Assembly: GCA_022843585.1 (NCBI GenBank)
Contig: JALHNJ010000009.1
Span: 62,001 to 126,000, forward strand
Origin: Chitinophagaceae bacterium
GTDB taxonomy: Bacteria; Bacteroidota; Bacteroidia; Chitinophagales; Chitinophagaceae
Length of the DNA: 64,000 nucleotides
Reading direction: 5' to 3'
In this document: in pieces, positions 1 through 64,000 of the stretch
Layout: each line of letters begins with the position of its first letter
Position numbering within the stretch: the stretch's first letter is position 1
Notes under the pieces: model-generated
Told to the model about the DNA's origin: nothing
Database searches by the model: none
What the model saw: the letters and a program-made list of their open reading frames with translations, nothing else
Position numbers and translations under genes: made by a program

Positions 1-29
1 TACTGCCGGCTTTGTTGCAATGATTAGTT

Positions 30-1157
30 TTGTCCAATTACATGATCCTTCTCTACGTTATTATAACATTATTTATTCTCTACAGCTTGCTGATCATTTA
101 TTATTGGCGGACATGGAGTTCAATCGTCATTTTTCACCCAACAAAAAAAGACGCACAAAAAAAAATAGCTCTCATCGTCCCCGCACGAAATGAAGAAAAT
201 AATATCGGAAAATTATTATCCGCATTAACCAATCAATCTTATCCAAAAGAACTCACTGAAATAATTGTAGTGGATGATAATTCTACAGACAACACCGCAG
301 CTATTGTTCAACAATTCCCTTTTGCAAAGCTGATTCAATTAAAAGAAGATGCTATCAACTCTTATAAAAAGAAAGCAATAGAAAAGGGCATCGCTGCTGC
401 TACTGGTGAATTGATAGTTACTACCGATGCAGATTGTATTCCCCCAAAAAACTGGTTGCAAACAATTGCTTCATTCAAAGAAGAAAAAGAAGCCATATTT
501 ATTGCTGCTCCGGTGGTGATAAATTGTAACTCATCGGTATTGCAGGTTTTCCAGGCAATGGATTTTATGGTATTGCAAGGTATTACCGGGGCCGTTGTTG
601 CCAGTCAAAAAATGTCGATGTGCAATGGCGCCAATCTTGCGTATGAACGAAATGCATTTTATGCGGTGAATGGTTTTACTGGCATCGACCATATCGCTTC
701 CGGCGATGATATGCTGCTAATGCATAAGATTGTAAAACTATATCCGGGAAAAGTACATTACCTGAAATCCAAAGAAGCCATTGTAAGTACAGAGCCTATG
801 CAAACATGGAGATCATTTTTTAATCAGCGTATCCGCTGGGCCAGTAAAGCCGGTCTCTATAATGATAAAAGAATTTTACCGGTGCTATTATTGGTATATC
901 TCGTCAATGTATCCTTTGCTGCATTATTAATAGCTGGTATCTGGGATACTCACAATTTATTATACGCTGCAATTTTATGGGTCGTCAAAACATTAGTTGA
1001 GTTGCCTTTTTTTATCAGCGTATCAAATTTCTTTGACAAGCAATGGGCCATTAAACTGTTTTTCATTTTTCAGCCGCTGCATATTTTTTATACAATTATT
1101 TCCGGGCTATTTAGCCAATTTGGTAAGTATGAGTGGAAGGGAAGAAAGGTGAACTAA
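30..1157 (+). CDS. Family 2 glycosyltransferase, membrane-anchored
   Basis: Probably transfers a sugar from a nucleotide donor to an envelope polysaccharide or lipid on the cytoplasmic face; the substrate cannot be read from sequence. One N-terminal membrane segment (about residues 5-26) precedes a GT-A domain starting at the ALIVPARNEE strand. The metal-binding DAD is at about 133-135, SGDDM at about 224-228 and the QRIRW motif (QxxRW, typical of processive GT2 enzymes) at about 266-270. Two or three further membrane segments follow near 284-360. The frame can open at TTG (30) or at ATG (42); neither has a clear ribosome binding site, so the start is uncertain. A 20-base hairpin follows the stop codon. 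Confidence 0.85.
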   Translation: MSNYMILLYVIITLFILYSLLIIYYWRTWSSIVIFHPTKKDAQKKIALIVPARNEENNIGKLLSALTNQSYPKELTEIIVVDDNSTDNTAAIVQQFPFAKLIQLKEDAINSYKKKAIEKGIAAATGELIVTTDADCIPPKNWLQTIASFKEEKEAIFIAAPVVINCNSSVLQVFQAMDFMVLQGITGAVVASQKMSMCNGANLAYERNAFYAVNGFTGIDHIASGDDMLLMHKIVKLYPGKVHYLKSKEAIVSTEPMQTWRSFFNQRIRWASKAGLYNDKRILPVLLLVYLVNVSFAALLIAGIWDTHNLLYAAILWVVKTLVELPFFISVSNFFDKQWAIKLFFIFQPLHIFYTIISGLFSQFGKYEWKGRKVN

Positions 1158-1158
1158 A

Positions 1159-1178
1159 CCCCAATCCGCTGATTGGGG
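1159..1178 (+). terminator. Hairpin after glycosyltransferase gene
   Basis: A perfect 8-bp stem (CCCCAATC / GATTGGGG) with a 4-base loop starts two bases after the stop codon. It lacks an immediate T-run (ATTTTT comes about 10 bases later), so it may be a weak terminator or an mRNA 3' end stabiliser. Confidence 0.5.
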
Positions 1179-1265
1179 AGCTTCCGAATATTTTTCCTAA
1201 ATCAATTTCTATTTTAACATGTACCTTCTCTTCTATCGAACTGTTTTATAATCGCTGGATAAAGA

Positions 1266-1273
1266 TATATTTG
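1266..1273 (+). promoter_or_regulatory. Bacteroidota -7 box for the permease gene
   Basis: TATATTTG matches the Bacteroidota primary-sigma -7 consensus TAnnTTTG. A GTTTT stretch at about 1243-1247 lies at the spacing expected for the -33 element. Transcription would begin near 1279, about 18 bases before the ATG at 1297. Confidence 0.5.
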
Positions 1274-1296
1274 TACGCATTCATTTTAAACATTCA

Positions 1297-2382
1297 ATGA
1301 ACCAATCACAATCATTCCAGGCAGCAGCATGGCGACGGCTTAAAAAAAACAAAGGTGCTGTTTTTGGATTGGTGATTATTATGCTGGCAACACTCATTGC
1401 CATCTTCGCATATTTTATTGCTCCTGATTCCTCCCCTTATGCCAATAGAATAATTGTTGAAATTGATGGAAAAAAACCCGGATTTAAACAAGAGTTTATT
1501 AAAGTAAAAAAAGATAAAGACGTTGCTTCAACCGGATTTTTTCAGCAACTGCTGAGTGGCAAAGAAGATGTGCATTATTACATTCCCATCACCAATCATG
1601 AAGAGAAAACAGACAGCATTATTGTTCAAAAATATATTGACGAAGGTGTATCTGAAAGACAAGCCTATCACAAATCGCAATTACATGAGAAAGCAATTAC
1701 TCAATTAAAATTTCCAATAGGCACCGATAAATATGGCCGGGATATTTTAAGTCGCATTATAGTAGGTACCCGAGTAAGTTTAAGTGTTGGGTTAATTACG
1801 GTCATCATTTCATTAAGTATCGGATTGATCTTAGGCTCATTGGCGGGTTATTTCCGTGGCCGTACGGATGACATCATCATGTGGTTCATCAATGTTATCT
1901 GGAGTATTCCTACTTTATTACTTGTCTTCGCCATCACCTTAGCATTAGGAAAAGGTTTTTGGCAAGTGTTCATCGCTGTAGGTTTAACCATGTGGGTTAA
2001 TGTTGCCAGATTAGTCAGAGGCCAGGTACTGGGAGTACGAGAGTTGGAATATGTGGAAGCATCAAAAGCATTAGGGTATTCTAATTTTAGAATTATTGTT
2101 CGACATATATGGCCGAATATTATGGGACCTGTAATGGTTATTGCAGCCAGCAATTTTGCATCGGCAATTGTTATTGAAGCTGGCTTAAGCTTTTTAGGCA
2201 TTGGTGTACAACCTCCGCAACCAAGCTGGGGATTGATGATAAAAGAAAATTACAATTTCATCATCACTCAAAATCCAATGCTGGCATTAGCACCGGGCTT
2301 TGCTATTATGCTATTGGTACTCGCCTTTAATTTATTGGGTAATGGTTTACGAGATGCATTAAATGTGAGAGGAAGAATATAA
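1297..2382 (+). CDS. ABC transporter permease, OppC/DppC type
   Basis: Inner-membrane permease subunit of a peptide-type ABC importer. The N-terminal OppC_N-like segment has one membrane helix (about residues 20-42). A hydrophilic stretch of roughly 100 residues, predicted outside the cytoplasm, separates it from the permease core (about 155-360), which has five or six helices. The ATPase-docking EAA loop reads EASKALGYSNFRIIVRH at about 254-270. The spacer is longer than in the E. coli proteins; I believe similar long forms occur in Bacteroidota. No ATPase, binding protein or partner permease lies alongside, so partners must be elsewhere. It has its own promoter match, and Lrp follows convergently 13 bases after its stop. 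Confidence 0.87.
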   Translation: MNQSQSFQAAAWRRLKKNKGAVFGLVIIMLATLIAIFAYFIAPDSSPYANRIIVEIDGKKPGFKQEFIKVKKDKDVASTGFFQQLLSGKEDVHYYIPITNHEEKTDSIIVQKYIDEGVSERQAYHKSQLHEKAITQLKFPIGTDKYGRDILSRIIVGTRVSLSVGLITVIISLSIGLILGSLAGYFRGRTDDIIMWFINVIWSIPTLLLVFAITLALGKGFWQVFIAVGLTMWVNVARLVRGQVLGVRELEYVEASKALGYSNFRIIVRHIWPNIMGPVMVIAASNFASAIVIEAGLSFLGIGVQPPQPSWGLMIKENYNFIITQNPMLALAPGFAIMLLVLAFNLLGNGLRDALNVRGRI

Positions 2383-2395
2383 CAACAAAAAATAA

Positions 2396-2860
2396 CTACA
2401 TCACTTTTACATTACGGCTAAAGCTTTCGTCGAGTGAAATAAAGGTTTCTGTTCGTTCGATACCTTTTATTTTTTGCAACTGATCGTGTAAAACAAAACG
2501 TAATTGTGTAATATCCTTGCAAACTATTTCTGCAAACATGCTGTAGTTGCCGGTTGTATAATTTAACCGCACTATTTCCGGAATTTTTTGGAGATCTTTT
2601 GCTACCGTATCATACAACGAACTTTCTTTAAGGTAAATACCAATGAAGGCGATCACATCATACCCCAGTTGTTTTAAATCTGCCTTCAACCTTGTACCTT
2701 TAACCACTCCTGCCTCCTGTAGTTTTTTGATACGAACATGAATGGTGCCGCCGGAAACAAATAGTTTTTTTCCGAGATCGGCGTAAGAGATTTCAGCATT
2801 CTCCATCATGTGATGAATGATCTGCAGATCGAGATTATCAAGATTTAATTTCGTTGCCAT
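2396..2860 (-). CDS. Lrp/AsnC family transcriptional regulator
   Basis: Leucine-responsive-protein-type regulator, expected to form dimers to octamers and respond to an amino acid. The N-terminal winged helix-turn-helix (about residues 5-55) includes NAEISYADLGKKLFVS and the recognition segment GGTIHVRIKKLQEAG; the C-terminal half (about 70-150) is the RAM ligand-binding and oligomerisation domain (GNYSMFAEI strand and a final ERTETFISL strand). At 154 aa it has the normal family length. The upstream side carries an AT-rich near-palindrome (2894-2914) that could be its own operator, as these proteins are often autoregulated. The neighbours do not reveal the target. Confidence 0.92.
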   Translation of the reverse strand: MATKLNLDNLDLQIIHHMMENAEISYADLGKKLFVSGGTIHVRIKKLQEAGVVKGTRLKADLKQLGYDVIAFIGIYLKESSLYDTVAKDLQKIPEIVRLNYTTGNYSMFAEIVCKDITQLRFVLHDQLQKIKGIERTETFISLDESFSRNVKVM

Positions 2861-2893
2861 TTTGTATATTGATTTTAGATATTATTCATAATA

Positions 2894-2914
2894 ATTATCA
2901 AATATTTGAATAAT
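2894..2914. promoter_or_regulatory. Putative Lrp-type operator
   Basis: A 21-base near-palindrome with core AAATATTT flanked by inverted ATTAT(C)/(G)AATAAT arms sits 34 bases upstream of the Lrp start and about 30 bases upstream of the -33 element of the RNA gene. AT-rich symmetric sites of this kind are typical of Lrp/AsnC operators. The assignment is by position and symmetry only. Confidence 0.4.
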
Positions 2915-2944
2915 TTCTATACTTTCAAAATATTTATTAGAAAA

Positions 2945-2977
2945 TTTGGAACGAAAAGCTTTTGAAGCCTATATTTG
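2945..2977 (+). promoter_or_regulatory. Promoter of the tRNA-like RNA gene
   Basis: TTTG (2945-2948) and TATATTTG (2970-2977) are separated by 21 bases, a good match to the Bacteroidota pattern TTTG-N19..21-TAnnTTTG. The predicted start is near 2982-2985, leaving a leader of about 35 bases before the tRNA-like domain. The leader contains a small GCC-GAAA-GGC hairpin (2991-3000). Confidence 0.65.
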
Positions 2978-3018
2978 TGTCGTCAACAACGCCGAAAGGC
3001 ACTAGTTCTTGATAATAC

Positions 3019-3197
3019 TGTGGGGTGATGAAATTGCGAAAGCATGGCAGACATACCCTCTTGTCTCGGGGGTGGGGAAAACAGGATAAACGTAGCATAG
3101 AGCCGTTTTGATAGCAATATCAAAACGACCGGGGTCGACCACCGAACTTTGTACTACAGCTAACTGCCCCGTGGAGGTTCGAACCCTCCCCCTACAG
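3019..3197 (+). ncRNA. tRNA-like structured RNA with a giant variable arm
   Basis: No protein explains this stretch. A tRNA-like fold can be drawn. Acceptor strands TGTGGGG (3019-3025) and CCCTACA (3190-3196) pair over 7 bp with one G-U, and G3197 is the discriminator; no CCA is encoded. A perfect T-arm, GGAGG-TTCGAAC-CCTCC, occupies 3173-3189. The D-arm resembles tRNA-Leu (ATG stem, GGCAGA, CAT) but its loop carries an extra TGC-GAAA-GCA mini-hairpin (3035-3044). The anticodon arm is CCCTC-TTGTCTC-GGGGG (3056-3072), placing GTC at 34-36 with T at position 37, where purines are almost universal. The variable region (3074-3172, about 99 bases) is closed by GGGG/CCCC and contains a perfect 10-bp stem capped by GCAA (3104-3127). 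It has its own promoter and an intrinsic terminator. I do not recognise the family. A very reduced tmRNA, a Y-RNA-like tRNA mimic or a degenerate tRNA are alternatives. Confidence 0.7.
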
Positions 3198-3203
3198 CAC
3201 TTT

Positions 3204-3232
3204 AAAAAGCCTCCGAAATTCGGAGGCTTTTT
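3204..3232 (+). terminator. Intrinsic terminator of the RNA gene
   Basis: AAAAAGCCTCCG and CGGAGGCTTTTT form a perfect 12-bp stem around a 5-base loop and end in a T-run. It begins seven bases after the discriminator base of the tRNA-like domain, fixing the 3' end of the transcript. Confidence 0.9.
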
Positions 3233-3299
3233 AATTTCCTCTCCGGCAATCCCTTTGAGCACTTTCATTGAAATAATATCTTGCACTGTCTTTCATTTA

Positions 3300-3307
3300 T
3301 AATTTTG
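3300..3307 (+). promoter_or_regulatory. -7 box for first DUF3078 gene
   Basis: TAATTTTG matches TAnnTTTG; transcription would start near 3312, about 14 bases ahead of the ATG at 3326. The -33 element is poor. Confidence 0.4.
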
Positions 3308-3325
3308 CAGCCAAAAAAATCAAGC

Positions 3326-4249
3326 ATGAAAATTATTTCAATCATTGTATGTACTCTTATTACTTTAATTACAGTGGCCCAGGATCAAAGTGTAAAAGCA
3401 TTGCAAGCCGAGTCGGGTAAAACAATAAAAAAAGATCCGGCTGATACCAGTAAAAAGAATTGGAGAAAGGGTGGTATCTATAGCCTGAATGTATCGCAGG
3501 CATCTTTAACGAACTGGGCTGCCGGTGGAGACGAATTTTCTCTTGCGGTTAATTCCCTCCTTAGCATGTATGCTTTTTACCAAAAAGACAAACACAGTTG
3601 GGACAATACATTTGACTTTAACCTCGGCTATGTAAAATCTACCAGTATCGGTGGAAGAAAAAATGATGACCGATTTGATCTCTTATCAAAATATGGATAT
3701 GCGCTAACTTCTAAACTTAATCTTGCGGGTTTGGTCAATCTTCGTTCGCAATTTTTTAAAGGTTACTCTTTTGATAATGTAAAAACTCTTTCCTCCAACT
3801 TTATGGCACCAGGATATTTGTTAGTGAGTGCGGGGCTTGATTATAAACCCAATAAAGCACTTTCTATTTATGTTTCCCCGCTAACAGCCCGTTGGGTAAT
3901 TGTAAGAGATACCGCATTATCCAATAAAGGTGCATATGGAGTAACACCGGGTAAAAAATCAAATTTGGAGATCGGTGCTTTTGCCTCCATCAATTATTTA
4001 AAAGAAATCTCCAAGAATATAACTTATAAAGCCCGGCTTGATTTATTTTCAAACTACAGAAGAAACCCGCAAAATGTTGATTTGTTTATGTCTAATATCC
4101 TGAATGTAAAATTGTCAAAAGTATTATCGGCTACCTGGGGTGTTGATCTTATTTATGATGATGATGTTAAATTATTTGGACCTAACAAAACTTCACCGGC
4201 CTTACAAGTAAAATCATTAGTAGGTATTGGATTGTTGATTAAGTTCTAA
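3326..4249 (+). CDS. DUF3078 secreted or outer-membrane protein (copy 1)
   Basis: A DUF3078-type protein of unknown function, typical of Bacteroidota and probably a small outer-membrane beta-barrel. I chose ATG 3326 over an upstream in-frame start at 3281 because it gives a clean signal peptide (MKIISIIVCTLITLITVAQ) and because the promoter box lies between the two. The mature protein has the family hallmark QASLTNWAAGGDEFSL near the N-terminus, then repeated amphipathic strands rich in aromatic residues, ending in a short strand (VGIGLLIKF) with a terminal Phe, as in barrel proteins. It is about half identical by eye to the next gene, so the two look like a tandem duplication. A terminator separates them. 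Confidence 0.82.
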   Translation: MKIISIIVCTLITLITVAQDQSVKALQAESGKTIKKDPADTSKKNWRKGGIYSLNVSQASLTNWAAGGDEFSLAVNSLLSMYAFYQKDKHSWDNTFDFNLGYVKSTSIGGRKNDDRFDLLSKYGYALTSKLNLAGLVNLRSQFFKGYSFDNVKTLSSNFMAPGYLLVSAGLDYKPNKALSIYVSPLTARWVIVRDTALSNKGAYGVTPGKKSNLEIGAFASINYLKEISKNITYKARLDLFSNYRRNPQNVDLFMSNILNVKLSKVLSATWGVDLIYDDDVKLFGPNKTSPALQVKSLVGIGLLIKF

Positions 4250-4282
4250 ACAATCGTTTGATATAATTTTATTCGCAATAAC

Positions 4283-4317
4283 ATGCTGCTTTTTTAACAG
4301 AAAGCAGCATTTTTTTT
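4283..4317 (+). terminator. Intrinsic terminator between the DUF3078 genes
   Basis: ATGCTGCTTT / AAAGCAGCAT form a 10-bp stem with an 8-base loop, followed by seven further T residues. The two duplicated genes therefore have separate transcripts. Confidence 0.85.
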
Positions 4318-4396
4318 ACAAACAGTCATTAGCATATTTATCTTTTAACATTCCTTATAAAATAAAATAGTTCCGCCATCTATTTATTCTCTCTTT

Positions 4397-4404
4397 TATA
4401 TTTG
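4397..4404 (+). promoter_or_regulatory. -7 box for second DUF3078 gene
   Basis: TATATTTG matches TAnnTTTG and would give a leader of roughly 85 bases before the ATG at 4495. No convincing -33 TTTG is visible. Confidence 0.35.
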
Positions 4405-4494
4405 CGCATATCCGTTATCCGCTAAAAACTTTTCTGTTTTTCTGCTTCTCTTATAAGCAGTATCCATATCACCACCAAAACCGAACTATTAAGT

Positions 4495-5424
4495 ATGAAA
4501 AAAGTATCAGTTCTTATTATTTTGCTTGCCAGTTGCCTAACTGTATTATCACAAGATGCAATTATTAAAAAGCTTCAGGTAGAATCGCTACGAACAATAA
4601 AAAAAGATATCCCGGACAGTACCTGGAAAAAATGGAAAGCAGGTGCATTGTACAATATCAATGTAGGTCAAAGTAGCCTGAGCAACTGGGCTGCCGGTGG
4701 CGATGATTTTTCATTAACCATTTCCACTTCGCTTAACCTGCACGGTTTTTATAAAAAGAAAAAACATAGCTGGGATAATACTTTAGATATAAACTTTGGC
4801 TATGTAAATACTACCAGCCTTGGAAGCCGTAAGAATGATGATCGGTTTGATTTTGTTTCCAAGTATGGCTATTCACTGGACAAACACTTAAATCTTGCAT
4901 CGCTTGTAAATTTCCGTTCGCAGTTTTTTAAAGGCTATACATACCATGATAATACGAAAAGTTTTGCATCAGCACTATTATCTCCCGCCTATGTAGTTAC
5001 AAGTTTGGGTATGGATTATAAAGCAGGTAAAAGTCTTTCCATTTTTGTTTCGCCAGTTACCTCCCGCTGGATAATTGTAAAAGATGATAGCCTCTCTGCC
5101 AGAGGTGAATATGGAGTAGTCCCCGGTTCACATAGCCTAAATCATCTTGGTGCTTTTGCAACTATCAATTATCAGAAAGCTTTCAACAAGTATGTATCAT
5201 ATAGGGGAAGGATAGATTTATTCTCCAACTATAAAAAAGATCCCCTGAATGCAGATTTATATATGACAAATTCTCTTTCAGCCAAAGTAGCAAAGATTCT
5301 TGCTTTTAGCTGGAACGTAGATATGATCTATGATGACGATGTAAAAGTATTTGGCAAAGAGAGTTCATCACCTGCTTTACAACTAAAATCAATAATAGGA
5401 GTTGGCCTGCAAATAAAAATATGA
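4495..5424 (+). CDS. DUF3078 secreted or outer-membrane protein (copy 2)
   Basis: Paralogue of the preceding gene and of the same unknown function. The N-terminus MKKVSVLIILLASCLTVLSQ is a signal peptide; LASC resembles a lipobox, but cleavage after LSQ parallels the other copy and is more likely. The hallmark SSLSNWAAGGDDFSL follows about residue 55. The spacing of conserved blocks (HSWDNT, GSRKNDDRFD, SRWIIVKD, NADLYMTNSL, IYDDDVK) matches copy 1 throughout, and the end is again a short beta strand (GVGLQIKI). An ancient tandem duplication with substantial divergence is inferred. Confidence 0.82.
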   Translation: MKKVSVLIILLASCLTVLSQDAIIKKLQVESLRTIKKDIPDSTWKKWKAGALYNINVGQSSLSNWAAGGDDFSLTISTSLNLHGFYKKKKHSWDNTLDINFGYVNTTSLGSRKNDDRFDFVSKYGYSLDKHLNLASLVNFRSQFFKGYTYHDNTKSFASALLSPAYVVTSLGMDYKAGKSLSIFVSPVTSRWIIVKDDSLSARGEYGVVPGSHSLNHLGAFATINYQKAFNKYVSYRGRIDLFSNYKKDPLNADLYMTNSLSAKVAKILAFSWNVDMIYDDDVKVFGKESSSPALQLKSIIGVGLQIKI

Positions 5425-5473
5425 CCGCTGATTTTTTGAGTATGGTTTTTTCTCTCTTCTGCACTACTCCATT

Positions 5474-5481
5474 TATCTTTG
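5474..5481 (+). promoter_or_regulatory. -7 box just before trmB
   Basis: TATCTTTG matches TAnnTTTG and ends six bases before the ATG at 5488. If used, the transcript would be leaderless or nearly so. Confidence 0.45.
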
Positions 5482-5487
5482 TGCGGT

Positions 5488-6198
5488 ATGGGCCAAAAGA
5501 AATTAATTCGGTTTGAAGAGCTATTGACTTTTAAGAATGTATTGCAATATCCAAAAGATATTAATGGTAAATGGAATGAATTCTTCGGCAATACAAATCC
5601 CATAACCTTAGAGCTGGCCTGCGGCAAAGGAGAATATGCAGTTGGACTTGGTCAGCTTTACCCAAACAGAAATTTTATCGGTATTGACTTAAAAGGAAAC
5701 CGCATATGGGTGGGTGCTAAAAAGTCTTTGCAAAATAATCTCACCAATGTCGGTTTTCTAAGAACAAAAATAGACCAGGTAGCAGAATACTTCAATCCGG
5801 GTGAAGTAGCTGAGATCTGGATCACTTTTCCTGATCCACAACTACGAATGTCGAAAGCAAAAAAAAGATTGACACATCCAAAATTTTTACGACTATATCA
5901 ACAATTTCTTGTTTCCGGTGGTTTACTACATTTAAAAACGGATAGCCCCGATTTATATACTTTTACGAAACAAGTGATTGAGCTGTACAACTGTCCGGTA
6001 TTGAAAGAAAGCGACAATGTGTACAAGGAGGAAATGATACCTGAAGAGTTGAAAATAAAAACACATTATGAGTCGCTTGATATAGCCGGGAGCAATCGTA
6101 TTCACTATTTATGTTTCTCTTTGCCTGCTACGCTACCAGGCAAAGAAAAAGATGAAGAGCTAAAAAAATTATTATCGAAACATGAAGGAACTGATTGA
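5488..6198 (+). CDS. trmB: tRNA (guanine-N7-)-methyltransferase
   Basis: Methylates N7 of G46 in the tRNA variable loop using S-adenosylmethionine. The SAM site is seen as LELACGKGEYA and the acidic end of strand 2 as FIGIDLKGNRIW; the family motif FPDPxxRxxKAKKRL is present as FPDPQLRMSKAKKRLTHP, and the C-terminal substrate region includes LHLKTDS. I start at ATG 5488; an in-frame TTG at 5479 overlaps the -7 box and is unlikely. The product is 236 aa, normal for TrmB. The last 17 bases overlap the next gene, so the two are probably translationally coupled. Confidence 0.93.
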   Translation: MGQKKLIRFEELLTFKNVLQYPKDINGKWNEFFGNTNPITLELACGKGEYAVGLGQLYPNRNFIGIDLKGNRIWVGAKKSLQNNLTNVGFLRTKIDQVAEYFNPGEVAEIWITFPDPQLRMSKAKKRLTHPKFLRLYQQFLVSGGLLHLKTDSPDLYTFTKQVIELYNCPVLKESDNVYKEEMIPEELKIKTHYESLDIAGSNRIHYLCFSLPATLPGKEKDEELKKLLSKHEGTD

Positions 6199-6367
6199 GG
6201 GCATTGATTATTATATTAATCCGGCTGGATATGTGGTACTAACAGAAAAATATCATTTAGATAAAGGCTATTGCTGTGGTAATGGCTGTCTTCATTGCCC
6301 CTATTACTATGAAAATGTGCCGGAGCCCCGCCGGAGTGAGTTGCTTACAAAAAAAGAAAATATATAA
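6182..6367 (+). CDS. DUF5522 small cysteine-rich protein
   Basis: A 61-residue protein of unknown function with the family core YCCGNGCLHCPY (four cysteines at about residues 31-40), preceded by an aromatic-rich beta hairpin (DYYINPAGYVVLTEKYHL). The Cys pattern suggests a metal or Fe-S site, but this is inference. It starts inside the end of trmB in another frame, an arrangement implying coupled expression and perhaps a link to tRNA modification. Assignment to DUF5522 is from recalled motif similarity. Confidence 0.8.
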   Translation: MKELIEGIDYYINPAGYVVLTEKYHLDKGYCCGNGCLHCPYYYENVPEPRRSELLTKKENI

Positions 6368-6445
6368 ATATACGGGCTGTATGCCCCATATTGAGTAATG
6401 CGGGCTACAACAAAATGCTTTAGTCAAAAAGTATAACTTTAAATA

Positions 6446-6835
6446 ATGGCTACAAAGAAGAAATCGTCCGGTAAATTAAAATCTGTACGGCCTTCCGGTA
6501 AGAAAGATGATAATTTTTTTGAATTGGTGTTTGAAGTAGCCCGTCAAATTCCGAAAGGGCGGGTAACTTCTTATGGCGCCATTGCTGCATGCCTTGGAGC
6601 TAAATCATCTTCTCGCATGGTAGGCTGGGCCATGAATGGGGCAGGTAGAGTAAAACCAAAAGTACCAGCACACCGTGTTGTCAATCGCCTCGGTATATTA
6701 AGTGGCAAACACCATTTTACACCTTCTGGTATGATGGAAAAACTTTTAAAAAAAGAAGGTATTAAAGTAAAGAATGACCAGGTGCAGGATTTTAAAAATG
6801 TATTTTGGGATCCGGCAGAAAGTTTAAGATTATAA
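6446..6835 (+). CDS. Alkyltransferase-like protein (MGMT fold, no catalytic Cys)
   Basis: Has the DNA-binding half of O6-alkylguanine-DNA alkyltransferase: GRVTSYGAIAACLGA helix-turn-helix, the SSRMVGWAM segment with the arginine finger, and the active-site loop. The loop reads PAHRVV where true alkyltransferases have PCHRVV, so the acceptor cysteine is Ala. Such ATL proteins bind O6-alkylguanine lesions and hand them to nucleotide excision repair rather than removing the alkyl group. A Lys/Ser-rich N-terminal extension of about 20 residues is present. A TAACTTTA box (6434-6441) lies five bases before the ATG, suggesting a very short leader. Confidence 0.88.
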   Translation: MATKKKSSGKLKSVRPSGKKDDNFFELVFEVARQIPKGRVTSYGAIAACLGAKSSSRMVGWAMNGAGRVKPKVPAHRVVNRLGILSGKHHFTPSGMMEKLLKKEGIKVKNDQVQDFKNVFWDPAESLRL

Positions 6836-6850
6836 ACTCAGCCTTAAGCA

Positions 6851-6880
6851 TAAAAAGAGAGCACCATAGAAATGGTGCTC
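6851..6880 (-). terminator. Intrinsic terminator on the minus strand
   Basis: Read on the minus strand, GAGCACCAT-TTCT-ATGGTGCTC (9-bp perfect stem, 6859-6880) runs straight into TCTTTTTA. The plus strand has no T-run after the stem. Both flanking protein genes are on the plus strand, so this terminator serves neither. Confidence 0.6.
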
Positions 6881-7000
6881 CGTAACCAAAACCAACCGGA
6901 GTATGCCGGCTAATTGCCCTCGGGGTGCAAATGCCATGCCACCCCATTTTGGGAATATTATAAAGCTATCTGACTCGTTTTTCAAAATTCACTGAGTAGT
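6881..7000 (-). ncRNA. Candidate minus-strand structured small RNA
   Basis: The 237-base gap between the ATL gene and cls holds several hairpins upstream of the minus-strand terminator: GGGGTG/CACCCC (6922-6945), a CCGG/CCGG pairing around 6897-6910 and CTCCG/CGGAG (6878-6882 with 6897-6901). The 5' limit is not defined; a weak TAGCTTTA box lies near 6960-6967 on the minus strand. It could be an independent small RNA or an antisense leader of cls. No known RNA family is recognised. Confidence 0.35.
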
Positions 7001-7072
7001 TCAAAAAAATTTAAAAGGCTGCTGTATTATTAAGTAACTTTTACTAAATAATAATTATTTACCCTTTCATAT

Positions 7073-8518
7073 ATGATTGGTTTTACTTTAATAACGCTGC
7101 TTTATATTCTGTTTATTGTTTTTGTATGTATTCGCATACTATTGTCAACACAGTATGCCAACAAGGCGTTAGCCTATATCCTGTTTGCCATTTTTCTTCC
7201 TGTTGTAGGTGTAGGATTTTATTTTCTTTTTGGCGTTAATTACTGGAAAAAAAGACGGTATAGTAAAAAAACAATCCAGGACAATGAAATTCTGGAAAAA
7301 CTAAAAAAAGGAATTGTTCAATTTGATGATACTGCTATTCAGCATCAGGATGAATCTGTACAACAACACACAGAGTTAGCATCAATGCTTGTCCGGGATC
7401 TAGGAAGTCCGCTTACAAAAAATAACACAGTAAAACTCTTAAAGAATGGAGAAGAAAAATTTCCGGAGTTATTGGAGGCAATCAAAAACGCCACGCATCA
7501 TATCCATATTGAATATTACATTTTTGAGTACGACACAATCGGCACCGAAGTCATTGAATTATTAATCAAAAAAGCAAAAGAAGGTGTTAAAGTGCGGCTT
7601 ATCTATGATGACTTTGGAAGTCCAACCATAAAAAAAGCTACTGAAAAAAGAATGCGGGATGCTGGTGCAGAAGTTCATCCTTTTCATAAAGTAAGATTCT
7701 TTTTGTTTGCCAACCGGCTCAACTATCGTAATCATCGTAAAATTGTAATAATAGATGGGCAAACTGCATTTGTAGGAGGCATTAATGTTTCTGATAAATA
7801 CATTAACAACGGCAAAAACAAATTATACTGGAGAGATATGCATATCCGTATTGATGGACCCGCTGTGTACTATCTTCAATATCTTTTCATTACAGATTGG
7901 AAATTCTGTTGTAACAACTCATTGAAGACAGAAGAAGTATATTTTAAAAAATTGAAAGAAACGAAGCAAGATAGTTTTGTACAAATAGCCGCCAGCGGCC
8001 CTGATTCTGTTTTGCCATCTGTACTTTATTCAATACTGCAGGCTATTTACATGGCTAAGAAAGAAATTCTAATTACAACTCCTTATTTTATTCCGGGAGA
8101 TAGTATTATGGATGCATTGAGTGTGGCTGCACTAAGCGGCTTATCAGTAAAAATGCTGGTGCCGGGGGTAAGCGATTCAAGAATAGTTAATGCCGCTGCA
8201 AAATCGTATTATAATAAATTGTTGGAAGCCGGAGTAGAAATCTACCTCTATCAAAAAGGATTTGTTCATTCTAAAACAATGGTTACCGACTCTATGCTTA
8301 CTTTGTTAGGTACTGCTAATATGGACTATCGAAGTTTTGAGCTTAACTTTGAAGTGAATGCACTTATATATGATAAAGAAATAGCAGAAGAAATGCGTAG
8401 TACTTTTTTTGAAGACTTGAAAGATGCTGAAAAAATTGATAAAGACACCTGGTTATCCCGCCCTTGGCATGTGCAATTGCCTGAAAAATTTGCCAGGTTA
8501 TTTTCACCAATATTATAA
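7073..8518 (+). CDS. cls: Cardiolipin synthase (phospholipase D type)
   Basis: Makes cardiolipin from phosphatidylglycerol at the inner membrane. Two N-terminal membrane helices (about residues 3-55, PLDc_N type) precede two phospholipase D domains. The catalytic HKD motifs are HRKIVIIDG (about residue 219) followed by GGINVSDKY, and HSKTMVTDS (about residue 398) followed by GTANMDYRSFELNFEVN. At 481 aa it has the usual length of the bacterial enzyme and both active-site halves are intact. It is a single gene, and the DUF457 gene is convergent with it two bases away. Confidence 0.93.
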   Translation: MIGFTLITLLYILFIVFVCIRILLSTQYANKALAYILFAIFLPVVGVGFYFLFGVNYWKKRRYSKKTIQDNEILEKLKKGIVQFDDTAIQHQDESVQQHTELASMLVRDLGSPLTKNNTVKLLKNGEEKFPELLEAIKNATHHIHIEYYIFEYDTIGTEVIELLIKKAKEGVKVRLIYDDFGSPTIKKATEKRMRDAGAEVHPFHKVRFFLFANRLNYRNHRKIVIIDGQTAFVGGINVSDKYINNGKNKLYWRDMHIRIDGPAVYYLQYLFITDWKFCCNNSLKTEEVYFKKLKETKQDSFVQIAASGPDSVLPSVLYSILQAIYMAKKEILITTPYFIPGDSIMDALSVAALSGLSVKMLVPGVSDSRIVNAAAKSYYNKLLEAGVEIYLYQKGFVHSKTMVTDSMLTLLGTANMDYRSFELNFEVNALIYDKEIAEEMRSTFFEDLKDAEKIDKDTWLSRPWHVQLPEKFARLFSPIL

Positions 8519-8520
8519 AA

Positions 8521-9531
8521 TCAATTACCCTTGATCCGATTGATAAAAGATTGGAAAGTTTCTTTATTCCAATTGGCAAATCGGCCCCTTTGTACTACCA
8601 GTGTGTTATCCATTTCCGGCTGCAAATAATAGTGAAATGCAAATCGTTGCCGTGGATCGTACCAACCTGTTATTTGTCCAAACCGAAGATCGTTTAATAA
8701 TATTGTATCAGCATGTTTTTCAACGGTATAATATCGCTGAGAAAATTTTATTATTTTATTTGCTTCTTCTCTATCAGGCAAAAGGTTGAGAATACTGTCA
8801 TTCCTTGGAGAATAAGTAAGTTCATTAGTCAATTTTTTATCAAACACAGAAACATACCCGGTATAAAACCCGCTATCCATTTCTGCTGCTACAAACCAAA
8901 GCCAGTTTTGTAAAGGTGCTGGTGTAGTAAAAACTCTTTTGGCAACTATTTGTTGATTGGCAAGCACATTTGTTACCCTGTTATTAATAATGATTTTATT
9001 AACAACCGTGTAACTAAGATAAACTAAGCAAGAAAAAAGTCCTGCTTTCCACCAAAATCTTCTGGCTTGTTGTCCATGTTTTATAAATAGTAACATCACC
9101 AATGCTATTCCCGGAACAATAGAGAAAAAAGGATCGGCAACATAGATGGTATCAAATGAAATGCGATAGCTGCTGAAGGGTTCAAACCAGCCAACTCCAT
9201 AATTGTTAAACGCATCGAGAAAAATATGTAGAGCAGATATGATAAGGAAAAAAAAAACCCATCGGGCAAATGAAATTTCTGCATGTTTTAAAAAAAATCT
9301 TGCAACAACTGCCAGCACAGGACTGATTAAAAGAACATAAAGAATGGAATGTGTAACCCCCCGGTGAGCATGCAGGTTATCCGCGGTGTTGAGCCATAAA
9401 GCAGCAGCGAAATCAATATCGGGCAAGCTGTGTGCTATTACACCCGCCAACATAGCCTTTCTACCCAATTGACGTCCTGCAAAAGCCTCGCCCATGCAGG
9501 CACCAAGAGCAATATGTGTAATAGTGTCCAG
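8521..9531 (-). CDS. DUF457/YdjM-type membrane-bound metal-dependent hydrolase
   Basis: Integral membrane protein of the YdjM/DUF457 family, often annotated as a LexA-regulated metal-dependent hydrolase; the reaction is not known. The family N-terminus is normally MDSLTHI...GACIGEAF. Here the ATG at 9495 would begin at MGEAFAGRQLG and lose it, yet the frame stays open upstream and encodes LDTITHIALGAC immediately before it. The codon matching the family Met is CTG at 9529-9531, and there is no ATG, GTG or TTG before the upstream stop (9562-9564). I therefore annotate a CTG start (336 aa). Further family motifs are SLPDIDF, HRGVTHS and HIFLDAFNNYG; about five membrane helices are followed by a soluble tail. 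Confidence 0.75.
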   Translation of the reverse strand: MDTITHIALGACMGEAFAGRQLGRKAMLAGVIAHSLPDIDFAAALWLNTADNLHAHRGVTHSILYVLLISPVLAVVARFFLKHAEISFARWVFFFLIISALHIFLDAFNNYGVGWFEPFSSYRISFDTIYVADPFFSIVPGIALVMLLFIKHGQQARRFWWKAGLFSCLVYLSYTVVNKIIINNRVTNVLANQQIVAKRVFTTPAPLQNWLWFVAAEMDSGFYTGYVSVFDKKLTNELTYSPRNDSILNLLPDREEANKIIKFSQRYYTVEKHADTILLNDLRFGQITGWYDPRQRFAFHYYLQPEMDNTLVVQRGRFANWNKETFQSFINRIKGN

Positions 9532-9581
9532 CGAGGTGGTTTTAAAAATAAAAACTATATTTTACAGCTGCTGCCGTAATT

Positions 9582-9746
9582 CTATTTTTTCTTACGCAAA
9601 ATAAACCATCCTATTATAAATACAACTAGAAAAACAAGAAAAAAAGCCCACCACATACCGGCTTTAAATATCGTTTCGATTGCTCCGCAACCAGATAAAA
9701 AAGTAACGAGTAAAAACAGTGTAAAGATTTGAATACTTTTAAGCAT
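9582..9746 (-). CDS. Small lipoprotein with one membrane helix (54 aa)
   Basis: A short gene with a lipoprotein signal: MLKSIQIFTLFLLVTFLSGC gives lipobox LSGC at residue 20, then GAIETIFKAGMWW, a hydrophobic helix and a terminal KKK. Small proteins of this design are common in Bacteroidota, but no function is known. It lies upstream of the DUF457 gene on the same strand with a 50-base gap, so the two may be cotranscribed. Confidence 0.72.
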   Translation of the reverse strand: MLKSIQIFTLFLLVTFLSGCGAIETIFKAGMWWAFFLVFLVVFIIGWFILRKKK

Positions 9747-9843
9747 ATCGGTTAAGTTTAATAAATCACTTTATTACTAATGTTGTGCCGCTTATTGAGT
9801 CGCCAACTTTTATTTTTCTATTGTAAATGGTAATATGATAATA

Positions 9844-9873
9844 AAGCCAGCACTAATTAATTAGTAATGGCTT
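9844..9873. terminator. Probable terminator hairpin
   Basis: AAGCCA and TGGCTT pair around an AATTAATT-centred palindrome (ACTAATTAATTAGT), with interior mismatches. It lies between the end of the sigma-54 activator (9943) and the small lipoprotein gene (9746), both on the minus strand. Confidence 0.45.
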
Positions 9874-9942
9874 TTAAGCGCTGCTTTTTTATTATTCCAG
9901 TTTATTCGGGAAACAGCTTCCCCGTATTGTTGTAACCCGGAT

Positions 9943-11364
9943 TTATGCTTTTTGATTATTCTCTTCGAAGTATCTTATTTTATTGTACAATGTTTTTCTA
10001 TCAATATTAAGACGGGCTGCTGCTTTTGTTTTATTAAATTTCACTTCCTTTAAAACTTCCATGATTGCCTGGTATTCTGCATGAGAGGCTGCATCCTTTA
10101 AGCCAAGCGGGGAAGCATTTACATTGGTGGTTGATGCAGCCTGTTCATTTTCTGAAGATATAGGATTGGTGGTTTTATCTGTCACACCTCCAATAATTTC
10201 CCAGGGCAATACATTGCTGGTTATTTTTCCGGAGGAAGAAAGTAGTGCTGCGCGGCGAATAACATTTCTAAATTCCCGCAGGTTACCCGGCCAGCTATAG
10301 TTTAAAAACAATTGCATTGATTCTTCATCAAATCCATCTAACTGTTTGCCCAGTTCGCTACAAGCCTTTGCCAAGAAAAATTCAGAGAAAGGAATTATAT
10401 CTTCCTGGCGCATACGAAGGGGTGGTATAGTAATTGAAAACTCATTAAAGCGATGGTATAAGTCTTCCCGAAATTTCCCTTTTCTATAGGCCTCCTGCAA
10501 ATTTTCATTAGAAGCAACAATAACCCGCACATCTGTGGTCTGATCTTTATTACTCCCCACTCTTTTAAACTTTCTTTCCTGCACTACTCTCAGCAAAGTG
10601 GCCTGAACATCTAACGGAAGATTTACCACTTCGTCGAGGAAGAGAGTTCCTCCATTTGCTGCTTCAAAAAAACCTTCCTTATCAGCGAGTGCCCCGGTGA
10701 AAGAACCTTTTACATGCCCAAACAATTCACTTGCGGCCAACTCACGGGAAAGGGTACCACAATCCACCGCCATAAAGGGCTTATCCTTTCTATTACTACT
10801 TTGATGAATTGTTTTTGCAATTACTTCTTTGCCGGTTCCGCTTTCACCATACAATATCACACTGTAAGGAGTAGGTGCTACCAGCTCTACCTGCTTATAC
10901 ATTTCTGCAGTGCGGGGTGCTCCACCTACAAGATACTCTTCATTAAATGAGATATTCTTTGATGCTATTCTTGAACTCCCTGCTTCCTTTTTATCAGATG
11001 TTCCAGCTGCTGCGAGACCCTTGTTTATTACATTGATAACTTCTTCGGGTATTAATGGCTTGGTTATATAATCAAATGCTCCCTGGCGCATTACTTCTAC
11101 AGCCATTTTAATATCGGAGTAACCTGTTATAATTATTACCAGTGCAGAGGGATTTATTTCCCTTAAACCGGTTAAAACTTTCACACCATCCATATCGCCC
11201 AAACGAAAATCGCAAAGCACAACGTCAAAGCTTTCTTCTTTGAACTTAGCCAGTCCCTTATTTCCGGTATAGGCAGTATCCGTTTCAAATCCCTTGCGTT
11301 GCAAGAAATGACTCAGCAATTTGCACATATCCATATCATCGTCTATAATCAGGATTTTTTTCAT
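9943..11364 (-). CDS. Sigma-54-dependent response regulator (NtrC/AtoC type)
   Basis: Phosphorylation-controlled activator of sigma-54 RNA polymerase. Domain order: receiver (about residues 1-120; acidic pair D9/D10, phospho-acceptor D52, ITKP lysine near 102), AAA+ (about 145-380; Walker A GESGTGKE, the sigma-54 contact loop as GSFTGA instead of the usual GAFTGA, Walker B GTLFLDEV, sensor arginines near FREDLYHR) and a C-terminal Fis-type helix-turn-helix (NKTKAAARLNIDRKTLYNKI). The likely kinase is the CHASE3 protein encoded nearby at 12015-13433. A sigma-54 promoter match lies in the divergent intergenic region in front of a receiver-only gene, a plausible direct target. Confidence 0.93.
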   Translation of the reverse strand: MKKILIIDDDMDMCKLLSHFLQRKGFETDTAYTGNKGLAKFKEESFDVVLCDFRLGDMDGVKVLTGLREINPSALVIIITGYSDIKMAVEVMRQGAFDYITKPLIPEEVINVINKGLAAAGTSDKKEAGSSRIASKNISFNEEYLVGGAPRTAEMYKQVELVAPTPYSVILYGESGTGKEVIAKTIHQSSNRKDKPFMAVDCGTLSRELAASELFGHVKGSFTGALADKEGFFEAANGGTLFLDEVVNLPLDVQATLLRVVQERKFKRVGSNKDQTTDVRVIVASNENLQEAYRKGKFREDLYHRFNEFSITIPPLRMRQEDIIPFSEFFLAKACSELGKQLDGFDEESMQLFLNYSWPGNLREFRNVIRRAALLSSSGKITSNVLPWEIIGGVTDKTTNPISSENEQAASTTNVNASPLGLKDAASHAEYQAIMEVLKEVKFNKTKAAARLNIDRKTLYNKIRYFEENNQKA

Positions 11365-11515
11365 TGTCTGTGGATTGAGTAGATGGTAATAATGTTTAAA
11401 ATTAAAGTAGATATTTTAGAACAGTGTGAGTAATTATATTCCCTCCAAATTATCTCAGGTAGGTGTATTTACAAACAAAGTGCCTGAAATTGCTGAATTT
11501 GATACTAAAAATTGC

Positions 11516-11531
11516 TTGGCAAATGTTTTGC
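11516..11531 (+). promoter_or_regulatory. Sigma-54 (-24/-12) promoter match
   Basis: TTGGCA-N6-TTGC places the invariant GG (11518-11519) and GC (11530-11531) exactly 10 bases apart, as required for sigma-54 promoters. A transcript would begin near 11543, about 42 bases before the ATG at 11585. It stands between a sigma-54 activator and the gene it would drive. Confidence 0.55.
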
Positions 11532-11584
11532 GTATAAAACAGAAATCGTAATTTGAAGTGAGAGTGAATAACTTAAATGCAACC

Positions 11585-11956
11585 ATGACGTCCCTTGTAA
11601 AAATTTTAATTGTAGACGACGAAGTTGATATCTGCTACTTTTTAAGCCGGAATCTTGCCAAAAGAGATTTCAATGTTTCTTATGTACATACATTAGGAGA
11701 CGCTGAAACCCAGTTGCAGCAAGAGAAACCGGCGATTGTACTATTAGACAATCACTTACCAGATGGTTTTGGTATAAACTACGTTACAAAAATCAAGAGT
11801 AAATATCCGGATGTAAAAATCATTATGATTACTGCGCATGATAGTCCGCAAGACAGATCAAAGGCTTATAGTAATGGCATAGATTTCTTTCTTTCCAAGC
11901 CATTTACCATTACCGAGGTAAATAAAATAATTGATGTGCTGATAGAACAGGAGTAA
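11585..11956 (+). CDS. Receiver-only response regulator
   Basis: A stand-alone CheY-like receiver of 123 aa: acidic pair D11/D12 in ILIVDDEVD, phospho-acceptor D55 in IVLLDNHLPDG, Thr in IMITAHD and the invariant Lys in FLSKPF. No output domain follows. I prefer ATG 11585; a GTG at 11558 would add nine residues that are not part of the fold. Receiver-only proteins act by phosphate competition, phosphorelay or protein contact. It is divergent from the sigma-54 activator and convergent with the kinase gene. Confidence 0.88.
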   Translation: MTSLVKILIVDDEVDICYFLSRNLAKRDFNVSYVHTLGDAETQLQQEKPAIVLLDNHLPDGFGINYVTKIKSKYPDVKIIMITAHDSPQDRSKAYSNGIDFFLSKPFTITEVNKIIDVLIEQE

Positions 11957-11999
11957 GACTGACTCCTTTTTTCCACGCCCTGTGGAATTATCTCCACAG
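11949..11999 (+). terminator. Terminator and second hairpin between convergent genes
   Basis: AGGAGT / ACTCCT (11949-11967, 7-base loop) overlaps the stop codon of the receiver gene and leads into a T-run to 11972. A second hairpin, CTGTGGA / TCCACAG (11980-11999), follows before the convergent kinase gene and could stop transcription from the other side. Confidence 0.65.
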
Positions 12000-12014
12000 C
12001 TTAGTTTGTATGTA

Positions 12015-13433
12015 TTAGGCAAAATTAAGCGTAATTACAAAGCTGGTTCCCTCGTTTACTTGGCTACAAACACTGATGTCTCCTTTATGATTTAGTATTA
12101 TATTTTGAGTATTTGTAAGACCAAGGCCATTTCCATTTTGCTTGCTGGTAAAATAAGGTTCAAATATTTTCGATACCGCTTCTTCATCCATACCAGGACC
12201 GTTATCCCTGATTATTACTTTACACTTATCATTTTCGCCTTTAGTTTCCAGCCATAATTTGCTTCCTTCCCTACCCTCCATAGCTTCCAACGCATTAATG
12301 ATAATGTTAAGCATAGCAATTTTTATCCTTTCATTATCAACTGATACATCGCATATATCAGTGCTGTAATTTCTAATTAATTCAATATTCGTTAAAGCCA
12401 CCCTGTCTTCTGCCTGCTTTAAAGCTTCATCCAGCAAATTATTAATGGAGGTTTTATTAAAAGAAAGCTCAGAAAACTTAGTGGAGTTCAGTAAATCAGA
12501 TATAAGCTGGTTGATACGCTGACTGTTTCTACCTATCATTTCAAATAAGAAATTAGTATTTTCTTCCGGCACAGTCATCTCACTTCTTAACTGATCCACT
12601 GCCAAATTGATATTAGTCAGTGGATTTCTTACTTCGTGTGCAATGGTTCTGGCCATACGTCCCGTAGCAGCAAATTTCTCCTGGCTCCGCATCTGTACTA
12701 ATTCACGGTTGGCTTTATCCAACTCGGCAATCCTGTTCTTTAATTGGTTTTGGAAATCAATTATCTTCTTTTCTGCCTCCCGCCGGGCCTTGCTTTCTTT
12801 TGTATGAGCAATAAAACCAACTACCACAATTAATACCGCCATTGCGAGGGTAGAAATAATAATAGTGTTTAAGGCCTGAAAATTATTGGAAAGTGTTTTA
12901 CTTCTTTTGGCAAGCAAATCCATTTCATGTGCTTTCATTGTACCTATTAAATTTCTGACATTTTCCATAATCCTTTTTCCTCTTACTTGCTGTATAAGAA
13001 TCGTATCGTTAACCATTTTACGATTCCTGTTATAAATAGTAATGTTTGATTGTAAAATATTATATCGGGCAGTTAATTTTTCTTTTAATTCCACTAACTT
13101 AATTTGCTGCAATTCATTATCACTGGTCTCTGCTTTAAGAATACTAAACATAGAGTCTATTGATTTTCGGCTCCCGATATAGGGCTGAAGAAAAGAACTG
13201 TCATGATTAATTAGATATCCTCTTACCCCAGTTTCCGAATCCTTAACTTCAGAAAACAAATTTTCTAAAGACGAAATTACTTTATGTGTATGAGCTACAT
13301 TGGCAGACTGTTGAATAAGCTGCTTATTAGCATATAAAGTAGCCAGGCAGGCAATTAACAACAAAATGAAGCCAGTGAAATAGCCTTTTTTGATTCTGCT
13401 ATCGTTTTTTATTTTCTTTAAAGCGTTTTCCAT
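12015..13433 (-). CDS. Sensor histidine kinase with CHASE3 domain
   Basis: Membrane sensor kinase. One membrane helix (about residues 18-37), a periplasmic CHASE3 domain (about 40-180; the typical DSETGVRGYLI motif is present), a second helix (about 187-208), a coiled-coil linker, then HisKA with H266 in IAHEVRNPL and HATPase with N-box NALEAM, G1 DNGPGMDE and G2 GNGLGL. All catalytic motifs are intact. The helix-loop-helix CHASE3 sensor suggests an envelope cue, but the ligand is unknown. It is probably the partner of the sigma-54 response regulator and/or the receiver-only protein encoded beside it. Confidence 0.92.
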   Translation of the reverse strand: MENALKKIKNDSRIKKGYFTGFILLLIACLATLYANKQLIQQSANVAHTHKVISSLENLFSEVKDSETGVRGYLINHDSSFLQPYIGSRKSIDSMFSILKAETSDNELQQIKLVELKEKLTARYNILQSNITIYNRNRKMVNDTILIQQVRGKRIMENVRNLIGTMKAHEMDLLAKRSKTLSNNFQALNTIIISTLAMAVLIVVVGFIAHTKESKARREAEKKIIDFQNQLKNRIAELDKANRELVQMRSQEKFAATGRMARTIAHEVRNPLTNINLAVDQLRSEMTVPEENTNFLFEMIGRNSQRINQLISDLLNSTKFSELSFNKTSINNLLDEALKQAEDRVALTNIELIRNYSTDICDVSVDNERIKIAMLNIIINALEAMEGREGSKLWLETKGENDKCKVIIRDNGPGMDEEAVSKIFEPYFTSKQNGNGLGLTNTQNIILNHKGDISVCSQVNEGTSFVITLNFA

Positions 13434-13464
13434 ATTGAAATTTATTAAAGCGGATGGTCTTTTA

Positions 13465-14667
13465 TTAACGGTTGAAAGAAAACAGTTTTAAATCGTCACT
13501 ATTTCTTCCGCTGATTGAGTTAGCGATACATTCTGCAGCAATCATGCTAAAAGTAATGCCGTTTCCACCAAAGCCGAGTGCAAAATAACTGTTGGGCAAT
13601 TTAGCATATTCACCAATATAAGGCAACCCATCTTTTGTTGATCCAAAAGTACCTGTCCAGCTAAACTCTGGTGCAAACATAATATGAGGAAATAGCTTTG
13701 TAAAGTCTCTGGTTAGCTGTTTTGATTTTTTTTGTATCAATGCATCTCGCTTTCCGGGAGAGTAAAAATCTTCGTCTCTGCCACCTACTAAAATACGGTT
13801 ATCTCTTGTTGTTCGTAAATACAAGTAAGGATCGGCTGTATTCCATATCAGCATATTATCTTTCCAAAAAGGTTTTTCTGCACTCAGGGACTCACTAACT
13901 GTTGCATAGGTTGAATGAAGCTTTACAATTGGTTTATCAATATATTGTACTACTTCATATCCTGTAGCATACACTAATTTTTTACATTTTAATTCATACC
14001 CATTTTCTGCCACTAACCGTACGCTATTTTTATCATGCCTGATCTTAATTATTGGTGTCCTGTCATATACTGCTAATCCTTTTTTTATATTGAACTGATG
14101 AAGGGCATGGGTGAACATATAGGCATCTGTTTGTGCACCATCTTTTGATAGAATAGCGGCAGGTGCATTAATACCACATTTATCTCTTGCCTCTTTTTCT
14201 GAAAGATATTGCACTTGAAATCCATGTTTTTTTCTGCTGGTAAATTCCTTTAACAGCGATGGTACATCTTTTCTTGCTGCTGCATAATACAGGCTTTTCC
14301 TTTTTTGAAAATCCACAAATCCTATTTTAGCTGCAATAGCCGCCAATGTATCAATAGCCTCCCGGCAAAGCCAGTAAGCTTTGGCAGCATTATTTTCCCC
14401 GATTTGATCTGCCAATTTATGTAAGGGTGTATCAATTTCATATTGCAACAGCGATGTGCTGGCGCAGGTACTTCCCAGGCCAATACTTCTTGCATCAACT
14501 ATTACACAGGCTATTCCTTGTAGTAATAGTTGATAGGCCATTAATGCTCCCGAAATACCTCCTCCAAGAATAACCACCTCCGTACGAATATTTTTTTCCA
14601 GCTTAGGGTAAGTAGCTACCAATCCATTTTTGATTAGCGAAAAAGGATAGCCCGACTTTAAAATCAT
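13465..14667 (-). CDS. FAD-dependent oxidoreductase (DAO family)
   Basis: Flavoprotein of the D-amino-acid-oxidase/glycine-oxidase fold. The N-terminal dinucleotide-binding motif reads VVILGGGISGALMAYQL followed by an acidic strand end (VIVDA) and the LGSTCASTSLLQ segment that contacts FAD. The C-terminal part has the second FAD contact (GYIGEY...YFALGFGGNGITFS). The substrate cannot be told from sequence: an amino acid, amine or membrane-associated compound are all possible. It lies eight bases downstream of dps on the same strand and so is probably in one transcript with it. Confidence 0.8.
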   Translation of the reverse strand: MILKSGYPFSLIKNGLVATYPKLEKNIRTEVVILGGGISGALMAYQLLLQGIACVIVDARSIGLGSTCASTSLLQYEIDTPLHKLADQIGENNAAKAYWLCREAIDTLAAIAAKIGFVDFQKRKSLYYAAARKDVPSLLKEFTSRKKHGFQVQYLSEKEARDKCGINAPAAILSKDGAQTDAYMFTHALHQFNIKKGLAVYDRTPIIKIRHDKNSVRLVAENGYELKCKKLVYATGYEVVQYIDKPIVKLHSTYATVSESLSAEKPFWKDNMLIWNTADPYLYLRTTRDNRILVGGRDEDFYSPGKRDALIQKKSKQLTRDFTKLFPHIMFAPEFSWTGTFGSTKDGLPYIGEYAKLPNSYFALGFGGNGITFSMIAAECIANSISGRNSDDLKLFSFNR

Positions 14668-14675
14668 ACGCTGGC

Positions 14676-15149
14676 TTATTTAAGGTAACGTCTCAGTGTC
14701 CAGGCCATTGTTTCATGCTCCCGTAGCAAGTCTGTGAGGAAATCAGCCGTACCAGCATCCTTAAATTTTTCGTCACAGTCATCGATGTTCTTTCGAAGCT
14801 GAACAATAATCGCTTCATGATCCTTTAATGATTCTTTTATCATTTCATTTTGAGCAGGATATTTACCCGGAGACTCCTTTAATGAGGTATGATTTAAAAA
14901 CTCCTGCATAGTGCCGGGTGTGTTAGCACCCAGTTTATTTATCCGCTCCGCCACTTCATCAATAGACTGTTCCATTTTCTTATAATGCTCTTCAAATAAT
15001 TGATGCAGTTCCATAAAACTGTTACCGGATACATTCCAATGAAATTTTCTTGTTTTCATATAGAGAACAACTCCATCTGATAAGACACCTGTTAACATGG
15101 CATTTACTGCTGCTAAATTTTTTTCTGAGAGGCCAATGGCTGGTTTCAT
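14676..15149 (-). CDS. dps: Dps, DNA-starvation/ferritin-like protein
   Basis: Forms a dodecameric shell that oxidises and stores iron using hydrogen peroxide and protects DNA. The ferroxidase signature TRKFHWNVSGNSFMELHQLFEEHY (given as TRKFHWNV and HQLFEEHY around residues 33-57) is followed by DEVAERINKLG; the ligand residues (His in FHW, and the Asp/Glu of HQLFEEHYKKMEQSIDE) are present. Length 157 aa is typical. It leads the FAD oxidoreductase gene and diverges from a group of small membrane-protein genes typical of stress responses. Confidence 0.93.
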   Translation of the reverse strand: MKPAIGLSEKNLAAVNAMLTGVLSDGVVLYMKTRKFHWNVSGNSFMELHQLFEEHYKKMEQSIDEVAERINKLGANTPGTMQEFLNHTSLKESPGKYPAQNEMIKESLKDHEAIIVQLRKNIDDCDEKFKDAGTADFLTDLLREHETMAWTLRRYLK

Positions 15150-15364
15150 AATTTATTTTTTAATAAAGCGAGAATAAATCAAAAAAAGCAACTTTGATTC
15201 CAACTTAAATGCCTCATTATTTACTACTAATCTTTCCCATAGCGTTGCAAAAAATCCACAGTTTCGGTTCTAAGTTTAGTTTAAACAAAGCAGTTTGTTT
15301 TCTGGCACAGGATTTTCAATATGCCTGTTGTCAACGGAATTATTCATTTTTAAAACCACAACCT

Positions 15365-15538
15365 ATGCTACGCTGGACAATCACATTCTTAGTAGTTGCG
15401 TTAATCGCCGCCTTGTTTGGATTCGGTGGAATTGCTGCGGGAGCAGCAGGAATTGCTAAGATATTATTCTTTATTTTCCTTATACTATTTGTTCTGTCAT
15501 TATTATTTGGAAAATCGTTTGGAAAGACAGACGTATAA
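15365..15538 (+). CDS. DUF1328 small membrane protein
   Basis: A 57-residue protein with two hydrophobic helices. It begins [20 protein letters not shown] and continues [19 protein letters not shown], a close match to the DUF1328/YtjA pattern. Its function is unknown; relatives are often near stress genes. The frame is open further upstream (to 15209), but family length and motif position fix the ATG at 15365. A strong terminator follows. Confidence 0.85.
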
Positions 15539-15543
15539 AAAAA

Positions 15544-15585
15544 GGGCAATGTTGAGCAAAACATATTCAACATTGCCCCTATTTT
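15544..15585 (+). terminator. Intrinsic terminator after the DUF1328 gene
   Basis: GGGCAATGTTGA / TCAACATTGCCC make a perfect 12-bp stem with an 11-base loop, followed by CTATTTTT. Confidence 0.85.
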
Positions 15586-15613
15586 TCAATTTCGCTAATA
15601 AAATGTATTTGAT

Positions 15614-15790
15614 ATGAAAAAGCTGCTTTTTATAGCAAGTTTAGTAGCTATTACGATTTGGATTACAGGAGTATTTATTTTGAGTACAGGTAGGTTTATC
15701 CATTTCTTTTTGGCTCTCTCGGTACTTCTTTATATACGATCACTGATGGCGCCTGCAACAGCAAAATGGAAAGAACTTTTTATTAAGTAG
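15614..15790 (+). CDS. Small two-helix membrane protein (lmo0937-like, 58 aa)
   Basis: Starts MKKLLFIASLVAITIWITG, has a glycine-containing turn (STGRFIHF) and a second helix, and ends TAKWKELFIK. The design recalls the short lmo0937/DUF5670-type membrane proteins; function unknown. It sits between a terminator and the YtxH gene, on the same strand as the following envelope genes. Confidence 0.65.
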   Translation: MKKLLFIASLVAITIWITGVFILSTGRFIHFFLALSVLLYIRSLMAPATAKWKELFIK

Positions 15791-15835
15791 TTTCTTTATT
15801 TGGTAATATATTTTTTAATAGTTAAAATTAATTTT

Positions 15836-16108
15836 ATGAGTAAAACAATGTTAGGTTTTTTAGCCGGTGCGGCAGTTGGTGCATTAGCAGGTATTCTTTT
15901 GGCACCCGATAAAGGTTCTGAAACCCGTAAAAAAATTGCCAGTAAAGCAGGTGATATTAAAGACTCTGTAAAAGGTACAATGAACGAGTTTGCTGATAAA
16001 GTAAAAGAAACCTACAGCAGTGTTAAAGGTGGTGCACAAGATCTGAAAGATGAAGCAACTGCAAAAATGAATACAGCCAGGAACGAAGTGAAAAATGCAC
16101 TGTCCTGA
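15836..16108 (+). CDS. YtxH domain protein
   Basis: A 90-residue protein with a glycine/alanine-rich N-terminal helix (MLGFLAGAAVGALAGILLAPDKGSE) carrying the YtxH signature LLAPxxGxETR, then an alternating-charge amphipathic coiled coil to the end. Members are general-stress or envelope-associated in Firmicutes and Bacteroidota; biochemical role unknown. ATG 15836 is chosen over an upstream start at 15800 since the motif would otherwise be preceded by unrelated hydrophobic residues. It heads a three-gene run with the next two genes. Confidence 0.87.
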   Translation: MSKTMLGFLAGAAVGALAGILLAPDKGSETRKKIASKAGDIKDSVKGTMNEFADKVKETYSSVKGGAQDLKDEATAKMNTARNEVKNALS

Positions 16109-16150
16109 TTGTCTTAATCCTTTTCCGATAAGAGCTTAAAACTACAAACT

Positions 16151-16492
16151 ATGCATACTGCAGTGGAACATATCGAGCAAATTGTTTCTAAAGCTGGTGA
16201 TCTGGCCGAAACAAAGATGGAGATCTGGAAATTAAAAGCTGCAAGCAAAATATCTGAAACGGTATCATCACTTATTTCTTTAATAGCAATTATAATATTG
16301 GCAGCCGCCGCACTAATTATATTAAGCTTTGGTGCTGCCTTTTGGATTGGAAAAGAATTAGATAATACCAGTTACGGTTTTTTTATAGTGGGTGGTTTTT
16401 ATGCTCTTATCGGACTATTAGTTTTTGTTTTCCGGAAAGACTTGATAAAAGCTCCTTTGAGCAATCTTATTGCTGATAAAATTGCTAAATAA
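16151..16492 (+). CDS. Holin-X/DUF1469-type membrane protein
   Basis: 113 residues: an amphipathic N-terminal helix (EHIEQIVSKAGDLAETKMEIWKL), then two hydrophobic helices (about 38-63 and 74-92) separated by a short turn, and a charged tail. This matches the 'phage holin family / Actinobacterial Holin-X (DUF1469)' group, which is chromosomal and not linked to phage here. Usual partners are YtxH and small hydrophilic proteins, as in this window. Function unknown, possibly envelope maintenance. Confidence 0.78.
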   Translation: MHTAVEHIEQIVSKAGDLAETKMEIWKLKAASKISETVSSLISLIAIIILAAAALIILSFGAAFWIGKELDNTSYGFFIVGGFYALIGLLVFVFRKDLIKAPLSNLIADKIAK

Positions 16493-16497
16493 AATTT

Positions 16498-16851
16498 ATG
16501 AAGCAGCCGTCCTCAATTGAAAATTTAGAACTCCGGATTAAAGAGCTGGAACTTCAGTATGCAGAACAAGTTGCAGACATTAAGCAGTCAGCCGCCGGAC
16601 TTATAGACAGTGTGTCTCCAATGCAAATTTTAAAAAGCACACTCAGAAACGTTGTAACAACTCCCGGCCTAAGAGGGAATCTAATTGATACAGCAGTAGG
16701 TCTCGGTGCAGGATTTCTTGGTAAGAAATTATTGGTGAAAAAGACAGGCGGAATATTCGGAAAGATTACCGGTTCTGCTTTACAATTACTGCTTACAAAT
16801 TTTGTAAGCCAAAAGCTACACCAGGCAAGAGAAGACAATTCCTCAGAATAG
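16498..16851 (+). CDS. Hypothetical protein with amphipathic helices
   Basis: 117 residues, not assigned to a family. The N-terminal third is a charged coiled coil (ENLELRIKELELQYAEQVADIK); the middle has a Gly-rich hydrophobic segment (IDTAVGLGAGFLGKKLLVKK) and the end is mildly hydrophobic (GSALQLLLTNFVSQKL). It starts five bases after the holin-like gene, so the two are cotranscribed. It probably works at the membrane with YtxH and the holin-like protein. Confidence 0.72.
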   Translation: MKQPSSIENLELRIKELELQYAEQVADIKQSAAGLIDSVSPMQILKSTLRNVVTTPGLRGNLIDTAVGLGAGFLGKKLLVKKTGGIFGKITGSALQLLLTNFVSQKLHQAREDNSSE

Positions 16852-16876
16852 CTCATTATCCTTTACTTTATTAATT

Positions 16877-16884
16877 TATATTTG
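16877..16884 (+). promoter_or_regulatory. -7 box before the AI-2E family gene
   Basis: TATATTTG matches TAnnTTTG, 54 bases before the ATG at 16939; the -33 side is weak. Confidence 0.4.
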
Positions 16885-16938
16885 GTATAGACAAGAGTGT
16901 ATATCATGTACATTTTTGTCTTTTGAAATGTCTGCCTG

Positions 16939-18018
16939 ATGAATATTAAATTTAATAACCGGGTCAAACAAGTACTCCTGCTTGGGTTGCTTATTCTGCT
17001 TGTTTGGATATCAATTAAAGAATTGGTTATATGTCTCCCTGGTTTGCTGGGTGCAGTTACTTTATACATTTTAAGCCGGGCTAACTATTTTCAACTCATT
17101 TATAAAAAGAAATGGAAGAAAGGTAGAGCCGCAGGGCTCTTTATTCTTTATTATCTTATTTTACTAGGACTACCTGTTTTTTTAGCAACAACACTCATAA
17201 GCCCCAAAATAAATACTTTTCTAAACGATCCTACTGCTATGATTGGCAGTGTAAAAACAGCTGTATTACAAGTGCAGGAAAAAATTGGATTTGAGTTTGT
17301 TACGGAAAAATCGTTGGCAGGTTCTCTTGAAAAAGTAACCGAAATTCTGCCCTCACTTCTTAATAGTACCGCCAACCTGATTACCAACCTTGCCATCATG
17401 TTATTTTTTCTTTACTATATGCTTTATTATGGAAAAGAGATAGAAAGAACATTATTTCACATTATCCCATTGAAGGATGATAATATTACCATGCTTGCAT
17501 CAGAAACAAAAAGAGTAGTGAAAGCAAATGCTCTTGGCATTCCATTGATATCCATCATTCAGGGTCTCACCGCCACATTAGGATATTTTATTTTCGGGGT
17601 AAACGAGTGGGCTTTATGGGGTTTTCTAACAGGTGTATTTGCCTTTTTTCCTGTGGTGGGTACAATGCTGGTTTGGGTGCCGCTGGTAGTTTATACTTAT
17701 GTAAGTGGTGATACTGGTATGGCCATTGGATTAGGCCTATATAGCATTATAGTCACAGGCAATGTAGATTATATCTCAAGGATTACTATCATGAGAAAAC
17801 TGGGTGATGTACATCCCGTTATCACTGTTCTGGGTATCATTATTGGGTTGGGCCTATTTGGCTTTATTGGTCTTGTTTTTGGCCCACTACTGGTAAGTTA
17901 TATCATTTTATTATTCAAAATATACATGAATGAATTTGTTGATCCGCTGGCGGATGAATACAATCTTTCAGAAACCAGTATTGTTGCTACCGAGGAGCAG
18001 GCAAAAACAGAAAAATAA
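16939..18018 (+). CDS. AI-2E family permease (PerM/YdiK type)
   Basis: Polytopic membrane protein of the AI-2E transporter superfamily, whose members export autoinducer-2, or act as Na+/H+ antiporters; the substrate here is unknown. Features are a paired N-terminal helix, a long extracytoplasmic amphipathic region (about residues 90-145), then five or more helices with the family motifs GIPLISIIQGLTATLGYFIFG, FAFFPVVGTMLVWVP and GLFGFIGLVFGPLL. Length 359 aa is typical. It comes after the small envelope genes but has its own promoter match. Confidence 0.88.
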   Translation: MNIKFNNRVKQVLLLGLLILLVWISIKELVICLPGLLGAVTLYILSRANYFQLIYKKKWKKGRAAGLFILYYLILLGLPVFLATTLISPKINTFLNDPTAMIGSVKTAVLQVQEKIGFEFVTEKSLAGSLEKVTEILPSLLNSTANLITNLAIMLFFLYYMLYYGKEIERTLFHIIPLKDDNITMLASETKRVVKANALGIPLISIIQGLTATLGYFIFGVNEWALWGFLTGVFAFFPVVGTMLVWVPLVVYTYVSGDTGMAIGLGLYSIIVTGNVDYISRITIMRKLGDVHPVITVLGIIIGLGLFGFIGLVFGPLLVSYIILLFKIYMNEFVDPLADEYNLSETSIVATEEQAKTEK

Positions 18019-18024
18019 CCAGCA

Positions 18025-18567
18025 CTAATTGTAATACGGACTTATCATCCAATATACCACCACACCCGTTACAGCTACATAAAACCAAATAGGCCAGGTA
18101 ATACGAACCAGCTTTTTATGTTTTTCAAATTCTCCGGTAAGGCCTCTATAGGCAGAAAAGAGAATAAAAGGAAGAATAATACCTGCTAATGGAATATGTG
18201 TAAAGAGTATGATATAATAAATAGTCTTTTCAATTCCCTCTCCACCGAATTTTGTACTTCCTGTAAATAAATGATGGCAGATATAGCTTATTAAAAAGAG
18301 TATGGATAAAAACATAGCAGCAAACATTATATTTCTATGCAGCTTATAATTCTTTGCTTTTACAGCCACCAATGCTGCAACCAATAATACAGCTACGCAA
18401 GAGTTAATTATTGCGTTTGCCTTTGCAAATAAATGCAGATCAAACCCTAAGTCAACCTCTAATTTCACCTGACTTAATGCAGTTATCGCAATAAATACAA
18501 TCGCCGAAAAGATAAAAATCAGCATCTTTGCTTTCTTATCATTTTTTTTCCATGCTGCTTGCAACAT
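18025..18567 (-). CDS. DUF420 membrane protein
   Basis: Five-helix membrane protein of the DUF420 family (relatives include YozB). Conserved histidines are in HLFAKANAIINS, YKLHRNIMFAAM, YICHHLF and LFTHIPLAG, suggesting heme or metal contact. DUF420 genes usually accompany cytochrome oxidase assembly genes, as here: the start lies three bases past the end of the SCO gene. A role in oxidase assembly is inferred from context. Confidence 0.85.
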   Translation of the reverse strand: MLQAAWKKNDKKAKMLIFIFSAIVFIAITALSQVKLEVDLGFDLHLFAKANAIINSCVAVLLVAALVAVKAKNYKLHRNIMFAAMFLSILFLISYICHHLFTGSTKFGGEGIEKTIYYIILFTHIPLAGIILPFILFSAYRGLTGEFEKHKKLVRITWPIWFYVAVTGVVVYWMISPYYN

Positions 18568-18570
18568 ATA

Positions 18571-19368
18571 CTATGTTTTTTTTCTAAAAAAGAAGAATAG
18601 TAAGCCTACGCCAAATATGGCAATTAAAAATACAACTGCCATCAATTGTAATTTTCCATCAAAGAAACTTTTCGCTTTGGGATCTTTTTCCATGGTTAGC
18701 AAAACAAGGTCTTTAGATAGATCCTTTAACGCCAGCGAATCTAAACCATGATAGTAACCTCTTACATGTCTATTGCTATCTATTAAAACAAAATGATCGG
18801 TATGAACAAAATCTGTATCAATGCCCATTCCATCCTGTGCAGGTATTTTAAGTTCATTGATTATTAAATCATAGATTTCCTTTTTCTCACCCGTTAGCAG
18901 CCACCATTGTTCGGGGTTTATTTGAAATTTATCTGCCCAAAATTTAAGTCGCTCTACAGAATCTCTTTCCGGGTCTATACTAAAAGAAATAAAGTGCACT
19001 TTTTTGTTAGTTCTATCGCCAACTCTTTGTCCGTTATGAATCGACTCTGCCAACCGCTTCATATTCTTGGTAAGGCTTGGACAAATTGTAGGACAACGGG
19101 TAAAAAAGAAATCGGCAATAATGATTTTGCCTTTCAGGCTATCTAATGTTACTTTTTTCCCTTCCTGGTTCACAAAAGAAAAATCAGCCACCTGGTGCCA
19201 GGCGGTATCGTTTACTTTTTTACCCTTCTTGGTTACAGAAACGACAGAATCCGGAAGATAATGCTTCGGCATTGCCACTGCAGTTTCACTTTTTCTTTTT
19301 ACGATAAAGTAGGCTAATAACGGCAGCAATATTGCCAGCATTACCGCATACAATGCTTTCTGATTCAC
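18571..19368 (-). CDS. SCO1/SenC family copper chaperone
   Basis: Membrane-anchored thioredoxin-fold protein that delivers copper to the CuA site of oxidase subunit II. A signal anchor (about residues 5-24) is followed by a thioredoxin fold with the copper motif CPTIC (in FFTRCPTICPSL, about 93-105) and the third ligand His in DFVHTDHFVLID; a second hydrophobic helix lies at the very C-terminus (VVFLIAIFGVGLLFFFF), which is uncommon for SCO proteins and would give a two-pass topology. It is separated from the upstream oxidase genes by an intrinsic terminator and is coupled to DUF420. Confidence 0.92.
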   Translation of the reverse strand: MNQKALYAVMLAILLPLLAYFIVKRKSETAVAMPKHYLPDSVVSVTKKGKKVNDTAWHQVADFSFVNQEGKKVTLDSLKGKIIIADFFFTRCPTICPSLTKNMKRLAESIHNGQRVGDRTNKKVHFISFSIDPERDSVERLKFWADKFQINPEQWWLLTGEKKEIYDLIINELKIPAQDGMGIDTDFVHTDHFVLIDSNRHVRGYYHGLDSLALKDLSKDLVLLTMEKDPKAKSFFDGKLQLMAVVFLIAIFGVGLLFFFFRKKT

Positions 19369-19377
19369 TCTCTATAT

Positions 19378-19433
19378 TTAAAAATAAAAACCATTAAACC
19401 CTGCTTGTCAACAAGTATCAGGCTTAATGGTTT
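19378..19433 (-). terminator. Intrinsic terminator after the oxidase operon
   Basis: On the minus strand AAACCATTAA / TTAATGGTTT form a 10-bp outer stem with an inner CCTG/CAGG and CTTG/CAAG helix, followed by TTTTTATTTTT. It lies between the subunit IV gene and SCO. Confidence 0.75.
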
Positions 19434-19452
19434 GGTTTGATTAAAAATCACT

Positions 19453-19947
19453 TTATTCTTTTCCGCTCTTTTCTACGGGCTTCTCGTCGGCTTTATCTGA
19501 CTTATGATGCTTTGCAGGAGTAGTTGTTTCTTTAAAATGCAAATCGTAAGTATTTCTCAGATTTTTGTATGAATTGCCCTCATAAATAAAGGCAAAAATG
19601 AACCATACAAATAAAAGTAATGGCACAATGATCGTCATGATCATGTTCTTTATTTCATCACCAAGGTGCATGAATATAGAAACAATCCAGTAAGCTTTTA
19701 AAAGAGTTAAAATACATACTACCCCTTTAAAAAGTAGTATCAAAAAATCCCGGTTAACCTCTCCTTTATGCAGGTTATAAATCAATAGTCCAATCGCCAA
19801 TTCTACGATGGTAACAACCGATAACAAGATCGTCGTCTTTTTTACCCGCTTCTTAAATTCCGCATCATCTGTATGATGATGAAAACTTACTTCAGGGTAT
19901 GCTGCTGAGGGAGAAATGTCTTTTGTTGGATCGTAATGATTACTCAT
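19453..19947 (-). CDS. Cytochrome c oxidase subunit IV family protein
   Basis: Small accessory subunit of the aa3-type oxidase. After a soluble N-terminus with several His residues (FHHHTDDAEFKKRVKKTT) there are three hydrophobic helices (about residues 35-55, 66-90 and 100-122), as in prokaryotic COX4/CtaF proteins, then a hydrophilic Lys-rich tail of about 35 residues. It is the last structural oxidase gene before the terminator. Confidence 0.85.
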   Translation of the reverse strand: MSNHYDPTKDISPSAAYPEVSFHHHTDDAEFKKRVKKTTILLSVVTIVELAIGLLIYNLHKGEVNRDFLILLFKGVVCILTLLKAYWIVSIFMHLGDEIKNMIMTIIVPLLLFVWFIFAFIYEGNSYKNLRNTYDLHFKETTTPAKHHKSDKADEKPVEKSGKE

Positions 19948-19970
19948 AATCTATATAGCTTCAAAAATTA

Positions 19971-20846
19971 TTAAATAAGATAAAAACAAAGGAATACAAA
20001 TACCCAAACCAGGTCTACAAAGTGCCAGTACAATCCTGCCTTTTCTATCATCAGGTAATGACCTCTTTTTGCAAACACATCTTTCTGCGCCATCATTAGC
20101 ATTATTATATTAATGATTACTCCAGAAAATACGTGGAAACCATGGAAACCGGTAATGCCATAGAAGTATCCACCAAAAGCTACAGGTCCTTTTTCTCTAA
20201 CATGCATTTCAGCAAGGTTCACCATTCCTTTTAGTTGTGCATCAGACATTGCTGCCAGCTCTTTTGCAGAATGAGTATGATCATGACTTTGAACCAGGCT
20301 CACCAATGTTTCGTGTGAGGTATTACTTAATGCTGCTGTAAGTGCTGCATTGTCTTCAACCAGGTTACCCCAGGGGTTTCCTGTCATTGTTTGTCCAATC
20401 ATTTCAATTTTTCCATCAGCTAATACCGCATGTTCGCCGGTAATAAGGTGATGCCACTCCCAGGCTTGGCATCCTAAGAATGCAAGACCACCCACAATAG
20501 TCCACAACATCCATTTTATAACACCTTGCTTATCTCCTTTATGTCCGGCATGTACTGCCAGCACCATTGTAACAGAACTGATGATCAGTATAAACGTCAT
20601 CACACTCACAAACGCCAATGGAAGATTAGCATGCCCAGCTCCTGGGAAAGCATTGAAGACTACGTTTGGATCAGGCCAGAAGTTTTGGCTGAAACGAATA
20701 GATCCATAAGAAATAAGGAATGCGCCAAATGTAAAAGCGTCACTCATCAAAAAGTACCACATCATCAGTTTGCCGTACTCCATGTTGAAGGGGCTTTTAC
20801 CGCCGCTCCACCATTTGGTCTGATGTACTGTTCCTGTTGTAGCCAT
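19971..20846 (-). CDS. Cytochrome c oxidase subunit III (long form)
   Basis: Heme-copper oxidase subunit III, membrane helices only and no redox centre. The N-terminal part (SPFNMEYGKLMMWYFLMSDAF) and the C-terminal family motif GFHGFHVFSGVIINI plus YWHFVDLVWVFVF are clear. A hydrophilic insertion of roughly 85 residues (about 110-195, including SHDHTHSAKELA) interrupts the middle and makes this longer than the second subunit III encoded next to it. Both copies keep the usual C-terminal motif, so both are probably in or around the complex. Confidence 0.88.
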   Translation of the reverse strand: MATTGTVHQTKWWSGGKSPFNMEYGKLMMWYFLMSDAFTFGAFLISYGSIRFSQNFWPDPNVVFNAFPGAGHANLPLAFVSVMTFILIISSVTMVLAVHAGHKGDKQGVIKWMLWTIVGGLAFLGCQAWEWHHLITGEHAVLADGKIEMIGQTMTGNPWGNLVEDNAALTAALSNTSHETLVSLVQSHDHTHSAKELAAMSDAQLKGMVNLAEMHVREKGPVAFGGYFYGITGFHGFHVFSGVIINIIMLMMAQKDVFAKRGHYLMIEKAGLYWHFVDLVWVFVFLCFYLI

Positions 20847-20903
20847 GTTTATAAAATTCCTAATTAAAAAAAATTAATTCTCTATTATTCAACATTCTTA
20901 TTT

Positions 20904-21473
20904 CTATCCGCCAATTATTAAAAAGAACACTAATAAATAAATCCAAAGTGCATCTACAAAATGCCAGTACAATGCTGCCACTTCTATCGGTACTGAACTA
21001 TACAATTTTGTTTTACCGAAAAATGCTTTAATGAACATTACTATTAATGTAATAATGCCGCCCACCACATGTATTGCATGCAAACCGAATATCACATACA
21101 AAAATTGTCCGGCACCAGAACCTTTGAAAGTAATTCCCTGTGCCCACAAATTCTGGAATCCAAACCATTGCAACACTACAAACGCAACTCCCAGTAATAA
21201 AGTAATACCAATCAACGACCGGTATTTATTCATTTCCCTGTTTTTAAAAGAGCTCAATGCCATTTGCAAGGTTAAACTGCTTAAAACTATTACGGCAGTA
21301 GAAACCCAGAATTCATTTGGCAAATCAACCGACTTCCAGCCTGTCTGGTTACTTTTCACTATAAAAGCACTCGTCAACCCGGCAAACATCATTACAATAC
21401 TGCCTATTGCCACCCACAACGTAAACTTGTGTGGATGCATTTTCTTTTTTTGTTCTAAACTCACAGTACTCAT
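20904..21473 (-). CDS. Cytochrome c oxidase subunit III (short form)
   Basis: A 189-residue, five-helix subunit III. Motifs are HKFTLWVAIGSIVMMFAGL at the N-terminus and GLHAIHVVGGIITL and YWHFVDALWIYLLV at the C-terminus. It lacks the hydrophilic insertion of its neighbour. Two adjacent subunit III-type genes are usual in Bacteroidota ACIII-oxidase clusters as I know them. Confidence 0.88.
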   Translation of the reverse strand: MSTVSLEQKKKMHPHKFTLWVAIGSIVMMFAGLTSAFIVKSNQTGWKSVDLPNEFWVSTAVIVLSSLTLQMALSSFKNREMNKYRSLIGITLLLGVAFVVLQWFGFQNLWAQGITFKGSGAGQFLYVIFGLHAIHVVGGIITLIVMFIKAFFGKTKLYSSVPIEVAALYWHFVDALWIYLLVFFLIIGG

Positions 21474-21545
21474 ATATCGAATTCAAAAAAACAAAATTAA
21501 AAAGTCGAAAATCCAATTGATCTATCAGACTCCTCTTTTTACTTA

Positions 21546-22430
21546 TCAAACTTTACTTAATAACATTGCTAACATTACCACTGGCAAATACATATAACTT
21601 CCAAACATCACTTGTCTTGCCGAACCCACATCCATCTTTTTATACAAAGTCACACATCTTCCAATCATAAATAAGTTTGCTAATCCTATCAACACTAAAC
21701 TTATTATTCCCTGTGTATCATCGTAGCTACACATTCCTATAAAATAAGGAGCCAGTGTAACCGGAATCAATAACAGCGAATACATGATCGTTTGTAACGC
21801 TGTAAATTTTGTTGGTCCTTTGTCTGCTGGCAACAACTTAAATCCTGCTGTTGAGTAATCTTTGTGTGCCACCCAGGCAATAGCCCAAAAATGGGGGAAT
21901 TGCCAAAAGAATTGAAACGCAAACAATACCCAACCACCAATGCCCAGGTTATTATCACCTGCTGCCCAGCCAATCAAACAAGGTAAAGCTCCCGGCACAG
22001 CACCTACTAACACCGCTATTGAATTTACTTTCTTCAATGGCGTATAAATAAATGCGTACAGAAATAAACTAAACGCTGCTAAACCTGCTGCCAGCCAGTT
22101 AAAATAGTTACCGAGTATAAATACACCAAATGCTCCGGTTGCAATGGAAAAAATCCATCCTTCCGTAACACTCATACGGCCTGATGCTACCGGACGTGTT
22201 GCTGTCCGCTTCATCATCGCATCGGTATCCTTTTCAACTACCTGGTTAATGGCATTCGCACTGCCTGTTACCAACATCCCACCTGCAAAGAGCAATAGTA
22301 TCATCGTCCAACGGTTCCTCACATAATCATCAGAACCTTGAGTCAGCAGAAAACTAATAACACTGCTGAACACCACCATGATACTCAGCGAAGGCTTCAT
22401 TAACTGTAAATAGTCCTTGATCTTCTTCAT
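21546..22430 (-). CDS. ctaB: Protoheme IX farnesyltransferase (heme O synthase)
   Basis: Converts heme B to heme O by adding a farnesyl group, the first step to the heme A of the oxidase. UbiA-fold membrane protein with about nine helices. The prenyl-diphosphate/Mg site is NAINQVVEKDTDAMMKRTATRP (seen as NQVVEKDTD and KRTATRP), the second loop is AHKDYSTAGFKLLP. 294 aa is normal. It lies within the oxidase gene run; the heme A synthase is not in the window. Confidence 0.94.
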   Translation of the reverse strand: MKKIKDYLQLMKPSLSIMVVFSSVISFLLTQGSDDYVRNRWTMILLLFAGGMLVTGSANAINQVVEKDTDAMMKRTATRPVASGRMSVTEGWIFSIATGAFGVFILGNYFNWLAAGLAAFSLFLYAFIYTPLKKVNSIAVLVGAVPGALPCLIGWAAGDNNLGIGGWVLFAFQFFWQFPHFWAIAWVAHKDYSTAGFKLLPADKGPTKFTALQTIMYSLLLIPVTLAPYFIGMCSYDDTQGIISLVLIGLANLFMIGRCVTLYKKMDVGSARQVMFGSYMYLPVVMLAMLLSKV

Positions 22431-22507
22431 TCAGCCACCGCTATATTTTAAGAACATAAAATTTATGCTCCCATCTTCATTACTACTATCAACTTCGTTG
22501 CATCGCA

Positions 22508-22527
22508 CCTGCCTACCGTCAGGCAGG
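22508..22527. repeat. Short palindromic repeat
   Basis: CCTGCCT-ACCGTC-AGGCAGG is a 7-bp inverted repeat in the 168-base gap between the subunit I and heme O synthase genes. Its GC content is out of line with the surroundings. Similar CCTGCC(N)GGCAGG palindromes are dispersed in many Bacteroidota genomes; copy number here cannot be judged from one window. Confidence 0.5.
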
Positions 22528-22598
22528 CTCTTCATCGTTCTGTTCTCTACTCACCACCTTTGGGGTTTTCCTATTCACCACCCACTACTCACCATTTA

Positions 22599-24404
22599 CT
22601 AATGCTTACTCTCATTCTCACCAATCGGCTCCGTTTGCGGAATAAAATCTCTTCCGTCTTTTGCATAGTCATATGCCCAACGGTGTACTTCAGGAATTTC
22701 TCCATCCCAGTTACCGTGACCCGGACGAAGTGGTGTAGTCCACTCCAATGTATTTGCACCCCATGGATTTGGATTAGTTACTTTTCTTCCTTTGAAAATA
22801 GAGTAGAAGAAATTAAACACAAACATTAATTGTACTGCAAATACTATAATAGAAACAATAGTGATCATTTTATCCAGCTCAGGGAAATCATTGAATGACA
22901 CCCATCCTCTTTTATCTAGATAACGGCGTGGAATACCCGCAAGACCCTGGTAGTGCATTGGCCAGAAGATCAGGTAAGATCCAATCATTGTTACCCAGAA
23001 GTGGATATAGCCTAATGTGCTATTCATATAGCGGCCAAACATTTTGGGGAACCAATGATAGATACCAGCAAACATTCCAAACATAGAAGCCACACCCATT
23101 ACAATGTGGAAGTGTGCTACCACAAACATGGTATCATGCAAGTGAATATCAATGGTTGAGTTACCCAGGAAGATACCTGTTAAACCACCGGAGATAAATA
23201 AGCTTACAAAGCCAATAGCAAATAATGTGGCCGGTGTAAAGCGAATATTACCTCTCCACAATGTGGTTAGCCAGTTAAATACTTTAATGGCTGATGGCAC
23301 CGCAATTAATAGTGTAAGTAATACGAATATCGAACCGAGGAATGGATTCAACCCTGTAACAAACATGTGGTGAGCCCAAACCAGGAAGGCAAGAATTGTA
23401 ATTGCAAATAGAGAGCCTAACATTGCCATATAACCAAAGATTGGTTTACGGCTATTTACTGAAAGAATCTCTGATACCATTCCCATTGCTGGTAATAAGA
23501 TGATGTACACCTCAGGGTGACCTAAGAACCAGAACAAGTGCTGGAACAAAATAGCACTACCGCCTTCATTCGCTAATATTTCACCGTTTACAACAATGTC
23601 GCTCAGGTAGAAACTTGTACCAAGGTTACGATCGAACAGTAATAATATTAAACCAGATAACAATACCGGGAATGATAATACGCCTAATACAGCAGTAAAG
23701 AACAATGCCCAGATAGTTAATGGCATTCTGGTCATACTCATACCTTTTGTACGAAGATTAAGTATAGTAGAAATATAATTCAAACCGCCCAATAAGGAAG
23801 ACACAACGAATAATGCCATACTAACGATCCACAAATCCATACCCAGCTTAGAGCCGGAAGATGCTTGTCCCAATGCACTCAATGGCGGATACACCGTCCA
23901 ACCTCCAGATGCAGGACCTGTTGAGATAAACAATGATGAAATCATTACCACACTGGCTAAGAAGAAGAACCAGTAAGAAAGCATATTCAAAAATGGAGAA
24001 GCCATATCTCTTGCTCCAATTTGTAGTGGAATTAAAAAGTTAGCGAAGGTTCCGCTCAATCCGGCTGTCAATACAAAGAATACCAACACCGTACCATGCA
24101 TGGTAATTAATGCATAATAAAATTCTGGTTGTATCTGTCCGCCTTTGGCCCAGTTACCGAAAAATGTTTCCAGTATCGGGAAGCTTTGGCCCGGATAACC
24201 TAATTGCAAACGAAATAGCACCGAAAATAAACCACCAACGATAGCCCAAATAATACCTGTTATTAAAAACTGTTTGGCAATGGTTTTGTGATCCATGCTA
24301 AAGATGTACTTAGAAACAAATGTTTCTTTATGATGGCCGTGTGAATGAGCATCATGATGCTCCACATGTGCTGCTCCGGATTGTACATTTATTGCTTCGC
24401 TCAT
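22599..24404 (-). CDS. ctaD: Cytochrome c oxidase subunit I (aa3 type)
   Basis: Catalytic subunit: reduces oxygen at the heme a3-CuB centre and pumps protons. About 12 helices. Ligands seen: low-spin heme His in ITMHGTVLVFF and in VVAHFHIVMG; CuB His and the His-Tyr cross-link in FLGHPEVYIILLP; the CuB pair in WAHHMFVTG; heme a3 His in HFH. The HPEVY form marks an A-type oxidase. I chose ATG 24404 (MSEAINVQSG); an upstream in-frame ATG at 24446 would add 14 hydrophilic residues. The N-terminus is His-rich (HHDAHSHGHH). It is preceded by subunit II. Confidence 0.95.
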   Translation of the reverse strand: MSEAINVQSGAAHVEHHDAHSHGHHKETFVSKYIFSMDHKTIAKQFLITGIIWAIVGGLFSVLFRLQLGYPGQSFPILETFFGNWAKGGQIQPEFYYALITMHGTVLVFFVLTAGLSGTFANFLIPLQIGARDMASPFLNMLSYWFFFLASVVMISSLFISTGPASGGWTVYPPLSALGQASSGSKLGMDLWIVSMALFVVSSLLGGLNYISTILNLRTKGMSMTRMPLTIWALFFTAVLGVLSFPVLLSGLILLLFDRNLGTSFYLSDIVVNGEILANEGGSAILFQHLFWFLGHPEVYIILLPAMGMVSEILSVNSRKPIFGYMAMLGSLFAITILAFLVWAHHMFVTGLNPFLGSIFVLLTLLIAVPSAIKVFNWLTTLWRGNIRFTPATLFAIGFVSLFISGGLTGIFLGNSTIDIHLHDTMFVVAHFHIVMGVASMFGMFAGIYHWFPKMFGRYMNSTLGYIHFWVTMIGSYLIFWPMHYQGLAGIPRRYLDKRGWVSFNDFPELDKMITIVSIIVFAVQLMFVFNFFYSIFKGRKVTNPNPWGANTLEWTTPLRPGHGNWDGEIPEVHRWAYDYAKDGRDFIPQTEPIGENESKH

Positions 24405-24479
24405 ATTCTTTTGTTTTGCCTCCGTTCCGTGAAAGGAGGATTTCAAATTCTTTTATTTATTCTATTGCCGTTATAGGCA

Positions 24480-25529
24480 TTATTTATTTTCCGTCATTAC
24501 CGCTGCAACTGGTGCTTTCGCTGCTGTATCTGTTTTTGCTTTTGGATCTTTATCAGGGTTCGCTACCAAATACTGTGGTTTCTTTTGTGCCATCCATGCA
24601 TCAAACTCTTCTTGTGTTTCTACAATAATAACACCTCTCATACTCCAGTGACCTTGTCCGCACATCTGGTCGCAAGAAATTTCATAAGCAAAATTTGGTT
24701 TACCTGTTTTCTCAATCATTTCTTTAGTTGTAAATCGGGGAGTAAACCACATGGTTGTCGGAGTACCTGGTACTGCGTCCATTTTCATTCTAAAATGAGC
24801 AAGGCCCACATCATGTATTACATCTTTTGCGCCGATCACTAATTTCACTGGTTTGTTTACCACCAGGTGCATTTCCTGTTCCATAAAAACATCATCATGG
24901 TTGGCTTCGTCTTCCCAAAGCTGACCTGCAGGATTGTTATTGGCAGGATCTACTTTTTTGAAATACTTTTTACCCAATATTCCATCTTTTCCCGGATAGC
25001 GAAACTCCCAACCAAACTGTTTGCCTACCACTTCCACCACCATAGAATTTTTCGGAGCATCACCAGTTATTTTAAACCAATAAAACAATCCAAATCCAAC
25101 TAGTATGGTTAATGTAATAGCAGGTATTACGGTCCAGATCAATTCCAATTTATTATTGTGTGGATAGTAAAATGCCTTTCGTTTATCAGATTCCTGGTAT
25201 TTATAAGAGAACCAGAATAATGCTACTTGTGTAATAACGAATACAATACCTGTCAGCGCAATGGTGATATAAAGCATTCTGTCAATCAATATTCCATGAT
25301 CAGATGCCGGCTCTCCTAATATTTTTCCTTTCAGTTGCTCGTTGCAATAGTACACACCAATCAAACCAATAATCAGAAATGCCAGAAGCATAAAAGCATT
25401 CACCTTATTGGTTTGCTTTCTGGCTCTTTCTTCACCACGTAATACGGCCACATATTCGCTGGCTTTGGCAATCTGAAACGTTATCAGAAAACCCAATCCT
25501 AAAATTGCAACTATGAAAAATGTTTGCAT
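24480..25529 (-). CDS. ctaC: Cytochrome c oxidase subunit II
   Basis: Carries the CuA centre that takes electrons from cytochrome c. An N-terminal helix starts at residue 3; further helices lie near 48-66, 88-112 and 132-153. The cupredoxin domain follows (about 165-315) with CuA ligands in DVGLAHFRMKMD (His) and SCDQMCGQGHWSM (Cys, Cys, His, Met), and the aromatic QFGWEFRYPG. There is no fused cytochrome c domain; electrons are presumably passed from the ActA/ActE hemes. The C-terminus is an Ala/Lys-rich tail. Confidence 0.95.
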   Translation of the reverse strand: MQTFFIVAILGLGFLITFQIAKASEYVAVLRGEERARKQTNKVNAFMLLAFLIIGLIGVYYCNEQLKGKILGEPASDHGILIDRMLYITIALTGIVFVITQVALFWFSYKYQESDKRKAFYYPHNNKLELIWTVIPAITLTILVGFGLFYWFKITGDAPKNSMVVEVVGKQFGWEFRYPGKDGILGKKYFKKVDPANNNPAGQLWEDEANHDDVFMEQEMHLVVNKPVKLVIGAKDVIHDVGLAHFRMKMDAVPGTPTTMWFTPRFTTKEMIEKTGKPNFAYEISCDQMCGQGHWSMRGVIIVETQEEFDAWMAQKKPQYLVANPDKDPKAKTDTAAKAPVAAVMTENK

Positions 25530-25585
25530 AACCTATAATTCAGTTTTTCTATCTTATTTACTTGTCAACTTTTATTCTTGTCCAA

Positions 25586-26812
25586 TTAAGTGTGGTGTAT
25601 TACACTTTCTTTTATAAACGGGTGATTTTTTGCAAGCAGTGGCGACTTACTCAAAGCCCTGCCTGTTAAAAACATGATCAGCCCTACAAAACCTAACGCT
25701 ACACCAAAATCCCACAACATCATTGGCACTTTATCTTTTTGATGACCCGGGAACACCATTTGGAAAAAATCCAGCCAGTGACCGAAAATGATCAGCAATG
25801 CCATAAATGTTACCGTAGTATAATTTCTCTTGGCGCCTCTTCTCATTAATATTAACAACGGAGCAAGGAAATTGATTATAAACATTAGCCAAAAAATTCC
25901 GCTATATATTCCTTGTGCTCTTGGTTTGAAATAAGTTGTTTCTTCCGGGATGTTCGCATACCAGATCAACATGAACTGGGAGAACCATAAATAGGTCCAG
26001 AATACCGAGAAAGCGAACATGAACTTTCCAAGGTCATGTAAATGCTCTTCGTTGGTCAATTCCAGGTAATTATTGTTTTTCAGGAACACCACAAATAAAG
26101 TGATCAATGCTACACCAGCTACAAATGTGCTGGCGAATGTGTACCAACTGTACATGGTGCTATACCAGTGTGCATCAATACTCATTAACCACAACCATGG
26201 AATAGAAGACATCACAGTTAAAGAGAAAACAATAATATAAACGGCAGCCCAAACTGTATTTTTCCAGATATATTTCTTGCTTTCTTCGACGTTCAGTGGC
26301 TTATCATCAATACTGCGGGACAATTTTCTCATCTTCCAACCCAGCAACGACCAAAGAACTATAGTAGCCACCGTCATAGCAGCAAAGAATCCCTTATTTA
26401 AAAATCCAGCTTTAAAACTCAGAATTTTATCATGTTTTACATGCTCTGCGTCTGTCCAGTGAAAAATTTCATGATTGCCACCAAAGCAAATCAACAAGAG
26501 AATAACGCCGCAAATAGTTCCTACCACCGGTACACAAGCAGAAACAGCTTCTGCCACACGACGGAAAGACATTTGCCAGCCGCCCCAGGCTAATGTGGTT
26601 GCGCAGATAAAAAACATCGCTGCATTTACCACTAACAAAAAGTAAACGCTGTTTTGCAACAACGATCCCCAGAAACGGGCTTGTGCAATCGGATCCTCTT
26701 TAGAACCATGCGTTGCATATAAACCAACAATGGTCAGCAAGCCAATCACCATTAGAGTAAAGGCTATCGTATTGAATCTTTTTGGTACTATGTAATTTTC
26801 CCGGATTGTCAT
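25586..26812 (-). CDS. actF: Alternative complex III subunit ActF
   Basis: Ten-helix membrane protein of the NrfD/PsrC-like group that, with ActC, forms the quinol-side membrane core of alternative complex III. The sequence shows repeated hydrophobic helices with charged and His residues in loops (GNHEIFHWTDAEHVKHD), and conserved WFSQFMLIWYANIPEE and FGHWLDFFQMVFPG segments. Identification rests on these and on its position between actE and oxidase subunit II. Confidence 0.9.
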   Translation of the reverse strand: MTIRENYIVPKRFNTIAFTLMVIGLLTIVGLYATHGSKEDPIAQARFWGSLLQNSVYFLLVVNAAMFFICATTLAWGGWQMSFRRVAEAVSACVPVVGTICGVILLLICFGGNHEIFHWTDAEHVKHDKILSFKAGFLNKGFFAAMTVATIVLWSLLGWKMRKLSRSIDDKPLNVEESKKYIWKNTVWAAVYIIVFSLTVMSSIPWLWLMSIDAHWYSTMYSWYTFASTFVAGVALITLFVVFLKNNNYLELTNEEHLHDLGKFMFAFSVFWTYLWFSQFMLIWYANIPEETTYFKPRAQGIYSGIFWLMFIINFLAPLLILMRRGAKRNYTTVTFMALLIIFGHWLDFFQMVFPGHQKDKVPMMLWDFGVALGFVGLIMFLTGRALSKSPLLAKNHPFIKESVIHHT

Positions 26813-26839
26813 CAGTGTTCGTTTATTGTTTCTTCAAAA

Positions 26840-27463
26840 CTATTTAGGTGTTACCGCAGTAGCAGTATCAGCAGCAGGTTTTGCAGCACTGGCTGATCCC
26901 TGCTTTGATTTTATATATGCAACTACTTCCCAACGTTGTTTAGTTGTTAACTGAGCAGCATAGCTTCCCATACTATTTCTTCCGTAGGTCACTGAATGGA
27001 ACATAGTGCCTTCTGCCATGTTTGCCGTAATTGGATCAGTGATAAGATTTCTTGGAGCAACAGGATAAGGGCCGTCACCGTTATTCCACAAAGGACCATT
27101 ACCATCCAGCTTTGTACCATGGCAAATTGCACAGTTAATCAGGTATAATCTTTCTGCTTCTTTCAAGTCAATGCTATCTGCACTCAAAGGACTTTTTATT
27201 GCTGCCGATTGCACATAACCACTAGAATCATTCTTTAATGAATAACCAGCCATATCACCTCTTGCTAGAGTTCCTTCAACAGGCATCGATGTATAATAAA
27301 TACCTTTTTCTTTGAGGTTCTCTGTAGAAGAATAAGTTTCATATGCACGGCTATACGCCATGTCTGGCATATAAGCTCTTCCCGGGTTGCGACGGGTATT
27401 ATTACAGCTAACCATCACAGCCATTAGCGCCATACACCCAGTTATAATCCAAATTTTTTTCAT
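26840..27463 (-). CDS. actE: ActE, monoheme cytochrome c lipoprotein
   Basis: Lipoprotein (lipobox MVSC at residue 20) with one heme motif CAICH followed by GTKLDGNGPLW; the axial Met is likely in NMAEGTMFHSVTYGRNSMGSYA. The short leading region matches ActE proteins (DMAYSRAYETY). It is the electron-transfer subunit at the periplasmic face of alternative complex III. The C-terminus is Ala/Thr-rich. Confidence 0.91.
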   Translation of the reverse strand: MKKIWIITGCMALMAVMVSCNNTRRNPGRAYMPDMAYSRAYETYSSTENLKEKGIYYTSMPVEGTLARGDMAGYSLKNDSSGYVQSAAIKSPLSADSIDLKEAERLYLINCAICHGTKLDGNGPLWNNGDGPYPVAPRNLITDPITANMAEGTMFHSVTYGRNSMGSYAAQLTTKQRWEVVAYIKSKQGSASAAKPAADTATAVTPK

Positions 27464-27549
27464 CCTCTTTTATTTAATTCCCAAATAAAAAATCCAAATT
27501 CCGTCATCAATTTTCTAACTCACTATTCAACAATTAATCTTTTGAAAGA

Positions 27550-28140
27550 TTAATGCGCTGCCTCAGCTTTTCTTTCAAATCGTTTTGTGTCTTTATCGTA
27601 TCTGCCAAGCCACCAACCAGTTTCTTTGTATTGTACTTGTACATCTTGCCCACCGATACTTTGTAAAAAGCTCATCGCTTCCGCATCATTGGTTTTATCA
27701 GTACACTCTAAGACTAAAACAAATGTATCGTCAGTAGAACGCAGGTTGAAATGGTCTTTTCTTACGAATGGTGCTAACTGACACAGGTAGCAAAATGTAA
27801 GTACCATTCCTACCGCTGCAAAGAGTACCGTTAACTCAAACGTAATTGGTATCCACGCAGGTAATGCAAAAAATGGTTTACCCCCAAAGTTTATCTGCCA
27901 GTCAACTGTTAATGCCCAGGTAATAAAACCTACTGCTGTTGCAGTTCCGGTAATGGCATAAATAAATCCTGCAGTGTGTAGGCTGGTATCACGGAGACCC
28001 ATTGCTTTATCTAATCCATGAATAGGAAATGGTGTGAACACTTCATGAATCTTGTAACCTCCACGACGTACTTTCTTTACGGCAGGAAATAAAACCGCCT
28101 CATCATAAAAATTACCCGTTATAAATTTTTGTACCGCCAT
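27550..28140 (-). CDS. actD: ActD (DUF3341) subunit
   Basis: DUF3341 protein with two membrane helices (about residues 58-78 and 96-118) flanked by soluble parts. The N-terminus has GNFYDEAVLFPAVKKVRRGGYKIHEVFTPFPIHGLDKAMGL, the family signature (cited here as EVFTPFPIHGLD). It is a structural subunit of alternative complex III. A TTTAGCTTTTAGCT repeat (plus strand) ends up immediately upstream of its start. Confidence 0.92.
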   Translation of the reverse strand: MAVQKFITGNFYDEAVLFPAVKKVRRGGYKIHEVFTPFPIHGLDKAMGLRDTSLHTAGFIYAITGTATAVGFITWALTVDWQINFGGKPFFALPAWIPITFELTVLFAAVGMVLTFCYLCQLAPFVRKDHFNLRSTDDTFVLVLECTDKTNDAEAMSFLQSIGGQDVQVQYKETGWWLGRYDKDTKRFERKAEAAH

Positions 28141-28142
28141 TG

Positions 28143-28231
28143 TTTAGCTTTTAGCTATGAGTTTCGGGCTGCGAGCAAGAAACTCTAAAATCGTTATGTT
28201 CTTATATATTAACCGGCTTGTAGCTCGCAGC
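28143..28231. repeat. Inverted-repeat element between actC and actD
   Basis: Contains GAGTTTC/GAAACTC (28159-28185) and GCTGCGAGC/GCTCGCAGC (28168-28176 with 28223-28231), so alternative hairpins can form inside the operon. The 14-mer TTTAGCTTTTAGCT at 28143-28156 recurs exactly at 29709-29722 ahead of actC. Looks like a small dispersed repeat rather than coding sequence. Confidence 0.45.
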
Positions 28232-28252
28232 TATTAGCTCGTTTCTTTTTAC

Positions 28253-29701
28253 TTAATGATCATGCGCCTGCTTTTCAGCAAACTCAATAGTTCCTTCTTT
28301 TTCCACCACATCCATTTTCTCTTTATAATTATCTCCACTTCTCTTCAAGATGTGCTTGATCTCTGCAATTGCAATTACCGGGAAGAATTTAGAGAACAGG
28401 AAGTAACAGGTAAAGAATAAACCGAATGTTCCCATGTAAAATCCAACCTCCCAGATCGTTGGTGTATAGTAAGTACTCCATGCACTTGGCAGGTAGTCTC
28501 TATACACCGATGTAACGATGATCACAAAACGTTCGAACCACATACCGATGTTTACCAATATTGACATGAAGAAAGTAACCACCAGGTTTGTTCTCATTTT
28601 CTTAAACCAGAAAATCTGCGGCGATAATACGTTACATCCCATCATGATCCAGTAACTCCAACCATATGGACTGTTCAGGTTCAAACGGTTTTCGAAGAAG
28701 GCAAAATTTTCATAATCAACAGCAGAGTACCACGCCATGAACAACTCGGTGAGATAAGCAATACCAACAATTGAACCTGTTAGTACAATTACTTTATTCA
28801 TCACATTGATATGCTCGATAGTAATATATTCTTCAAGCCCCAATACTTTTCTTGTTACCACCAATAGTGTTTGCACCATAGCGAAACCAGAGAAGATGGC
28901 ACCCGCAACGAAATAAGGCGGGAAGATGGTAGTATGCCAACCCGGAACAACAGATGTTGCGAAGTCGAAGGATACAATAGTGTGTACTGATAATACAAGT
29001 GGCGTACTTAAACCTGCTAATACTAATGAAAGTGCTTCGTGGCGTTGCCAGTGTTTAGTGCTACCAGTCCATCCAAATGCAGCTACTCCATAAAATGCTT
29101 TTCTCCATTTCTTTTTAGCTCTGTCACGAAGTGTTGCTAAGTCAGGCAACAAACCAGAATACCAGAATAAAAGTGAAACAGTGAAGTAAGTTGATATCGC
29201 AAATACGTCCCACAACAATGGCGAATTAAAATTCACCCACAAAGGGCCTCTTGTATTTGGATAAGGTAATACAAAGAATGCATTCCATACACGACCCATG
29301 TGCCAGATAGGAAACTGGCCCGCACACATTACAGCAAAAATCGTCATCGCTTCCGCTGCACGGTTTACACCTGTTCTCCAACCCTGGCGGAATAATAATA
29401 AGATAGCAGAGATCAATGTTCCGGCATGACCAATACCTACCCACCATACGAAATTGGTAATATCCCAACCCCATCCGATGGTTTTATTCAGGTTCCACTG
29501 TCCCGTACCATAAATCACCTCCACTGTAACAGAGAGAATACCAAAACCAAGCATCAGCACAGAAATAATAAATCCAATCCACCAAAGTTTGGATGGTTTT
29601 GCTTCTACGGGGCGGCAAATATCTTCCGTTACCTGGTGATAATCTTTATCCCCTTCTACCAGTGCTGGTCTTACCTGTGATTCGTATCTGAGTAATGACA
29701 T
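28253..29701 (-). CDS. actC: ActC, NrfD/PsrC-like quinol-binding subunit
   Basis: Membrane subunit of alternative complex III with nine or ten helices, expected to oxidise menaquinol near the ActB iron-sulfur clusters. The N-terminal soluble stretch (QVTEDICRPVEAKPSK) is typical of ActC, as are FVWWVGIGHAGTLISAILLL (cited as WWVGIGHAGT), IVSFDFATSVVPGWHTTIFPPYFVAGAI (as VPGWHTTIFPPYF) and WFERFVIIVTS. It lies between actB and actD. Confidence 0.94.
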   Translation of the reverse strand: MSLLRYESQVRPALVEGDKDYHQVTEDICRPVEAKPSKLWWIGFIISVLMLGFGILSVTVEVIYGTGQWNLNKTIGWGWDITNFVWWVGIGHAGTLISAILLLFRQGWRTGVNRAAEAMTIFAVMCAGQFPIWHMGRVWNAFFVLPYPNTRGPLWVNFNSPLLWDVFAISTYFTVSLLFWYSGLLPDLATLRDRAKKKWRKAFYGVAAFGWTGSTKHWQRHEALSLVLAGLSTPLVLSVHTIVSFDFATSVVPGWHTTIFPPYFVAGAIFSGFAMVQTLLVVTRKVLGLEEYITIEHINVMNKVIVLTGSIVGIAYLTELFMAWYSAVDYENFAFFENRLNLNSPYGWSYWIMMGCNVLSPQIFWFKKMRTNLVVTFFMSILVNIGMWFERFVIIVTSVYRDYLPSAWSTYYTPTIWEVGFYMGTFGLFFTCYFLFSKFFPVIAIAEIKHILKRSGDNYKEKMDVVEKEGTIEFAEKQAHDH

Positions 29702-29772
29702 AATTTGATTTAGCTTTTAGCTGTTATTGGTTTTGGCAAATACCAGCTTATATTTTTTAATCAACTTCGTTC

Positions 29773-32700
29773 TTAATGACTTGCTTCTGTTTTTGGTACT
29801 GATGGCAATGTGCTGTCAGCTTTATGTTCTCCTGTTTTATGATCACCGCTGTCAGCTGCATGTTCTTCGCCATGCTCTCCACCCCAATGAGCATCTATTT
29901 CATCGGTATTCCTGATTTTAGCCAGGTATGTAACATTGGGCAACACATGTAATTGCTCTAGTACATGGAAACCACGTTGTGTATTTTCTGCTCTTACTTT
30001 TGAAATAGAACTCTCTTTATCATGGGAGTTACCAAAAACAATTGCATCAGCAGCACAAGCTGTTTGACAAGCTGTTTTTGCTTCATCGCCTTTCATTGGG
30101 CGATTCTCTTTTTTCGCATCCAACTTAGCTGCTTGTAATTTCTGTACACAGAAAGAACATTTTTCAATCACCCCTCTTGAACGAACAGTAACATCAGGAT
30201 TCAATACCATTCTCGTTAAGTCATCATTCATTTGGAAAACAACCGGATCTAATTTACCTACAATCTGCTGATCCTGGTTATTAGGGAAACTATCGGCGCC
30301 TGTATAATCAGACCAGTTAAAGCGACGTACTTTAAACGGACAGTTATTAGCGCAATATCTTGTACCGATACAACGGTTATACGTCATTTGGTTCAATCCT
30401 TCTGCACTATGGTTAGTAGCAGCAACCGGACAAACATTCTCGCAAGGTGCATTATCACAATGCTGACACATCATTGGTTGGAAAACCACCCCTTTTAAGT
30501 TGTCCGGATTTTCTTTATCGCTGATGAAGTAACGATCGATACGTAACCAATGCATATCGTGGTAACGCAACACTTCGCTTTTACCAACAACCGGTACGTT
30601 GTTTTCCGCATGACAAGCCACTACACAAGCACCGCAACCAAAACATGCATTCATATCAATGCTCATTCCCCATTTAATACCCGGCTGCTCATGCTGCGGA
30701 TATAATGTGGCCTGGCGAAAATCATCATTTGCATTTTTATAAAAAGCTTCTTTCAAATGTTGCTTCCATTCAGGAATAACATTCGGATGCTTTTTAAAAG
30801 AAGCTAATGTTGTTTCTCTTACTACTTCTTCACGGTCTTCGTAAGAATTATGTATTTGTGTTTGTGCAATTTTTTCTTTTCTGTTCAGGTTTTCAATAAC
30901 TACTCCAGTTGCAAAGTTGTCAACGGTAGTTCCATTGTAAGAAGTAAAAGGATAAGCATTTTTACCAGCACCAGCAGCTGTCTTACCTAACCCATCATTT
31001 CTTCCGTAACCAACAGCGATGGCAATTGTATCCGCATTCATGCCCGGAATAACAAGGATTGGCAATTCAACTTCTTTTTTGCCAACTGTTACCTTAATAA
31101 CAGGTTTTCCAGGATAATATTCGTAATCAGTATCTAACTTAATTCCTAACTCTTTGGCTTTGGCCATAGAGATCAATGCATAGTTGTCCCAGGTAGCTTT
31201 AGTTACCGGGTCAGGTAGTTCCTGTAACCATGGGTTACCAGCTTGTGAACCTGAACCAATAGAAACTTTTTGGTATAATACAACTTCTACACCTGTTCCT
31301 TTTTTGTAACCAGCAATTGCTGATGCTGCTTCTGCAACAGCACCACCGCTATATGAACCGGCGCCAGCTGCTGCAGGGGCTTCTTCTTTTATTCCATCTT
31401 GTAATGCTTTATTAAATCCATCAGCACCCAGTTTAGTATTCCAGTATTCTTTGAAATAAGTATCGTAATCCTGGGTAGCACCACTCCATTTTAATAATGA
31501 AGTTTGGTAAGGACGAGTTTTAAATAAAGGATAAATAGTAGGCTGAAGGAAACTAACCACACCTGTTTTAGCTTCCGCATCTCCCCAACTTTCCAAGTAA
31601 TGATGTGTTGGTAAAATATATTCGCAGAGTTCAGTTGTTTCATCCATTTTTTCATTGAAAGAAACCGTAACTCTTACTTTTTTCAACGCTGCTTTAAATT
31701 TCTCTGCATCAGGATGCGTATAGGCAGGATTTGCTCCGTACACCATTAATGTACCAACGCTACCAGCTTCCATATCCGTAATCAACTGAGCCATGTCTGC
31801 GTCTATACCCTGACGGTAGTTAACAGGTTTGCTCCAGTCGATGGTAGTACCATTAGCACCAATTGCACTATTGATAGCATTAACAATTACCTGTACATTT
31901 TTATCATTACTTCCGCACACTACTAATGATTGACCATTGTGTGCTTTAAGATCTTCTGCTACTTTTTTAATACCTGCCGCCAATTTTGCATCTGCAATTG
32001 CGGGTGCTGTAACTGAACCACCAACAGCCGCTAATAATGCAACTGCTACAGCACCTGTTTCAGATGGGCGATGTGTAAAACGTTCATCTGCATTAGAACC
32101 AGTCATACTTAAATGACCCTCGAATTGGTAATGCTTGCTCATGGAAGGATTCTTCTCATCGATCTTTCTTCCTTTTGAATAACCTTTTGCATATTCAACA
32201 GAGCTAAGCCAGGTGCCCAGAAAATCTGCACCGATACTTACAATTACTTTAGCTGCCGCAAAATCATAATTGGGGATTTTTCTTCCAAAACCACTTGCTT
32301 CGTTGGCTAACAATATACCGCTGTAAGAAACGGCATCGTATTGTACATGCTTTAAGTTTGGAAACTTAGCAATGATTTCTTTTGTAGTAGGAGAAGTGAT
32401 CGTTGATGTAAGCAATACAACAGAACCAGTTGCAGCTTTCATTGCATCACCTACCATTTTATCAAACTGCTCAAACGTAGGAACTTCCTGGAATGTAACG
32501 TCGGTTCCTTTTGTAACACGGTGCAACGGAAATTTTGCACGGTACATATCATATAGATCAAGAACAGATGCCTGGGAACGGGCTGTTGTACCGCCGCCGG
32601 TAAAAGAAAGATCGTTTCCTTCGATTTTGATAGGACGACCATCTCGTACTTTAGCAACAACAGGTATTACATCACCATCCTGCACATACGTAGTAGCATA

Positions 32701-32976
32701 ATATTTTGCTACACCAGGAACAAGATTTTCTGGTTTGTTGGCATAAGGAATTGCTTTGTTAACCGGTATTTTACAACTGGCGGCTAATGTAGCAGCAGCG
32801 GTACTAAAACCGAGATACTTTAAGAAATCCCTGCGGGGAGCTTTGGCATCAATTAATCCCTTATCATCAAAACCCTCAAAAGGCAGTTCTTCCTGGAATT
32901 CATCCTGAGATAACTTTTTAAGGTTCTCCGGGTCATTCACCTCTCCGAAACTTTGCCAGTACTTGTTTTGGCTCAT
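29773..32976 (-). CDS. actB: ActB, iron-sulfur subunit of alternative complex III
   Basis: Large periplasmic subunit of alternative complex III. The N-terminal half resembles molybdopterin oxidoreductases but ActB binds no molybdenum cofactor; the C-terminal half is a four-cluster ferredoxin domain. A degenerate twin-arginine signal (RRDFLKYLGFSTAAATLAAS) begins near residue 50, the 'TAT-variant' form. Cluster motifs are CFGCGACVVAC, CQHCDNAPCENVC, CIGTRYCANNC and CSFCVQKL...CQTAC. I chose ATG 32976 (MSQNKYWQSF), which matches the usual ActB start, over in-frame codons further upstream. The C-terminal tail is His-rich. Confidence 0.94.
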   Translation of the reverse strand: MSQNKYWQSFGEVNDPENLKKLSQDEFQEELPFEGFDDKGLIDAKAPRRDFLKYLGFSTAAATLAASCKIPVNKAIPYANKPENLVPGVAKYYATTYVQDGDVIPVVAKVRDGRPIKIEGNDLSFTGGGTTARSQASVLDLYDMYRAKFPLHRVTKGTDVTFQEVPTFEQFDKMVGDAMKAATGSVVLLTSTITSPTTKEIIAKFPNLKHVQYDAVSYSGILLANEASGFGRKIPNYDFAAAKVIVSIGADFLGTWLSSVEYAKGYSKGRKIDEKNPSMSKHYQFEGHLSMTGSNADERFTHRPSETGAVAVALLAAVGGSVTAPAIADAKLAAGIKKVAEDLKAHNGQSLVVCGSNDKNVQVIVNAINSAIGANGTTIDWSKPVNYRQGIDADMAQLITDMEAGSVGTLMVYGANPAYTHPDAEKFKAALKKVRVTVSFNEKMDETTELCEYILPTHHYLESWGDAEAKTGVVSFLQPTIYPLFKTRPYQTSLLKWSGATQDYDTYFKEYWNTKLGADGFNKALQDGIKEEAPAAAGAGSYSGGAVAEAASAIAGYKKGTGVEVVLYQKVSIGSGSQAGNPWLQELPDPVTKATWDNYALISMAKAKELGIKLDTDYEYYPGKPVIKVTVGKKEVELPILVIPGMNADTIAIAVGYGRNDGLGKTAAGAGKNAYPFTSYNGTTVDNFATGVVIENLNRKEKIAQTQIHNSYEDREEVVRETTLASFKKHPNVIPEWKQHLKEAFYKNANDDFRQATLYPQHEQPGIKWGMSIDMNACFGCGACVVACHAENNVPVVGKSEVLRYHDMHWLRIDRYFISDKENPDNLKGVVFQPMMCQHCDNAPCENVCPVAATNHSAEGLNQMTYNRCIGTRYCANNCPFKVRRFNWSDYTGADSFPNNQDQQIVGKLDPVVFQMNDDLTRMVLNPDVTVRSRGVIEKCSFCVQKLQAAKLDAKKENRPMKGDEAKTACQTACAADAIVFGNSHDKESSISKVRAENTQRGFHVLEQLHVLPNVTYLAKIRNTDEIDAHWGGEHGEEHAADSGDHKTGEHKADSTLPSVPKTEASH

Positions 32977-33025
32977 AGTAAAATTTGAAAATTTGACAAT
33001 TCGACAATTTCGAATTTGCTCTTTA

Positions 33026-34303
33026 TTAATAGTGACATTTCTGACATTCCAAACCACCGATATCTTTCACACTAACACTATCCATTTTGTGGTTCTTTAT
33101 ATCGTTATGAAACTTCTCGTAAATGCTGTAGAATTTATTACCGGTACTGTCGCTGTAATTGAAATCAACTTTTGTTTCTCTATGACAGTTAATACACCAG
33201 CCCATGCTTAATTCAGAAACCTGTTTTACTTCATCCATGGCAGTTACTTCTCCATGACAACTTTGACATTGTACTTTACCGGCTCTTATATGCTGGGAGT
33301 GGTTAAAGTAAACATGGTCAGGCAGGTTGTGAATTTTTACCCACTCAATTGGTTTTGCTTTGGAAGGATCCCAATCGTTTGGTTTTGCAGGATCAAAGCC
33401 TGCTGCTTTATATAGTTTGGCTATTTCTGCAGTACCATTGATCTCATTACCTGCTTCATCATACAATTTCGGACCTTTTACATATTCGTTGATGGACTTA
33501 TGACAGTTCATACAAATATTGACTGCAGGGATAGCGGCATGCTTACTGTCCCATGCAGAACCGTGGCAATACAAACAACTGATCTGGTTGATGCCCGCAT
33601 GTACTTTATGGGAGTAGTAAATAGGTTGAACTGGCGCATAATCTGTTTGGCGCCCCAATCCGATTGCTGCTTTGCTGAAATAATATCCGGCCACTGCAAA
33701 GAAGATCAGGGCCATCATAGCAATATATATTTTGTTCTTGTAGAAAGGAACTTGTTCCGGGCGGCTGATACCTTCTGCATCATCACTCATTTTTTTCAGG
33801 TTACTGTTAACCTGCATGAGTATTAATGCGATGATGGCTAAGATCAAAGAAATAACACCAAAGATGATGGCATTGGAGTTGCCTTTTTCCGGCTCCCCTG
33901 TTGTTGTAGTTGTTGAGGGACCAGCTTTTGCTTTAGCATCAGCATCATTTATATATGCAACTAAATCATCAACGTCTTTTAAAGTGATGTCAGAAAACCC
34001 TGTCATCATGGATTTGTATTCAGCCAATAATCCCTGTGTATAGGGATCATTTTTCATATATCCCGCAGGATTATTGATCCATTTCAGCAACTCATTATGG
34101 TCGGCCCATTTGTGCCTTTCTTCTAATCCAGCCAAAGCAGGACCAGTACCATTTTTACCAATCTGGTGACAGGAAGCACATTTACCCATGAAGATAGCCT
34201 TGCCCGCAGCTATATCCTGAGCGGAAACATATACAAAAGAAAAAACGAATACCGAAAGTAGAGTTAGCGTTAGTTTTTTGCCGATTGGTTTACAAGGAAT
34301 CAT
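33026..34303 (-). CDS. actA: ActA, multiheme cytochrome c with extra monoheme domain
   Basis: First gene of the alternative complex III operon. After a signal peptide (LTLLSVFVFSFVYVSAQ) comes a monoheme cytochrome c domain (CASCHQIGKNGTGP), a membrane helix (about residues 124-142) and a second helix, then a multiheme domain with CLYCH, CMNCH, CQSCH, CINCH and CQKCH; the last heme motif is at the extreme C-terminus. Six CxxCH motifs in total. I chose ATG 34303; longer in-frame starts would overlap the -7 box. The heme string should connect ActB to ActE and the oxidase. Confidence 0.93.
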   Translation of the reverse strand: MIPCKPIGKKLTLTLLSVFVFSFVYVSAQDIAAGKAIFMGKCASCHQIGKNGTGPALAGLEERHKWADHNELLKWINNPAGYMKNDPYTQGLLAEYKSMMTGFSDITLKDVDDLVAYINDADAKAKAGPSTTTTTGEPEKGNSNAIIFGVISLILAIIALILMQVNSNLKKMSDDAEGISRPEQVPFYKNKIYIAMMALIFFAVAGYYFSKAAIGLGRQTDYAPVQPIYYSHKVHAGINQISCLYCHGSAWDSKHAAIPAVNICMNCHKSINEYVKGPKLYDEAGNEINGTAEIAKLYKAAGFDPAKPNDWDPSKAKPIEWVKIHNLPDHVYFNHSQHIRAGKVQCQSCHGEVTAMDEVKQVSELSMGWCINCHRETKVDFNYSDSTGNKFYSIYEKFHNDIKNHKMDSVSVKDIGGLECQKCHY

Positions 34304-34351
34304 AGACACAGTTGATGCTAAAAAATGTGGATAAAAACCGTTAATCAGCCG

Positions 34352-34385
34352 CAAAAATAAGTCAGGAAGTTAACAAAATAGCAAC
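34352..34385 (-). promoter_or_regulatory. Promoter of the act-cta operon
   Basis: On the minus strand TATTTTTG (34352-34359) matches TAnnTTTG, and GTTG at 34382-34385 lies 22 bases further upstream as a possible -33 element. The start would be near 34347, about 43 bases before the actA ATG. Confidence 0.5.
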
Positions 34386-34566
34386 GCCTTTAACTTTTTT
34401 TTGAGCCGCTACCAGCTTGCGTTTCAGCCGATTTATTCGCTTTTTTTTGAATAGGGGAAAATTGTTTGTCATAAAAAGGTCAACTCTTCAATAAAGTTCA
34501 ACAGATGTGTGAATAGCGCATTTTATTGCCTTTTTTTTCCTGACTTTTGCCGCCAATTAACATCAC

Positions 34567-34866
34567 ATGTTTGAACGTCTGCAAAAAAAATGGAAAGTAA
34601 ACGGGCTGCAACTGGCATTAATTCTTTGCACTTTTGCCATCGGCGGTAGCGCAACCGGTTTTGTAGGCAAAAAAGTTATGAATGCTCTGGCAATTCAGCA
34701 AGATTGGCTCTGGGCGATAATTTATATCCTTATAGTTACTATTATCTGGCCGCTAGCAGTATTGGTAGTAAGTATTCCATTCGGCCAATTCAAATTCTTT
34801 ACCGGTTATATTAAGAAGATGGGGGAGAAAATGGGGTTGACAAAGAAAGAGTCGGGAGAGTCTTAA
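34567..34866 (+). CDS. DUF6787-type two-helix membrane protein
   Basis: 99 residues with two membrane helices (about 14-35 and 45-68). The pattern KWKVNGLQLALILCTFAIGGSATGFVGKK and WPLAVLVVSIPFGQFKFFTGYIKK (cited as LILCTFAIGGSATG and VVSIPFGQFKFF) fits a Bacteroidota family I recall as DUF6787. Function unknown. It diverges from the respiratory operon, and the TPR gene is convergent with it. Confidence 0.78.
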   Translation: MFERLQKKWKVNGLQLALILCTFAIGGSATGFVGKKVMNALAIQQDWLWAIIYILIVTIIWPLAVLVVSIPFGQFKFFTGYIKKMGEKMGLTKKESGES

Positions 34867-34909
34867 AGTGCAGATTTTCATTTCAATAGCCCCAATTTCC
34901 AGTCACATA

Positions 34910-35851
34910 TCAATTTTCGTCTTTTTGCTTTTGCAAAGCAGCTTCTGCAGCTATATACCCAAACGAAGACCATTGCTTTGTAGCAATCGCCTTTTCAAAA
35001 AATAACCGGGCTTTTTGCGGCATCCCTTTTAACTGCGCATAATAGCCAGCTCCAAAATAAAGAGTGGCCGCACCCACACTCATCGAGTCTTTTCCAGTTG
35101 CAGTTCGGGATAGTAATGTGTTAGTATATCGTTCAATTTCATTATCTGCGGGATTGTGTACATAATAATAAAGCAGGCTCAGGTAGTCTGTATTTTCTAT
35201 AAGCTTTGGTGTGCGGGGCACTATCGCAAAAAAATTTGCTGCTTCTTCTGTTTTTCCCTGGGTAAGCAGCGTTATATAAAGCCAGTTAACCATAGCCACC
35301 ATCATATCATCATTTTTGGAGGCAACAATACCTTTGTAATAAGCTTTTTCAGCTTTTTCGTACTGTCCAGTTAAAAAATAAGAAAGCCCGAGATGATAGT
35401 ATGTATTAGTCTTTAGAGTACTTACGGGAATGTTTTTTTCATTTGGAATGCCATCTGGCTCTATTTCATCAGCCTTGCTCTGTATAAGTTCTGCAGCTTT
35501 TTCGAAATCTTCAATGCCTTTATCAAAACATCTTAAAGTAAGATAACGATGGCCCCGATGACGATAGAACCTTGCATCATTGGGATGCAAAGAAATACCC
35601 CGGGAAAAAACATCAATGGCTTTTTTATAATTCCCCAAATACGCTTCTCTTCTGCCCAGCCAAATAATTGCATCGGCATTCAATGAATCTTTTTCATACT
35701 CCTGCCGGGCTTCTAAAAGTTTTATTGAATGAGTTTTTTCCGCCGCTTCACTAAGTTTAGGCATAGGCCATTGTTTGTTCTCATAACAATCAAATTGGGC
35801 AAAAGCAATTGCATTTGCCAATAGCCCTATAAAAAGAAAATATATTCTCAT
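34910..35851 (-). CDS. Exported tetratricopeptide-repeat protein
   Basis: Signal peptide (MRIYFLFIGLLANAIAFAQ) followed by at least four TPR units: DAIIWLGRREAYLGNYKKAIDVFSRGI (about residues 58-84), DARFYRHRGHRYLTLRCFDKGIEDFEKAA, TYYHLGLSYFLTGQYEKAEKAYYKGI and a C-terminal unit GYYAQLKGMPQKARLFFEKAI. Such proteins scaffold periplasmic complexes; the partner is unknown. It diverges from purN with 36 bases between. Confidence 0.85.
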   Translation of the reverse strand: MRIYFLFIGLLANAIAFAQFDCYENKQWPMPKLSEAAEKTHSIKLLEARQEYEKDSLNADAIIWLGRREAYLGNYKKAIDVFSRGISLHPNDARFYRHRGHRYLTLRCFDKGIEDFEKAAELIQSKADEIEPDGIPNEKNIPVSTLKTNTYYHLGLSYFLTGQYEKAEKAYYKGIVASKNDDMMVAMVNWLYITLLTQGKTEEAANFFAIVPRTPKLIENTDYLSLLYYYVHNPADNEIERYTNTLLSRTATGKDSMSVGAATLYFGAGYYAQLKGMPQKARLFFEKAIATKQWSSFGYIAAEAALQKQKDEN

Positions 35852-35887
35852 GCTGAAAAGTTACAAATTTGCGGCTGAAAAAGATAT

Positions 35888-36454
35888 ATGCAAAGAATAG
35901 CCATTTTCGCCAGCGGTTCGGGTAGCAATGCACAAAAGATCATAGAGCATTTTGATAGTTCTACAAAAGTGAAGGTTGTATTGGTTGTATGTAACAAGCC
36001 AGAAGCCGGTGTGGTGGCCATTGCAGAAGAGCAAAACATTCCTGTGTTGTTGATTGAAAAGGAACGATTCTTTCGTGGTGATAGTTATATAAAAGAACTT
36101 GAAGAATATACAATTGATTTCATTGTACTCGCTGGCTTTCTGTGGAAAATTCCTGCAGCATTAATACAAGCATATACAAATCGCATTATTAATATTCATC
36201 CTGCCTTGTTACCTAACTACGGTGGAAAAGGAATGTATGGACTAAAGGTTCACCAGGCCGTAATTGATAATAATGAAAAAGAAAGCGGTATAACTATCCA
36301 TTATGTAGATGAACAGTATGACCATGGCAAAACATTGTTGCAGGCCACCTGCCCCGTATTAAAAGATGATACTGCTGCTTCACTTGCACAACGCATTCAA
36401 TTACTGGAGCATGAACATTATCCAAAGGTGATTGAGGAATTGCTGACGCAATAG
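35888..36454 (+). CDS. purN: Phosphoribosylglycinamide formyltransferase
   Basis: Third step of purine synthesis: transfers formyl from 10-formyl-tetrahydrofolate to GAR. Motifs: IAIFASGSGSNAQKI (phosphate loop), the catalytic NIHPALLPNYGGKGMYG segment with Asn and His, SGITIHYVDEQYDHG with the conserved Asp. Length 188 aa is normal. It is a stand-alone gene; no other purine gene lies nearby. Confidence 0.95.
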   Translation: MQRIAIFASGSGSNAQKIIEHFDSSTKVKVVLVVCNKPEAGVVAIAEEQNIPVLLIEKERFFRGDSYIKELEEYTIDFIVLAGFLWKIPAALIQAYTNRIINIHPALLPNYGGKGMYGLKVHQAVIDNNEKESGITIHYVDEQYDHGKTLLQATCPVLKDDTAASLAQRIQLLEHEHYPKVIEELLTQ

Positions 36455-36456
36455 GA

Positions 36457-36677
36457 AATACAAGCACACAGATGGGATGGGGTTTCACTGATTTTTTTTG
36501 ACTATTTCACAAGCATTGCTAAATGTTCTCTATTACGGATGAACACTCATGATTTTGCTACGCAAAATTGTAGATGTTTAAATTCTAAAAATCTTTTGAG
36601 TTCACAATTCCCTTTCTGCTTCGCAGAAAGAAATCTGTGTTCATACGTTTTACCCGAGTCATCTGTGTGCCTGTATT
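36457..36677. repeat. MITE-like element with terminal inverted repeats (about 221 bp)
   Basis: The gap between purN and the hydrolase gene is bounded by 18-base inverted repeats matching at 17 positions: AATACAAGCACACAGATG (36457-36474) and CATCTGTGTGCCTGTATT (36660-36677). Inside are a second inverted pair (ATGAACAC near 36539 and GTGTTCAT near 36635), TTTTGCTACGCAAAA and CTTTCTGCTTCGCAGAAAG hairpins. No open frame of note. It resembles a non-autonomous palindromic element. Confidence 0.55.
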
Positions 36678-36732
36678 TTATTTCACTCCAATCATTAGCA
36701 TTTCGTAATTTCCATACCTAATAATTTTCACG

Positions 36733-38040
36733 ATGAAACATATTCCCTTACTACTTCTTGCTGTTACCAGTTTTCTTTTTTCTTTTTCTCAAGTTGATAT
36801 TAGTACCGGTAAAAACAAATACACTATTCTTCAACCCGCAAAGCCAGAGCAACAAGGCTTTTCACCAGAACGATTGAAACGAATAGATAATAATATTAAC
36901 GACTGGATCAATGATGGAAGACTGAACGGTGCTGTAGCATTAATTATCCGAAATGGAAAAATTGTTTACCATAAAGCTTTCGGGTATGACGACCTGGAAA
37001 AAACAAAACCCTTCCGCACCGATAATATTTTTCGCATTGCATCACAAACAAAAGCAATTACCAGTGTAGCGGTGATGATGTTATTTGAAGAAGGAAAATT
37101 TTTATTAGACGATCCTATCTCCCGCTACATTCCTGAATTTGCGAAACAACAAGTGCTGGATAAATACAATGAAGCTGACACCAGCTATACAACCGTTCCT
37201 GCAAAATCAGAAGTTACCATACGTCAATTATTAACACATACCTCCGGTATTAGTTATGCGCAGATAGGAACAAAAGAAGCGAATGCCATTTTTGCCAAAG
37301 CAAGTTTGCATTCAGGTCTTGGTGCCGAAAATGGAAGAGTATTAGGACCTGATATGAAAAAATTGGGGAAGCTTCCGTTACTGCATCAGCCGGGAGAAAA
37401 ATTTACGTACGGATTAAATACCGATGTGCTGGGCTATTTAGTAGAAGTTGTTTCCGGTATGAGTCTTGACCAATTTTTTCGTCAGCGCATTTTTACTCCT
37501 TTGGGAATGAATGATACCTATTTCTATTTGCCTGCTGCCAAACAAAGCAGGTTGGTTAATTTATTTAGAGAAGAAAATAAAAAATTGATTTCCCCTGGTG
37601 CAGATATTGCCATGAATGGGAAGTTCATTGTTAACTATCCTAAACTCCCGGGCACTTATTATTCGGGTGGTGCGGGGCTTTCATCCACTACCACCGACTA
37701 TGCCATTTTTTTACAAATGCTATTGAATGGTGGTGAGTATAATGGCAGACGATTCCTTTCCCGAAATACAGTACGAATGATGACGATGAACCAGATCGGC
37801 GATATCAATCGTGGTGCCAATAAATTTGGATTAGGCTTTGGCCTTACTACCGAAAAAGGAAGCAGCTTGCTGCCAACGCCGCAAGATGTTTTTGAATGGG
37901 GCGGTGCATTTGCCACTACCTACTGGGCCGATCCGAAAGAAAAGATAATCGGCATTTTTTACCGCCAAATATGGGGAAGTACCTTTGGAGAAATTGCTAA
38001 TAAGTTTAAAGTGTTGGTTTATTCAGCTCTAAATGACTGA
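36733..38040 (+). CDS. Exported serine hydrolase, beta-lactamase/DD-peptidase fold (A)
   Basis: Signal peptide (LLAVTSFLFSFSQ), then a class C beta-lactamase-like domain. Active-site motifs: SQTK at 104-107 (nucleophile Ser and Lys) in FRIASQTKAITS, the YxN-type motif YGLN in KFTYGLNTDVLGY, and a C-terminal W-G-G segment in place of KTG/HxG. Such proteins are usually esterases or peptidases, not resistance enzymes. Substrate unknown. Confidence 0.87.
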   Translation: MKHIPLLLLAVTSFLFSFSQVDISTGKNKYTILQPAKPEQQGFSPERLKRIDNNINDWINDGRLNGAVALIIRNGKIVYHKAFGYDDLEKTKPFRTDNIFRIASQTKAITSVAVMMLFEEGKFLLDDPISRYIPEFAKQQVLDKYNEADTSYTTVPAKSEVTIRQLLTHTSGISYAQIGTKEANAIFAKASLHSGLGAENGRVLGPDMKKLGKLPLLHQPGEKFTYGLNTDVLGYLVEVVSGMSLDQFFRQRIFTPLGMNDTYFYLPAAKQSRLVNLFREENKKLISPGADIAMNGKFIVNYPKLPGTYYSGGAGLSSTTTDYAIFLQMLLNGGEYNGRRFLSRNTVRMMTMNQIGDINRGANKFGLGFGLTTEKGSSLLPTPQDVFEWGGAFATTYWADPKEKIIGIFYRQIWGSTFGEIANKFKVLVYSALND

Positions 38041-38103
38041 TAACGGAGTCTTTTACCATTCATTTTGCACTTTCTTTTGTTACTTGCCGGATTAAATTTC
38101 GTT

Positions 38104-38871
38104 TTGCGTCGATATTATTTCTACATACCACTTTTTATTGTCCTCTCTTTATTACTAAGCAGTATATCTGCTTCTGCCCAACTGTATAAAATAAAGGGGG
38201 TGGTGTACGATAGTTCCCGCAACAATCCTTTACAGGCAGTAAGTGTAATTTCTACTTCCGGTGCCGGAACAGTTACTAATGCAGATGGTGTATATGAAAT
38301 AATGGTAAGCGAAACAGACTCTATCTGGTTTAGCTACCTTAATAAACCCACCATGAAGTTTCCGATTGCCAAAATTGCCAACACCCTGCAATTTGATATT
38401 TCATTGCAGGTAAATGTGCCTACATTAAAAGAAGTAAAAATAAAACTGAAGAATTATAAGTTCGACTCCACACAAAACCGGATCGACTATGCCAAGATCT
38501 TTAACTACCAAAAGCCAGGACTAAAAACTACCACACCGCAATATGGAGCCGCTGCCGGGTTTGATGTAAATGAGATCATCAACATGTTCCGTTTTAAAAG
38601 AAACCGCAGCATGGCTTCTTTCCAAAAAAGATTGTTGCTGGAAGAACAGGATAAATTTATAGACTATCGCTTTAGTAAAGCATTGGTAAGGCGGCTTACT
38701 TTACTTACTGGCAACGAACTGGATAGTTTTATGCGGGTATTCCGTCCATCTTTTATGTTCACCAAATTTGCCGGCGATTACGATTTCCATTTATACATCA
38801 AAGAATCTTTTGATCGCTACAAAAAAGGTCTGCGGCCTTTACCTTTTCTAAAAGACGAAGAGGAAGAATAA
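38104..38871 (+). CDS. Exported protein with carboxypeptidase-regulatory-like domain
   Basis: After a signal peptide (FIVLSLLLSSISASAQ) there is a beta-sandwich CarboxypepD_reg-like domain (YKIKGVVYDSSRNNPLQAVSV...TNADGVYEI), as in the N-terminus of TonB-dependent receptors, then an uncharacterised region ending in an acidic tail. No ATG gives the signal peptide; TTG at 38104 gives MRRYYFYIPLF with the right charge pattern, and a TTG at 38065 is the longer option. No SusC/D partner follows. Function unknown. Confidence 0.75.
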   Translation: MRRYYFYIPLFIVLSLLLSSISASAQLYKIKGVVYDSSRNNPLQAVSVISTSGAGTVTNADGVYEIMVSETDSIWFSYLNKPTMKFPIAKIANTLQFDISLQVNVPTLKEVKIKLKNYKFDSTQNRIDYAKIFNYQKPGLKTTTPQYGAAAGFDVNEIINMFRFKRNRSMASFQKRLLLEEQDKFIDYRFSKALVRRLTLLTGNELDSFMRVFRPSFMFTKFAGDYDFHLYIKESFDRYKKGLRPLPFLKDEEEE

Positions 38872-39060
38872 TTTTTTCGGAACGTTCTCCATACAAATAG
38901 TAAAAGAAAAGTATCTTACTGCTTCGCAGTATTTTATACTCCCCCTTGTAAACGCAACTGATAATCTATCCCTGGTATTTTTTAAGCAAGAGAACAACAA
39001 ATATTTAGCAGCCTGAGAGCCTATGCCCGGTTGCAAAAAACACTACCAAAACAACCTATC

Positions 39061-40773
39061 ATGAAAAAACACCTTGCGGCGCTATTCTTTTTTTTTATTG
39101 CCACTTCGCCTTTTGCGCAACAAACAGTTATCAGCAATGTAAACATCGTGGATGTAAAAACTGGCAAGCTGTTGCCGGGGCAAACTATTGTTATTAATGG
39201 AGAAAAGATTGAACAGGTAGGAGCTTCTGCCAAAATAAAACCCATAGTCGGTGCAAAAACAATTGATGGCAGTGGAAAATACCTGATGCCCGGGATGACA
39301 GATGCACATATTCATTTCTTTCAATCCGGTGGATTATACACGAGGCCTGATGCGGTTGACCTTCGTAAAAAAATGCCATATGAAAAAGAAAAAGCATTTG
39401 GCACCAACAATGCTGCTGATTATTTGAATCGCTATTTACGGTTAGGCATTACCTCGGTAATAGATGTAGGCGGGCCTATGGCAAATTTTACAGTGAGAGA
39501 CTCTATTGGCAAAACAATGCTATCGCCTAATATATTGGTTACCGGACCGTTGTTTTCGATGGTAGACAGGGATCAGTTTGGTGATGACAGACCCATTATC
39601 AAAATAACCAGTTTTGACGAAGCAGATGCTTTGTTCGGTAAAATGCTTCCTCTTAAACCAGATTTTATAAAAATTTGGTACATAGCCGGTCCCAACCTTC
39701 CGGCAGAAAAGAATTTTGAACTGGTAAAACATATCGCCGATAAAACCCATGCCAACGGATTAAAGCTGGCTGTACATGCCACAGAATTAAAAACAGCACA
39801 ACTAGCGGTAGAAGCTGGCGCAGATATTTTAGTGCATAGCATAGATGATGAAGTGGTGCCAGATAATTTTGCCAAAAAATTAAAAGATAAAAAAGTAACC
39901 TATATACCAACACTTATTGTAATGCATGGCTATTACAATGTGTTTGCCGGTAAACATAGTAATCATCCGCAAGACCTTGCCTGGGCAAATGCATTTGTAT
40001 ATGGATCTATTACCTATCCGGAAGCAATGGCCGAAGCAGATCTGCCGCCGGTATTAAAAATGTTTCGTAAAAATGGTATTCCTGCTGATGCAAAAACTGC
40101 GGACTCCATTTCAGCCATCAATCTTATCAAATTGCATAAGGCAGGTGTAAACATTGCCAGCGGTACAGATGCAGGCAATATCGGAACCTTTCATGCTTCT
40201 TCTTATATACAAGAATTAGAAGCCATGCAAAAAATGGGAATGACGGTGCCCGACATTATCAAAGCATCTACCATTAATCCGGCTGTTGGCTTTGGTAAAG
40301 AACAACAATGGGGAAGTATTGAAAAAGGAAAGCTGGCAGATATATTACTACTGAGTAAAAATCCATTTGAATCCTTACAACATCTCAACAGCATTGAATC
40401 GGTTTTCAAAAATGGAAAACAGCTGATGCCTGACAGTATTGTAAAAGAATCGCCGGAAGCTGTGGTACAGCGACAACTGAATGCTTATAATGCAAGAGAC
40501 ATAGATGCCTTTATGGATACCTATAGCGATGATGTGGAGTTGTATGAATTTCCAAACAAGCTAACGCAAAAAGGAAAGGCGGACATGCGAAAAGGTTACG
40601 AAGGGTTTTTTAAGAATGCAACTAACCTGTATTGCGAAATTGAAAAGCGAATGGTCATTGGCAATAAAATAATAGACCATGAAAAAGTAAGGGCTGGTAC
40701 CCGGACATTGCGGGCAGTAGCTGTATACGAGGTGGAGAATGGTAAGATCAAAAGAGTAACTTTTATAGATTAA
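39061..40773 (+). CDS. Exported amidohydrolase fused to SnoaL-like domain
   Basis: Signal peptide (MKKHLAALFFFFIATSPFAQ), then an amidohydrolase TIM barrel with metal ligands in GMTDAHIHF (HxH), LAVHATE, ILVHSID and the Asp in ASGTDAGNIG, followed by the C-terminal beta sandwich (GKLADILLLSKNPF). The last 110 residues or so (from PEAVVQRQLNAYNARDIDAFMDTYSDD) are a SnoaL/NTF2-like fold. Imidazolonepropionase- or prolidase-like; the substrate is unknown. ATG 39061 gives the signal peptide; an upstream ATG at 39031 does not. Confidence 0.87.
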   Translation: MKKHLAALFFFFIATSPFAQQTVISNVNIVDVKTGKLLPGQTIVINGEKIEQVGASAKIKPIVGAKTIDGSGKYLMPGMTDAHIHFFQSGGLYTRPDAVDLRKKMPYEKEKAFGTNNAADYLNRYLRLGITSVIDVGGPMANFTVRDSIGKTMLSPNILVTGPLFSMVDRDQFGDDRPIIKITSFDEADALFGKMLPLKPDFIKIWYIAGPNLPAEKNFELVKHIADKTHANGLKLAVHATELKTAQLAVEAGADILVHSIDDEVVPDNFAKKLKDKKVTYIPTLIVMHGYYNVFAGKHSNHPQDLAWANAFVYGSITYPEAMAEADLPPVLKMFRKNGIPADAKTADSISAINLIKLHKAGVNIASGTDAGNIGTFHASSYIQELEAMQKMGMTVPDIIKASTINPAVGFGKEQQWGSIEKGKLADILLLSKNPFESLQHLNSIESVFKNGKQLMPDSIVKESPEAVVQRQLNAYNARDIDAFMDTYSDDVELYEFPNKLTQKGKADMRKGYEGFFKNATNLYCEIEKRMVIGNKIIDHEKVRAGTRTLRAVAVYEVENGKIKRVTFID

Positions 40774-40778
40774 TCTAA

Positions 40779-40883
40779 ATGAACAATACTAATACCAAAG
40801 CAAGGGTCATTCGCTTTCTTATTTATGTACTTGTGGGCTTTCTTGCTGCCTTCCTGTATCGCTATTTAAAAAATGATCCGTGA
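40779..40883 (+). CDS. Small single-helix membrane protein (34 aa)
   Basis: Six bases after the amidohydrolase stop: MNNTNTKARVIRFL, one membrane helix (IYVLVGFLAAFLYRYL) and a short charged end. The size is at the limit of what can be supported; the spacing and the positive-inside charge pattern favour a real gene. Confidence 0.45.
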   Translation: MNNTNTKARVIRFLIYVLVGFLAAFLYRYLKNDP

Positions 40884-40939
40884 ATGAAGTTGCAGCATTA
40901 TTCCTATACATCTTTTATATACTGACTAAAACTAAAGGC

Positions 40940-42334
40940 ATGAAAAAATTGTTTCCATTATTCTGTATTGTACTCTTTGCCTGTAATCAAAAGGAAAAGA
41001 CACATCCTGCTGCGCAGCAGATGGACGAATATTTAACCGGCCTTCAGAAATATTATCGCTTTAACGGTAATGTGCTGGTAGCAGAAAATGGAAAAATTGT
41101 TTTTCAGAAATCGTATGGCGTTGCCAATTTTGATTCGCAGCGGCTGCTGAATGATACCTCTGTATTTGAGCTGGCTTCTGTAAGCAAACAATTTACAGCA
41201 ACTGGTATTTTACTTTTAAAAGATAAAGGCAAACTTCTGCTTACAGATTCGCTGCGTCACTATTTTCCTGAGCTGCCTTATTCTAATATTACTCTCTGGC
41301 ATATGCTTACACATACCAGCGGTCTGCCCGACTATGAAAGGCCTATGACTGAGAAATGGGATAAATCAAAAATTGCTTTCAACAATGATATGATTGCTTT
41401 TTTAGCTAAAGAAAAGCCAGCGGTATCATTTGAGCCCGGAAAAAAATGGGAATACAGCAACACTGCCTATGCGATTCTTGCCAGCATCATTGAAAAAGTA
41501 TCGGGGCAAACATTTGCTGAGTTTATGAAGCAACATATTTTTCAACCGCTGGATATGACACATACCCGTATTTACAACACCCGTCGTTCATTAAAAGATA
41601 CGATTCCCAATTATGCTTACGGTTTTGTATATGATGACAGTTTGAAAAAACATCTGCTTCCCGACAGTGTACCTGATTTAAAATTTGTTATTTACCTGGA
41701 TGGAATACAGGGTGATGGTATTGTAAACTCAACCACCAACGATTTATTAAAATGGGACCGGGCAATAAAAAACCATACGCTACTAAAAGAAGAAACACAA
41801 AATGAAATGTTGAAAGGACAGGCCATTGTTGATACAGCAAAACAATCAACCTATGGCTTTGGTGTGTTTATAGAGAAAACTGATTTCGGAAATATCATTT
41901 CTCATTCCGGTGGCTGGCCGGGATATGTAACCATGCTGGTAAGAAATACAGATAAAGATCAAACCTACATTGTGTTATCTAACAATAGTTCTAATTCAAC
42001 TGGTATTTCAAATGGCTTGCAACATATTATGGCGGGTAAAGAAGTATTAACCGCTTATGAGCATAAAGAAATCGCACCAGACTCTGCATCGCTTGCTGTT
42101 TTTGCGGGCGACTACGAACTAAACGGAGCAAAATTTAAATTGGAGCAACGGGGAACAAAAATATACCGCATCAACCCATTAGGTGAGTTGGAATTGAAAC
42201 AGGAGTCCCCCACCAAACTTTTTTATTCAGATGGCAGCGACCGGCAAATTGAATTTGAATTAGGAGCCGGCAAAAAAGTATCAAAGGCCTGGCTTATCAA
42301 TCTTGGAATAAAAACCGAACTTAAAAAATTATAA
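40940..42334 (+). CDS. Serine hydrolase lipoprotein, beta-lactamase fold (B)
   Basis: Lipoprotein signal with lipobox FACN (MKKLFPLFCIVLFAC). Class C beta-lactamase-like domain with SVSK nucleophile motif in LASVSKQFTATG, YSN in WEYSNTAYAI, and HSGGWPG as the third motif, all intact. A C-terminal lipocalin-like stretch (FAGDYELNGAKFKLEQRG) follows. Start at ATG 40940 because the longer frame lacks a signal. The stop lies two bases before the first member of the paralogue array, so it leads or joins that operon. Confidence 0.87.
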   Translation: MKKLFPLFCIVLFACNQKEKTHPAAQQMDEYLTGLQKYYRFNGNVLVAENGKIVFQKSYGVANFDSQRLLNDTSVFELASVSKQFTATGILLLKDKGKLLLTDSLRHYFPELPYSNITLWHMLTHTSGLPDYERPMTEKWDKSKIAFNNDMIAFLAKEKPAVSFEPGKKWEYSNTAYAILASIIEKVSGQTFAEFMKQHIFQPLDMTHTRIYNTRRSLKDTIPNYAYGFVYDDSLKKHLLPDSVPDLKFVIYLDGIQGDGIVNSTTNDLLKWDRAIKNHTLLKEETQNEMLKGQAIVDTAKQSTYGFGVFIEKTDFGNIISHSGGWPGYVTMLVRNTDKDQTYIVLSNNSSNSTGISNGLQHIMAGKEVLTAYEHKEIAPDSASLAVFAGDYELNGAKFKLEQRGTKIYRINPLGELELKQESPTKLFYSDGSDRQIEFELGAGKKVSKAWLINLGIKTELKKL

Positions 42335-42336
42335 CC

Positions 42337-43107
42337 ATGGAGGTACACCACCACTCCCACACCGCCAGAAAAAAATGGACTCACTATTTCTGGGAATTCT
42401 TAATGTTGTTTCTCGCCGTTTCATTAGGATTTTATGCGGAGAACACCCGGGAAGTTATTCTTCACAAAAAAGAAGTGAAGACTCAATTGAACTCAATGCT
42501 ATCCGATCTTCAATCAGATATTATTCTTTTTGATTCGGTAACAGACCGCGATAGTTATGGTGCACAGATGTCCGATTCATTAATTGAATTATTACACTCG
42601 GATATTACAAATACAACAGAGATTTATTTTGCCGCCAGAACTGTTACTGCCAATCTTGGTTATTATTATACCAATTCAAAGTCTTTTGACCAGCTTAAGA
42701 TGGCAGGAATGCTCCGGTACATAAAAGACAAAGAATTGCTGGATAGTATCGGCAGTTATTATGCATCTTTTCAGTGGCTGGCCAATCAGATAGACCTGCT
42801 GCGTTTGAAAATGGATGAAATTCACAAAGGGAATACCCGGTTGTTTGACAGTTATGTTTTTCAGCAAATGACTACGAATATAAAAATTGCCGCTGTTAGT
42901 GGTTTGGGTGGCCAAAGAACAAATATCAGTAAACCTTTGGTAAAGCCATCGCTGCTTTCTGCTGATGTAAAGGATATAAACACCGTATCGCTGAACTATC
43001 ATTACTATTCCTCTACCATTAAGTTTTATATCCGTAATGCTATTGCCCTTCAAAACCGGGCAAAAGGGCTTATTGAAATGATTAAAAAGGAATACAGGTT
43101 TGATTAA
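42337..43107 (+). CDS. Membrane paralogue array, member 1
   Basis: First of six tandem paralogues of an unnamed family. Architecture: a 15-residue His-rich N-terminus (MEVHHHSHTARKKW), one membrane helix (FWEFLMLFLAVSLGFYAE), then a predicted extracytoplasmic helical domain of about 215 residues with the shared block LKMAGMLRYIKDKELLDSI and a C-terminal KKEYRFD. It is the most divergent copy in the middle part and has ENTRE instead of YQLEH after the helix. Begins two bases after the lipoprotein hydrolase gene. Function unknown. Confidence 0.82.
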   Translation: MEVHHHSHTARKKWTHYFWEFLMLFLAVSLGFYAENTREVILHKKEVKTQLNSMLSDLQSDIILFDSVTDRDSYGAQMSDSLIELLHSDITNTTEIYFAARTVTANLGYYYTNSKSFDQLKMAGMLRYIKDKELLDSIGSYYASFQWLANQIDLLRLKMDEIHKGNTRLFDSYVFQQMTTNIKIAAVSGLGGQRTNISKPLVKPSLLSADVKDINTVSLNYHYYSSTIKFYIRNAIALQNRAKGLIEMIKKEYRFD

Positions 43108-43118
43108 AGAATAAATTT

Positions 43119-43898
43119 ATGGAAGTACACCACCACTCACATACCGCAAGAAAAAAATGGACCCATTATTTCTGGGAATTTTTAATGTTATTCCTCGCTG
43201 TGTTCTGCGGTTTTTTAGCAGAGTATCAGTTGGAGCATAAAATAGAAAGAGACCGGGAGAAACAATTCATGCAAACGATGGCGGAAGACCTGAAATCTGA
43301 TACGGCCCGATTAAACGGGTTAATCAAATTAAGAAAGTCTCGGATAAGAAAACTGGATACCTTGTTTCATATTATTGCAAGCGATGAATACATTACGAAT
43401 GGAAGAAAAGTATACGAGTTGTACGAATTTCCTTATTGGGATATTTTACGCTTCTTCCCATCTGACAGAACCATGCAACAGCTTAAAAATGGTGGCAACC
43501 TGAGATTGATACGCAAAAGAAATGTTTCAGATGCCCTGATAAAATATGATGTATTAGTACGCAACTATAAAGAATACGAACCACTGCAGGAAGAACTGGC
43601 CACACAGATTAATCCTCATCTTGAGAAACTGCTTGACCCTATAATTATTGAAAAGGCAAAAAGGGCCTATACTGACAAAGTACTGGCTGCCGACACAATT
43701 ATCAGAGGTGTCCGCTATATGGAACTACCCGATACAATTACCATTTCAAAATTAGTCGAAGCCGACAAAAAGATTTTTTTAAAACACATTAACCAGGTAA
43801 AAACGCTTTACATAGCATCAATGAGAGATAATATGTTAGAAAGGAACCAGGCCAAAGAAACACTGGCATTGGTAATAAAAGAATATCACCTGAAATAA
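43119..43898 (+). CDS. Membrane paralogue array, member 2
   Basis: Same architecture as member 1; after the helix it has FLAEYQLEHKIERDREKQF, a block repeated nearly unchanged in members 4-6 and predicted to begin a coiled coil. The mid-block reads LKNGGNLRLIRKRNVSDAL and the end KEYHLK. A PSDRT segment precedes the mid-block, as in member 5. Gap of 11 bases from member 1. Confidence 0.82.
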   Translation: MEVHHHSHTARKKWTHYFWEFLMLFLAVFCGFLAEYQLEHKIERDREKQFMQTMAEDLKSDTARLNGLIKLRKSRIRKLDTLFHIIASDEYITNGRKVYELYEFPYWDILRFFPSDRTMQQLKNGGNLRLIRKRNVSDALIKYDVLVRNYKEYEPLQEELATQINPHLEKLLDPIIIEKAKRAYTDKVLAADTIIRGVRYMELPDTITISKLVEADKKIFLKHINQVKTLYIASMRDNMLERNQAKETLALVIKEYHLK

Positions 43899-43904
43899 TT
43901 ATTT

Positions 43905-44678
43905 ATGGAAGTACACCACCACTCACACACTGCCCGGAAAAAATGGACACATTATTTTTGGGAGTTTTTAATGCTGTTCCTTGCTGTAACACTTGGTTTT
44001 TTTGTAGAAAACCAGCGGGAGCATTATGTTGAAGGCATTCGTGAAAAAAAATATATACAATCTTTAGTTGCTGATCTGATGTCCGACACCGCAAGTTTTA
44101 GTAATTCCCTGAATAAAAACAGGCAAACGATCCGGGCTTTTGATTCAGTCATCCATTTGCTGAAAAACTATAACAGTAATGAGGAAACCAACCAAAAATT
44201 ATATTCCCTGGTTCGACTAAGCAACCCGTTAATTGGGGCTGTTAAAATTAATTATACGGCTTTTGATCAGATGCGGACTTCAGGTAACCTTAGACTGATC
44301 CGCAATCAGGCCATTATTGACAGTATTAGTAATTATTATTTCCAAGCAAGAAATATTGAACGGAACAACGATTTGCTGGAAGAACGATTCAGGGCAAAGG
44401 TAGAATTTGAAGGAAAAGTATTTGATGGCGGAGTTTTTCAAAACATGATGGACATAGAAGATTTCAAAATGGATATAGCAGATTTCAAATTGAAACCGCC
44501 TTCCGGAAATCCATTGTTGGTTACTTCAGATAAGGCGGTACTAAACGAATTTATTGTAAGAAATCATTACCTTATTTCCATTCTGCTTTTTACAGAAGCT
44601 TCCGTAAAAAAAGAGCAAAAGAGAGCAATCGGGCTAATTAATTTTTTAGTGAAAAAATATAATATCAAATCAAATTAA
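43905..44678 (+). CDS. Membrane paralogue array, member 3
   Basis: Shares the N-terminal signature without change but has GFFVENQREHYVEGIREKKY after the helix, a variant also close to member 1. Mid-block MRTSGNLRLIRNQAIIDSI; a PPSGNPLL segment near the C-terminus is shared with members 4 and 5. Ends KKYNIKSN, the only copy lacking the terminal YHxK form. Starts six bases after member 2. Confidence 0.82.
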   Translation: MEVHHHSHTARKKWTHYFWEFLMLFLAVTLGFFVENQREHYVEGIREKKYIQSLVADLMSDTASFSNSLNKNRQTIRAFDSVIHLLKNYNSNEETNQKLYSLVRLSNPLIGAVKINYTAFDQMRTSGNLRLIRNQAIIDSISNYYFQARNIERNNDLLEERFRAKVEFEGKVFDGGVFQNMMDIEDFKMDIADFKLKPPSGNPLLVTSDKAVLNEFIVRNHYLISILLFTEASVKKEQKRAIGLINFLVKKYNIKSN

Positions 44679-44680
44679 TT

Positions 44681-45415
44681 ATGGAAGTACACCACCACTC
44701 CCATACCGCCCGAAAAAAATGGACACATTATTTCTGGGAGTTTTTAATGCTGTTCCTCGCTGTGTTCTGCGGATTTTTGGCAGAGTATCAACTGGAGCAT
44801 AAAATAGAACATGACCGGGAGAAAAAATATATCCGGTCATTTATTGAAGACCTTAAATCTGATACATTATTTATTGTCCGCCATTTGAATCACAAAGGTC
44901 AAAAAATAAAAGAGTATGATTCACTCATCTGGTATCTTAATTCTCCTGATCCCGATCAATACGGAGGGAGAATTTATTTTTTGGGCCGCCAGTTAACCAG
45001 GTCTCCTATTTTCACGCCTGCTGACGGAACGATTAAGCAATTAATAAACTCAGGTGGTCTACGGCTTGTAAAAAATCAACAGGTATCCGACAGCATCATG
45101 GCTTACAATCAGGCCACTGACAGAATATTGCTGACACAAACAAGGCAGGAAGGTGAAACTGCTGAGATCAGGACCCTGACCGGCAAGCTTTTGGATCCGA
45201 ATATTCTTGAAACGATGGTTGACGGGGAAACAATATCTCCTCCTGCAGGCAATCCGGCACTTCGAACAACAACCAAAGAATTGATTCTCGATTTTATTTA
45301 TGCTGTTCATCAGCTAAAAGGAAGTGACAGGCTAAATGCTGTTCGTCTGAACCGGTTAAAAGAAAGGGCGGTTGGAATTATGCTTTTTTTAAAAAAGGAA
45401 TACCATATTAAATAG
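44681..45415 (+). CDS. Membrane paralogue array, member 4
   Basis: N-terminal signature identical to members 2, 3 and 5, then FLAEYQLEHKIEHDREKKY. Mid-block LINSGGLRLVKNQQVSDSI, then SPPAGNPALRT and the end LKKEYHIK. Starts two bases after member 3. The nucleotide sequence of the shared N-terminus differs from the other copies mainly at third codon positions, so the protein is being conserved rather than recently copied. Confidence 0.82.
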   Translation: MEVHHHSHTARKKWTHYFWEFLMLFLAVFCGFLAEYQLEHKIEHDREKKYIRSFIEDLKSDTLFIVRHLNHKGQKIKEYDSLIWYLNSPDPDQYGGRIYFLGRQLTRSPIFTPADGTIKQLINSGGLRLVKNQQVSDSIMAYNQATDRILLTQTRQEGETAEIRTLTGKLLDPNILETMVDGETISPPAGNPALRTTTKELILDFIYAVHQLKGSDRLNAVRLNRLKERAVGIMLFLKKEYHIK

Positions 45416-45420
45416 TCTTT

Positions 45421-46158
45421 ATGGAAGTACACCACCACTCACACACCGCCCGAAAAAAATGGACACACTATTTCTGGGAGTTTTTAATGTTGTTCCTCGC
45501 AGTGTTCTGCGGGTTTTTAGCAGAGTATCAATTGGAACATAAGATTGAAAAGGACAGGGAAAAACAATTCATAACATCTTACATAGAAGATTTGAAAATA
45601 GATACGGCATCCATCAATCGAAATCTTGAATATCAAAAAACAAGAAAAGAACAGTTGGATTCATTGATGCTATTTTTAGAAACACAAACAATAAAAGGAA
45701 ATGAAAGTGACGTGTATTATTTGGGAAGGGTTCTTATACGAACCAGACGTTTTCAAACTAGCGACAGAACCATTACCCAGTTGAAAAATTCAGGAGCGTT
45801 ACGGCTTATCCGGAATGAACAGGCAGCGGACAGTATCATCAGTTATCAGAAACTGGTTGAAACTGTTCTTGGTAATATAACAGACGAACGGGATGAGCGG
45901 AGAGATGCCGATCCTTTTATCTCAAGCATATTTAATCCGTATGTTTTTAATAAAATGTTGGACGACGACAACATCATTAGTAAGCCTTCGGGTAATCCTC
46001 CGCTGCGTTCTTATGATACTTCGTTACACCAGGATTTAGCTTATCGTATTCATCAATTGAAAGGGAGTAATAGAATTCTTTATACGAGGCTAACACAATT
46101 GCGTGAAAAGGCGGCTCGCATAATTATCTTTTTAAAAAAAGAATATCACCTGAAATAA
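45421..46158 (+). CDS. Membrane paralogue array, member 5
   Basis: Typical member: signature N-terminus, FLAEYQLEHKIEKDREKQF, mid-block LKNSGALRLIRNEQAADSI, KPSGNPPLRS and the end LKKEYHLK. It is the closest to the array consensus. Gap of five bases from member 4. Confidence 0.82.
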   Translation: MEVHHHSHTARKKWTHYFWEFLMLFLAVFCGFLAEYQLEHKIEKDREKQFITSYIEDLKIDTASINRNLEYQKTRKEQLDSLMLFLETQTIKGNESDVYYLGRVLIRTRRFQTSDRTITQLKNSGALRLIRNEQAADSIISYQKLVETVLGNITDERDERRDADPFISSIFNPYVFNKMLDDDNIISKPSGNPPLRSYDTSLHQDLAYRIHQLKGSNRILYTRLTQLREKAARIIIFLKKEYHLK

Positions 46159-46165
46159 ATTATTT

Positions 46166-46906
46166 ATGGAAGTACATGCACACTCACATACCCCCAGAAA
46201 TAAATGGACCCACTATCTCTGGGAATTTATCATGTTGTTCCTCGCTGTGTTCTGCGGATTTTTAGCAGAGTACCAGTTGGAACATAAAATTGAAAAAGAT
46301 AGGGAAGTACAGTTCATTAAATCGCTGATCGAAGATTTGAAAGAAGATGAAGTGGTTATTCAGCAAAATATTTCCATCAACCGCTCCAGAGTTGCGCAAA
46401 TGGACAGTTTTCTTACCATCATCAGCAATCCGGGGCAGCTCAAGCAAAATGGAAATAACATTTACTACATGGCGAGGATGGGGCCAAGGATCAGTATGTT
46501 AACTACCAACAACAAGACTTATGACCAGTTAAAAAATTCCGGCAGCTTTCGGCTGATACGTAAAAGTGAAACAGCCAACCAAATAATGGAGTACTATAAT
46601 AAGTTGCCGCTTATTAAAACACTGGAAGCTTTATATTTTGAAGAGTTTGCACAATACAAAAGCATTGCTTCAAAACTGCTCGACCCACTGGTACTCCGGT
46701 CTATGGAAATGCCCAATGGAGATATTAGCAGAGAGGCTAACAATCCCCAACTACGAACTACCAATCCTGAATTGCTTAAAGAGCTGGGTGTTTATATTGT
46801 TTACCTGAATGGCAGCACCCGTTCTATCGTACCATTAGAAGAAGATTTGTTAGTGAGTTCCCGAAAACTGGTTGAATACCTAAAAGAAAAATATCATTTG
46901 AAATAA
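46166..46906 (+). CDS. Membrane paralogue array, member 6
   Basis: Last member. The signature is slightly altered (MEVHAHSHTPRNKWTHYLWEF), keeping His at positions 4, 6 and 8. FLAEYQLEHKIEKDREVQF follows the helix; mid-block LKNSGSFRLIRKSETANQI; end KEKYHLK. Followed seven bases later by the DUF1624 gene, which is probably in the same transcript. Confidence 0.82.
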   Translation: MEVHAHSHTPRNKWTHYLWEFIMLFLAVFCGFLAEYQLEHKIEKDREVQFIKSLIEDLKEDEVVIQQNISINRSRVAQMDSFLTIISNPGQLKQNGNNIYYMARMGPRISMLTTNNKTYDQLKNSGSFRLIRKSETANQIMEYYNKLPLIKTLEALYFEEFAQYKSIASKLLDPLVLRSMEMPNGDISREANNPQLRTTNPELLKELGVYIVYLNGSTRSIVPLEEDLLVSSRKLVEYLKEKYHLK

Positions 46907-46912
46907 AATTAA

Positions 46913-48124
46913 ATGATGGAAGCTTCATTAACCACCAACAAAAAACGAATCGAATCCATTGATATCATCCGGGGAATTGCCATGGTGATAATGGCACTCG
47001 ATCATACAAGAGATTATTTTCATATTGGTGCTAATCTCGATGATCCGTTGAACCTGGCTACCACCACTCCTGCCTTATATTTCACCCGGTGGATCACACA
47101 TTTTTGTGCACCCATCTTTGTTTTTTTATCAGGCACTTCGATTTACTTACAGAGTTTACGTAAAACAAAAAAAGAACTTGGCATCTTTTTACTCAAGCGG
47201 GGTTTGTGGTTAATAATTGCTGAATGGGTGATCATCACTTTTGCATGGACATTCAATCCTTTCTATAATTTCATTGCTTTCCAGGTTATCTGGGCCATTG
47301 GTATCAGTATGGTAATGCTGGGGTTGATGATGCTCATCAGGCTTCCATATAAAGTTATATTTATACTCGGTGCTATTATTGTCGCCGGTCATAACTTATT
47401 AGACATTCCGGAAGCGGCTCCGGGTTTTCAAGCCAGCTTTGCCTGGGATCTGTTGCATCACGGCGTATTTAGACCTTATGAATTTTCACCCAATCGCTTC
47501 GCCTTTCTGGTCTATCCTTTTCCCGCATGGACAGGTGTAATGATGCTTGGCTATTGTGCCGGGGCATTGTTTACTCCTGCATATTCTTCGGAGCAACGCA
47601 GAAAAATTTTGACCCGTATCGGATTGGGATTGATCGTATTTTTTATAGCTCTTCGATTCTCCAATGTATATGGCGATCCGGTAGATTGGACCACACAGAA
47701 AAACGGATTCTACACATTCCTTTCTTTTATAAATGTAGATAAATACCCTCCTTCCTTATTGTACCTCTGCATCACCATTGGTCCGGCTTTATTACTACTG
47801 GCGTATATGGAGAAAATTAAAAACAGTTTTACCAATGCAATGGTTGTATTTGGCAGAACGGCTTTCTTCTATTATATCCTGCATATCTATCTTATTCACT
47901 TGTTGGCAGCCATTTGTTTTTTTGCCCGTGGCCATACCCTGGAAGATGCACAAAATGTAGGAGAGAAATTTCCTTTCCTATTCGTAGCTCCCGGCGAAGG
48001 ATATAATCTATGGGTAGTGTATGCTGTATGGCTGGCAGTGGTTATTGCGTTGTATCCGTTATGTAAACGATATGATAAGTATAAAACAAGTCATAAAGAA
48101 AAATGGTGGTTGAGTTATTTGTAA
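46913..48124 (+). CDS. DUF1624/HGSNAT-like membrane acyltransferase
   Basis: Ten- to eleven-helix protein of the DUF1624 (heparan-alpha-glucosaminide N-acetyltransferase catalytic-like) family. The N-terminus has RIESIDIIRGIAMVIMALDHTRDYFH with the catalytic-type His in DHTRDYF, then RWITHFCAPIFVFLSGTSIYL. Likely moves an acyl group across the membrane to an outer substrate; substrate unknown. It follows the six-gene array by six bases. Confidence 0.87.
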   Translation: MMEASLTTNKKRIESIDIIRGIAMVIMALDHTRDYFHIGANLDDPLNLATTTPALYFTRWITHFCAPIFVFLSGTSIYLQSLRKTKKELGIFLLKRGLWLIIAEWVIITFAWTFNPFYNFIAFQVIWAIGISMVMLGLMMLIRLPYKVIFILGAIIVAGHNLLDIPEAAPGFQASFAWDLLHHGVFRPYEFSPNRFAFLVYPFPAWTGVMMLGYCAGALFTPAYSSEQRRKILTRIGLGLIVFFIALRFSNVYGDPVDWTTQKNGFYTFLSFINVDKYPPSLLYLCITIGPALLLLAYMEKIKNSFTNAMVVFGRTAFFYYILHIYLIHLLAAICFFARGHTLEDAQNVGEKFPFLFVAPGEGYNLWVVYAVWLAVVIALYPLCKRYDKYKTSHKEKWWLSYL

Positions 48125-48186
48125 AAAAATAAAAGGGCCGGGCTCTTAACAATGATAAGGCAGTAAAATATTTATACGGAAAACCA

Positions 48187-48239
48187 GGTACCATATTTGA
48201 TTTTTTCTGCAACTGGAGATGCAGCAATAAATATGGTAC
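48187..48239. other. Long hairpin in the gap after DUF1624
   Basis: GTACCATATTT (48188-48198) and AAATATGGTAC (48229-48239) make a perfect 11-bp stem with an inner CTGCA/TGCAG helix. No T-run follows, so it is not a normal terminator. The rest of the 241-base gap holds nothing I can support beyond a weak promoter-like region near 48286-48326. Confidence 0.5.
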
Positions 48240-48365
48240 TGATTGAAATAAAATAGCACTCGCCGTTTGATTGGATAGCAAAAATTTGTGTGACAAAAAC
48301 AGGATGATAAATCAATGATGTATTTGCAACATTTTTAAACGCTGCATTTCATTAAACCAAAACAA

Positions 48366-49727
48366 ATGAATTCAACAGAAACTGTTTCATCCAAAAAGCT
48401 AAATGCGCTGCCTCCTCTGTCAGAACATCCTGTACTGCGTTATGCCACTTTTGTTGTTTTGTATTTTTCGCAAGGTATTCCGGAAGGCATAACAATTTTT
48501 GCCATCCCTGCATGGATGGCCATGAATGGTAAGAGTGCCGGAGAGATTGCCGGATATAGTGCAGTAATAATGATTCCGTTTAGTCTTAAAATTTTATTAG
48601 CCCCTTTCATGGAACGATTTACTTTTTTACCCATGGGGCGAAGAAGACCCTGGATGTTGTTTGGTCAGTTTGGTATTATGTGCAGCTTACTGGCACTATC
48701 CTTTGTGCCCGACCCGTTAAACAATGTTGCATTGCTTACTACCGTGGCAGTATCTGTTCACATTTTTATCATGTTCCAGGATATTGCTACTGATAGTTTA
48801 GTGATAGATATTGTTCCGCTTGAACAACAAGGCAAAGCCAACAGCTTGATGTGGGGTTCTAAAATTGTGGGTACTTCTTTATCGTTAGGATTGGGAAGTT
48901 GGCTCATTAACAGCTACGGCTTTTCATTTGCCGTTTCAATAATGGCGGTTTCCATTCTATTTTTTATGGTGGTTCCATTAGTATTAAGAGAAAGACAGGG
49001 TGAAAGATTATTGCCCTGGAGTGCCGGTGCCACTTCTCCTGATGCGGCATTATTGGCAATTGACAGCTGGGGTAAACTTTTCAAGTCGTTCAAACAAGTC
49101 CTCTTGCTACGTAATATCTGGTTGCTGGTTATCATCACTTTTATAATAATGGCTGCAGTGCATTACATGAGAACATTGCTTCCCATTTTTACTATAAAAA
49201 GCCTTGGATGGGATAATGTTTTTTATTCAAAAACTTACTCCACTTCCAATCTTATTGGAGGAATAATTGGAATGGTAACAGGAGGAATTATTATTTACCG
49301 GTTTGGTATCGTTCGCATGTTACAGAGCATCCTTTTAGTAACAGCCATACTTGTAGGCATTATGGCGTTTTCTAATGCCTTTTGGCAAGACAAATCTTTT
49401 GTCATCGGCTTTATTGCCTGCATCAACATATGTATCGTGCTGCTCAATATTGGTGTGCTGGCATTAGCGATGCAACTATGCTGGAAACGAATTTCGGCCA
49501 TGCAGTTCACCTTTTGCATGACGGTTTTTAACGGTGCGCTGGCAGCGGGTGCAGCATTGGTGGGATTACTTCGTAATCATTTCGGCTGGCAAACAATTTT
49601 TGTTGTATTCTCTTCCATCGTCATTTTGGCTATGCTGTTACTAAAGTTTATTAAAGTGAAAAAGCATTTGGAGCAAGTGGAAATGTTGGAGCAAAATTAT
49701 TTGAAAAATAATGCAGGCAGACTTTGA
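48366..49727 (+). CDS. MFS transporter, AmpG/PAT-like
   Basis: Twelve-helix major facilitator protein. The N-terminal helix pattern VLYFSQGIPEGITIFAIPAWM and KILLAPFMERF...GRRRPWMLFG (the MFS motif A equivalent) resemble the AmpG/PAT branch, which moves muropeptides or acetyl-CoA-like substrates. MFS family is clear; substrate unknown. Stands before the peptidase-type genes, which might suggest uptake of peptide or wall products. Confidence 0.83.
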   Translation: MNSTETVSSKKLNALPPLSEHPVLRYATFVVLYFSQGIPEGITIFAIPAWMAMNGKSAGEIAGYSAVIMIPFSLKILLAPFMERFTFLPMGRRRPWMLFGQFGIMCSLLALSFVPDPLNNVALLTTVAVSVHIFIMFQDIATDSLVIDIVPLEQQGKANSLMWGSKIVGTSLSLGLGSWLINSYGFSFAVSIMAVSILFFMVVPLVLRERQGERLLPWSAGATSPDAALLAIDSWGKLFKSFKQVLLLRNIWLLVIITFIIMAAVHYMRTLLPIFTIKSLGWDNVFYSKTYSTSNLIGGIIGMVTGGIIIYRFGIVRMLQSILLVTAILVGIMAFSNAFWQDKSFVIGFIACINICIVLLNIGVLALAMQLCWKRISAMQFTFCMTVFNGALAAGAALVGLLRNHFGWQTIFVVFSSIVILAMLLLKFIKVKKHLEQVEMLEQNYLKNNAGRL

Positions 49728-49788
49728 AGAACCGACACCATAATCGCTTAGACAAATAAAGACTCATTAAATAGTAAAAAATAACAAA

Positions 49789-51264
49789 ATGAAAAAAATA
49801 TTCACTGCGATTTGTATCGTATTGTCTCTAACGACTTTTACCCAATCAAACATTATGTATGATGTTGTGCTTAAGGGTGGTCGTGTCATTGATCCTGAAA
49901 CAAAACTGGATGCTATCAAAAATGTTGGCATCGTAAACAACCGCATTGCACAGATCAGCAGCGAACCCTTGCAAGGAAAAGAAATCATTAATGTAAGCGG
50001 ACTGGTTGTAGCTCCCGGCTTTATTGATCTCCACATACACGGCCGCAGTAATGTGGAGCAGGAATATCAATTGCATGATGGTGTAACAACTGCTCTGGAA
50101 TTGGAATGGGGCATTGAGCATTTAGGTAAATGGTACGAATCAAGAAAAGGAAAAGCACTCATTAATTACGGTGCCAGTGTAAACTGGCCTTTTGAACGGT
50201 TTAAAGCAATTGGTAAATACCAGAACGCTGTTGATAGTTTATTGCAAATGACGCTGAAAGGAGAAGCAAACATTGGGGCAATGACCAACACTATTTTACG
50301 AGCTGCTGCTGAAACTATTACTCTCGATGCTTTGAATCAAACATTGGCAAACATAACGGCTTCTTTGAGTGAAGGTGGCATTGGCATTGGTGCTCCCATT
50401 GGCTATTTGCCCAAAACAAATCCCAATGAAATGTTCCAGGTGTATAAACTGGCGGGTGAGTTGCAGGCCTTAGTGTTCTCACATGTGCGGCAGCCCGATA
50501 TTATTTCGATACAGGAAGCAATTGCTGTTGCCGTACTTACTAATGCGCCGCTGCATATTGTTCATATCAACAGTATGTCGCTGGGAAATATCGGACTGTC
50601 GCTGGAGATGGTAAGTGCTGCAAACAAAAAAGGTTTTGACATCAGCACCGAATTGTATCCCTACACGGCTGGTTCCACCGGGTTGCAAAGCGCCATGTTT
50701 GATGATGGCTGGCAGCAACGGTTGGACATTAGTTATGGCGACTTGCAATGGGTTGCCACCGGCGAACGGCTTACTAAAGAAACTTTTGATACCTATCGTA
50801 AAACCGGCGGCGTTGTTATTCTGCATGTAATGAAACCAGAGTGGATAAAAACAGGAATAGCCGCTCCCGGTGTAATGATTGCATCCGACGGAATGACCTA
50901 TGCAAAACTGGCTCATCCAAGAACGGCTGGTACTTTCTCAAGAGTATTGGGTAAATATGTAAGAGAAGATAAAGTGATTAACTTAAATACAGCTATTGAA
51001 AAAATGACACTGCTTCCTGCAAAGCGGCTAGAAAACATTGCTCCGATGATGCGTTTCAAAGGGAGAATACAAGTAGGTGCTGATGCGGACATTACCATCT
51101 TTAATCCCAATACCATTATTGATAAAGCAACATTTGAAAAAGGCCTCGAGTTTTCAGCAGGAATTGAATATGTAATGGTGAATGGAAATTTTATTTTAAA
51201 GAATGGGAAAACAGTAGCTAATGTTTTTCCGGGGCAGGCTGTGTATGGAAAGTTTAAAAAATAA
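49789..51264 (+). CDS. Exported amidohydrolase, N-acyl-D-amino-acid deacylase-like
   Basis: Signal peptide (ending near residue 20), then a cyclic amidohydrolase/D-aminoacylase-type barrel: GGRVIDPETKLDAI (N-terminal sandwich), metal ligands GFIDLHIHG, HVRQPDI, HIVHINS, and the Asp in MIASDGMTYA. The C-terminal part (GRIQVGADADITIFNP) closes the sandwich. D-aminoacylase or dihydroorotase-like enzymes are the nearest; I cannot fix the substrate. Confidence 0.85.
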   Translation: MKKIFTAICIVLSLTTFTQSNIMYDVVLKGGRVIDPETKLDAIKNVGIVNNRIAQISSEPLQGKEIINVSGLVVAPGFIDLHIHGRSNVEQEYQLHDGVTTALELEWGIEHLGKWYESRKGKALINYGASVNWPFERFKAIGKYQNAVDSLLQMTLKGEANIGAMTNTILRAAAETITLDALNQTLANITASLSEGGIGIGAPIGYLPKTNPNEMFQVYKLAGELQALVFSHVRQPDIISIQEAIAVAVLTNAPLHIVHINSMSLGNIGLSLEMVSAANKKGFDISTELYPYTAGSTGLQSAMFDDGWQQRLDISYGDLQWVATGERLTKETFDTYRKTGGVVILHVMKPEWIKTGIAAPGVMIASDGMTYAKLAHPRTAGTFSRVLGKYVREDKVINLNTAIEKMTLLPAKRLENIAPMMRFKGRIQVGADADITIFNPNTIIDKATFEKGLEFSAGIEYVMVNGNFILKNGKTVANVFPGQAVYGKFKK

Positions 51265-51291
51265 CTCTTTAAAAACTCATTATAAATAAAC

Positions 51292-53082
51292 ATGAAAAAA
51301 ACAATTACATACCTCAGCATTTTTGCACTGCTCATTGCTTTTGCTATGCCACTTTTGGCACAAAAGAAAAACCAACCGATTCAATTGGAGTCACTGCTGG
51401 AACAATATTCAAAAGAATATTATGTACTAAATCCATTAGAAGCCACGCAGGCAGGTATCAATGATTACAATAGCCAGCTTGAAATTACCATCAGCGAAGA
51501 CTATATAAAAAAAGCAAAAGCACTCAATCAAAAATACCTCACCCAATTAGCTGCCATAAATAAAACAGGTTTAACAGCCTCTGAGCTATTAAGTGTTGAT
51601 GTGCTTACCTATAAATTGAAATCTGAAAACGAAATGGTTGATAATTATTTGTGGTTTTTCTACCGGCCTGTCGACCAATTCGTATTTAGTTTTCCAACAC
51701 GGTTTGCTACGTTAGGTTCAGGAGCCGGCTTTGTTCCTTTCAATACTGAAAAAGACTACAGAGATTTTATTAGCCGCATGAAAGGTTTTCAAACCTGGGT
51801 GGACCAGGCTATTGCAAATATGAAAAAGGGTGTTGCACAAAATAATACAAACCCCAGGGCTGCCATGGAAAAAGTGCCGCCACAATTAAAAGCATTATTT
51901 GAAGGTGGTTTACAAGAAAATGTTTTTTACAAACCCTTACTAAAACTACCCACCGACTTAGATAGTGTGGCAGCGGTTCAATTAAAAAAAGATTATTCGG
52001 ATGCGATAGAAACTATTATTAAGCCAGCTTATAAAAAACTGCATGATTATATTGTTGCTGATTATATCCACAAAGCAAGAAAGACTTCGGGCTTGTTAGA
52101 TAATAATAATGGGAAGAAAGAATATGTAGTGTGGTTAAAGTATTTTACCACCACCAATATTACTGCTGAACAAATTTTTAATTTAGGACTCAGTGAAGTT
52201 GCCCGCATTCGCAAGGAAATGGATTCTGTAAAATCACTGGTTGGTTTTAAAGCTGATTTAAAATCCTTTTTTGAATATGTAAAAACCGACCCTAAATTTT
52301 TCCCTTTCAAAACGGAAGAAGAAGTATTGGATAGATTCAGAAGCTTCTTGGATAAAATGTCACCGCAGTTAAACAAGCTTTTTAATTTAACCCCTAAAGC
52401 AAAATTTGAAGTAAGGGCTACTGAAAAATTTCGGGCTGCTGGTGCTAATGCGCAGTACAATAAACCATCGAGAGATGGAACAAGGCCTGGCATTTTTTAT
52501 GAAGTAATCCGTGACCCCGCACAATACAATTATTTTGCGATGGAAGATTTATTTATACACGAAGCTATTCCAGGTCATCATTATCAACTAGCTCTTCAAC
52601 AAGAGGCTGATATTCCAGAATTCAGAAAAGCTTATACCACAAGTGCTTTTGCGGAAGGATGGGCATTATATGCCGAAAGCTTAGGTACCGAATTAGGTAT
52701 GTATAAAGATCCCTATCAATATTTGGGCAGACTAAATGGTGAAATTGAACGAGCTATTCGTTTGGTTGTTGATGCGGGCATTCATTACAAAGGCTGGAGT
52801 CGGGAAAAAGCAATCGCTTATATATTGGAGAACCAACCTATGTCTGCAATTGAAGCAGAACAACGGATAGAACGGTATATGGTAACAGCAGGACAGGCAG
52901 TTAGCTATAAAGTAGGTGAGTTAAAAATTATTGAATTGCGTGAAAGAGCAAAGAAGAAATTGGGGAATAAATTTGACATTAAAGAATTCCATGATGAAGT
53001 GTTGAAAGATGGTTGTCTGCCGCTGATTATTTTGGAAACAAAAATTAAAAGGTGGATTGAAAGTAAAGCAGTCAAGAATTAA
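51292..53082 (+). CDS. DUF885 zinc metallopeptidase
   Basis: Exported, 596 residues, signal peptide ending MPLLA-QKKN. The DUF885 zinc site HEAIPGHHYQ is at about 423-432 with the second Glu region FAEGWALYAESLG about 27 residues later; the other family blocks (RPGIFYEVIRDPAQYNYFAMEDLF) are present. Possible aminopeptidase or carboxypeptidase activity on short peptides. It ends close to the esterase gene, and the two are probably cotranscribed. Confidence 0.88.
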   Translation: MKKTITYLSIFALLIAFAMPLLAQKKNQPIQLESLLEQYSKEYYVLNPLEATQAGINDYNSQLEITISEDYIKKAKALNQKYLTQLAAINKTGLTASELLSVDVLTYKLKSENEMVDNYLWFFYRPVDQFVFSFPTRFATLGSGAGFVPFNTEKDYRDFISRMKGFQTWVDQAIANMKKGVAQNNTNPRAAMEKVPPQLKALFEGGLQENVFYKPLLKLPTDLDSVAAVQLKKDYSDAIETIIKPAYKKLHDYIVADYIHKARKTSGLLDNNNGKKEYVVWLKYFTTTNITAEQIFNLGLSEVARIRKEMDSVKSLVGFKADLKSFFEYVKTDPKFFPFKTEEEVLDRFRSFLDKMSPQLNKLFNLTPKAKFEVRATEKFRAAGANAQYNKPSRDGTRPGIFYEVIRDPAQYNYFAMEDLFIHEAIPGHHYQLALQQEADIPEFRKAYTTSAFAEGWALYAESLGTELGMYKDPYQYLGRLNGEIERAIRLVVDAGIHYKGWSREKAIAYILENQPMSAIEAEQRIERYMVTAGQAVSYKVGELKIIELRERAKKKLGNKFDIKEFHDEVLKDGCLPLIILETKIKRWIESKAVKN

Positions 53083-53110
53083 GAATATCATACTCAATCA
53101 AATTTTTAAA

Positions 53111-54343
53111 ATGAAAAAAGCAATCTTATTTCTCGCTTTTTGCCTTTTGGCAAACCTTGTTTTTACCCAAGGCAAAGAAGAAAATCAAAATATTGTCGTC
53201 GGCAAAACAGACAGCATTCAATCAAAAATATTGGGTGAGCAAAGGAAGATTTGGGTACATGTGCCGGAGGGTGCTAACCAAAAGTATCCCGTAGTATATC
53301 TATTAGATGGTGATGGACATTTTTCATCCGTTGTAGGTATGATACAACAATTAAGCAGTATCAATGGCAATACGATGTGTCCCAAAATGATTGTGGTGGG
53401 TATAACAAATACCGACCGAACGAGAGATTTAACGCCAAGTCATATTGATGCCGATCCTCCTTTTATGGACAGTGTTTCCGCTAAAACATCGGGTGGCGGC
53501 GAAAACTTTATTGCTTTTATGGAGAAGGAATTGATGCCGCACATCGAAGCCAACTATCCTACTGCACCTTATAGAATACTCATTGGCCATTCTTTTGGTG
53601 GCCTGGCAGTGATGCAAACTTTTACGCATCACACGGATTTGTTCAATTCATATATCTGCATAGACCCAAGTATGTGGTGGGATAAAGAAAAACTCTTGAA
53701 ACAAACGCAACAGCTTTTGGCAGAAAAAAAAATTGATGGAAAATCATTGTATTTGGGCATTGCCAATACAATGGAGGAAGGTATGGATATAAAAAAGGTA
53801 GTGAGTGATACTGCTGTCGGGACGCAACATATCCGTTCTAATTTGAAATTGCAAGCCGCTTTTGAGAAAAACAAGCAAAATGGATTAAAATATAGCGGCA
53901 AATACTATCCCGATGATACGCATGGCTCTGCCCCGCTTATTACCGAATACGATGCGTTACGTTTCTTCTTCGATTTTTTTCCATTAAAATTCGGCATGAA
54001 GGATTATATGGATTCAACTGGTGCTTTGGCTACTAAGTATCAGAATCATTTTGCCAATCTATCTAAAAAAATGAGTTACTCAATACTGCCTGATGAAATG
54101 GAAGTCAATTATATTGGCTATGATTTTTTAGGTAGAAAATTGTATAAAACAGCCGAGAGTCTTTTCAAACTCAATGTGCAGAATTATCCTGAAAGTTTTA
54201 ATGTTTATAACGCTTATTCCGATTATTTTATAGCTATAGGTGATAAGGTAAATGCCAGTATTCAATTGAAAAAAGCCTTAGCAATTAAGGAAAATGAAGG
54301 GTCGAGGAAAAAACTGGAAGACCTTGAAGCTGGTAAGAAATAG
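53111..54343 (+). CDS. Exported alpha/beta-hydrolase esterase (esterase D/IroE type)
   Basis: Signal peptide (MKKAILFLAFCLLANLVFTQ) and an esterase domain with KYPVVYLLDGDGHFSS, nucleophile GHSFGG (Ser about residue 161) and the catalytic His in DDTHGSAPL. The C-terminal 90 residues look helical (TPR-like, LYKTAESLFKLNVQNYPESFN). Related enzymes cut siderophore, feruloyl or S-formylglutathione esters; substrate unknown. ATG 53111 is used; the 5' end of the longer frame overlaps the preceding gene. Confidence 0.86.
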   Translation: MKKAILFLAFCLLANLVFTQGKEENQNIVVGKTDSIQSKILGEQRKIWVHVPEGANQKYPVVYLLDGDGHFSSVVGMIQQLSSINGNTMCPKMIVVGITNTDRTRDLTPSHIDADPPFMDSVSAKTSGGGENFIAFMEKELMPHIEANYPTAPYRILIGHSFGGLAVMQTFTHHTDLFNSYICIDPSMWWDKEKLLKQTQQLLAEKKIDGKSLYLGIANTMEEGMDIKKVVSDTAVGTQHIRSNLKLQAAFEKNKQNGLKYSGKYYPDDTHGSAPLITEYDALRFFFDFFPLKFGMKDYMDSTGALATKYQNHFANLSKKMSYSILPDEMEVNYIGYDFLGRKLYKTAESLFKLNVQNYPESFNVYNAYSDYFIAIGDKVNASIQLKKALAIKENEGSRKKLEDLEAGKK

Positions 54344-54397
54344 GATAGGTCCCTCAGTATTTCCACTATTTTTTAATGAACAAATCAATTTAAAAAA

Positions 54398-54865
54398 ATG
54401 AAAACAATACTGCTTTTGATTGCAATTGTATTGACCGGGCAATCATATGCACAACTTGTAACGTCTATACAGGAGGGCCAATCAATAGGAAAGCATGAGG
54501 CAGTAAAGCAAGCAGTCATAAAACTATTTGACGCATTATCCAACCGTGATTCTGTCAGCTTGAAAGCCCATAGCACAGCGGATATCACCTTGTACGAATA
54601 TGGACAGGTATGGAATATGGACACTCTTATTCTGAAAGCCATTATACAGAATAAGTCAGCAGACTTTAAGCGAACCAATAGTTTTGAGTTTATTACTACC
54701 ACCGTAGATAAGACTACAGCCTGGGTTATTTATCGTCTTCAGTCAATCATAATAAAAGATGGCAGACAAACAACAGCACAATGGCTGGAAACAGTAGTTT
54801 TAGTGAAAGAAAGAAAACAGTGGAAGGTAAAACACCTGCATTCAACACTTATCAAACGAAGTTAA
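54398..54865 (+). CDS. Exported SnoaL/DUF4440-type protein
   Basis: 155 residues: a signal peptide (TILLLIAIVLTGQSYAQ) and an NTF2-like cone fold (VKQAVIKLFDALSNRDSVSLKAH...VWNMDTLI...WVIYRLQSI...GRQTTAQWLETVVLVKERKQWKVKHLHS). Such domains bind small molecules or have isomerase activity. It resembles the C-terminal domain of the amidohydrolase at 39061. Role unknown. Confidence 0.8.
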   Translation: MKTILLLIAIVLTGQSYAQLVTSIQEGQSIGKHEAVKQAVIKLFDALSNRDSVSLKAHSTADITLYEYGQVWNMDTLILKAIIQNKSADFKRTNSFEFITTTVDKTTAWVIYRLQSIIIKDGRQTTAQWLETVVLVKERKQWKVKHLHSTLIKRS

Positions 54866-54959
54866 AAAAATTAAGGAAAAAGGCTGAGTTATGCCTCAAA
54901 GAAATAATATGAAACCCTAAAAAAATAACTAACATCTAATTAATGAAACAACAACGAAT

Positions 54960-56282
54960 ATGAAAAATATTTTCTTCCTCTTTGTTACAGCATGTATCCT
55001 GTTTGCCTGCAACACAAAAAAGTATAAACGTTCTCCAGAAACTTTTTATATGCCTGCAGAGTGGGAGCCGCATGATGCTGTTTGGCTGGGTTGGGAAAAA
55101 GACAGTCTGCGGGGTTATTACCCTGCTGTTGTACACATCATCAAGGCATTGGCACCAAATGTTACAGTGAAAATGGCATTTGATAATGACACCTTACTCC
55201 AAAAAGCGAAAGCATACCTTTTATCACAGGGTATTGACAGCACAATGTATAAGTCTTACATCATGCCGGGTGATCGTTATTGGATACGGGATCATGGAGC
55301 TGCATTTTTGGTAAATGGAAAAGGCGAGTTGGGTGTGGCTGATTTTGCCTGGAACAGTTATGGCTATCCCGGTTTTTTAGAGGTAAAGTATAGTGGCAAT
55401 AAAGACAGTGTAAATCATTACTGGAATTTGCGAAATGAGTTTCGGATGAAAACAGCAACAGTAGACAGCCAGATGGCGGTTGCAGAAGGTGCTGCCATAC
55501 TAAAAACAGATGTTAAGCATGAAGGCGGTGCTATTGAAGTAAACGGAAAAGGCACATTGATTCTATGTGAAGCAACGGTATTTCAGCGAAACCCTGATTT
55601 GAAAAAAGAATATATTGAAACGGAGTTCAAAAGAGTGTTGGGTGTTTCAACGATCATGTGGGTGAAAAAAGGATTGGCTGATGATCCGCACCATTTCTTT
55701 CGCCGCATCACTGCTAATTATTACGGCGGCGGCACAGGCGGGCATACAGATGAATTTGTTCGCTTTGCCGATCCCAAAACCATCCTGCTGGCTTGGGTTG
55801 ATGAAAAAGAAAAAGACCTCAATCCCGTCAACCAAATAAATTATGAACGGATGAATGAGAATTACAACATTCTTAAAAATGCAAAAGACCAGGATGGTAA
55901 ATCATTTACCATTATCAAAGTTCCATTACCTGATTTAATTACAAAAAAGGTGCAGGCAAGAGAAAAGATTGATTCACTCGAAGTAACATTTGATGTTGAT
56001 ATGAAAAGCTTTGTTCCGGCAGAAGCACCAAAAGCCGGCGATAGTATCTTTCGTGTGCCAGCCGGCAGTTATATGAATTACCTGGTAACAAATGGAACGG
56101 TGTTGCTGCCCACTTACACTGCGTATGGTTCTTCCAAAGAAAAAGAAGAACAGGTGCGAAAAATTTTTGAAGAACAGTTTCCGGGAAGAAAACTTGTATT
56201 CATAGATGCGATGATGCAAAACTGGAGCGGTGGCGGCATTCATTGCAGCACTCAGCAACAACCGAAAAAGAAAATGAATTAA
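54960..56282 (+). CDS. Agmatine deiminase/PAD-family lipoprotein
   Basis: Agmatine deiminase-type guanidino-modifying enzyme (agmatine to N-carbamoylputrescine) with motifs MPAEWEPHDAVWLGWE, DRYWIRDHGAAFL, KHEGGAIEVNG, GGTGGHTDEFVRFAD and the nucleophile Cys429 in GGGIHCSTQQQP; the HxD pair is intact. Unlike typical cytoplasmic enzymes it has a lipoprotein signal (lipobox FACN) and so should act outside the inner membrane. Peptidyl-arginine deiminase-like activity is possible. Insertions make it longer than the usual 350-370 aa. Confidence 0.9.
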   Translation: MKNIFFLFVTACILFACNTKKYKRSPETFYMPAEWEPHDAVWLGWEKDSLRGYYPAVVHIIKALAPNVTVKMAFDNDTLLQKAKAYLLSQGIDSTMYKSYIMPGDRYWIRDHGAAFLVNGKGELGVADFAWNSYGYPGFLEVKYSGNKDSVNHYWNLRNEFRMKTATVDSQMAVAEGAAILKTDVKHEGGAIEVNGKGTLILCEATVFQRNPDLKKEYIETEFKRVLGVSTIMWVKKGLADDPHHFFRRITANYYGGGTGGHTDEFVRFADPKTILLAWVDEKEKDLNPVNQINYERMNENYNILKNAKDQDGKSFTIIKVPLPDLITKKVQAREKIDSLEVTFDVDMKSFVPAEAPKAGDSIFRVPAGSYMNYLVTNGTVLLPTYTAYGSSKEKEEQVRKIFEEQFPGRKLVFIDAMMQNWSGGGIHCSTQQQPKKKMN

Positions 56283-56290
56283 ACTGACTT

Positions 56291-57682
56291 ATGAAAAAAA
56301 CATTGATCCTTTTTTGTTTTATTGCATGTATGCAAACAGCTTATGCGCAAAAGCCAAATGTCGATTCCATACTGCAAAAAGTTGCTATAGAAAAAGATGA
56401 AGACAAAAAAGTTGATTTACTCGTTAGCCTGGTAACTGCAGAAATTAATAACAACCCGGAATGGGCTATTGAAACAGGATTAAAACTATTGAACCACTCA
56501 AAAAAAGAAAATAATAATATCGAATTGTCGGTTGCATATTCTTTTTTAGGTCAGGGATACCGGCTGTTGGGAAATAATATTAAAGCTCTTGATTATCATT
56601 TTAAAGGTATTGCTGCAGCAGAAAAAAGCCGCAACTTATCTATTTTGGCCTTTGCTGAAAATCAAGCGGCACATATTTATAGAGACAGGCAGGAGTATGA
56701 TAAGGCAATCAGTTTATACCTGTCAGCAACAGCACATGCAGATAAGGGAAAAAATGAAAAAATAAAAGGTTGGGGGCCTTTAAATTTGGGCGCCACCTTT
56801 CTTGCTACCAATAATTTAGACTCATCATTGATGTATTCACAGAGGTGTTATGAAAATGCTTTACGTGTAAAAAACACATCTAATCTTAGTTTTCTTTTTA
56901 CAAATATGGGTGGAGTGCATAGCAAGTTGGGCAATGCACCGCTTGCCGTTAGTTATTTTAATATGGCAATAAATCAAAGCCTGGGCACATCTAATATCAG
57001 GTATCTTAATTTGGCTTACACAGGTTTGGCAGATCATTATCATCGATTTAAACAGACCGATTCCTGTGTATTCTATGCAAAAAAAGCAATTGCAGTAGTT
57101 AACAATACTTCATTCTTTTACCTGAGCAGCAAACCGGCACAATTGCTTACTGATATTTATGAAAAAACAAATTGCGACAGCACGTTGAAGTATGCAAAAG
57201 TTTATAAAACAGCAGCAGATTCATTAAACAGCAGTAAAGCCAATCAACAAATACAATTAATGACATTTGAAGAAGATTTACGGCAGCAGGAAGTAGCGGC
57301 AGAAAAAATAAAAGAAGAAAAACAGCGAAAGCAAAACATTCAATATGCCTTAATAGCACTGGGCATCCTCACCTTTATTATACTGTTTTTGGCTCTCAGT
57401 CGCCGCCATATCACCAACACAAAACTCATTCAGTTTCTCGGTGTAGTTGCTTTATTATTGGTCTTTGAGTTTTTAAATTTACTCCTCCACCCTTTTTTAG
57501 AACGCATCACCCATCATTCACCGGTGCTGATGTTACTGGCATTGGTTTGCATTGCAGCTTTACTTATACCGTTGCATCATAAATTAGAAAAATGGGCTAC
57601 GCATAAACTAGTAGAGAAGAATAAGCAAATACGACTAGCCAATGCAAAGAAAACTATTGAAGAATTAGAAAAAAGCGAATAA
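56291..57682 (+). CDS. Exported TPR protein with C-terminal membrane helices
   Basis: Signal peptide (ILFCFIACMQTAYAQ), then TPR units across residues 45-270 (for example VAYSFLGQGYRLLGNNIKALDYHFKGI, NQAAHIYRDRQEYDKAISLYL), a coiled coil (QEVAAEKIKEEKQRKQN) and three membrane helices (about 350-440). This is the sensor layout of Bacteroidota TPR-histidine kinases or TPR-LuxR regulators but without an output domain. It may have lost it or act with a partner. Starts eight bases after the deiminase gene. Confidence 0.78.
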   Translation: MKKTLILFCFIACMQTAYAQKPNVDSILQKVAIEKDEDKKVDLLVSLVTAEINNNPEWAIETGLKLLNHSKKENNNIELSVAYSFLGQGYRLLGNNIKALDYHFKGIAAAEKSRNLSILAFAENQAAHIYRDRQEYDKAISLYLSATAHADKGKNEKIKGWGPLNLGATFLATNNLDSSLMYSQRCYENALRVKNTSNLSFLFTNMGGVHSKLGNAPLAVSYFNMAINQSLGTSNIRYLNLAYTGLADHYHRFKQTDSCVFYAKKAIAVVNNTSFFYLSSKPAQLLTDIYEKTNCDSTLKYAKVYKTAADSLNSSKANQQIQLMTFEEDLRQQEVAAEKIKEEKQRKQNIQYALIALGILTFIILFLALSRRHITNTKLIQFLGVVALLLVFEFLNLLLHPFLERITHHSPVLMLLALVCIAALLIPLHHKLEKWATHKLVEKNKQIRLANAKKTIEELEKSE

Positions 57683-57909
57683 CCGTTACAGAGTGTTACC
57701 TTTTTTTTAATTCGCTTGAAAGCAATTGTTTGTAGTTGTTTTATATCACATTTTTGCTCCGAAATTTTTTAAGAAGTTGATTAAATAAAATATGTTACTT
57801 ATTTTTCCAGATATTCCTTACCAGAAGTAAAACAATTACTAAGGTATGATTTAAGCAGCTGTGTGTCACCGAAAGCCATCATTGTAAATCTTAAATTGTA
57901 AACTCACCC

Positions 57910-59895
57910 ATGAAAAAAATCCTCGCTATTAGTATCATTTTGCTATGTACTATTTCCTTGTTTGCACAAAAAGGTAAAGGCAAGAAAAAAGACGACGATA
58001 AAGTAAAAGTTACAGAAGTACCAGTTCCGGTGTTTGGCAAAGTAGATAAGGCAGAGCTGGAAATGAAGCTATGTGAATTTGATGAAAAAGCCGAAGCATT
58101 GGTGTTGTTAGATGATGGGGAGCTAAGTTACATTCCCGGGTTTGGTATGGAATTAAGAAGAACAGTACGAATTAAAATACTTTCTGATAAGGGATTAGAT
58201 TGGGCCAATGTTCATCTTCCATTTAGAAGTGAAGGCAACGCACAGGAAATTACCGGGTTGGAAGCACAAACTCATAACCTTGATAATAACGGAAACATAG
58301 TCGTATCAAAAGTTGAAAAGAAACTTATTTACGATAAAAAAATAAATAAAAAATCTTCTGAAAAGGTGTTCACTTTTCCTGAAGTTAAAGTAGGCTCCGT
58401 TATAGAATATAAATTCAAACATAAAGGAATAGGATTGATAGACTGGTATTTTCAACGCTCCATTCCTGTTAAATACAGCCGCTTTGTTACAGACTTCCCT
58501 ATGGAAATAGAAGTTAGCGTTATACCGCATTGTTCTGGTTCATATACCAGTAGTTCTGAAGACAAAGATGTTCGAACTGTAAAGAAGTATTCCATGAGCA
58601 ATGTGCCGGCGTTTCGGGATGAGCCCTTTATTGTAAACGAAGATTTTTATCGGGACAGGCTCGAAACAAGGGTTATTGCATTTACTATTAACGGTCGCCG
58701 TGAAAGTAGAATTGCTAACTGGGTACAGGTAATTAAATATTTGATGGAAGAAGAAGATTTTGGAGTACAGGTGAAAAAAAATATTCCCCGTACTGCAGAT
58801 TTAGATGAAAAATTAAAGACTGTTACAGCTCCTTATCAAAGAATGAAAACCATATATGAATATGTGCAGGATAATATGCAATGGAATGAATACAAAGGCA
58901 TCTGGGCCCTCGATGGTGTAAAAGCCGCCTGGAAAGATAAAAAAGGAACTTTGGGTGAAATAAACCTCATACTTGTAAACTTACTTAAAGATGCAGGGCT
59001 TAATGCACATCCACTTTTGGTAAGTAGTCACCAAAACGGCATTGTAAATACCGCCAATGCGGGCACCTATGAGTATCCGGGGTTCAACCAGTTTGATAAA
59101 GTAATGGCTTTTGTAGAGATAGGTAAAAAGGTATATGTGCTGGATGCTACAGAAAAAGATATACCGGTTCATCTTTATCCTCCGGATATTTTGGCCACTG
59201 AGGGTTTGCTCATTGAAAAAATTGAAACCTTTGAATGGGGATGGAGGAGTTTGTGGAGTGATGAATTAGCGGCAAAAACAACTATTCAGGTAATTGCAGA
59301 AATAGATTCAACAGGTACTATGAAGGGCGATGCAACAATAACTAGTATGGATTATGCCCGATTAGAAAAACTTCCCACTGTTAAAAAAGGAAAAGATAAG
59401 TATACAGAAAAATATATCACAGGCCTTAATGAAGGTATGACCGTTGAAGAGGTATTGTTTGAAAATCTTGAGTCTGATAGCCTACCATTAATACAGAAAA
59501 TAAAATTTACACAACCATTAAATTCGGCTGGCGAATACACTTATTTTTCATCTAACCTGCTTTCTGGTTTAGAAAAAAATCCATTTGTTGCGGACAGTCG
59601 CTTGTCAGATGTTTTTTTTGGATACAACCAGAGTTACCTCATGTTTGGAAATTTTTTGCTTCCTGAAGGGTATGAACTGGAAACACCACCAAAGAATATT
59701 AAAATGATTATGGCAGACACCAGTATTACTATATCAAGAATAGCACAGGTAGCAGGCGAGCAGTTAATGACCAAAGTACTGATTGAATTCAAAAAACCTA
59801 TTTACCCGGTTAGTCAATATGCCGAACTAAATGAGTTTTATAAAGTACTTTTTGAATTGCTGAATGAACAGTTTGTAATCAGGAAAAAGAAATAA
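57910..59895 (+). CDS. DUF3857 transglutaminase-fold protein, degenerate core
   Basis: Exported (signal ending LFAQ) with the DUF3857 beta-sandwich (about residues 60-260) and a transglutaminase-like region (about 310-430). The catalytic triad is missing: where active members have GxC the sequence reads KGTLGEINLIL with Leu348 for Cys, and the His position in FNQFDKVMAF is Asp. It is probably a binding or scaffold protein. Its gene precedes an intact paralogue by 19 bases. Confidence 0.85.
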   Translation: MKKILAISIILLCTISLFAQKGKGKKKDDDKVKVTEVPVPVFGKVDKAELEMKLCEFDEKAEALVLLDDGELSYIPGFGMELRRTVRIKILSDKGLDWANVHLPFRSEGNAQEITGLEAQTHNLDNNGNIVVSKVEKKLIYDKKINKKSSEKVFTFPEVKVGSVIEYKFKHKGIGLIDWYFQRSIPVKYSRFVTDFPMEIEVSVIPHCSGSYTSSSEDKDVRTVKKYSMSNVPAFRDEPFIVNEDFYRDRLETRVIAFTINGRRESRIANWVQVIKYLMEEEDFGVQVKKNIPRTADLDEKLKTVTAPYQRMKTIYEYVQDNMQWNEYKGIWALDGVKAAWKDKKGTLGEINLILVNLLKDAGLNAHPLLVSSHQNGIVNTANAGTYEYPGFNQFDKVMAFVEIGKKVYVLDATEKDIPVHLYPPDILATEGLLIEKIETFEWGWRSLWSDELAAKTTIQVIAEIDSTGTMKGDATITSMDYARLEKLPTVKKGKDKYTEKYITGLNEGMTVEEVLFENLESDSLPLIQKIKFTQPLNSAGEYTYFSSNLLSGLEKNPFVADSRLSDVFFGYNQSYLMFGNFLLPEGYELETPPKNIKMIMADTSITISRIAQVAGEQLMTKVLIEFKKPIYPVSQYAELNEFYKVLFELLNEQFVIRKKK

Positions 59896-59914
59896 ATTTT
59901 TTGGCTAAAGCAGA

Positions 59915-61837
59915 ATGATGAAAACGATCTTATTTGGCGCAGTATTTTTTTTGATATTGTCTCAGCTAACTGTTTCGGCACAGCCTGGCCCCTACAGTCT
60001 TGCAAACGTTGCAGATGCCCTAAAAAATAAGGCGGCAGTAATAACTCATTTGGAAAACATTACGGTAGAAGCGGAAAATAGCGAAAGAATTACTGTGAAT
60101 GTTCATAAAATTTTTACGGTTGTTAATGAAGATGGAAAAGATGCCCTGCTGTTTAATGAATACTCCTCAAAATATGTTTCATTAGAAGATGCGGAAATTA
60201 AAGTGTACGATGCCATGGGTAAGCAAACCGGGAAGTACAAACAAAAAGAAATGTCTACTGTGGCTATCGGCGAAGGATTAATAGAAGACGGCTACGTAAC
60301 CTATGCCCGTATCTCAACTGCGGCTTATCCGATTACTGTTGAAGTAAAATATCAACTGAAAATAAAAAGCACACTTAGTTTTCCTGACTTTAGATTTATT
60401 AAACCTAAAGAAGGGATTGTTGAATCCAATTACACTATTAAAGCTCCTGTAGAACTGGGTATAAGGTATAAAGCCAAAAACACCTCTATTCAACCAGTAA
60501 TAACGGAGCATGGAAAATATAAAATTTATAAATGGTCAGTAAAAAATTTATCGCCGATCGAGTATGAAGAAGGTGCTGTTTCAAGCAGGGACCGTTATCC
60601 GCATGTAATGATAGTATCAGATAAATTTTCACACTATGGCTTTGAAGGCAACCTTTCTTCCTGGAAAAGCTTTGGCGGCTGGATTAAAAATTTGTACGAA
60701 GGGTTGGATGTGTTACCGGCAGAGCGGCAGCAGTTTTTTACCGCCTTAACAAAAGATGCCCCTAACGATAAGGAAAAAATTAAACGCATATATAATTATA
60801 TGCAGCAAAATTTCAGGTATGTAAGTATACAGTTGGGCATTGGTGGACTAAGACCTTTTTCAGCAGATTTTACCGATAAGAAAAAGTATGGTGATTGTAA
60901 AGCCCTTAGCAATTACATGAAAGCTGCTTTAAAAACAATAGGCATCAATAGCCACGTTGCAATTATTAATGCAGCGTATAATGAAGAACCGGTTGACGCT
61001 GATTTTCCTGCTAATAACTTCAACCATGTAATACTTTGTGTACCCGCACCAAATGACTCAATCTGGCTGGAGTGCACCAGCTCAACTGCCGGGTTTAACG
61101 AACTGGGAACATTTACCGAAAATAGAAACGCCTTATTAATTACCGACGAAGGGGGGGTGTTAGTGGCTACACCAAAAAGTAATTCTTTTGCCAATACACT
61201 CTCCAGTCACACTATGGTTACAATGGACAATGATCTATCTGGATTAACAGAAACTGTATTTAGCGCCAAAGGTTCATTTAAAGATCTTATGAATGATATT
61301 TTAAAAGACACTAAAGACAATCAAAAACAGGCACTGGTCTTTTATTTTGGTTTCAAACAACCTGATGGATTTATTTTAAGCAAAGAAGATGCTGCAGATA
61401 TTCATAAAACAAAACTAAAAATGGCCTTATCTAAAGTGCCGGAGTTTACTGCAGGCGAAAAATTATTTATCAATCCCAGAACATATAAATTATGGTCCTC
61501 AACGCTTCCAAAAGCTGATAGCAGGAAATTAGATTATTATTTTCGTTACCCTTTTGAAAAAAACGATACGACTATTTTAAAACTTCCTGCGGGAACAAAG
61601 ATTGATGCCCTTCCAAAAGAAAATAAGTTTAGTTGCGGCTATGCTACTTACCATTCAACGTTTTGGTTCAATGAATCAGAAAACTCTGTTTACGCTGTCA
61701 CCTCTTTAATCCTTAAACAACACAAAATCCCTGCTACTGATTATGCATCTGTAAAAAAATTTTTTGGTGACATTCTGCAAGATCATTCGCAAAAAATAGT
61801 GGTATTAAAACCTGCGGGAGAGAAGAAGGGGTTTTAA
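59915..61837 (+). CDS. DUF3857 transglutaminase-fold protein, intact core
   Basis: Exported paralogue of the previous gene, 640 residues. DUF3857 sandwich (about 40-240) then a transglutaminase-like core with the Cys-His pair: YGDCKALSNYMKAAL (Cys328) and NFNHVILCV (His371), followed by WLECTSS as the acidic position. Likely protease, deamidase or cross-linking activity in the periplasm; substrate unknown. MMKT: start at 59915 or 59918. Confidence 0.87.
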   Translation: MMKTILFGAVFFLILSQLTVSAQPGPYSLANVADALKNKAAVITHLENITVEAENSERITVNVHKIFTVVNEDGKDALLFNEYSSKYVSLEDAEIKVYDAMGKQTGKYKQKEMSTVAIGEGLIEDGYVTYARISTAAYPITVEVKYQLKIKSTLSFPDFRFIKPKEGIVESNYTIKAPVELGIRYKAKNTSIQPVITEHGKYKIYKWSVKNLSPIEYEEGAVSSRDRYPHVMIVSDKFSHYGFEGNLSSWKSFGGWIKNLYEGLDVLPAERQQFFTALTKDAPNDKEKIKRIYNYMQQNFRYVSIQLGIGGLRPFSADFTDKKKYGDCKALSNYMKAALKTIGINSHVAIINAAYNEEPVDADFPANNFNHVILCVPAPNDSIWLECTSSTAGFNELGTFTENRNALLITDEGGVLVATPKSNSFANTLSSHTMVTMDNDLSGLTETVFSAKGSFKDLMNDILKDTKDNQKQALVFYFGFKQPDGFILSKEDAADIHKTKLKMALSKVPEFTAGEKLFINPRTYKLWSSTLPKADSRKLDYYFRYPFEKNDTTILKLPAGTKIDALPKENKFSCGYATYHSTFWFNESENSVYAVTSLILKQHKIPATDYASVKKFFGDILQDHSQKIVVLKPAGEKKGF

Positions 61838-61857
61838 TTTTGTTTTGATAACAGCCG

Positions 61858-61927
61858 TTTCACGCAGCGAACGCAAAGGTGCGGCAACTGCTGCGTCCAC
61901 AGTATTCGCTGTGTTCGCTGCGAGAAA
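61858..61927. repeat. 70-bp GC-rich inverted repeat
   Basis: TTTCACGCAGCGAACGCAAA (61858-61877) pairs imperfectly with a region near 61907-61927 (TGTGTTCGCTGCGAGAAA). The sequence is much more GC-rich than its surroundings and is of the kind dispersed between genes in many Bacteroidota. It lies between the last DUF3857 gene and the acylase gene and could act as a terminator hairpin. Confidence 0.55.
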
Positions 61928-61954
61928 GAAAGAAATAATTCTTAACTTTTCCGC

Positions 61955-64000
61955 ATGAAAAAAATCATGCTTTTTGTTCTTCTGCCCATTCAATTATTTG
62001 GTCAATCTTTTACCAACCAGGAAATTGCCCGTTGGGAAAAACAATCCAAACAAGTAACCATTATCCGGGACAATTGGGGCATTCCCCACATTTATGGTAA
62101 ATCCGATGCCGATGCTGTGTTTGGTTTATTGTATGCACAATGCGAAGACGATTTCAAAAGAGTAGAAATGAACTACATTGAAAAGTTGGGCAGAATGAGT
62201 GAAGTAAAAGGGGAGAGTTCAATGCAGGATGATCTATATATTAAATTAATTATTGATTCTGCCGAAGCAGTAGCTGATTATAAAAAAAGTCCGCTGTGGT
62301 TGCAAAAATTATTGAATGCGTATGCAGATGGAATTAATTACTATCTCTATAAACATCCGGAAGTAAAACCAGCTTTACTTACCCGTTTTAAACCCTGGTA
62401 TCAATTACTTTGGACCGATGGTAGCATCGGTGCTATTAGTACCGGTGATATCACGGAGAATGATGTAAAGAAATTTTACTTAGGTGATACTGCTCCGGCC
62501 ATTGCTAAAACAAAAGATTTTTTTGAAGAACAAACCATTGGCTCTAATGGATTTGCTATTGCTCCATCCAAAACTGCGTCAGGTAATGCCATTTTGTATA
62601 TCAACCCGCATGTTACTTTTTATTTCCGTCCGGAAGTACAGGTAGTAAGTGAGGAAGGATTGAATGTGTATGGTGCCGTTACCTGGGGCCAGTTTTTCGT
62701 TTACCAGGGCTTTAATCAATATTGTGGTTGGATGCACACCTCGGGTAATATGGATGTAGCAGATATGTACAAGGAGAAAATTGTAAAAAAGAACGACAAG
62801 CTTTTTTATGAGTACAACAACACATTAAAACCTGTTACTCAAAAATTAATTACACTTCGTTATAAGAAAGATGATGTGATTCATACAAAAGCCATCACTA
62901 CCTATTATACACATCATGGCCCTATCATGGCCAATCGCAACGGGCAATGGATAAGTGTACGAGGTTATAACCGTTCACTGCAAAGTTTGATGCAAAGTTT
63001 TCTGAGAACCAAAACAAAGGGCTTAGAAGATTACAAAAAGAATATGGCCATGCTTGCCAATACATCTAACAACACTGTATTTGCAGACAACAAAGGAAAT
63101 ATTGCTTACTGGCATGGGAACTATATGCCCCGCAGAGATAAAAAATTAAACTGGAGTTTGCCTGTTGATGGTACCACTTCGGCTACTGAGTGGAAAGGTT
63201 TGCATCCATTAAACGAAACAGTACATGTTTATAATCCCGCAACCGGCTGGATACAAAATTGCAATTCCACTCCTTTTACTGTTTCAGGTACAAGCAGTCC
63301 GAAAAAAGAAAACTACCCAGCCTATATGGCACCGGACGGTGAAAATTTTCGGGGTGTTAATGCAGCAAGAGTGTTAGCCAATGAAAACAAATTCACTATA
63401 GAAAAAACAATTGCGGCGGGATACGACAGAAAATTAACTGCTTTTGAAATACTGGTTCCGGCGTTGGTGAGTTCCTTTGAAAAAAATATTTCTTCCACTG
63501 ATTCTTTATTTACAGTTTTAGCCGAGCCCATTCAACTATTAAAAAATTGGGATTACAATTCATCGGAAAGTTCTGTAGTTACTACATTGGCTATAGAGTG
63601 GGCCCAAAAACTAACCGCTTCTATTCAACGGGTATATATTGATGAAGGTTGGGATGACCAGGTAACATTGGTAAAAAAGTTTGCTGCTACAGCATCTGCT
63701 CAAGAATTACTTCCGCCATTAGCAACTGTTATAAAAGAGTTGACTACTAAATTTGGTACATGGCAAATGCCCTGGGGAGAGATCAATCGCTACCAACGCA
63801 TCTCCAGCGATATTGTACAGAAATATAAAGATGACCAGCCGAGTTTTCCAGTTGGTTTTGCTTCTGCATCCTGGGGGCAGTTACCTTCTTATAATAGTCG
63901 CTATTATCCAGGTACCAATAAAAGATATGGTGTAAGTGGCAATAGTTTTATATGTGCTGTAGAGTTTGGTGAAAAAATAAAAGCAAAATCATTATTAGCT
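61955..64000 (+). CDS. Penicillin acylase family protein (3' end outside window)
   Basis: Begins MKKIMLFVLLPIQLFGQSF, a signal peptide, and stays open for 682 codons to the end of the window. Penicillin amidase family features: VTIIRDNWGIPHIYGKSDADAVFG at the N-terminus, EQTIGSNGFAIAPSKTASG with the N-terminal nucleophile Ser197 created by autoprocessing, and later blocks FADNKGNIAYWHGNYMPRR. Acts on N-acyl compounds (beta-lactams, acyl-homoserine lactones or acyl peptides). Incomplete at the 3' end. Confidence 0.9.
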   Translation, partial: MKKIMLFVLLPIQLFGQSFTNQEIARWEKQSKQVTIIRDNWGIPHIYGKSDADAVFGLLYAQCEDDFKRVEMNYIEKLGRMSEVKGESSMQDDLYIKLIIDSAEAVADYKKSPLWLQKLLNAYADGINYYLYKHPEVKPALLTRFKPWYQLLWTDGSIGAISTGDITENDVKKFYLGDTAPAIAKTKDFFEEQTIGSNGFAIAPSKTASGNAILYINPHVTFYFRPEVQVVSEEGLNVYGAVTWGQFFVYQGFNQYCGWMHTSGNMDVADMYKEKIVKKNDKLFYEYNNTLKPVTQKLITLRYKKDDVIHTKAITTYYTHHGPIMANRNGQWISVRGYNRSLQSLMQSFLRTKTKGLEDYKKNMAMLANTSNNTVFADNKGNIAYWHGNYMPRRDKKLNWSLPVDGTTSATEWKGLHPLNETVHVYNPATGWIQNCNSTPFTVSGTSSPKKENYPAYMAPDGENFRGVNAARVLANENKFTIEKTIAAGYDRKLTAFEILVPALVSSFEKNISSTDSLFTVLAEPIQLLKNWDYNSSESSVVTTLAIEWAQKLTASIQRVYIDEGWDDQVTLVKKFAATASAQELLPPLATVIKELTTKFGTWQMPWGEINRYQRISSDIVQKYKDDQPSFPVGFASASWGQLPSYNSRYYPGTNKRYGVSGNSFICAVEFGEKIKAKSLLA

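Follow-up and report, generated by a model that had tools for sequence, protein, structure and literature searches.

A tRNA-like RNA gene divergent from a gene for an AsnC-like regulator

The window, which is the whole 64,000-nucleotide stretch of DNA that we analyzed, contains a stand-alone gene for a tRNA-like RNA, preceded by a promoter-like box and followed by a terminator (Table 1). The mature RNA is predicted to consist of nucleotides 3019-3197, C74 at 3198, and an added CA. It has canonical tRNA features (G18G19, the TTC loop, and a 7-bp acceptor), and a CCA end made by addition is predicted. The D-stem is ATG/CAT (3028-3030/3052-3054), and the anticodon-like loop has G34, U35, and C36 at 3063-3065 (GTC), U37 at 3066, and C38 at 3067. 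The elements described in an earlier, sequence-only reading of this DNA (promoter, acceptor, D-arm insert, GTC and T37, variable arm and its hairpin, T-arm, and terminator) are all present in the window. Following the RNA, at 3281-5424, are two adjacent and mutually similar open reading frames of 322 and 309 amino acids.

Table 1. Positions of the RNA gene, its parts, and flanking features in the window.
Feature	Position	Strand	Basis or remark
Divergent AsnC-like regulator, Lrp family, 154 aa	2396-2860	-	profile and structure match
Promoter box TATATTTG	2970-2977	+	sequence
boxA-like AGTTCTTG in leader	3004-3011	+	sequence
tRNA-like RNA gene; starts at position -1 (3018), ends one base past C74	3018-3199	+	sequence, homologues, identity tally
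5' acceptor strand, U1-G7	3019-3025	+	U1, G2, and U3 invariant in 146/146 distinct copies
Leu-like D-arm with G18G19	3028-3054	+	optional TGC-GAAA-GCA insert at 3035-3044; D-stem covaries
Anticodon-like arm	3055-3073	+	loop TTGTCTC at 3061-3067
Giant variable arm	3074-3170	+	covariation
Variable-arm base, GGGG/CCCC	3074-3077/3167-3170	+	
Variable-arm CAG/CTG	3082-3084/3164-3166	+	
Conserved internal loop of variable arm	3085-3091/3158-3163	+	
Distal stem of variable arm	3092-3102/3147-3157	+	
GCAA-capped hairpin within variable arm, 9-10 bp in the window	3104-3127	+	sequence and length variable among copies
Small hairpin, loop GGTYGACCA	3130-3144	+	pattern search of copies
T-arm, loop TTCGAAC	3173-3189	+	covariation, identity tally
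3' acceptor strand, 66-72, with G73 (3197) and C74 (3198)	3190-3198	+	identity tally
Intrinsic terminator	3202-3234	+	sequence

Searches for known RNAs did not identify the gene. ARAGORN called no tRNA and no tmRNA over the window, and the window RNA matched no Rfam family at gathering score, as the sequence-only reading had anticipated. When 2700-3500 was searched permissively against Rfam, the 18 matches obtained were all well under gathering, and most were near the terminator or the next gene.

A conserved RNA family of Bacteroidota

The RNA is a member of a conserved tRNA-shaped RNA family of Bacteroidota, the reality of which we confirmed with homologues. BLASTN with nucleotides 3018-3200 gave matches in 138 of the 195 genomes of the window's family. 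We counted 136 of these as containing the RNA (RNA+) and left out two matches as weak (G028, E 9e-4; G062, E 7e-4). Sequence taken from 90 of the BLASTN places yielded 104 copies, 100 of them distinct; the window's own family is called f1 in copy counts. A covariance model had a match of at least 79 bits in 40 of 395 genomes of the phylum, and two background matches of the model that we checked were tRNA-Leu (39-56 bits). A pattern scan of GTDB genomes gave at least 120 loci. The matches listed include the genera Chitinophaga, Mucilaginibacter, Pedobacter, Hymenobacter, Pontibacter, Spirosoma, Dyadobacter, Cyclobacterium, and Algoriphagus, as well as Saprospiraceae and one Ignavibacteriales bacterium, and in all 80 titled GTDB loci among them the covariance model scored 81 bits or more. 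With stricter filters, the covariance model found no family member in the 59 genomes with a negative or weak BLASTN result; the best match there (45 bits) was 87 nt long and thus comparable in size to a class II tRNA.

The fold is supported by changes on both sides of its pairs. We aligned 50 sequences that were less than 90% identical and 160-190 nt long, leaving out one sequence at a contig edge. The alignment gave a cloverleaf with a giant variable arm, in which 97.5% of 2249 cells were paired and both sides had changed in 18 of 45 pairs. There were 155 doubly changed cells, compared to 42.8 in shuffles and at most 20 with the partners slid. RNAalifold, unaided, found 41 pairs, 16 with double changes, and left the D-stem unpaired. 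A second alignment, which was fitted to the model and comprised 102 matches in named genomes, had 509 doubly changed cells versus 141.4 in shuffles, and in it the D-stem covaried. We take the covariation among homologues to be decisive for the fold, and give less weight to the z-score of the window RNA folded singly (-2.4 relative to shuffles, 6 of 200 of which were equally good). Together, the homologues and the covariation bear out the earlier proposal of a stand-alone, tRNA-derived, class II-like RNA with a discriminator G.

Parts of the variable arm and the D-loop differ in how widely they are conserved. The internal-loop pattern of the variable arm was present in 96 of 100 f1 copies and 34 of 46 copies from other families. 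By pattern search, the GGTYGACCA loop was found in 95/100 f1, 12/46 other-family, 34/102 named-genome, and 45/56 viral copies. The GNRA-capped insert in the D-loop, which the sequence-only reading had pointed out, is present in the window and proved to be optional: only three of the 100 distinct f1 copies (the window, L018, and L022) have a long insert, and we rejected the hairpin as a mark of the family. Among the distinct viral copies, however, 20 of 56 have a long D-loop insert (e.g., L338:2551-2724), at the site of the window's GAAA hairpin.

Tandem copies of the RNA, two or three, recur (L031, L044, L060, L081, L128, and others). In some of these, the variable arm is strongly reduced and the copy is approximately 120 nt long.

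Based on its features, the RNA is not a tmRNA. Like tmRNA, it has tRNA-like ends and a large insert, but it has no conserved reading frame and it has a true D-stem and anticodon arm. The window's genome has its own tmRNA elsewhere (G000:C7:123223-123593, tag GNTQYAMAA), in agreement with the sequence-only reading, which had set tmRNA aside. That reading had also seen a short frame faintly recalling a tmRNA tag. This frame is not conserved among homologues, and we rejected a tmRNA with a short tag, also given the copies in which the variable arm is much reduced. More generally, it is highly improbable that the family belongs to the Y-RNA or tmRNA type or is a mobile regulatory RNA. Mimicry of tRNA and the presence of copies in phage tRNA arrays (below) would fit such an RNA, whereas the separate tmRNA, the lack of a conserved frame, the lack of an Rfam match over gathering, and the linkage to GatB (below) do not. 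The earlier suggestion of a Y-RNA mimic likewise found no support in the Rfam search, which presumably includes a Y-RNA-like model.

Synthesis of amino acids on tRNA is known; the RNA family described here is without a match in Rfam 15. We recognized no description of this RNA in the full-text literature, judged by titles and the openings of abstracts, a body of text that mostly lies outside subscription journals and preprints.

The acceptor end and the identity nucleotides

The gene encodes C74 and no further part of the CCA end. ARAGORN identified 47 tRNAs in the examined stretches of the window's genome, of which two had a full CCA, and base 74 was C in all 38 tRNA genes with a readable base 74. 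A passage in PMC5143459 describes Bacteroidetes tRNA genes as mostly lacking a templated CCA. Because the genome's tRNA genes template C74, we take the final conserved C of the RNA to be C74 and the constant G before it to be G73. The acceptor is therefore a canonical one of 7 bp, from U1-A72 to G7-C66, and 3018 is position -1; both the 7-bp pairing and the absence of an encoded CCA had been noted from the sequence. An acceptor of 8 bp with a discriminator C, in the style of tRNA-Sec or tRNA-His, was ruled out by the templated C74 and by copies in which the -1/73 pair is broken (A opposite G, 13/102).

A set of nucleotides in the acceptor and the anticodon loop is conserved throughout the family. 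Using canonical numbering, we tallied the 146 distinct copies that BLASTN, nhmmer, or the covariance model had detected. U1-A72, G2-C71, U3-A70, G73, C74, U35, C36, and C38 were invariant (146/146), counts that are inflated by the relatedness of the copies. G34 was present in 143, with C or U in the other three. Acceptor positions 4-7, the first two pairs of the D-stem, the variable arm, and the T-stem varied in the same copies. Position 10 was A in 122, T in 13, and G in 11, and the pair 11-24 was U-A in 131 and C-G in 15. The D-loop reads GGCAG (GGAAG in 1 of 50) and has no additional base after position 20. The marks of a decoding tRNA, U33 and a purine at 37, are not those of the family: position 33 was T in 92, C in 45, A in 7, and G in 2 (that is, not U in 54), and position 37 was T in 137, C in 6, and G in 3.

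These nucleotides resemble those of tRNA-Asp in the loop and those of tRNA-Asn in the acceptor. In the relevant passages of PMC9976931, the bacterial Asp identity set is G73, G10, G34, U35, C36, and C38, G1-C72 is crucial for Asp identity, and GatCAB needs U1-A72 for amidation, which G1-C72 and U20a prevent. The RNA matches the Asp set except for G10 (11/146), and has the GatCAB pair U1-A72 replacing the G1-C72 of tRNA-Asp. An ordinary tRNA-Asp(GUC) is present in the window's genome. Among 39 measured tRNAs of that genome, the chromosomal tRNA-Asn alone combines U1-A72 with G73.

The copies found by pattern gave similar results at the positions that the pattern leaves free. In this set (102 named-genome and 56 viral copies, with some genomes shared with the 146-copy set), G73 and G2-C71 were present in 158/158 and U1-A72 in 152/158. 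The pattern fixes positions 35, 36, and 38, and these are therefore no evidence in the 158 copies; two viral anticodon loops were misparsed in the tally. Position 34 was A, C, or U in 14 of the 102 cellular copies, and U33 was present in 53 of the 56 viral copies.

Position 34 is other than G at L125, L126, and L132, and copies with C34 or U34 have Glu-type triplets. The f9 genomes with C34 (G569 and G353) are without GlnRS and have an extra partial AsnRS-like match.

We regard it as very improbable that the RNA is a class II tRNA charged by SerRS, an enzyme that has no need of the anticodon loop. G73, G2-C71, and a large variable arm do belong to the bacterial Ser set (PMC9976931), but the Ser elements C72 and C11-G24 are missing in most copies (A72 in 146/146; C11-G24 in 15/146). 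The RNA is like the class II tRNAs (Leu, Ser) in its long variable arm and in a D-arm that resembles that of tRNA-Leu, and unlike them in its anticodon loop, acceptor end, and size.

Co-occurrence with GatB

The RNA and GatB co-occur in the clade of the window. That the RNA might join an Asp-type loop to a GatCAB-type acceptor was proposed ahead of the GatB search, and GatB was scored by its GatB_N domain alone. Across the 195 genomes of the window's family, 130 had both the RNA and GatB, 6 had only the RNA, 3 had only GatB, and 56 had neither (Fisher p 5e-38, without phylogenetic correction). Six of the nine discordant genomes are assemblies less than 90% complete. The association also holds between close relatives: in the window's own genus, G000 has both and G155 neither; in g11, G010 has both and G110 and G181 neither; and in g23, G022 and G119 have both and G189 neither. 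The discordant genomes G076, G078, and G128 are in g77, g79, and g38.

We found a similar association in a set of 80 genomes, consisting of 40 RNA+ genomes (all those with 79 bits or more in the phylum) and 40 genomes without the RNA (RNA-), hand-picked from the BLASTN and covariance model results. GatB was present in 40/40 RNA+ and 16/40 RNA- genomes. Within the window's class, the counts were 37/37 and 2/24, and the two RNA- genomes with GatB are without GlnRS. In other classes, GatB was present in 14 of 16 RNA- genomes, and the link between the RNA and GatB is therefore a trait of the window's clade. Nine of these 16 genomes had GatB, AsnRS, and GlnRS and no RNA (one GatB match was 160 bits).

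Decoding of Asn and Gln does not account for the retention of GatCAB. AsnRS was over the cut-off in 79 of 80 genomes, including 40/40 RNA+, and GatCAB is therefore dispensable for decoding of Asn. GlnRS was over the cut-off in 66 of 80 (34/40 RNA+, including the window's genome), so that 34 of the 40 RNA+ genomes have both synthetases. We rejected the explanation that GatCAB is kept merely for Gln or Asn decoding.

The prediction that RNA+ genomes lack an asparagine synthetase failed. An AsnB-type match was over the cut-off in 68 of 80 genomes and 35 of 40 RNA+ genomes, and AsnA in 6 of 80, three of which were RNA+; five RNA+ genomes had neither. A route through the RNA would thus often not be the only one, which speaks against strict replacement. 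One RNA- genome, G031, had no GatB, AsnA, or AsnB over the cut-off. The AsnB match was broken near model position 385, a form that we take to be the E. coli type, in each of the 13 RNA- genomes from f3, f4, and f5, but in no RNA+ genome among the matches listed; no conclusion was rested on this.

The AsnC-like gene and the intergenic region

A gene for an AsnC-like protein is the common neighbor of the RNA. The best solved match of the protein in the window was AsnC (2cg4), and its score of 164 bits was under the NCBIfam AsnC equivalog cut-off of 227. Of 124 loci, 105 had such a gene in divergent orientation to the RNA, at a median distance of 152 nt and with proteins 49-100% identical. Of the 19 loci without it, L006, L010, and L019 reach a contig edge, the stretch at L125 is short, and two places were counted twice (L111 in L137, L118 in L139). 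Within the examined stretches, no AsnC-like gene was beside the RNA in the f2 loci, part of the f8 loci, and the viral loci. An AsnC homologue was present, in either orientation, in 79 of 120 named-genome loci of 8 kb. Every other neighbor was common to at most 26 loci.

The intergenic region contains recurring motifs. We take TATATTTG to be a Bacteroidota-type promoter box, and 41 of 84 homologous loci, where 1.5 would be expected, have a related TAATATTG approximately 40 nt 5' of the RNA. In the leader, we liken AGTTCTTG to boxA; GTTCTT was found 5' of the RNA in 57 of the 84 loci, with about 4 expected. The palindrome TTGNAAWWWTTNCAA, with at most one mismatch, was between the AsnC gene and the RNA in 31 of 84 loci, versus 2.1 in resampled sequence (largest 8), for a pattern chosen post hoc, and presumably resembles the operators of the Lrp family. 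The sequence-only reading, correct in the tRNA-derived class of the RNA, had missed that its loop is of the Asp type and its acceptor of the Asn type, and had overlooked both the divergent AsnC gene and the association with GatB.

The neighborhood also bears on where an amino acid on the RNA might go. Aminoacyl-tRNA-dependent transferases are an established class of enzymes, and the identity nucleotides and the association with GatB would equally fit an RNA that is charged and amidated and that then passes Asn (or Asp) to an acceptor other than the ribosome, for example a peptide, a lipid, or a wall precursor. We consider this fairly unlikely, since no neighbor other than the AsnC-like gene is common to more than 26 loci and an AsnC-like regulator points to free asparagine.

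Copies on viral contigs

Copies of the RNA are present on contigs assigned to viruses. In IMG/VR, 66 contigs matched the pattern and 65 scored at least 67 bits; the 66th is incomplete at its end. L353 encodes phage RNA and DNA ligases, and the viral status of the other contigs is the IMG/VR assignment. ARAGORN called at least one tRNA in 16 of 18 viral loci and an ordinary tRNA-Asp in seven, and the largest set in the scanned loci was 26 genes, a tmRNA included. A distant BLASTN search of named phage and plasmid records gave no match, and origin from a named phage or plasmid was rejected on this basis, though the IMG/VR contigs carry the RNA.

Some viral forms are short (95-98 nt) and are missing the distal domain of the variable arm. 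ARAGORN called all three that were scanned (L329, L337, and L352) as tRNA-Asp, and the three short forms tested had no Rfam match at gathering. Forms of 95-96 nt at L319, L331, L352, L357, and L368 have A1-U72 and not U1-A72.

The short forms bear on two further readings. The tRNA-Asp calls, the GUC triplet, and U33 in 92/146 cellular and most viral copies could indicate a decoding tRNA for Asp codons, either an extra tRNA-Asp or a deliberate Asp-to-Asn mistranslator. However, the window's genome and 7 of the 18 scanned viral loci have an ordinary tRNA-Asp, position 37 is U, C, or G in 146/146, and more than a third of the 146 copies do not have U33, making a decoding role quite improbable. 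It is also unlikely that the RNA serves AspRS, GatCAB, or AsnC as a scaffold, decoy, or sensor, a role for which turnover as a substrate would not be required. The conserved internal loop of the variable arm looks like a protein site and the linkage to GatB is tight, but conservation is as strong in the acceptor end, G73 and C74 included, as in the anticodon loop, and the short viral forms do without the distal domain of the arm.

A proposed role in asparagine synthesis

We believe that the RNA family is probably specialized for tRNA-dependent synthesis of asparagine, through charging by AspRS, amidation by GatCAB, release of asparagine, and control by AsnC. Because the published identity rules match, we infer that ordinary AspRS would aspartylate the RNA via the Asp-type anticodon loop and G73, and that GatCAB would convert Asp-RNA to Asn-RNA via U1-A72 and the lack of an antideterminant in the D-loop. 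The absence of G10 from most copies and U1-A72 in place of G1-C72 count against charging by AspRS, as do the copies in which position 34 is other than G. The proposed route is also weakened by the AsnB-type and AsnA matches in RNA+ genomes, by the RNA- genomes with GatB, AsnRS, and GlnRS, by G031, by the discordant genomes of the window's family, and by the loci with no AsnC-like gene beside the RNA. Base 37, the unconserved base 33, and the giant variable arm suggest that the Asn-RNA would be kept out of decoding. The Asn-RNA would then release asparagine for use by AsnRS; this is the weakest step of the proposed mechanism, and we know of no enzyme for it. E. coli AsnC regulates asnA by the level of asparagine, and, given the adjacency of the genes, the divergent AsnC-like protein may by analogy tune the RNA to asparagine.

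We also lean, if only slightly, toward the RNA being a phylum-wide cofactor, such that AspRS, GatCAB, and a chimera of an Asp loop and an Asn acceptor make up an RNA-dependent asparagine synthetase under AsnC, with large phages having their own copies in tRNA arrays. If so, a tRNA-like molecule is kept for metabolism and not for decoding, and the retention of GatCAB in many Bacteroidota with both AsnRS and GlnRS would be explained. Two enzymes and one transcript would be enough to test directly the concept of a non-decoding tRNA as a biosynthetic cofactor. Full-length forms, where tested, escape ARAGORN and Rfam, despite the occurrence of the RNA in Chitinophaga, Mucilaginibacter, Spirosoma, Hymenobacter, and their relatives and in large phage-like contigs.

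The proposed route has counterparts among known systems. Staphylococcal tRNA-Gly for cell wall synthesis is a non-decoding tRNA used in biosynthesis, and the RNA would be like it in being reserved for a reaction outside translation, and unlike it in the amino acid, the enzyme, and a much stronger departure from the tRNA shape. Relative to tRNA-Asp(GUC), the RNA shares G34, U35, C36, C38, G73, and G2-C71, and differs in U1-A72 for G1-C72, the Leu-like D-arm, the giant variable arm, and U37. Passages in PMC4206432 describe Bdellovibrio, Deinococcus, and Thermus as keeping GatCAB beside AsnRS and GlnRS and making Asn on tRNA-Asn via a non-discriminating AspRS, and name Bacteroidetes among the clades with AsnRS, GlnRS, and GatCAB and no asparagine synthetase. 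As described there, Asp is placed on an RNA with U1-A72 and then amidated in genomes with AsnRS and GlnRS, which is also what we propose here. In those bacteria, however, the RNA is the decoding tRNA-Asn, whereas here it is a separate and apparently non-decoding RNA with a GUC loop, so that, unlike in those bacteria, ordinary AspRS should suffice.

Other tRNA arrays and a second tRNA-like RNA

The window's genome has 12 tRNA genes in 1.2 kb at L140 (G000 contig C11:145300-146560), with second copies of several isotypes, in what looks like a mobile or phage-type array. At L338:8203-8609 (-), on a contig that also carries the RNA reported here, there is a GOLLD RNA beside an array of 25 tRNAs.

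Two covariance model matches of 137-140 nt (37-38 bits), among the 59 genomes with a negative or weak BLASTN result, are a different RNA (L184:967-1103 (+) and L185:980-1119 (-), in the GatB-negative genomes G159 and G020). On these two stretches, there was no ARAGORN call on the RNA and no AsnC or GatB match. This second tRNA-like RNA has a GCG/CGC D-arm, a large variable arm, and an anticodon-like loop with UAAACU, and possibly represents a second family.
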